The translations under genes and the position numbers were made by a program. From Thiotrichales bacterium HSG1 (GTDB lineage Bacteria; Pseudomonadota; Gammaproteobacteria; Beggiatoales; Beggiatoaceae): DNA of 16,980 bases. The number at the start of each line of letters is the position of its first letter. The stretch's first letter is position 1. The notes below the pieces were generated by a model. It was not told where the DNA came from, did not search any database, and was given only the letters and a program-made list of their open reading frames with translations. The DNA is taken from assembly GCA_030378125.1 (NCBI GenBank), contig JAUCGN010000015.1:1-16980 (forward strand), read 5' to 3'. This document shows positions 1 to 16,980 of this stretch, piece by piece.

Positions 1-482
1 GCAGAATCTAAAGAATATATTGATGTAAAACATGACTTTTTAGAGGAGATAGACAAAGGGCATGGGCGTGTAGAAACCAGACGTTATTGGATTACTAGTC
101 ATTTGGAAACTATTCCTAAAGAATTGGGAAGGTTTAACCAGTATCGGAATGGTTGAACGAATTTGTTGGGTCAATGGAAAAGAAACTCAAGAAAAACGGT
201 ACTTTATATGTTCAATATCTGCTAAAGTTAATCTTTTTGCAAAAGCAGTACGAGAACATTGGGGTATAGAGAATAAATTACATTGGCGACTTGATGTCAT
301 TTTTAGAGAAGATGCTAATAAAATACGTAAGGGGAATTCACCTGCTATCATGACTACTATTAGACATATTTGTATGGGGATTTTTGACCTTGATAACACT
401 ATTTCTGGTAGTCTTGCTAAGAAACGCCGTAAAGCTACTTGGAGTGATGATTTCCGCAGCTCACCTTGTGTTTGGGTTATAA
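1..482 (+). pseudogene. ISAs1-family transposase, C-terminal part, frameshifted
   Basis: C-terminal part of an ISAs1 (H-repeat type) DDE transposase; the N-terminus lies outside the window. Frame 1 reads from base 1 to the TGA at 154-156 and carries the GHGRVETRRYW motif. From about base 125 the homologous protein continues in frame 2 (EGLTSIGMVER, then HWGIENKLHWRLDV and REDANKIRKGN, both family hallmarks). One extra T in gaattgg (124-125) explains the shift: removing it gives KEWEGLTSIGMVER. A second shift is likely near 454, because the +1 frame there ends naturally (AAHLVFGL, stop at 480-482) whereas frame 2 runs on into unrelated sequence until 538. The gene cannot make a full transposase without frameshifting. 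Family is called by recognised motifs and is fairly certain. Confidence 0.85.
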
Positions 483-487
483 TTTTA

Positions 488-501
488 ATGCGGTCGCCCT
501 G
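488..501. repeat. Probable right terminal end of the ISAs1-type element
   Basis: The sequence atgcggtcgccctg directly follows the transposase stop and ends where the IS4-type coding sequence starts. It looks like the terminal inverted repeat (CAGGGCGACCGCA on the other strand). The matching left end is outside the window, so this rests on position and recall of related elements only. Confidence 0.45.
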
Positions 502-961
502 CTATGGATGGTGTCATGATATTAAACTCTACTCGTAAAATATGGGGTACTGATGTTTATATAGGATGTTTAAGGAGAAAGGATTCTGTCATTATCATCT
601 CTAATGAACGTTCTAATTTACTTCAAGATTATGCCAAACGATGGGAAATTGAAACATTATTCGGTTGCTTAAAAACCAAAGGTTTTAATCTTGAAGACAC
701 TCATTTAACTGACCATGAACGTATTTCTAAATTATTTGCTTTACTTACTATTACCTTTGCTTGGGGAGGGATTCTTATGTGGTTGGCATTTGGTTAAATA
801 AACACGAACCTATCAGTATAGCTAAACATAAACGTCCTTACATTAGTTTATTTCGATATGGATTAGATTATTTGCGTAAGATTTTATTTAACTTTGACTC
901 TTCTGAACACTTGTTTTTATATTCATTAACGCTTCTTAATCAAAAACAGTCATTTACGTAA
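502..961 (+). pseudogene. IS4-family transposase, 5'-truncated and frameshifted
   Basis: Remnant of an IS4-family transposase. The reading frame from about 504 to 797 contains the signature YAKRWEIETLFGCLKTKGFN and LEDTHLTDHERISKLFALL, the Y-(2)-R-(3)-E-(6)-K type catalytic block with the last acidic residue of the DDE triad. At about 765-771 the frame breaks: after TFAWG the homologous C-terminus continues one frame over (DSYVVGIWLNKHEPI, then LFRYGLDYLRKILFN) up to the TAA at 959-961. Loss of one G in the ggggaggg run explains this. The 5' half is missing because the ISAs1-type element ends exactly where recognisable IS4 sequence begins, so ISAs1 probably inserted into it. Non-functional. 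Confidence 0.85.
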
Positions 962-1154
962 CTTTGTCCTGTACAAAGAAAATTACAGAAACAAATCACA
1001 TTTCAATTAATATTAACAACTCATCAACCGGCTTTTGTAAAAATTTTTGGTGAAGATTGTACAAGAATATTAACGGAATTTTAACTATGACAACACGCAC
1101 AATTAGTAACTTATCACCAGAATTAACTATTCCTAAAGAATATTTAAAACAAAT
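962..1154. other. Non-coding spacer between IS remnant and kinase gene
   Basis: About 190 bases with a short palindrome, CTTTGT-cctgt-ACAAAG at 962-978, directly after the IS4-type stop; it could be part of that element's right end. The rest is AT-rich with no recognised promoter. A short reading frame at 1087-1173 overlaps the kinase start and is listed separately. Confidence 0.5.
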
Positions 1155-1173
1155 ATGCCATCTTCAACCATAA
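1087..1173 (+). CDS. Possible 28-residue leader ORF or gene remnant
   Basis: ATG at 1087 opens a 28-codon frame (begins MTTRTISNLSPEL, ends TAA 1171-1173) that overlaps the first six codons of the kinase gene in another frame. A GGAA at 1075-1078 lies at usable distance upstream, whereas the kinase ATG has no evident Shine-Dalgarno, so translational coupling is conceivable. It could equally be the leftover start of a lost neighbouring gene. No family recognised; weak call. Confidence 0.25.
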   Translation: MTTRTISNLSPELTIPKEYLKQICHLQP

Positions 1174-4100
1174 CACAAACCTTATTTGGCAGTCTATTAG
1201 ATAGTCCGGCTGCTGTGGAAATAACGGCTCATGTTTTAGAGAAAGCGATTCCAATTATTCGGGATCATTTCACGCTTTCTGCTAATGAAATAACAAGAGC
1301 CTATCAAGATAGTTGTCGTTATAGCTTTGTAGCGATTAGTATTGGTCTTGACGCACCTGATTCTCTTATCAAAAAAGTTTGTCATACTAAAATAACTCGT
1401 GAATTTGCCCAACAAATCGAAACCGATTACCTACAACCTTTCAGAGAACAAACTGGAATTAAAAACTTCGGTTTTGACAAACACTTAAAAAAATGGGCCA
1501 AACAAACCGATAAATTATTTGCTCTCAAAGAGATAACCGAAGCAGATTTAGCTGCTCTTATTGATGGTAGAAAAACTACTAATATTAGTGAGTTAATCTT
1601 ATCTCAAATGGAGAAAATTGAACCAGTTGATGATACATTGGCTAAATTTCTCCGTTTTAATAATTTATTAGGTGATAGCGTCTTATTTTTCTTTCGGGAA
1701 CAGTTTCGTAAAGATGCACGAATTCAAGCAACCCAAACTGCTTTACAACAAGAACGTTTGTGTATTGATGTGCAGAATATTCAAGCAACTTTAGCTGATT
1801 TGCAAAGTACGCAAGAAAAACATCCTTTTTTGGCCGAACAAATATCTAAACAAGTGCAGTATTTACAACAATGGCAAGTTCAGCAGAAACAGTTGCTCAA
1901 GTTTCAAAAAAGGTTTGCTGGTCAGTTGGATGAGGTGTTGGATTGGGCAAAAGATGTTTATATTAGTTTAGATGAAATTAAGGTTGTAGTAGATAAAACT
2001 CATGATTTAGCTGAGGAAATTAATCAAAAGTTAGATGCAGTTTTGACTGCTCAACAGCAGGATAATTCGGCTCAAATCAATCATGCTGATGGTACGGTGC
2101 AATATGCAGCACAGAATCAGCAATTGTTGCAGGATTTGTTAGCTAAATTACAGAGTTTATCGCCGCAGAATCTATTGTATGGTCAGGTGTCAAATAAGGC
2201 TGGACGGGCTTTGTCTTCAAGTGGTTCGAGTTCCGCTTTGGATGATGCAGAGCGTTTATTTGAGCAACTAACTCAACAGAAAATACCTCAAGATGATAAG
2301 GCGTTGGCGTATTTTAATTTGTTTCAAGTACGGTGGCGGAAAGCGTTTACTGCTATTGGTATGGATGTTAAGGAACAGTTATATGCTCAAGCTTTAGGTT
2401 CTTTTCAGCAGGCAATTGAATTGGATCGGCGGTATGCTTTGCATGATATGAGTGAGGGCAAGGGTTATTATCCGATTAAGAAGATGTTGGGTGCTGGTGG
2501 GATGGGTTGTGCGTTTTTGTGTGAGAATCATAATTTTAAGATGCATGGGCATAAGTTGGTGGTGGTTAAGTGTTTTTGGGAGGATATAAGCGGTAGTTTG
2601 GAGCAGTTGTTTCAAGAGCCAAAGACGATGCATAGTATTGCTGGTGCTTATGTGCCGGAGATTTTGGATTATGGTTATGCGGATAATGTGCGTCAGACTA
2701 AGCCTTATTTTGTTACTGAGTATTTTGCGGATGCGGTGGATGGTGAGGTGTGGTTGGAACGGGAGGGTTGTTTGGATTTGGAGACTGGTTTGCAGGTGGC
2801 GGTGCAGATAGCTGAGGCTTTGCAACAGGCTCATGCGAAGGGTATTTGTCATTTGGATTTGAAGCCAGCTAATTTGTTGTTGTGGAGGGTGGATGGTTCA
2901 GTTGTTGTGAAGGTGATTGATTTTGGTTTGGCACGGGTGACGGCATCTCAAGGGGTTGCGAGTGGTTCTACGGTATTTGGGCAGGCTATGTTTGGGACGT
3001 TGGATTATGCTCCGCCTGAGCAACGTGGTCATGGTTTTCGTTATGGTCAGCCAAGTGCTAAGAGTGATGTGTTTGCGTTTGGTATGACTATGTATCGTTT
3101 GTGGACTGGTAAGCATCCGCATCCATTTCGGGAAAGGGATTTACCGGATGTTGTGAGGAATTTATTTACTAATTGTGTCGAAAATAATCAGGAAGAACGA
3201 CCTGAATCGAAATATTTAGTTAAATCTTTAAAAGATATTTTTGATAAACTAATTGTAACTAAAGCTTTGTCTAATTCGACACAATTACATTCATCTAAAA
3301 CAGACGATGATGCTTGGAAAAATGCTTGTCAACAAAATACAATTGAGTCTTATCAGAAATATTTAGAAGATAATGGTATTTCTAAAATATACACTGAAAC
3401 CGCTCAAAGTAGATTACAGACTTTAAAAACTGAAGTTGATAAACAAGCATGGAATAAAGCATGTAAAAAAAATACGATAGAATCTTATCAAATTTATTTA
3501 AATGGTAATACACTAAAAAAATATGTTCATGATGCTCAAAAACAACTGGAAAAAATTAAAAAATGTTTAGAGGATGAAGAAGCTTGGAAATGGAGTTGTA
3601 AACAAGATAACAAGGCTGCTTATCAGGTTTACTTGAATGGTAATACAATAAAAAGACATGCCAATGAAGCTAAAAAATGTCTTAAATTTTATAACAAACT
3701 TTCTCCTAAAAATCCGCTGGATTATTTGCGTTTATTGTGGTGGATTTTGGTTATTCCACAAAATTTACAAAATTACCAAGAAGAATTTGGTAATGAAAAA
3801 TATGTTAGTAAATGGTTAGCTAGTACCGTAATTTGGTCACCATTTTTTATGTATACTTTGACGTTGTGGTTAGAATTAGTACCACCTATGGGAAATGCTT
3901 GGTCATCAGAAGTTTATCTATCACTAACAATTATGTTTTTAGTTGGGTGGATACTAACTGGGTGGTTTGGTGATGGTTTAAAGATAATAATATTATTATT
4001 ATCGTTAGTGATACTTGCAGTAATGCCTGTACTGTTGTTTGTGATATTGTTGGTGATAATATACATCATGGCACTTTTGATAGTATATTTAATAGCACCT

Positions 4101-4325
4101 ATTGAAGTAGCATCAGGTTTAGCAACAACCTTAGCAGTCATCGGAGCAATTGTGATGACATTTGGCGTTTTTGAAGACTGGAGATACAAAGAAGCAAGAA
4201 ATATCGTAGATATAGAAAATGGTACTTACTCTTGGATAGTTCGCCTTACCTTCTTCCTCCTAATAACATCCCACCTATTCTTAATTTATTACTGCTTTTT
4301 TGGAGGTTGGCAGTGGTTTGTTTAA
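1155..4325 (+). CDS. Multidomain membrane Hanks-type Ser/Thr protein kinase
   Basis: A 1056-residue predicted protein kinase. Residues 1-310 are helical with long Gln-rich coiled-coil stretches (about 190-310). Residues 355-430 look like a TPR-type helical pair. The kinase domain spans about 438-700: glycine loop GAGGMG (446-451), ATP-anchoring Lys472 in VVVK, catalytic HLDLKPAN (H566, D568, K570, N573), DFG (589-591) and APPE (619-622). All catalytic residues are present, so it should be active. After it come three tandem repeats with a 45-residue period (starting 717, 762 and 807; pattern D-x-x-AW-x-x-(A/S)C, then Y-Q-x-YL). The last 190 residues hold about six hydrophobic membrane segments, ending GGWQWFV. 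The kinase would face the cytoplasm. Substrate unknown; a signalling or conflict-system role is inference. Base composition changes sharply inside the gene (see findings). The stop lies one base before a long hairpin repeat. Confidence 0.9.
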   Translation: MPSSTITQTLFGSLLDSPAAVEITAHVLEKAIPIIRDHFTLSANEITRAYQDSCRYSFVAISIGLDAPDSLIKKVCHTKITREFAQQIETDYLQPFREQTGIKNFGFDKHLKKWAKQTDKLFALKEITEADLAALIDGRKTTNISELILSQMEKIEPVDDTLAKFLRFNNLLGDSVLFFFREQFRKDARIQATQTALQQERLCIDVQNIQATLADLQSTQEKHPFLAEQISKQVQYLQQWQVQQKQLLKFQKRFAGQLDEVLDWAKDVYISLDEIKVVVDKTHDLAEEINQKLDAVLTAQQQDNSAQINHADGTVQYAAQNQQLLQDLLAKLQSLSPQNLLYGQVSNKAGRALSSSGSSSALDDAERLFEQLTQQKIPQDDKALAYFNLFQVRWRKAFTAIGMDVKEQLYAQALGSFQQAIELDRRYALHDMSEGKGYYPIKKMLGAGGMGCAFLCENHNFKMHGHKLVVVKCFWEDISGSLEQLFQEPKTMHSIAGAYVPEILDYGYADNVRQTKPYFVTEYFADAVDGEVWLEREGCLDLETGLQVAVQIAEALQQAHAKGICHLDLKPANLLLWRVDGSVVVKVIDFGLARVTASQGVASGSTVFGQAMFGTLDYAPPEQRGHGFRYGQPSAKSDVFAFGMTMYRLWTGKHPHPFRERDLPDVVRNLFTNCVENNQEERPESKYLVKSLKDIFDKLIVTKALSNSTQLHSSKTDDDAWKNACQQNTIESYQKYLEDNGISKIYTETAQSRLQTLKTEVDKQAWNKACKKNTIESYQIYLNGNTLKKYVHDAQKQLEKIKKCLEDEEAWKWSCKQDNKAAYQVYLNGNTIKRHANEAKKCLKFYNKLSPKNPLDYLRLLWWILVIPQNLQNYQEEFGNEKYVSKWLASTVIWSPFFMYTLTLWLELVPPMGNAWSSEVYLSLTIMFLVGWILTGWFGDGLKIIILLLSLVILAVMPVLLFVILLVIIYIMALLIVYLIAPIEVASGLATTLAVIGAIVMTFGVFEDWRYKEARNIVDIENGTYSWIVRLTFFLLITSHLFLIYYCFFGGWQWFV

Positions 4326-4326
4326 T

Positions 4327-4468
4327 TGTCAGAATCAGGATTTACCGGATTAAAGGATTTTCAGGATAAAAGCAATAAACCTTAAATAATTACCTTGATT
4401 ATGATGCTTTAATTTTTTATGTTTTAATCCAGAAAATCCTTTAATCCGGTAAATCCTGATTCTGACAA
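4327..4468. repeat. Long inverted repeat, copy 1 (42-bp arms)
   Basis: Left arm 4327-4368 begins TTGTCAGAATCAGGATTTAC; right arm 4427-4468 is its reverse complement with a single mismatch in 42 positions. The loop is about 58 bases and AT-rich. It begins one base after the kinase stop codon, so a transcript would form a very stable hairpin that may act as a terminator or 3' stabiliser. Copy 2 is at 5548-5795. The arms contain internally repetitive GGATTT/CAGGAT units. Confidence 0.9.
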
Positions 4469-4513
4469 GAAAGATTATTAATCAACTAAAATTACAATAC
4501 CTAGGAATAACTT

Positions 4514-4891
4514 ATGATAGATGACGAACTAACATATAAAATTATAGGTTGTGCAATGAAAGTTCACAACACATTAGGGCCAGGATTTCAGGAAGTAATT
4601 TACCAACGTTGCCTCGCAATCGAACTAAATAAATCAGGATTATCATTTACCAGAGAACAAGACCATAAAATTTACTATGAAGGCACTGAAGTAGGTACGC
4701 GCAGAGCAGACTTTGTAGTTGAAAACGAGGTGATTATAGAAATAAAAGCACTAACAAACTTAGAAGATGTACATATTGCCCAAGCTAAAAATTATGTAAT
4801 AGCCTACGATTTTCCAAGAGGATTACTGATTAATTTTGGTGCAAAAAGCTTACAAAATAAACGATTATTTAATCCAAAATATCAAGATTGA
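4514..4891 (+). CDS. GxxExxY protein (PD-(D/E)XK nuclease-like)
   Basis: A 125-residue protein, usual length for the GxxExxY family. The name-giving motif is G24-F-Q-E27-V-I-Y30. A nuclease-like core follows: D66 in RADFVV, then E76-I-K78, the D...E-x-K arrangement of PD-(D/E)XK enzymes, and the family's C-terminal GLLINFGAKSLQNKR block. The biochemical role of the family is not established; the fold suggests nucleic-acid cleavage. It stands alone between the copy 1 inverted repeat and the secreted nuclease gene, whose start is 23 bases beyond this stop codon, so the two may be cotranscribed. Both lie between two copies of the same inverted repeat. The ATG at 4514 has only weak AGGAAT upstream. 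Confidence 0.9.
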   Translation: MIDDELTYKIIGCAMKVHNTLGPGFQEVIYQRCLAIELNKSGLSFTREQDHKIYYEGTEVGTRRADFVVENEVIIEIKALTNLEDVHIAQAKNYVIAYDFPRGLLINFGAKSLQNKRLFNPKYQD

Positions 4892-4914
4892 AGAACTTAC
4901 AGGATAAAGTTACT

Positions 4915-5511
4915 ATGAAAAATTACTTAAGTATTTTAATGTTTTGCATGTTTACAACTGTATTGGCTCAAGATTTTTCAGATTGCAAAGCTACATATTC
5001 ATTAGATGGTAAACTCCATATACCATGTGTAAATGTTCCAGAACTAGGAGACAATTATCAATTTGAAGTGGATATGGAACAATTATCCATAACTGAAGAA
5101 CCTCCACAATTTATAGTCAATAACATAACAAGTATTGAAACAGAAAAGAACTATATGTTAGTTGATGAATTAGTTAGTGTTTATGATGGAGATACCTTTA
5201 AAATCAATATAACAGGATGGCCACCAATCCTGTCAGAAATTTCAATTAGACCACGTGGTGTTGATACACCAGAAATAAATGGTGATTGTTCTTTTGAAAA
5301 AAATTTGGCTCAACAAGCAAAACAATTTACTTCCAAACAATTGCATAATGCTAAAAATATAGAATTACATAATCTTGAACGTGGTAAATATTTCCGAATT
5401 GTCGCAGACGTTCTTGTGGATGGAAAAAATTTAGCAGAACTGATAATTGTAAATAATTATGGCCGATTCTATGATGGTAATGAAAAACGTGGTTCATGGT
5501 GTGAAGATTAA
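4915..5511 (+). CDS. Secreted staphylococcal-nuclease-like (TNase) protein
   Basis: Start chosen at ATG 4915: an AGGA at 4901-4904 is well spaced and the result has a clean signal peptide (MKNYLSILMFCMFTTVLA, then QD), while the upstream TTG at 4888 would bury it. The 198-residue product is therefore probably periplasmic or secreted. The TNase-like domain occupies about 85-190: Y90-D91-G-D93-T (calcium site), R112, D117-T-P-E120 (matching R35, D40 and E43 of S. aureus nuclease) and R161 in KYFR (matching R87). All catalytic positions seem present. Residues 20-80 are an unrecognised Cys-containing N-terminal region (C24, C38). Role: degradation or scavenging of extracellular nucleic acid is inferred from the family. 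The last tens of bases before copy 2 of the repeat echo the kinase gene's end (see findings). Confidence 0.85.
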   Translation: MKNYLSILMFCMFTTVLAQDFSDCKATYSLDGKLHIPCVNVPELGDNYQFEVDMEQLSITEEPPQFIVNNITSIETEKNYMLVDELVSVYDGDTFKINITGWPPILSEISIRPRGVDTPEINGDCSFEKNLAQQAKQFTSKQLHNAKNIELHNLERGKYFRIVADVLVDGKNLAELIIVNNYGRFYDGNEKRGSWCED

Positions 5512-5547
5512 ATTTTTACTTTTAAAGGCTGGCAGTGATTTGTTTAA

Positions 5548-5795
5548 TTGTCAGAATCAGAATGGTTAGTACAGCGAATTCACGAAATAATCGAATTAAA
5601 GACGGTTATGTTGTATTCGTTTATTTCGTCAATTCGTTGTACTACTTTGTTCAGAATTAGGATTTACAAGATTAGGGGATTTTCAGGATAAAAGCAATAA
5701 ACCTTAAAAACAATGATTACCTTGATTATAACGCTTTAATTTTTTAGGTTTTAATCCAGAAAATCCTTAAATCCTGAAAATCCTGATTCTGACAA
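5548..5795. repeat. Long inverted repeat, copy 2, interrupted
   Basis: Second copy of the 4327-4468 inverted repeat. It starts with TTGTCAGAATCAG (5548-5560) and ends with the complementary TGATTCTGACAA at 5784-5795; the loop is nearly the same as in copy 1 (aaaagcaataaacctta, then ccttgattat). The left arm is interrupted by an unrelated 90-base hairpin element at 5561-5650, flanked by near-identical 10-mers. The arms have drifted more than in copy 1. Confidence 0.88.
5561..5650. mobile_element. 90-bp MITE-like hairpin inserted in repeat copy 2
   Basis: Inverted arms 5568-5590 (AGTACAGCGAATTCACGAAA start) and 5621-5643 match at 21 of 23 positions around a 30-base loop. The element separates TCAGAATCAG (5551-5560) from TCAGAATTAG (5651-5660), which looks like a 10-bp target duplication with one mismatch; in copy 1 this site occurs once. 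It has no coding capacity. A non-autonomous transposable element is the simplest reading; the transposase that would move it is not identified. Confidence 0.7.
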
Positions 5796-5804
5796 TTAAA
5801 AGGT

Positions 5805-6429
5805 TTAATCATATTCAAAACGTCCTGTACAAAAAATATTCCATACAAAGAATCCAAATAACCGAGGAATAACAATGATAGCTATGCTAATATCTCGTTC
5901 CCACATGCCATGTGGTAACGCCATAACACCACGCCGGCGGTGCGTATCAAATGGTATTAATCTCAATATGTCAATAAGCTCACCCACATGGCATGTGGAA
6001 CGAGATAAATTTGCTGATTTATCAATTCTGTAATTAGTGAGATTACCTGTAATATTTTCATGAAAAAGTTTATACTTAGCTGATAATTGGATTCCTTCCT
6101 TTAATAAATTAAGTAATTTGATTGGATTTTTCTCATCCTCCAATTTTGCAATATCAGGTATTTCATTCTTCAAATAGTCAAGCAATTTGTCAGGTTTTTT
6201 TCCAACATGCCTCAGGTATTTCCATTTCTTCTTTTAAATCATTCAATAAATTAGCTAATTCTGCCATGTATTTATTTAGATAAGTCAATGGATAAGATAA
6301 ATTTTTATACCTTTTTTCCTCATCTTCTCACTGTTTTTCTTGCATATTTGTTATTGCAGTTCCAACAGCTTGCCTTCGATCAACTTTATCAGCTAGTTCG
6401 CCTAAAGTTTGTGAATTGCAATCAGTCAT
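5805..6429 (-). pseudogene. Broken hypothetical gene, minus strand
   Basis: Reading from ATG 6429 on the minus strand: MTDCNSQTLGELADKVDRRQ, then a TGA at 6330-6328 inside a charged stretch (EKQ-stop-EDEEKRYKN, probably once CGA). The frame continues (NLLNDLKEEMEIPEACWKK) to a 7-A run at 6192-6198, where it must slip to continue as PDKLLDYLKNEIPDIAK. The downstream frame runs to the TAA at 5807-5805, passing through the GC-rich palindromic insert at 5892-6006, and ends with a hydrophobic tail (IAIIVIPRLFGFF). One stop, one frameshift and one insertion together indicate a dead gene. No family recognised; the intact protein would have been helical and charged. Confidence 0.6.
5892..6006. repeat. 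GC-rich nested palindromic repeat insert
   Basis: Outer arms ATCTCGTTCCCACATGCCAT (from 5892) and the complementary CCACATGGCATGTGGAACGA (from 5984) pair almost perfectly. Each arm also contains its own palindrome, CCACATG-C-CATGTGG. A third small GC-rich hairpin (caccacgccggcggtg) lies near 5928-5943. The GC content stands out against the AT-rich surroundings, and the repeat sits inside a pseudogene frame, so it looks like a dispersed hairpin element inserted there. Confidence 0.75.
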
Positions 6430-6562
6430 TATTCCCTACCTTAAAGTTCAAACTGGAATTTTAAAACTCTAATTATATGATACCATGAGTTTAATTGACT
6501 AATCAACTTTTTTAATTTAAAAAACCTGATAGCTCTGAATATGCTTAAAGAGACTTCATAAA

Positions 6563-8231
6563 ATGTTAATAGAAATCCTGATTTTAACAACTTTATCGCT
6601 AATAATTATTGCAATATATTACTGGAATTTATACCAACATCCAATTATACGTCTTTTGATGACAGAACCATCACGCTTACTATCAGAAATCCCTTTAGAA
6701 AAGCTTGCTAAAACTAAATTACTATTACAACGTACTAACTATCTTGATAAAGTATTAGTAGAAAATGATATCGACTGTTTAGATATAGCTATTAAATTTA
6801 TCAATACATCAGATGAAGTACGCTATGAAATAATATCTAACAAATTGAATTGTAAAACAGAACCAAGCATTAACTCAGAAGTTTTTAAATTAAATTTATG
6901 CTCAACTTTTCCACTAGGTCTTGTCGGTTGTTTATTATATTTTCCTGCTAAAAATTTAACTGTAACTAGCATTATTAGTAAACTAAAACAAGAGTTTATA
7001 TTTTCTAATGTAATAATCATAACGTTAAAACCAAATCAACAATCAAAACTACGTTCTTATGGTAAGGATTTATCTACTAGATGGATAGTCCCAAGTAATC
7101 AGGAATTAGCAACTTTACTATTACATCCTGACCCAATTTGTATATTCACTGAATTATTAGCTAATCAACTTGCTAGAAAGCTTATTTCTCCATATCAAAC
7201 TGAAGGTGGAATTATTAAAGAAGTAGTTTTTTTTTGGACGCGAAGAATTGTTAGCTCGCATTTTAAACCGTGATTTGGCAAATTATTTAGTTATTGGTGG
7301 ACGGCAACTAGGAAAATCCAGTTTTTTGAAAAAAATAGAACGATATTATGAAAATAACACGAAAGTGCAATGTTATTATCTTACTTTATTTGGAAACAAT
7401 CTGTTAGATATATTGAAAAAAGAATTGGGGTTAGCAGAAAAAGTTTCTCAATCTACAGTTTTAGAAAAATTAGGCAATGTAGAATTTGGAAAAAGTCGTT
7501 TATTACTGATTGATGAAGCTGATCAATTTATTCGTGATGAAATGGCTAATAATTTCCCTTTATTAAGTTTTTTTCGTGGTTTAAGTGAATTGGGTAACTG
7601 TCATTTTATATTTGTTGGATTTTGGGATTTATATGATGCTGCTATTAATTATCAATCTCCAATAAGAAATTTTGGCCAATCAATACAAATAGGTAAATTA
7701 GAAGCAGATGCTTGTAAAAAATTAGCTACTGAACCAATGAAAATACTAGATATTTACTATCAATCTGAAGATTTAGTTGAACAAATTCTAATTGCAACCG
7801 GTCAACGAGCAAACTTGATTGCAATAACATGTAACGAAATGTTAGGAAAATTAAAAAATGATCAGAATGTATTAAAGCAAGAAAATGTAACTGATGGTCT
7901 TCAGTGTGAAACTATGGAAATAGCCTTATCTGGTTGGACAAAGCTAACCGATGATGATGAAGCAAGTCGTTTAGATCGAATCATCATTTATGTCACGGTT
8001 AAAAAAGGTAAATTTAATAAAAAAAGTTTAATAAAATTTTTCAATAAACATAATTATACCTGCTGTGTCCCTGAATTAGAAAAATCTTTAAAACGTCTTG
8101 AATTAGCTTATATTATCCAACGTGATAATAAGGGAATTTATACTTATTGCGTACCTCTATTTAGGAAACAACTATTAGAGGAAGATTTGATAACGTTGTT
8201 AAAACAGGAGATGGGTAACCAAGTAAGGTAA
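6563..8231 (+). pseudogene. Membrane-anchored AAA/STAND-type ATPase, split at a T9 tract
   Basis: Two reading frames form one protein of about 555 residues. Part 1 (6563-7273) starts at ATG 6563 after an AAAGAG ribosome site, has an N-terminal membrane segment (residues 3-22) and a soluble domain of unknown type ending SPYQTEGGIIKEVVFF. Part 2 has no proper start of its own (only TTG at 7248) and continues FGREELLARILNRDLANYLV. The break is the T9 run at 7227-7235; eight Ts would give VVFFGREELL in one frame. Numbering part 2 from 7248, Walker A is GGRQLGKSS (17-25) and Walker B is LLLIDE (85-90); a helical and winged-helix-like C-terminus follows (about 245-320). Fold places it with AAA_16/STAND-type signalling ATPases. 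Could be true mutation, transcriptional slippage or a sequencing error. Confidence 0.8.
7227..7235 (+). other. T9 homopolymer at the ATPase frame junction
   Basis: Nine consecutive T residues precede ggacgcgaa. Frame 2 enters and frame 3 leaves with intact protein similarity, so the run is one T too long (or two too short) for a continuous gene. Runs of this length are known sites for polymerase slippage and phase variation. Confidence 0.8.
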
Positions 8232-8425
8232 CTGCCATTAAGTTAATGGATTAAAAACAAATTTTACATTTCAAATATATCAGCTTGGTTGTGTACAGAA
8301 CATTTTTTTTGATGCACAATAATAAGGATTTAATTGTAATTGATAATAATTATTTATCCTTTTCTCATATCGAATTCAGGTTAATAGTTTAAAACATGGT
8401 ACAATCATAACAACAATTTTTACCA
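8232..8425. promoter_or_regulatory. Intergenic region with AT-rich dyad before rhodanese gene
   Basis: An imperfect dyad, AAGGAT (8326-8331) to ATCCTT (8356-8361), encloses gataataattattta. This loosely resembles a Fur-box style operator, but in such AT-rich DNA the resemblance is weak. A TACAAT at 8400-8405 could be a -10 element for the following gene. Nothing else recognised. Confidence 0.25.
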
Positions 8426-8437
8426 ATGGTTAGCATA

Positions 8438-8983
8438 ATGAAAACGCTATTGATTCTCTCATTATTAATTTTTTCAATACCCACTGTTGCTAAACAGTAT
8501 TTACCAAAGAACAAACAAACAGTGTTGGGACTTTATGTTACTGCAAAAGAAGCTTTCGCAAAAAGGCATATTATTCCAAATAAAGTAAAAATATTAGATG
8601 TTAGAACTCAGGGTGAATATATATTTGTTGGTCATGCTTCAATGGCAATAAATATCCCATTGGAATTTTTAAATAGGGGAATTGATTTGAAAAAAATGAA
8701 TCCAATTATGTCTTTAAATTATAACTTTGTAGATGAGGTTAAAAAGAGGTTTAATAAAACTGATGTAATTATGATCATATGTCGTTCTGGTGTAAGAAGT
8801 GCCATTTCAGTTAATAAACTAGCACAAGCTGGTTTTAAAAATGTTTACAATATAACTGATGGATTTGAAGGTGATAAATCAAATGTTATGGATGACTTTA
8901 GCAATGGAAAAAGGATTGTTAATGGATGGAAAAATTCTAATCTTCCTTGGACCTACCAACTTGATCCTGAATTAGTATATTAA
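8438..8983 (+). CDS. Secreted rhodanese-domain protein
   Basis: Start taken at ATG 8438 (MKTLLILSLLIFSIPTVA, then KQ), giving a typical signal peptide; an in-frame ATG at 8426 would add four residues. The 181-residue product has one rhodanese domain: ILDVRTQGEY (the CH2A-like entry), VGHASMAINIP, and the active-site loop C-R-S-G-V-R-S with the catalytic Cys at residue 115, then the ITDGFEG closing motif. Periplasmic sulfurtransferases of this kind fit a sulfur-oxidising lifestyle; the actual sulfur donor and acceptor cannot be inferred. It precedes lolC by 26 bases in the same direction, possibly cotranscribed. Confidence 0.88.
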   Translation: MKTLLILSLLIFSIPTVAKQYLPKNKQTVLGLYVTAKEAFAKRHIIPNKVKILDVRTQGEYIFVGHASMAINIPLEFLNRGIDLKKMNPIMSLNYNFVDEVKKRFNKTDVIMIICRSGVRSAISVNKLAQAGFKNVYNITDGFEGDKSNVMDDFSNGKRIVNGWKNSNLPWTYQLDPELVY

Positions 8984-9009
8984 TTCCTAAAAATTATAGA
9001 ACTTAAAAT

Positions 9010-10260
9010 ATGTTTAAACCCCTACCCCTATTTATTGGATTACGTTATACCAGAGCTAAACGCCGTAACCATTTTATTTCTTTTATTTCACTTACTTCCA
9101 TGTTGGGTATTACATTGGGAGTAGTAGCCCTGATAACTGTATTGTCAGTAATGAACGGTTTTGAAAAAGAATTGCGGCATCGCATGTTAGGCATGTCAGC
9201 CCACGTTGTGATAAATACCCTAAATGACCATTGGGATGATTGGCAAAAAATGGCTGGGGAATTAGCCGATAAACCACATGTAGTTGGAGTAGCCCCATTT
9301 ATTCAAGGTCAGGCTATGGTTACTCACAACAAAAATGTTGAAGGTACTTTTTTGCAAGGTATTTCTCCTAAATATGAACCACAAGTATCTAAAGTACAAG
9401 ATAAAATGATGGTTGGTAGCTTAAACAATTTACAAGCCGGCAAGTTTAACTTAATCTTAGGTAATGAATTGGCTCGTACTCTCGGAGTTGGAATTGGAGA
9501 CAAGATAACTCTAGTTGTGCCACAAGCATCTGTCACCTTAGTTGGCTTATTACCACGCATGAAGCGTTTTACTATAGGTGGTATTTTTAATATTGGAATG
9601 CACGAATTTGATAGTGGACTTATTTCGATTCATCTTGAAGATGCCGCAAAACTTTTACGCATGCCTCCTGATAGTATCACTGGCCTCAATTTAAAGCTGG
9701 ACGATATGTTCATTGCTAAACAGTTTAGTCGTGAATTACAAAATCAATTACCATTTGGTTATTACAGCTATGATTGGACTTATCGACATAAGAACTTTTT
9801 TGAAGCCATAAAGATGGAAAAAACTGTAATGTTTGTTATTTTAACCTTAATTGTGGCGGTAGCAGCTTTTAATATTGTTTCTACATTAGTAATGGTAGTA
9901 ACTGATAAACAAGCAGATATTGCAATTTTACGCACTTTGGGAGCTACTCCTAAAACCATAATGATGATTTTTATGGTACAAGGAATTTTAATTGGATTGT
10001 TTGGCACTATTTTAGGAGTTGGTGGAGGAATTAGTTTAGCTTTAAATATTGAGACAGTGGTTCCGGCAATTGAACAAATGTTTAATGTCCAATTTTTATC
10101 TTCGGATGTTTATTATATCAGTGATTTGCCTTCTGATTTACGTTGGATGGATGTTTATAAAATAGCTGGTTTATCATTATTAATCAGTTTATTAGCAACT
10201 ATTTATCCAGCTTGGCAAGCTTCACGCACCCAACCAGCTGAGGCTTTGCGTTATGAATGA
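9010..10260 (+). CDS. lolC: Lipoprotein-releasing ABC transporter permease (LolC/LolE family)
   Basis: A 416-residue inner-membrane permease of the LolCDE complex that hands mature lipoproteins to LolA. Four membrane segments lie at about 22-48, 271-297, 326-348 and 384-405. A periplasmic domain between the first two contains the usual GISP and ILGNELA motifs; the C-terminus ends [17 protein letters not shown] as is typical. Length equals the family norm (about 400-415). The ATPase gene overlaps its last 8 bases. No second permease gene (lolE) follows, so the complex may use one permease as a homodimer (LolF-like) or lolE may lie elsewhere; lolC versus lolE/lolF assignment is by position. Confidence 0.93.
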
Positions 10261-10927
10261 TATAGTTTTGGATTGTAAAAATGTCAGTAAAAGTTTCACC
10301 GATGCAGACCTTGAGATTGATGTGTTACAACAGATAAATTTAACCATCAAAAAAGGGGAACGGGTAGCTATTGTTGGCAGTTCTGGAGCTGGTAAAAGTA
10401 CTTTGTTACATCTATTGGGTGGTTTAGATACAGCAACTACTGGAGACATTTGGATAGCTGGTAAACGCATAGGTGATTTAAATCAGACAAAACTTGGGTC
10501 ATGGCGTAATTTACACTTGGGTTTTGTTTACCAATTTCATCATTTACTGGCAGAATTTACAGCTTTAGAAAATGTTTGTATGCCACTATTAATAAAAGGT
10601 TTATCAACAAGTGAAGCTCAAGATAAAGCTGCCACTATTTTAACTCAAATAGGTTTGGGGAAACGTTTAAAACATAAGCCGGGTGAATTATCAGGTGGTG
10701 AACGACAACGGGCTGCTGTAGCACGGGCTTTAGTTACTGAACCAAGCTGTGTGTTAGCTGATGAACCAACTGGCAATTTAGACAAGCACACTGCCGAGCA
10801 GGTTTATGAGCGTATTTTAGAATTAAACGATGTGATTGGCACTAGTTTGGTATTAGTAACTCATGCTCCAGATTTAGCTAAACGTATGGATCGAACTTTG
10901 ACTTTAATTGATGGAAAACTTTGTTAG
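10253..10927 (+). CDS. lolD: Lipoprotein-releasing ABC transporter ATPase LolD
   Basis: The 224-residue ATPase powering lipoprotein extraction by LolCDE. Walker [10 protein letters not shown] at 42-50, Q-loop Q94 in [10 protein letters not shown] signature LSGGERQR (146-153), Walker B VLADEP with D170 and E171, and switch His204 in [14 protein letters not shown] after the Q-loop is characteristic of LolD. The ATG overlaps the lolC stop by 8 bases, implying translational coupling. Length is close to E. coli LolD (233). Confidence 0.95.
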
Positions 10928-11065
10928 TTTTCACTTTTGTGAAGGGTGTTTTGTCTAAATTAGAATTTAAGAAGCATTAACCATAAAACAGAAAAGGGTC
11001 GGTGAAATTAATAGCATAACTGACCTTAACAAACTTAATCATTTTCAATTCTCTTATTACTGTTA
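10928..11065. terminator. Weak candidate terminator after lolD
   Basis: Immediately after the lolD stop, TTCAC-tttt-GTGAA forms a short hairpin followed by gggtgtttt. A second weak dyad, GGTCGGT with ACTGACC, occurs at about 10998-11027. Neither has a strong T-tract, so termination here is uncertain. The stretch also contains what may be the original 3' side of the DUF4407-like gene disrupted by the adjacent IS. Confidence 0.3.
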
Positions 11066-11132
11066 TAGGACTTACGCATTGACAAGAATATTATAATATG
11101 GATCATCCAAAAAAACTATAGAAAAGAATCCA

Positions 11133-12210
11133 ATGAGAGAAATAAGTCGTCCATCAACAGCGAAATGTACCTTATCCATGTATATATCCTATATATTAAG
11201 TGAACCAAAATATATAAATTGCAGTAGGTTAGGAGAATTGATGAACATATCACATGACAGTGTGAACCGTTTTTTAAATAGAGAAAACTTAACACCAGAA
11301 GATTTATTTTTGGAAGCAAAATCTCAATTAAATTTGGAAGGTGGTATGTTGAGTGTGGACGACACAGTAATCTAGGCTAACAGTTTTTGGAAAAAACTTT
11401 AACCTAGATTGGATAAACCCTATAGTTATCATATGGATTTAGTTGACCATTTCTGGTCAGGAAAGCATCACTGTAGTGTAAAAGGAATTAATTTAATAAC
11501 GTTGTATTACACTGATGTTAAAGATAATCACCTGCCAATTAACTATAGAATCTATGATAAATCAGAATGTAAGACATGATTACTTTCAAGATATGTTGAT
11601 TGAAGTATTAAACTGGGGTGTTAAACCAAACTTTGTAAGTGGAGACAGTTGGTATAGTTGCGTTCCCAACCTTAAACTGATAAAAAACCATCAATTAGGT
11701 TTTCTATTCGCACTTAAAAGTAACCGTTCTGTTTCAATTGAAAAAAATAAGTATTTATAGATTCAAAAATTGGATATTCCAGAATATGGTTTGGAAGTTT
11801 GGTTACATGATTTTGGGTATGTCAAAGTATTTCGTACGATGTTAAAGGACCAGCAACGACATTATGCAGTGTACTTACCCGATGATAAACAGCTTGAAAA
11901 ATTTGATAGAAGTATGTTTATTAAACTCCACGACCAACATTGGCAAATTGAGCAATATCATCGTGTTATCAAGCAAGTTTGCCATATTGAACATTTTCAG
12001 GTTCGCTCACAAACAGCTATACGTAATCACATTTTTGCATCAATTTGTGGCTATGTACGTTTGCAATACTTGCGTATAACTGATTTTATTGACAATTGTT
12101 ATAATTTACAAAGAAACTTATTTAATGAAGTTATCTCTATATTCATTCAAAATTTTATTCCTAGCATTAGACATCTTGATCCTCAAGTTCACAGGAAAAT
12201 CCCTCTATAA
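11133..12210 (+). pseudogene. IS transposase (DDE, IS701/IS4-like), multiply broken
   Basis: The fragments align to one transposase of about 350 residues. ATG 11133 opens SRPSTAKCTLSMYISYILSE and reaches the first catalytic Asp in LSVDDTVI. A 42-base palindrome at 11369-11410 then introduces in-frame TAG and TAA stops, after which LDKPYSYHMDLVDHFWSGKH resumes in the same frame. A frameshift near 11567 (KT then HDYFQDM) moves to frame 1: second Asp in VSGDSWYS. A TAG at 11758-11760 replaces a sense codon (likely CAG). The C-terminal part (11770-12210) keeps the third catalytic residue, Glu in HWQIEQYHR, and KQVCHIEHFQVR. Family name is by recall of this motif set; the DDE assignment is firm. 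Not functional. Confidence 0.82.
11369..11410. repeat. 42-bp palindromic insertion inside the transposase gene
   Basis: AATCTAGG at 11369-11376 is complementary to CCTAGATT at 11403-11410, and the inner bases (TAACAGTTTTT against AAAAACTTTAA) also pair with one bulge. Removing about 39 bases restores the conserved transposase sequence DDTV-LDKPYS. The insert keeps the frame but brings two stop codons. Confidence 0.75.
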
Positions 12211-12225
12211 TTTATTTATATGATT

Positions 12226-12681
12226 TTATTGATGAAAATATCTTCTTGGATTTGTCAATGCGTAAGTCCTAATTTCATTAGCATCAATTATTAATTGTAA
12301 ATTGATTTTGCCTTCAAAAATTTTTAATTCTAATGGAGTCGATATAATTATAGCAATAAAAATTGCCAATACTAATCTAGGAGTGGCTAATTTAAGCTCA
12401 TCCCAAACATTATCTTGTTTATTCATACTGGAAACAATAAATCTATCTAAATTAAAAATGAATAATCCCCAAATCATTCCCAAAAATATTATATAAAATA
12501 ATGAAATATAATCATCTTTATAGAAAATGGTGGAAAGTGCATATCCACCAGATAACATTGCAAATAATGCAGTAAAAAATACAGTTCCACCAATACTTTC
12601 ATATTTGGCAATTTCTGGAATAGCACATTTTTCTAGTATAGTTTTATCAGCACCAGAACAAAAAATCAAAAAATTAAACAT
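12226..12681 (-). pseudogene. DUF4407-like membrane protein, 3' end cut by IS
   Basis: The protein starts at ATG 12681, overlapping the caspase stop by 8 bases. It shows LIFCSGAD, GGTVFFTALFAMLSGGYAL (membrane segment, about 30-53), a second segment (59-78) ending in the hallmark FNLDRFIVSSM, and PRLVLAIFIAIIISTPLELK (102-118), all typical of DUF4407 proteins. Genuine sequence stops at residue 137 (NEI); the last 14 residues are read from the IS terminal repeat. Family members are commonly longer, with a coiled-coil tail. Fusing across the IS would continue NSNKRIEND before a TAA at 11037-11035. It is the terminal gene of the caspase operon; a membrane-anchoring or effector role is inferred only. 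Confidence 0.75.
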
Positions 12682-13645
12682 TTTTTATAATTAGTCGTTT
12701 TTGTAAGTCATTAATTTCTTCTTTTATTTGTTCTGCATCATCATTTGTTGCAATAATTATCTTTTCTAAGTCAGACTTTTTGTCCATTTGGAATCCTAAT
12801 TCTTTTTGTTCTTTCAATATGGAAAGTTTATTTTCAACTAGTTTAATATGTTGTTCTTTTAAAGTAATTAATTGTTTTATATCAGATTTATTATCTATAA
12901 TTTCTGGTTGTTTATTGATAATAGGTTTTGCGTTATTTTTACATACCCCCAATATATCCGGTTGCCCATGAGAACTCAATTGTGGAACTGGTAAATTTTT
13001 AGCTTTCAACTGTTTAATTAACTGATTAGTAATATCTTGAAAGGTTAAAAATTCACCAACATTATCAATACCTTTTCTAAAAATTTCTAACAACTCGTGA
13101 GTAAATGCTGTACAATCCTTATTTTCTGGAGATGTATCTTTAGCCGGTTTATTAGAAGATGCAGCAACAATAAAAAACACATTCTTTTTGCCTTTACTAT
13201 CAACTTTTTCTTTTAATCTAGCACTAAAACAACAATCAATAATAAAAATAATATTTTTAGCTCTAGTTTCTTGGATAACTAAATCAACCAATTTGCTTGA
13301 TTCTATTGCTCTTGTACATTGTTTTTTTAAAACTGTTGTTCTTTTAGTAGCTAAATAAAAACTATTACTTTTAGGAATACCGTGTCCAGCATAATAAACA
13401 ATAATTGTATCTGAAGCATCAGAAAATATATCAATAGTTTCCTCAATGATTGTATCAAAATCATCTTTATCTAATATTGGATGAATATTATCCGCATCAA
13501 TTCCAACAAATTCGTTTAGAGATTTATGTAATTCTATAAGATTATTCTTAACATTGGGTAAATCTGGTAAATTATCATTTGTTGCATCAAATTTACTAGC
13601 ACCAATCAAAATAACCTGAGTATTTTTTGGATCAATTAATTCCAT
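12674..13645 (-). CDS. Caspase-like cysteine protease (peptidase C14) with coiled-coil tail
   Basis: A 323-residue protein. The C14/caspase fold occupies about 8-225: VILIGASKFD, catalytic His88 in YYAGHG, and catalytic Cys139 in IDCCFSA, arranged like metacaspases (D-x-C-x-S). AASSNKPAKDTSP and CTAFTHELLEIFRKG follow as in other bacterial caspases. Residues about 255-323 form a Lys/Glu-rich coiled coil. It would cleave protein targets after activation. The start (ATG 13645) is 3 bases after the preceding EACC1-like gene's stop, and the downstream DUF4407-like gene overlaps its end, so translation is probably coupled. The context suggests a conflict system in which the protease is the effector; that is inference from family context. 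Confidence 0.92.
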   Translation of the reverse strand: MELIDPKNTQVILIGASKFDATNDNLPDLPNVKNNLIELHKSLNEFVGIDADNIHPILDKDDFDTIIEETIDIFSDASDTIIVYYAGHGIPKSNSFYLATKRTTVLKKQCTRAIESSKLVDLVIQETRAKNIIFIIDCCFSARLKEKVDSKGKKNVFFIVAASSNKPAKDTSPENKDCTAFTHELLEIFRKGIDNVGEFLTFQDITNQLIKQLKAKNLPVPQLSSHGQPDILGVCKNNAKPIINKQPEIIDNKSDIKQLITLKEQHIKLVENKLSILKEQKELGFQMDKKSDLEKIIIATNDDAEQIKEEINDLQKRLIIKNV

Positions 13646-13648
13646 TAG

Positions 13649-14005
13649 TTAATCTCTACAAAATTTTTCTTTCATTTCTTTAATCATTTTTTCCAACATA
13701 ACTTGCATTTTCGGATCACTAGCCATTAATTTTTCAGAAATGGCCTGTAATTTTGGGCAAATCATAACGTTATTATATCCATACCAAGTTTGTAGATATT
13801 CAATAAAAGACTTAAAATCATCAAATGTTTGCACACAAGTGAAAATAGTATCTAATAATTCATAGACACCCATATCACCTTCATCTGGTGGTAACTTCTT
13901 TCTTTTAACCTCAATACCAGATCGCTCCAACCAATCAATCAAATCCAATAAAGTCTCTTCATTGGCATCTTCACCTTTTAAACGCAATTCTAACTCAATA
14001 GTCAT
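13649..14005 (-). CDS. EACC1-like small component B
   Basis: A 118-residue protein with a strong AAGGAG site before ATG 14005. Residues 1-46 (ELELRLKGEDANEETLLDL, then DWLER, PPDEGDMG) closely match protein A of this operon (14735-15094) and fit the pattern of effector-associated constant component 1 proteins, which accompany caspases, proteases and STAND proteins. After GDMG the sequence diverges: in place of the hydrophobic segment of A it has YELLDTIFTCVQTFDDFKSF, then a Met/Lys-rich amphipathic helix. It could be an adaptor linking a sensor to the caspase encoded 3 bases downstream. Its ATG overlaps the stop of the caspase stub (ATGA). Family assignment is by pattern recall. Confidence 0.7.
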   Translation of the reverse strand: MTIELELRLKGEDANEETLLDLIDWLERSGIEVKRKKLPPDEGDMGVYELLDTIFTCVQTFDDFKSFIEYLQTWYGYNNVMICPKLQAISEKLMASDPKMQVMLEKMIKEMKEKFCRD

Positions 14006-14109
14006 GACAAACTCCTTAAAGTTATAAATGTTTCACTATCTTTCCCAAAATCAAATATACTAGCCCCAATCAAAATAGCTCTTGTATCTTCTGGTTTAAT
14101 TTGTATCAT
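14002..14109 (-). pseudogene. Caspase N-terminal stub (35 codons)
   Basis: Starting at ATG 14109, three bases after the nuclease stop, a short frame reads MIQIKPEDTRAILIGASIFD and ends with TGA at 14004-14002, overlapping the next ATG as ATGA. It parallels the intact caspase N-terminus MELIDPKNTQVILIGASKFD. No His or Cys catalytic parts remain. It looks like what is left after an internal deletion joined a second caspase gene's start to the ribosome-binding region of EACC1-like gene B. Confidence 0.75.
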
Positions 14110-14112
14110 AAT

Positions 14113-14721
14113 TTAATGCTCAAGATTCTGTTCACATTCCGAAAAAAATAAATCCAAAATTCCCAACAATTCTTCCACATGTTGAACTCCAGCAGAAATA
14201 GGATGCCGAATAAACAAGTTTTTTTCCAATTTACCAAATTGCCAAATATCACCAGTTGTTACAATAGATAAAATAGGAATATCAACAGAATCATTCAATT
14301 TTTGACACACAACCGACTGTAACAAAGCTTGCTTCCAACCCTCATCAAAATTCTCATTCTTTGCTTCTACTGTTAATAACAAAGGTTTATAAACTTTCTT
14401 ATAACCGGTAGGAGTTTTAGCAGTTACCAAATAATCAGGAATAACAACCACATCATCAGTTTTAATTTGTACATGACTAAATAAATTCAATTGAGAATGT
14501 TTTCTCCAAATCTCTTTCAAAAATGGCACAACAATAAACTCCGCAGCAAAAGCTTCCTTATCATCTTCGCCCCGATTTTTAAGAGAAAAATCCAACTCAT
14601 CTTTAAACCAATCCATCACACTAACCAGTTTAACTTCATCAAAATTAATAAACTCGGCTATCTCATAATTAAGATGATAATGCTCCAAAATAGTCAGAAT
14701 ATTATCAAATTTATCAGTCAT
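14113..14721 (-). CDS. PD-(D/E)XK restriction-endonuclease-like protein
   Basis: A 202-residue protein. Its core reads IPDYLVTAK (D96), LLLTVEAKNENF (E119-x-K121), then GWKQALLQ with Q131, the order D, E-x-K, Q seen in restriction-endonuclease-like folds such as type I R-subunit N-domains. Residues 55-75 form the usual leading helix with E61. An AGGAAA site precedes ATG 14721, 13 bases after EACC1-like gene A. It probably cuts DNA, but no specificity domain is present. Its position between a constant component and a caspase stub makes it a candidate effector; alternatively it is a stand-alone gene inserted in the operon. Confidence 0.75.
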   Translation of the reverse strand: MTDKFDNILTILEHYHLNYEIAEFINFDEVKLVSVMDWFKDELDFSLKNRGEDDKEAFAAEFIVVPFLKEIWRKHSQLNLFSHVQIKTDDVVVIPDYLVTAKTPTGYKKVYKPLLLTVEAKNENFDEGWKQALLQSVVCQKLNDSVDIPILSIVTTGDIWQFGKLEKNLFIRHPISAGVQHVEELLGILDLFFSECEQNLEH

Positions 14722-14734
14722 ATAACTTTCCTAA

Positions 14735-15094
14735 TTATTGATGGTTTTTCATTTTATCTAAAATAGCTTGAATTTTACTATTAAGTTCAACCATTTCTTT
14801 ATCTGAATCAGTTATTTTTGGAGTTATCGTAACTTTTTTATCTTTCTGCCATTGGATAACAGCCGCCATCACCTGAACAACCGCAATACCAGTTGAAATC
14901 ATAGTCATTATCGTATTTGGATCAGTCCAAAATCCCATATCACCTCTAGCTGGTGGCAACTCCTTTCTTTTAACTTCTTCCAATCCATCAATATTTGTCC
15001 GCTCCAACCAATCCATCAAGTCCAATAAAGCATCTTCATTGACATCATCACCTTCCAACCGCAATTCTAACTTTATACCTTCTTCTATACTCAT
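14735..15094 (-). CDS. EACC1-like small component A, first gene of the operon
   Basis: A 119-residue protein with an AAGAGG ribosome site 6 bases before ATG 15094. The pattern is characteristic: an N-terminal strand/helix unit (IKLELRLEGDDVNEDALLDL, then DWLER), PPARGDMG at 47-54, a hydrophobic helix at about 60-82 (TIMTMISTGIAVVQVMAAVI), then QKDKKVTITPKI. This matches effector-associated constant component 1 proteins closely, better than copy B. These small proteins are thought to be a shared component of caspase/STAND conflict systems; their biochemical role is unknown. It heads the minus-strand operon, with the nuclease gene 13 bases downstream. Confidence 0.75.
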   Translation of the reverse strand: MSIEEGIKLELRLEGDDVNEDALLDLMDWLERTNIDGLEEVKRKELPPARGDMGFWTDPNTIMTMISTGIAVVQVMAAVIQWQKDKKVTITPKITDSDKEMVELNSKIQAILDKMKNHQ

Positions 15095-15154
15095 AAAAAC
15101 CTCTTTAATATAAAATGTTTAAACAAATTATGGCACCCTTCATATTCCAATAAA

Positions 15155-15266
15155 AGTAGTGAACAATTATTTCGGGAATAGAGTGAAACGGATTTCTCGA
15201 AACTGGAGCTGAATATTGGTTTTGGGAAATACACTTCGTTCCATTCCCGAAACAACTGTCAACTAT
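15155..15266. repeat. Inverted repeat of the TTTCGGGAAT family, copy 1
   Basis: The left arm includes TTATTTCGGGAATAGAGTGA and the right arm CATTCCCGAAACAACTGTCA; arms of about 45 bases pair imperfectly around a short loop. The same sequence family recurs at 16657-16780. Confidence 0.75.
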
Positions 15267-15473
15267 TTTTGAAAGGTATCCAAATTATCATATAAATACT
15301 GATAAATATCAATAGATTTATTTGATTAAAAGTTAAACATCAGGTAAATAGTTTAAGTGATGATGGAATGGTTTCAAAAATTGGCAATATAGAGGTGGTT
15401 AATTTGAATCTCAATGGTCAAAATGACAGCAATTCCCGTTTATAGGGCTTACGGATATTCGTCTTGTAACTTT

Positions 15474-15565
15474 TTGGTAGTCCTGCAATTTATAGTGATA
15501 AATCTATTAAGCACTTGATATTTAACATTTTTAAAAATGAACACTACTCTGTACAGGACTACCAA
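15474..15565. mobile_element. 92-bp element with 12-bp perfect terminal inverted repeats
   Basis: TTGGTAGTCCTG at 15474-15485 is exactly reverse-complementary to CAGGACTACCAA at 15554-15565. The 68-base interior is AT-rich and non-coding. Size and termini suit a MITE or internally deleted IS; no autonomous relative is in the window. The large loop makes a simple terminator unlikely. Confidence 0.6.
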
Positions 15566-15605
15566 TTTTTTTAACAGTCAATACCCAGAACCCAATTATA
15601 AAATT

Positions 15606-16562
15606 TTAATCATAAAGCCAACATGCAACATGATGTTTAACGGAATGTTCTATCAAATTAGGAGCATTTTGAACACAATGAGACGTATGTTTTGAACAAC
15701 GAGTGCTAAAACGACAACCATTTGGGTATTCAAATGGCATAGGAACATTACCAGAAATGGCTGCTAATCGTTCGTGTCCGGGTATAGGTAAAGTTTTTAG
15801 CAAAGCCTGAGTATAAGGATGCAAAGGATTTTTGAATAAAGGACGTACCTCGCTATGTTCCGCAATTTCTCCAGCATACATAACTATAACTCGCCCCGCA
15901 AAATGAGCCACAACTCCCAAATTATGAGTAATCAATAAAATAGCCATACCCATTTCATCTTGTAACTGTTTTAGCAAACGTAAAATTTGTGCTTGTATAG
16001 TTACATCCAAAGCTGTTGTCGGTTCATCTGCTATTAATAAGTCCGGTTTACAGGCCAATGCCATCGCAATCATTATCCTTTGCTTCATCCCTCCAGATAA
16101 CTCATGAGGATATTGGTCAACCCGACTATGTGGTGAAGAAATACCCACCTTTTCTATCAAATTTATAGCTTCTTGTCGAGCCTCATTTTCTGTCATCGCA
16201 AAATGCTGAATAAGAACTTCACCAATCTGATTGCCAACAGTAAACACAGGATTCAGGGAAGTCATCGGCTCCTGAAATATCATACCAATACGTTTACCTC
16301 TAATTTGTTGCAATTGCTTAGCAGGTAAACCAATCAATTCTTGATCTTTTAATTTTATGTTGCCTTTAGTGATCTTACCCGGTTCATCAATTAAACCCAT
16401 TATAGCCAGAGCTGTCACTGACTTGCCACAACCTGACTCTCCAACTAAAGCCACTGTTTCACCAGCATTTATATTGAAAGAAACATTTTGTACTACTTTT
16501 AACTCACCTCTGTCGGTGAAAAAAGAGATATGTAAATCATTAATATCTAAGATAGAATTCAT
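15606..16562 (-). CDS. dppD: Dipeptide/oligopeptide ABC transporter ATP-binding protein
   Basis: A 318-residue ATPase of the peptide/nickel import subfamily. Walker A GESGCGKS (41-48), Q-loop Q97 in IFQEPMTSLNP, signature LSGGMKQR (155-162), Walker B LLIADEPTTALD with D179 and E180, and switch His213. The C-terminal oligopeptide-transporter extension starts at HPYTQALLKTLP and carries Cys283, Cys289, Cys296 and Cys314 (GCRFSTRC and HVACW), as in DppD/OppD. The permeases and solute-binding protein are not in this window, nor is the partner ATPase gene directly downstream. dppD and oppD cannot be separated from sequence alone. Confidence 0.9.
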   Translation of the reverse strand: MNSILDINDLHISFFTDRGELKVVQNVSFNINAGETVALVGESGCGKSVTALAIMGLIDEPGKITKGNIKLKDQELIGLPAKQLQQIRGKRIGMIFQEPMTSLNPVFTVGNQIGEVLIQHFAMTENEARQEAINLIEKVGISSPHSRVDQYPHELSGGMKQRIMIAMALACKPDLLIADEPTTALDVTIQAQILRLLKQLQDEMGMAILLITHNLGVVAHFAGRVIVMYAGEIAEHSEVRPLFKNPLHPYTQALLKTLPIPGHERLAAISGNVPMPFEYPNGCRFSTRCSKHTSHCVQNAPNLIEHSVKHHVACWLYD

Positions 16563-16656
16563 TAATAGTTAGAGACTTATTTTAAGTGGTAGAGTCCAAG
16601 ATTAGGTTGTCTTAAACAAGTGATGGTTTTAAAAACTCTGAAAGGTTTAATAATAT

Positions 16657-16780
16657 CTTCGCCAATCCAAAAAATTGTTGTTTCGGGAATGAAATACGAT
16701 TTCCTGAAACTCAACCAAGACATTAGGTTTCGGGAAATCCACTTTGCTCCATTCCCAAAACAACCAGATGATTGGCGAAG
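16657..16780. repeat. Inverted repeat of the TTTCGGGAAT family, copy 2
   Basis: Outer arms CTTCGCCAATC (16657-16667) and GATTGGCGAAG (16770-16780) are perfect 11-mers. Inside, TTGTTTCGGGAATG and CATTCCCAAAACAA pair, followed by further complementary blocks around GTTTCGGGAAATCC. It sits between lipA and the dppD-like gene, both on the minus strand, and could terminate or attenuate transcription between them. Confidence 0.8.
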
Positions 16781-16831
16781 CTATTGGTTTAACATTACCT
16801 ATTTTAATTACCCAAGAATCATAATTGAGTG

Positions 16832-16980
16832 TCAATCTTGTCCTTTGATTTGTTGTTTTGCATGGTAAGAAGAACGCACTAAAGGACCACTGGCAATATT
16901 TTTAAACCCCATTTTATACCCAAGTTTTGCCAATTCATCAAATTCAGTTGGCAATATATACCGTTGCACTGGTAAATGTT
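16832..16980 (-). CDS. lipA: Lipoyl synthase, C-terminal fragment
   Basis: The minus strand encodes the last 48 or so codons of a gene entering from the right edge: [20 protein letters not shown], then [20 protein letters not shown], ending at TGA 16834-16832. [10 protein letters not shown] is the conserved C-terminal motif of LipA, the radical-SAM enzyme that inserts two sulfurs into octanoyl groups to make lipoyl cofactor; its Ser ligates the auxiliary 4Fe-4S cluster. The N-terminal two-thirds lie outside the window. Confidence 0.9.

What the first reader, a model, noticed from the sequence alone, without database searches (positions are those of the whole stretch)
12226..15094. Tightly coupled EACC1-like/nuclease/caspase/DUF4407 operon, a candidate conflict system
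Six minus-strand ORFs are separated by only 13, 3, -4, 3 and -8 bases. Their order is EACC1-like A, PD-(D/E)XK protein, caspase stub, EACC1-like B, intact caspase with coiled coil, DUF4407-like membrane protein. Small constant components adjoining caspase effectors are a known theme of predicted NTP-dependent conflict systems. A nuclease and a DUF4407 membrane partner in the same operon is, to my knowledge, not a described set. No STAND/sensor gene is inside the operon, so the trigger may lie elsewhere (the split ATPase at 6563-8231 is one candidate).
Basis: partly seen in the sequence, partly recalled or inferred. Interest (0 to 1): 0.8.

Follow-up and report, generated by a model that had tools for sequence, protein, structure and literature searches.

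The report
Tandem EACC1 caspase and nuclease operon
A bacterium of the Beggiatoa family carries two back-to-back copies of a predicted self-destruct or defence module, one with an intact caspase-like protease and one in which a probable DNA-cutting enzyme seems to stand in the protease's place, in an operon damaged by a jumping gene.

Summary
The six-ORF minus-strand operon is real and its spacings are exact. The EACC1+caspase pair is known (Kaur 2020 "System 4"; NCBIfam NF047832), so the core is not new. The operon is two tandem cassettes. A: EACC1-A (Pfam match), PD-(D/E)XK protein, 35-codon caspase remnant. B: EACC1-B, intact caspase with coiled-coil-like tail, DUF4407. (1) DUF4407 is broken by a 1,206-bp IS with perfect 20-nt ends. 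Its other part lies on own-genome contig C36, with a matching GAAAT flank, followed by an FGE (C-type-lectin) gene. The window's join to lolCD at 11066 lacks that repeat and is probably an assembly join. (2) EACC1-B belongs to an EACC1 branch without the hydrophobic helix said to be conserved (13 of 18 homologues, itself included). (3) The closest nuclease relatives lie in predicted conflict loci in 4 of 4 places. The nuclease has dN/dS 0.025 between two genomes in both of which the downstream caspase is broken, which suggests that it replaced the caspase as EACC1's partner. EACC1+caspase+DUF4407 was found nowhere else in what was searched. Verdict: new variant of a known kind; function is inferred only.

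The parts
14735..15094 (-). EACC1-A, 119 aa, with hydrophobic helix IMTMISTGIAVVQVMAAVI
   Evidence: PF19953 38.8 bits; Kyte-Doolittle 19-residue maximum 2.09
14113..14721 (-). Standalone PD-(D/E)XK protein (NUC), 202 aa
   Evidence: PADLOC PD_DExK 137.9 bits; PD and ExK columns nearly invariant in 50 aligned relatives; 98.5% identical to G004:C326, dN/dS 0.025
14002..14109 (-). Caspase-A remnant: first ~25 codons of an EACC1-linked caspase, then unrelated codons to a stop overlapping the EACC1-B start
   Evidence: Sequence; DNA homology to caspase starts in L014, L015, L016, L017, L018 ends at 14038-14051
13649..14005 (-). EACC1-B, 118 aa, EACC1 branch without the hydrophobic helix
   Evidence: 43% identity to A; 13 of 18 homologues, itself included, lack the helix by hydropathy
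12674..13645 (-). Intact caspase (residues ~1-245) with charged coiled-coil-like tail, 323 aa
   Evidence: PF00656 48.8 bits; NF047832 136.7 bits, cut-off 140; 83% identical over 74% of its length to P0122 (caspase-iSTAND)
12272..12681 (-). 5' part of a DUF4407 membrane-protein gene, interrupted by an IS
   Evidence: PF14362 144.7 bits, profile 2-119 of 297; remainder on own contig G000:C36
11066..12271 (+). IS element (DDE transposase, reading frame broken into several ORFs), 20-nt perfect terminal inverted repeats, many mostly partial copies in the genome
   Evidence: PF01609 30.7 bits for the ORF at 11770-12210

Best explanation
The region is two tandem cassettes of the EACC1 conflict-system kind in a Beggiatoaceae genome. 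Shown from sequence: cassette B has an EACC1 (helix-less branch) directly 5' of an intact EACC1-type caspase, followed by DUF4407 and, beyond the IS, on contig C36, an FGE/C-type-lectin gene. Cassette A has a helix-bearing EACC1 directly 5' of a PD-(D/E)XK protein and a dead caspase start. Inferred: in cassette B the small EACC1 keeps the caspase inactive until a signal, read by the lectin-fold FGE protein and/or the DUF4407 membrane protein, releases it to cleave its targets and kill or arrest the infected cell. In cassette A the nuclease took over the effector position as the caspase decayed, so EACC1-A now partners a nuclease. The IS has broken DUF4407, so the membrane branch of B is probably dead in this genome.
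For: EACC1 and caspase profile matches. In the family, 11 of 15 full-length EACC1 ORFs have a caspase as the next gene 3'. The variable part differs from locus to locus, as in the known system: FGE fusion, iSTAND, bDLD3, NACHT-HEAT. EACC1-B and its caspase have a paired relative in G004:C195 (EACC1 67%, caspase part 82%). NUC follows EACC1 in both G000 and G004:C326, with the caspase broken at different points. NUC dN/dS is 0.025 at dS 0.33, a dS like that of EACC1-A (0.44; dN/dS 0.19), so the genes look like orthologues under selection rather than a recent transfer. The four closest NUCs form a clade (support 1.0) and lie in predicted conflict loci. DUF4407 continues on C36: same frame, GAAAT flank, FGE next, as in G022.
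Against: No function has been shown for an EACC1 system in the papers I saw. The NUC family is dispersed and multi-copy (28 of 57 relatives) and only 3 of 55 NUC loci adjoin EACC1/caspase within about 1.5 kb. Pairwise dN/dS averages over time and cannot date selection relative to the loss of the caspase. The DUF4407 + EACC1 + caspase set is unique to this genome in what I searched. The link to C36 rests on IS ends, a 5-bp repeat and frame, not on reads; of six other IS-like places with both ends, only one shows a 5-bp flank repeat. 'Helix-less' rests on hydropathy alone; the structure model of EACC1-B was poor. EACC1-A may act on caspase-B or other caspases in trans rather than on NUC.
Confidence: 0.6

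Rival explanations
1. A decaying array of ordinary EACC1-caspase modules. The nuclease is an unrelated, abundant standalone PD-(D/E)XK gene that happened to land in cassette A; DUF4407-FGE is an unrelated downstream pair. Nothing but caspase-B is functional.
For: NUC relatives are dispersed, up to 51 matches in one genome. The caspase is broken or lost in 4 of the 5 loci with this EACC1-A type. DUF4407 is IS-broken. The genome gives 54 matches to the IS.
Against: Pairwise dN/dS of NUC and EACC1-A is low (0.025 and 0.19). The NUC clade lies in predicted conflict loci in 4 of 4 places in two genera. Four of the six packed ORFs remain open and full-length.
Confidence: 0.3
2. A caspase-activated pro-nuclease system: caspase-B cleaves and switches on NUC, as caspase CanA with CanB activates nuclease CanC in canu loci (Tuck 2025, abstract and sections 8 and 9 read).
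For: Nuclease and caspase lie in one operon, with precedent in canu loci. A second PD-(D/E)XK-like gene lies near the related caspase in G004:C195 (PADLOC 28.1 bits).
Against: The canu nuclease is of the metallo-beta-lactamase type; NUC is PD-(D/E)XK. In G004:C326 NUC has no intact caspase beside it. In G041:C144 no caspase was recognised on the 12 kb examined around NUC. I did not test NUC for a gating insertion.
Confidence: 0.15
3. EACC1 is an antidote-like inhibitor of caspases: orphan EACC1s persist after their caspase is lost, to neutralise caspases elsewhere in the genome.
For: Two EACC1s without any intact caspase (G001:C122, G004:C173) are conserved, pairwise dN/dS 0.22. EACC1 precedes the caspase in all 11 intact pairs. 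Intact EACC1-caspase pairs exist elsewhere in both of those genomes.
Against: Only a few short sequences; EACC1-A and EACC1-B are far apart (dN 0.50), so cross-inhibition is not obvious; the published prediction makes EACC1 a membrane sensor that activates the caspase (Kaur 2020, section 33 read).
Confidence: 0.2

Closest known systems
EACC1-caspase two-gene system ('System 4', Kaur et al. 2020, PMC7159879; Pfam PF19953, NCBIfam NF047832)
   Same: EACC1 gene 5' of a gene with N-terminal caspase and variable C-terminus; the paper associates the system with multicellular bacteria
   Different: Two cassettes in tandem; EACC1-B lacks the hydrophobic helix; a PD-(D/E)XK gene stands in the 3' position of cassette A; separate DUF4407 and FGE genes follow the caspase
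canu caspase-nuclease systems (Tuck et al. 2025, PMC12799240)
   Same: A caspase and a nuclease encoded in one locus
   Different: canu uses an MBL-type pro-nuclease downstream of a caspase with Ig-like fold, and EACC1 is not mentioned in the sections read; here the nuclease is PD-(D/E)XK, upstream, and kept where the caspase is broken
vWA-MoxR / iSTAND ternary systems (Kaur et al. 2020)
   Same: Related loci G040:C6 and G004:C195 hold caspase-iSTAND proteins, and they and G041:C144 hold AAA_5-type ATPases that I read as MoxR-like (Pfam bpMoxR only 13-15 bits, below cut-off 27)
   Different: No such ATPase, vWA or STAND gene among the operon ORFs scanned or the three C36 proteins scanned
FGE/C-type-lectin antigen-sensor loci with diversity-generating retroelements (PNAS 2024, PMC10907252, passages read)
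   Same: FGE domain beside predicted conflict genes
   Different: No template-repeat copy of the FGE 3' end found in G000, G001 or G004; two short weak matches in G022; reverse transcriptase genes were not searched for

Membership tests
EACC1-caspase two-gene system (Kaur 2020) | 5' gene encodes EACC1 | tested here: met
   EACC1-A 38.8 bits, cut-off 23.6; EACC1-B below cut-off (12.9) but homologous
EACC1-caspase two-gene system (Kaur 2020) | 3' gene has an N-terminal caspase domain | tested here: met
   Cassette B only: PF00656 48.8 bits; NF047832 136.7 bits, just under cut-off 140, as are 3 of 5 EACC1-linked caspases of relatives (134.8-139.1; the other two 146.8 and 197.3). Cassette A: caspase reduced to a stub
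EACC1-caspase two-gene system (Kaur 2020) | EACC1 has one conserved TM helix with small residues | tested here: not met
   By hydropathy met for EACC1-A (2.09), not met for EACC1-B (0.72) and 12 close relatives (0.49-1.01)
EACC1-caspase two-gene system (Kaur 2020) | Variable domain C-terminal to the caspase | tested here: met
   Coiled-coil-like tail here; iSTAND, FGE, bDLD3, NACHT-HEAT in relatives
canu (Tuck 2025) | MBL-type nuclease with gating insertions | tested here: not met
   NUC matches PD_DExK at 137.9 bits, PD and ExK conserved; gating insertions not looked for
canu (Tuck 2025) | Nuclease activated by caspase cleavage | not testable with these tools
   Needs biochemistry
DUF4407 family (PF14362) | Full-length domain of 297 positions in one gene | tested here: not met
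   Interrupted: window holds 2-119, C36 holds 109-294
VMAP or iSTAND ternary systems | MoxR plus vWA partners in the operon | tested here: not met
   Not among the five operon ORFs scanned against Pfam (stub not scanned) nor the three C36 proteins scanned

The most novel reading that the evidence does not exclude
EACC1 is not tied to caspases or to the membrane: one EACC1 has swapped its caspase for a PD-(D/E)XK nuclease (an EACC1-nuclease unit kept by selection while the caspase decays), and a separate soluble EACC1 branch pairs with caspases whose membrane function is supplied by a neighbouring DUF4407 protein and whose sensor is an FGE/lectin-fold protein.
Probability: 0.25. Interest if true: 0.68.

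Novelty: new variant of a known kind. Interest (0 to 1): 0.5.

Why it matters
EACC1 systems were predicted from sequence to be membrane-anchored caspase switches. I saw no experiment on one in the papers found. A soluble EACC1 branch, and an EACC1 with a nuclease in the caspase's place, would separate what EACC1 does from membrane sensing and from proteolysis, and give two small gene pairs that can be tested directly. The damaged cassettes show such systems being lost piece by piece, which hints at which parts are kept without the protease.

Tried and rejected
DUF4407 as a general caspase partner: not borne out. No DUF4407 relative confirmed in viral contigs.

DUF4407 fold: a model of the G022 protein P0001 (mean pLDDT 80, pTM 0.48) shows three helices, a long helical hairpin and a further helix, read as membrane-spanning by inference; no PDB match at E of 0.001 or less; a profile search of PDB sequences gave nothing significant (best E 0.011, apolipoprotein and other helical proteins). 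NUC and the caspase have no significant PDB relative by sequence either. The EACC1-B model was too poor to use (pLDDT 62.8), so no fold search was made with it.

Recent transfer of NUC between G000 and G004, suggested by 98.5% identity: set aside, because dS 0.33 is like that of its neighbour EACC1-A.

Diversity-generating retroelement acting on the FGE gene: no template copy found in G000, G001 or G004; G022 gave two short matches (63 and 30 bases, one in its own FGE gene). G000 is only 63% complete, and reverse transcriptases were not searched for.

Split ATPase as trigger: not pursued; it lies across the doubtful IS-lolD join.

EACC1 in the class sample outside the family: 4 of the other 368 genomes, two of them over cut-off, neighbours not examined.
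Full report
What is there. The window is one whole contig (G000:C58) of a 63%-complete draft genome. A same-genus genome, G004, encodes on its 85,844-base contig C195 the proteins P0122 and P0150, which NCBI records name as Candidatus Halobeggiatoa sp. HSG11, so the window is from a Beggiatoaceae relative. The six minus-strand ORFs and the spacings 13, 3, -4, 3, -8 are exact.

Identity of the genes. EACC1-A passes the Pfam cut-off (38.8 against 23.6 bits); the caspase matches PF00656 (48.8 bits); DUF4407 matches with 144.7 bits but only over positions 2-119 of 297; EACC1-B scores 12.9 bits, below cut-off; the nuclease has no Pfam match but matches PADLOC PD_DExK with 137.9 bits. NCBIfam has a family 'caspase, EACC1-associated type' (NF047832); the window caspase scores 136.7 bits against a cut-off of 140, and of five EACC1-linked caspases of relatives two pass and three fall just short. 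The 35-codon stub matches the first ~25 codons of EACC1-linked caspases; DNA homology with G004:C326 runs unbroken from 15107 to 14038 at 91% through EACC1-A, NUC and the caspase start and stops there. So the operon is cassette A (EACC1-A, NUC, dead caspase start) fused to cassette B (EACC1-B, caspase, DUF4407).

The insertion. A 20-nt perfect inverted repeat bounds a 1,206-bp IS at 11066-12271. The own genome gives 54 matches to it, most of them partial. Own contig C36 (5,364 bp) begins with 127 bases of the IS left end and then continues DUF4407 (profile 109-294). Both sides of the IS carry GAAAT in coding direction (window 12276-12272; C36 128-132), as a 5-bp target duplication would; the flank on the lolD side is TGTTA. 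Of the four contigs that begin with the IS left end (C36, C282, C424, C455), only C36 has GAAAT. The support from other copies is thin: of six other IS-like places with both ends recognised, one (L096) shows a 5-bp flank repeat (AATTA) and five do not. The simplest reading is that the operon runs from the window into C36, and that the join to lolCD at 11066 comes from assembly through a repeat; a real IS-mediated rearrangement cannot be excluded.

Beyond the insertion. On C36 DUF4407 is followed by an FGE-type protein (PF03781, 210 bits) with a charged C-terminal tail, then a convergent flotillin-like gene (PF15975, 77.5 bits). In G022 (Candidatus Parabeggiatoa sp. nov. 2) an intact 394-aa DUF4407 is also followed by FGE, but no caspase was recognised on the stretch around it (L098). 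In G001:C150 an EACC1-linked caspase is fused to FGE. In G018 an SPFH protein, a DUF4407 protein and a caspase of another type (NF047832 31.6 bits) lie in a row. FGE domains are a C-type-lectin subtype proposed as sensors in predicted conflict systems (PMC10907252, passages read).

How common. EACC1 by Pfam: 6 of 143 relatives and 5 of 369 in a class sample, of which 3 over cut-off, own genome included in both. With a profile that includes the new branch: 18 places in 10 of 42 family genomes. Of the 15 with a full-length ORF called, 11 have a caspase as the next gene 3', two (window A, G004:C326) have NUC, and two have none that the HMM sees; the ORF caller missed one place (L264, caspase present) and two are fragments (L259, L265). 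DUF4407 over cut-off: 5 of 42 family genomes; the other four of those have no EACC1 match. Outside, 1 of 80 DUF4407 loci has a caspase, on the other strand. So the threefold combination is known to me only here.

EACC1-B. A search of 5.8 billion proteins gave 18 homologues, the window protein included. Thirteen (P0145-P0157, at least 57% identical) have a 19-residue hydropathy maximum of 0.49-1.01; five more distant ones have 1.63-2.29. The branch has its own conserved stretch, roughly DTIIT-LQT-DD-K-LIEYL-TWY-YN-VMICPKLQAISEKL, most members ending near FCK; Pfam marks 1 of the 13 as EACC1 (P0151). Kaur et al. describe the TM helix as strongly conserved (section 33 read). The relative in G004:C195 (67% identical, 63%) lies directly 5' of a caspase-iSTAND protein 82% identical to the window caspase in the caspase part, so the pair has been kept.

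The nuclease. The family is dispersed: 28 of 57 relatives, up to 32 matches in one genome there, 6 in the own genome, and 51 in G041. Of 55 loci examined (the best-scoring loci of two searches, about 1.5 kb each side), 3 adjoin EACC1/caspase genes: G000, G004:C326 and G040:C6; these and G041:C144 form one clade (support 1.0; midpoint-rooted FastTree of 50 sequences). In G040 NUC is about 800 bp upstream of EACC1 rather than between EACC1 and caspase. In G041:C144 the neighbours are a protein without Pfam match that is 45% identical over 228 residues to the iSTAND-bearing part of the G040 caspase, and an AAA_5 ATPase, read by me as MoxR-like, 87% identical to that of G040. The 62-64% relatives in G011 (2 of 3 examined) are not so placed. 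PD and ExK columns are nearly invariant (D 49, E 49, K 50 of 50). Between G000 and G004 the nuclease has dN 0.008, dS 0.331, ratio 0.025; EACC1-A has 0.085, 0.441, 0.194. The caspase next to it is cut at about codon 25 in G000 and is an 88-codon ORF in G004, where an EAD9-bearing piece follows. In both genomes, then, the gene directly 3' of this EACC1 is the nuclease and the caspase is dead. I read this as effector replacement, an inference with moderate support.

EACC1 without caspase. Of five EACC1s with the helix IMTMISTGIAVVQVMAA (window A, G001:C122, G001:C150, G004:C173, G004:C326), four lack an intact caspase, yet pairwise dN/dS among them is 0.11-0.25. The numbers are small and average over the time before the loss.

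Literature. The search for EACC1 with caspase lists two papers; EACC1 from 2021 lists six, of which by title only the one already found is relevant. Both relevant papers are computational as far as I saw (PMC7159879, passages and section 33; PMC8195603, passages). DUF4407 appears in three papers, known to me from the listing only. PMC8195603 does not contain the word DUF4407 in its main text; PMC7159879 is not among the three papers that do; supplements could not be read. The canu paper (PMC12799240; outline with abstract and sections 8 and 9 read) shows that a bacterial caspase complex can activate a nuclease for defence, with an MBL-type nuclease.

Verdict. A real operon, of a known kind, in an unusual and partly broken form. 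The new points are the helix-less EACC1 branch, the EACC1-nuclease arrangement, and the DUF4407-FGE pair behind the caspase. Function is inferred throughout.

Noticed in passing
window 11066: The contig's join from the IS to lolD shows no target duplication; the left two thirds of the window (kinase, ATPase, lolCD) may not be neighbours of the operon.
   Followed up: partly
window 1155-4325: 1,056-aa Ser/Thr kinase (PF00069 99.5 bits; PADLOC PD-T4-6 125 bits) with hydrophobic C-terminal segments.
   Followed up: no
L065 (G018:C181) 5233-10769: SPFH/band-7 protein, DUF4407 and caspase in a row, co-directional, in another genus of the family; a flotillin-like gene is also next to the DUF4407-FGE end on C36.
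   Followed up: partly
L243 (G004:C195) 2620-6489: Helix-less EACC1, caspase-iSTAND, an AAA ATPase (read as MoxR-like) and a weak PD-(D/E)XK-like gene in a row: parts of different conflict systems mixed in one locus.
   Followed up: partly
L013 (G001:C122) 6117-6458 and L015 (G004:C173) 3354-3710: EACC1 genes without an intact caspase, conserved in sequence; L015 keeps a caspase start fragment.
   Followed up: partly
L018 (G040:C6) and L245 (G041:C144): Loci with related NUC and AAA ATPase genes; one has EACC1 plus caspase-iSTAND, the other a protein with an EAD9-locus-like N-terminal stretch plus an iSTAND-like part in the same place, which looks like an exchange of modules.
   Followed up: partly
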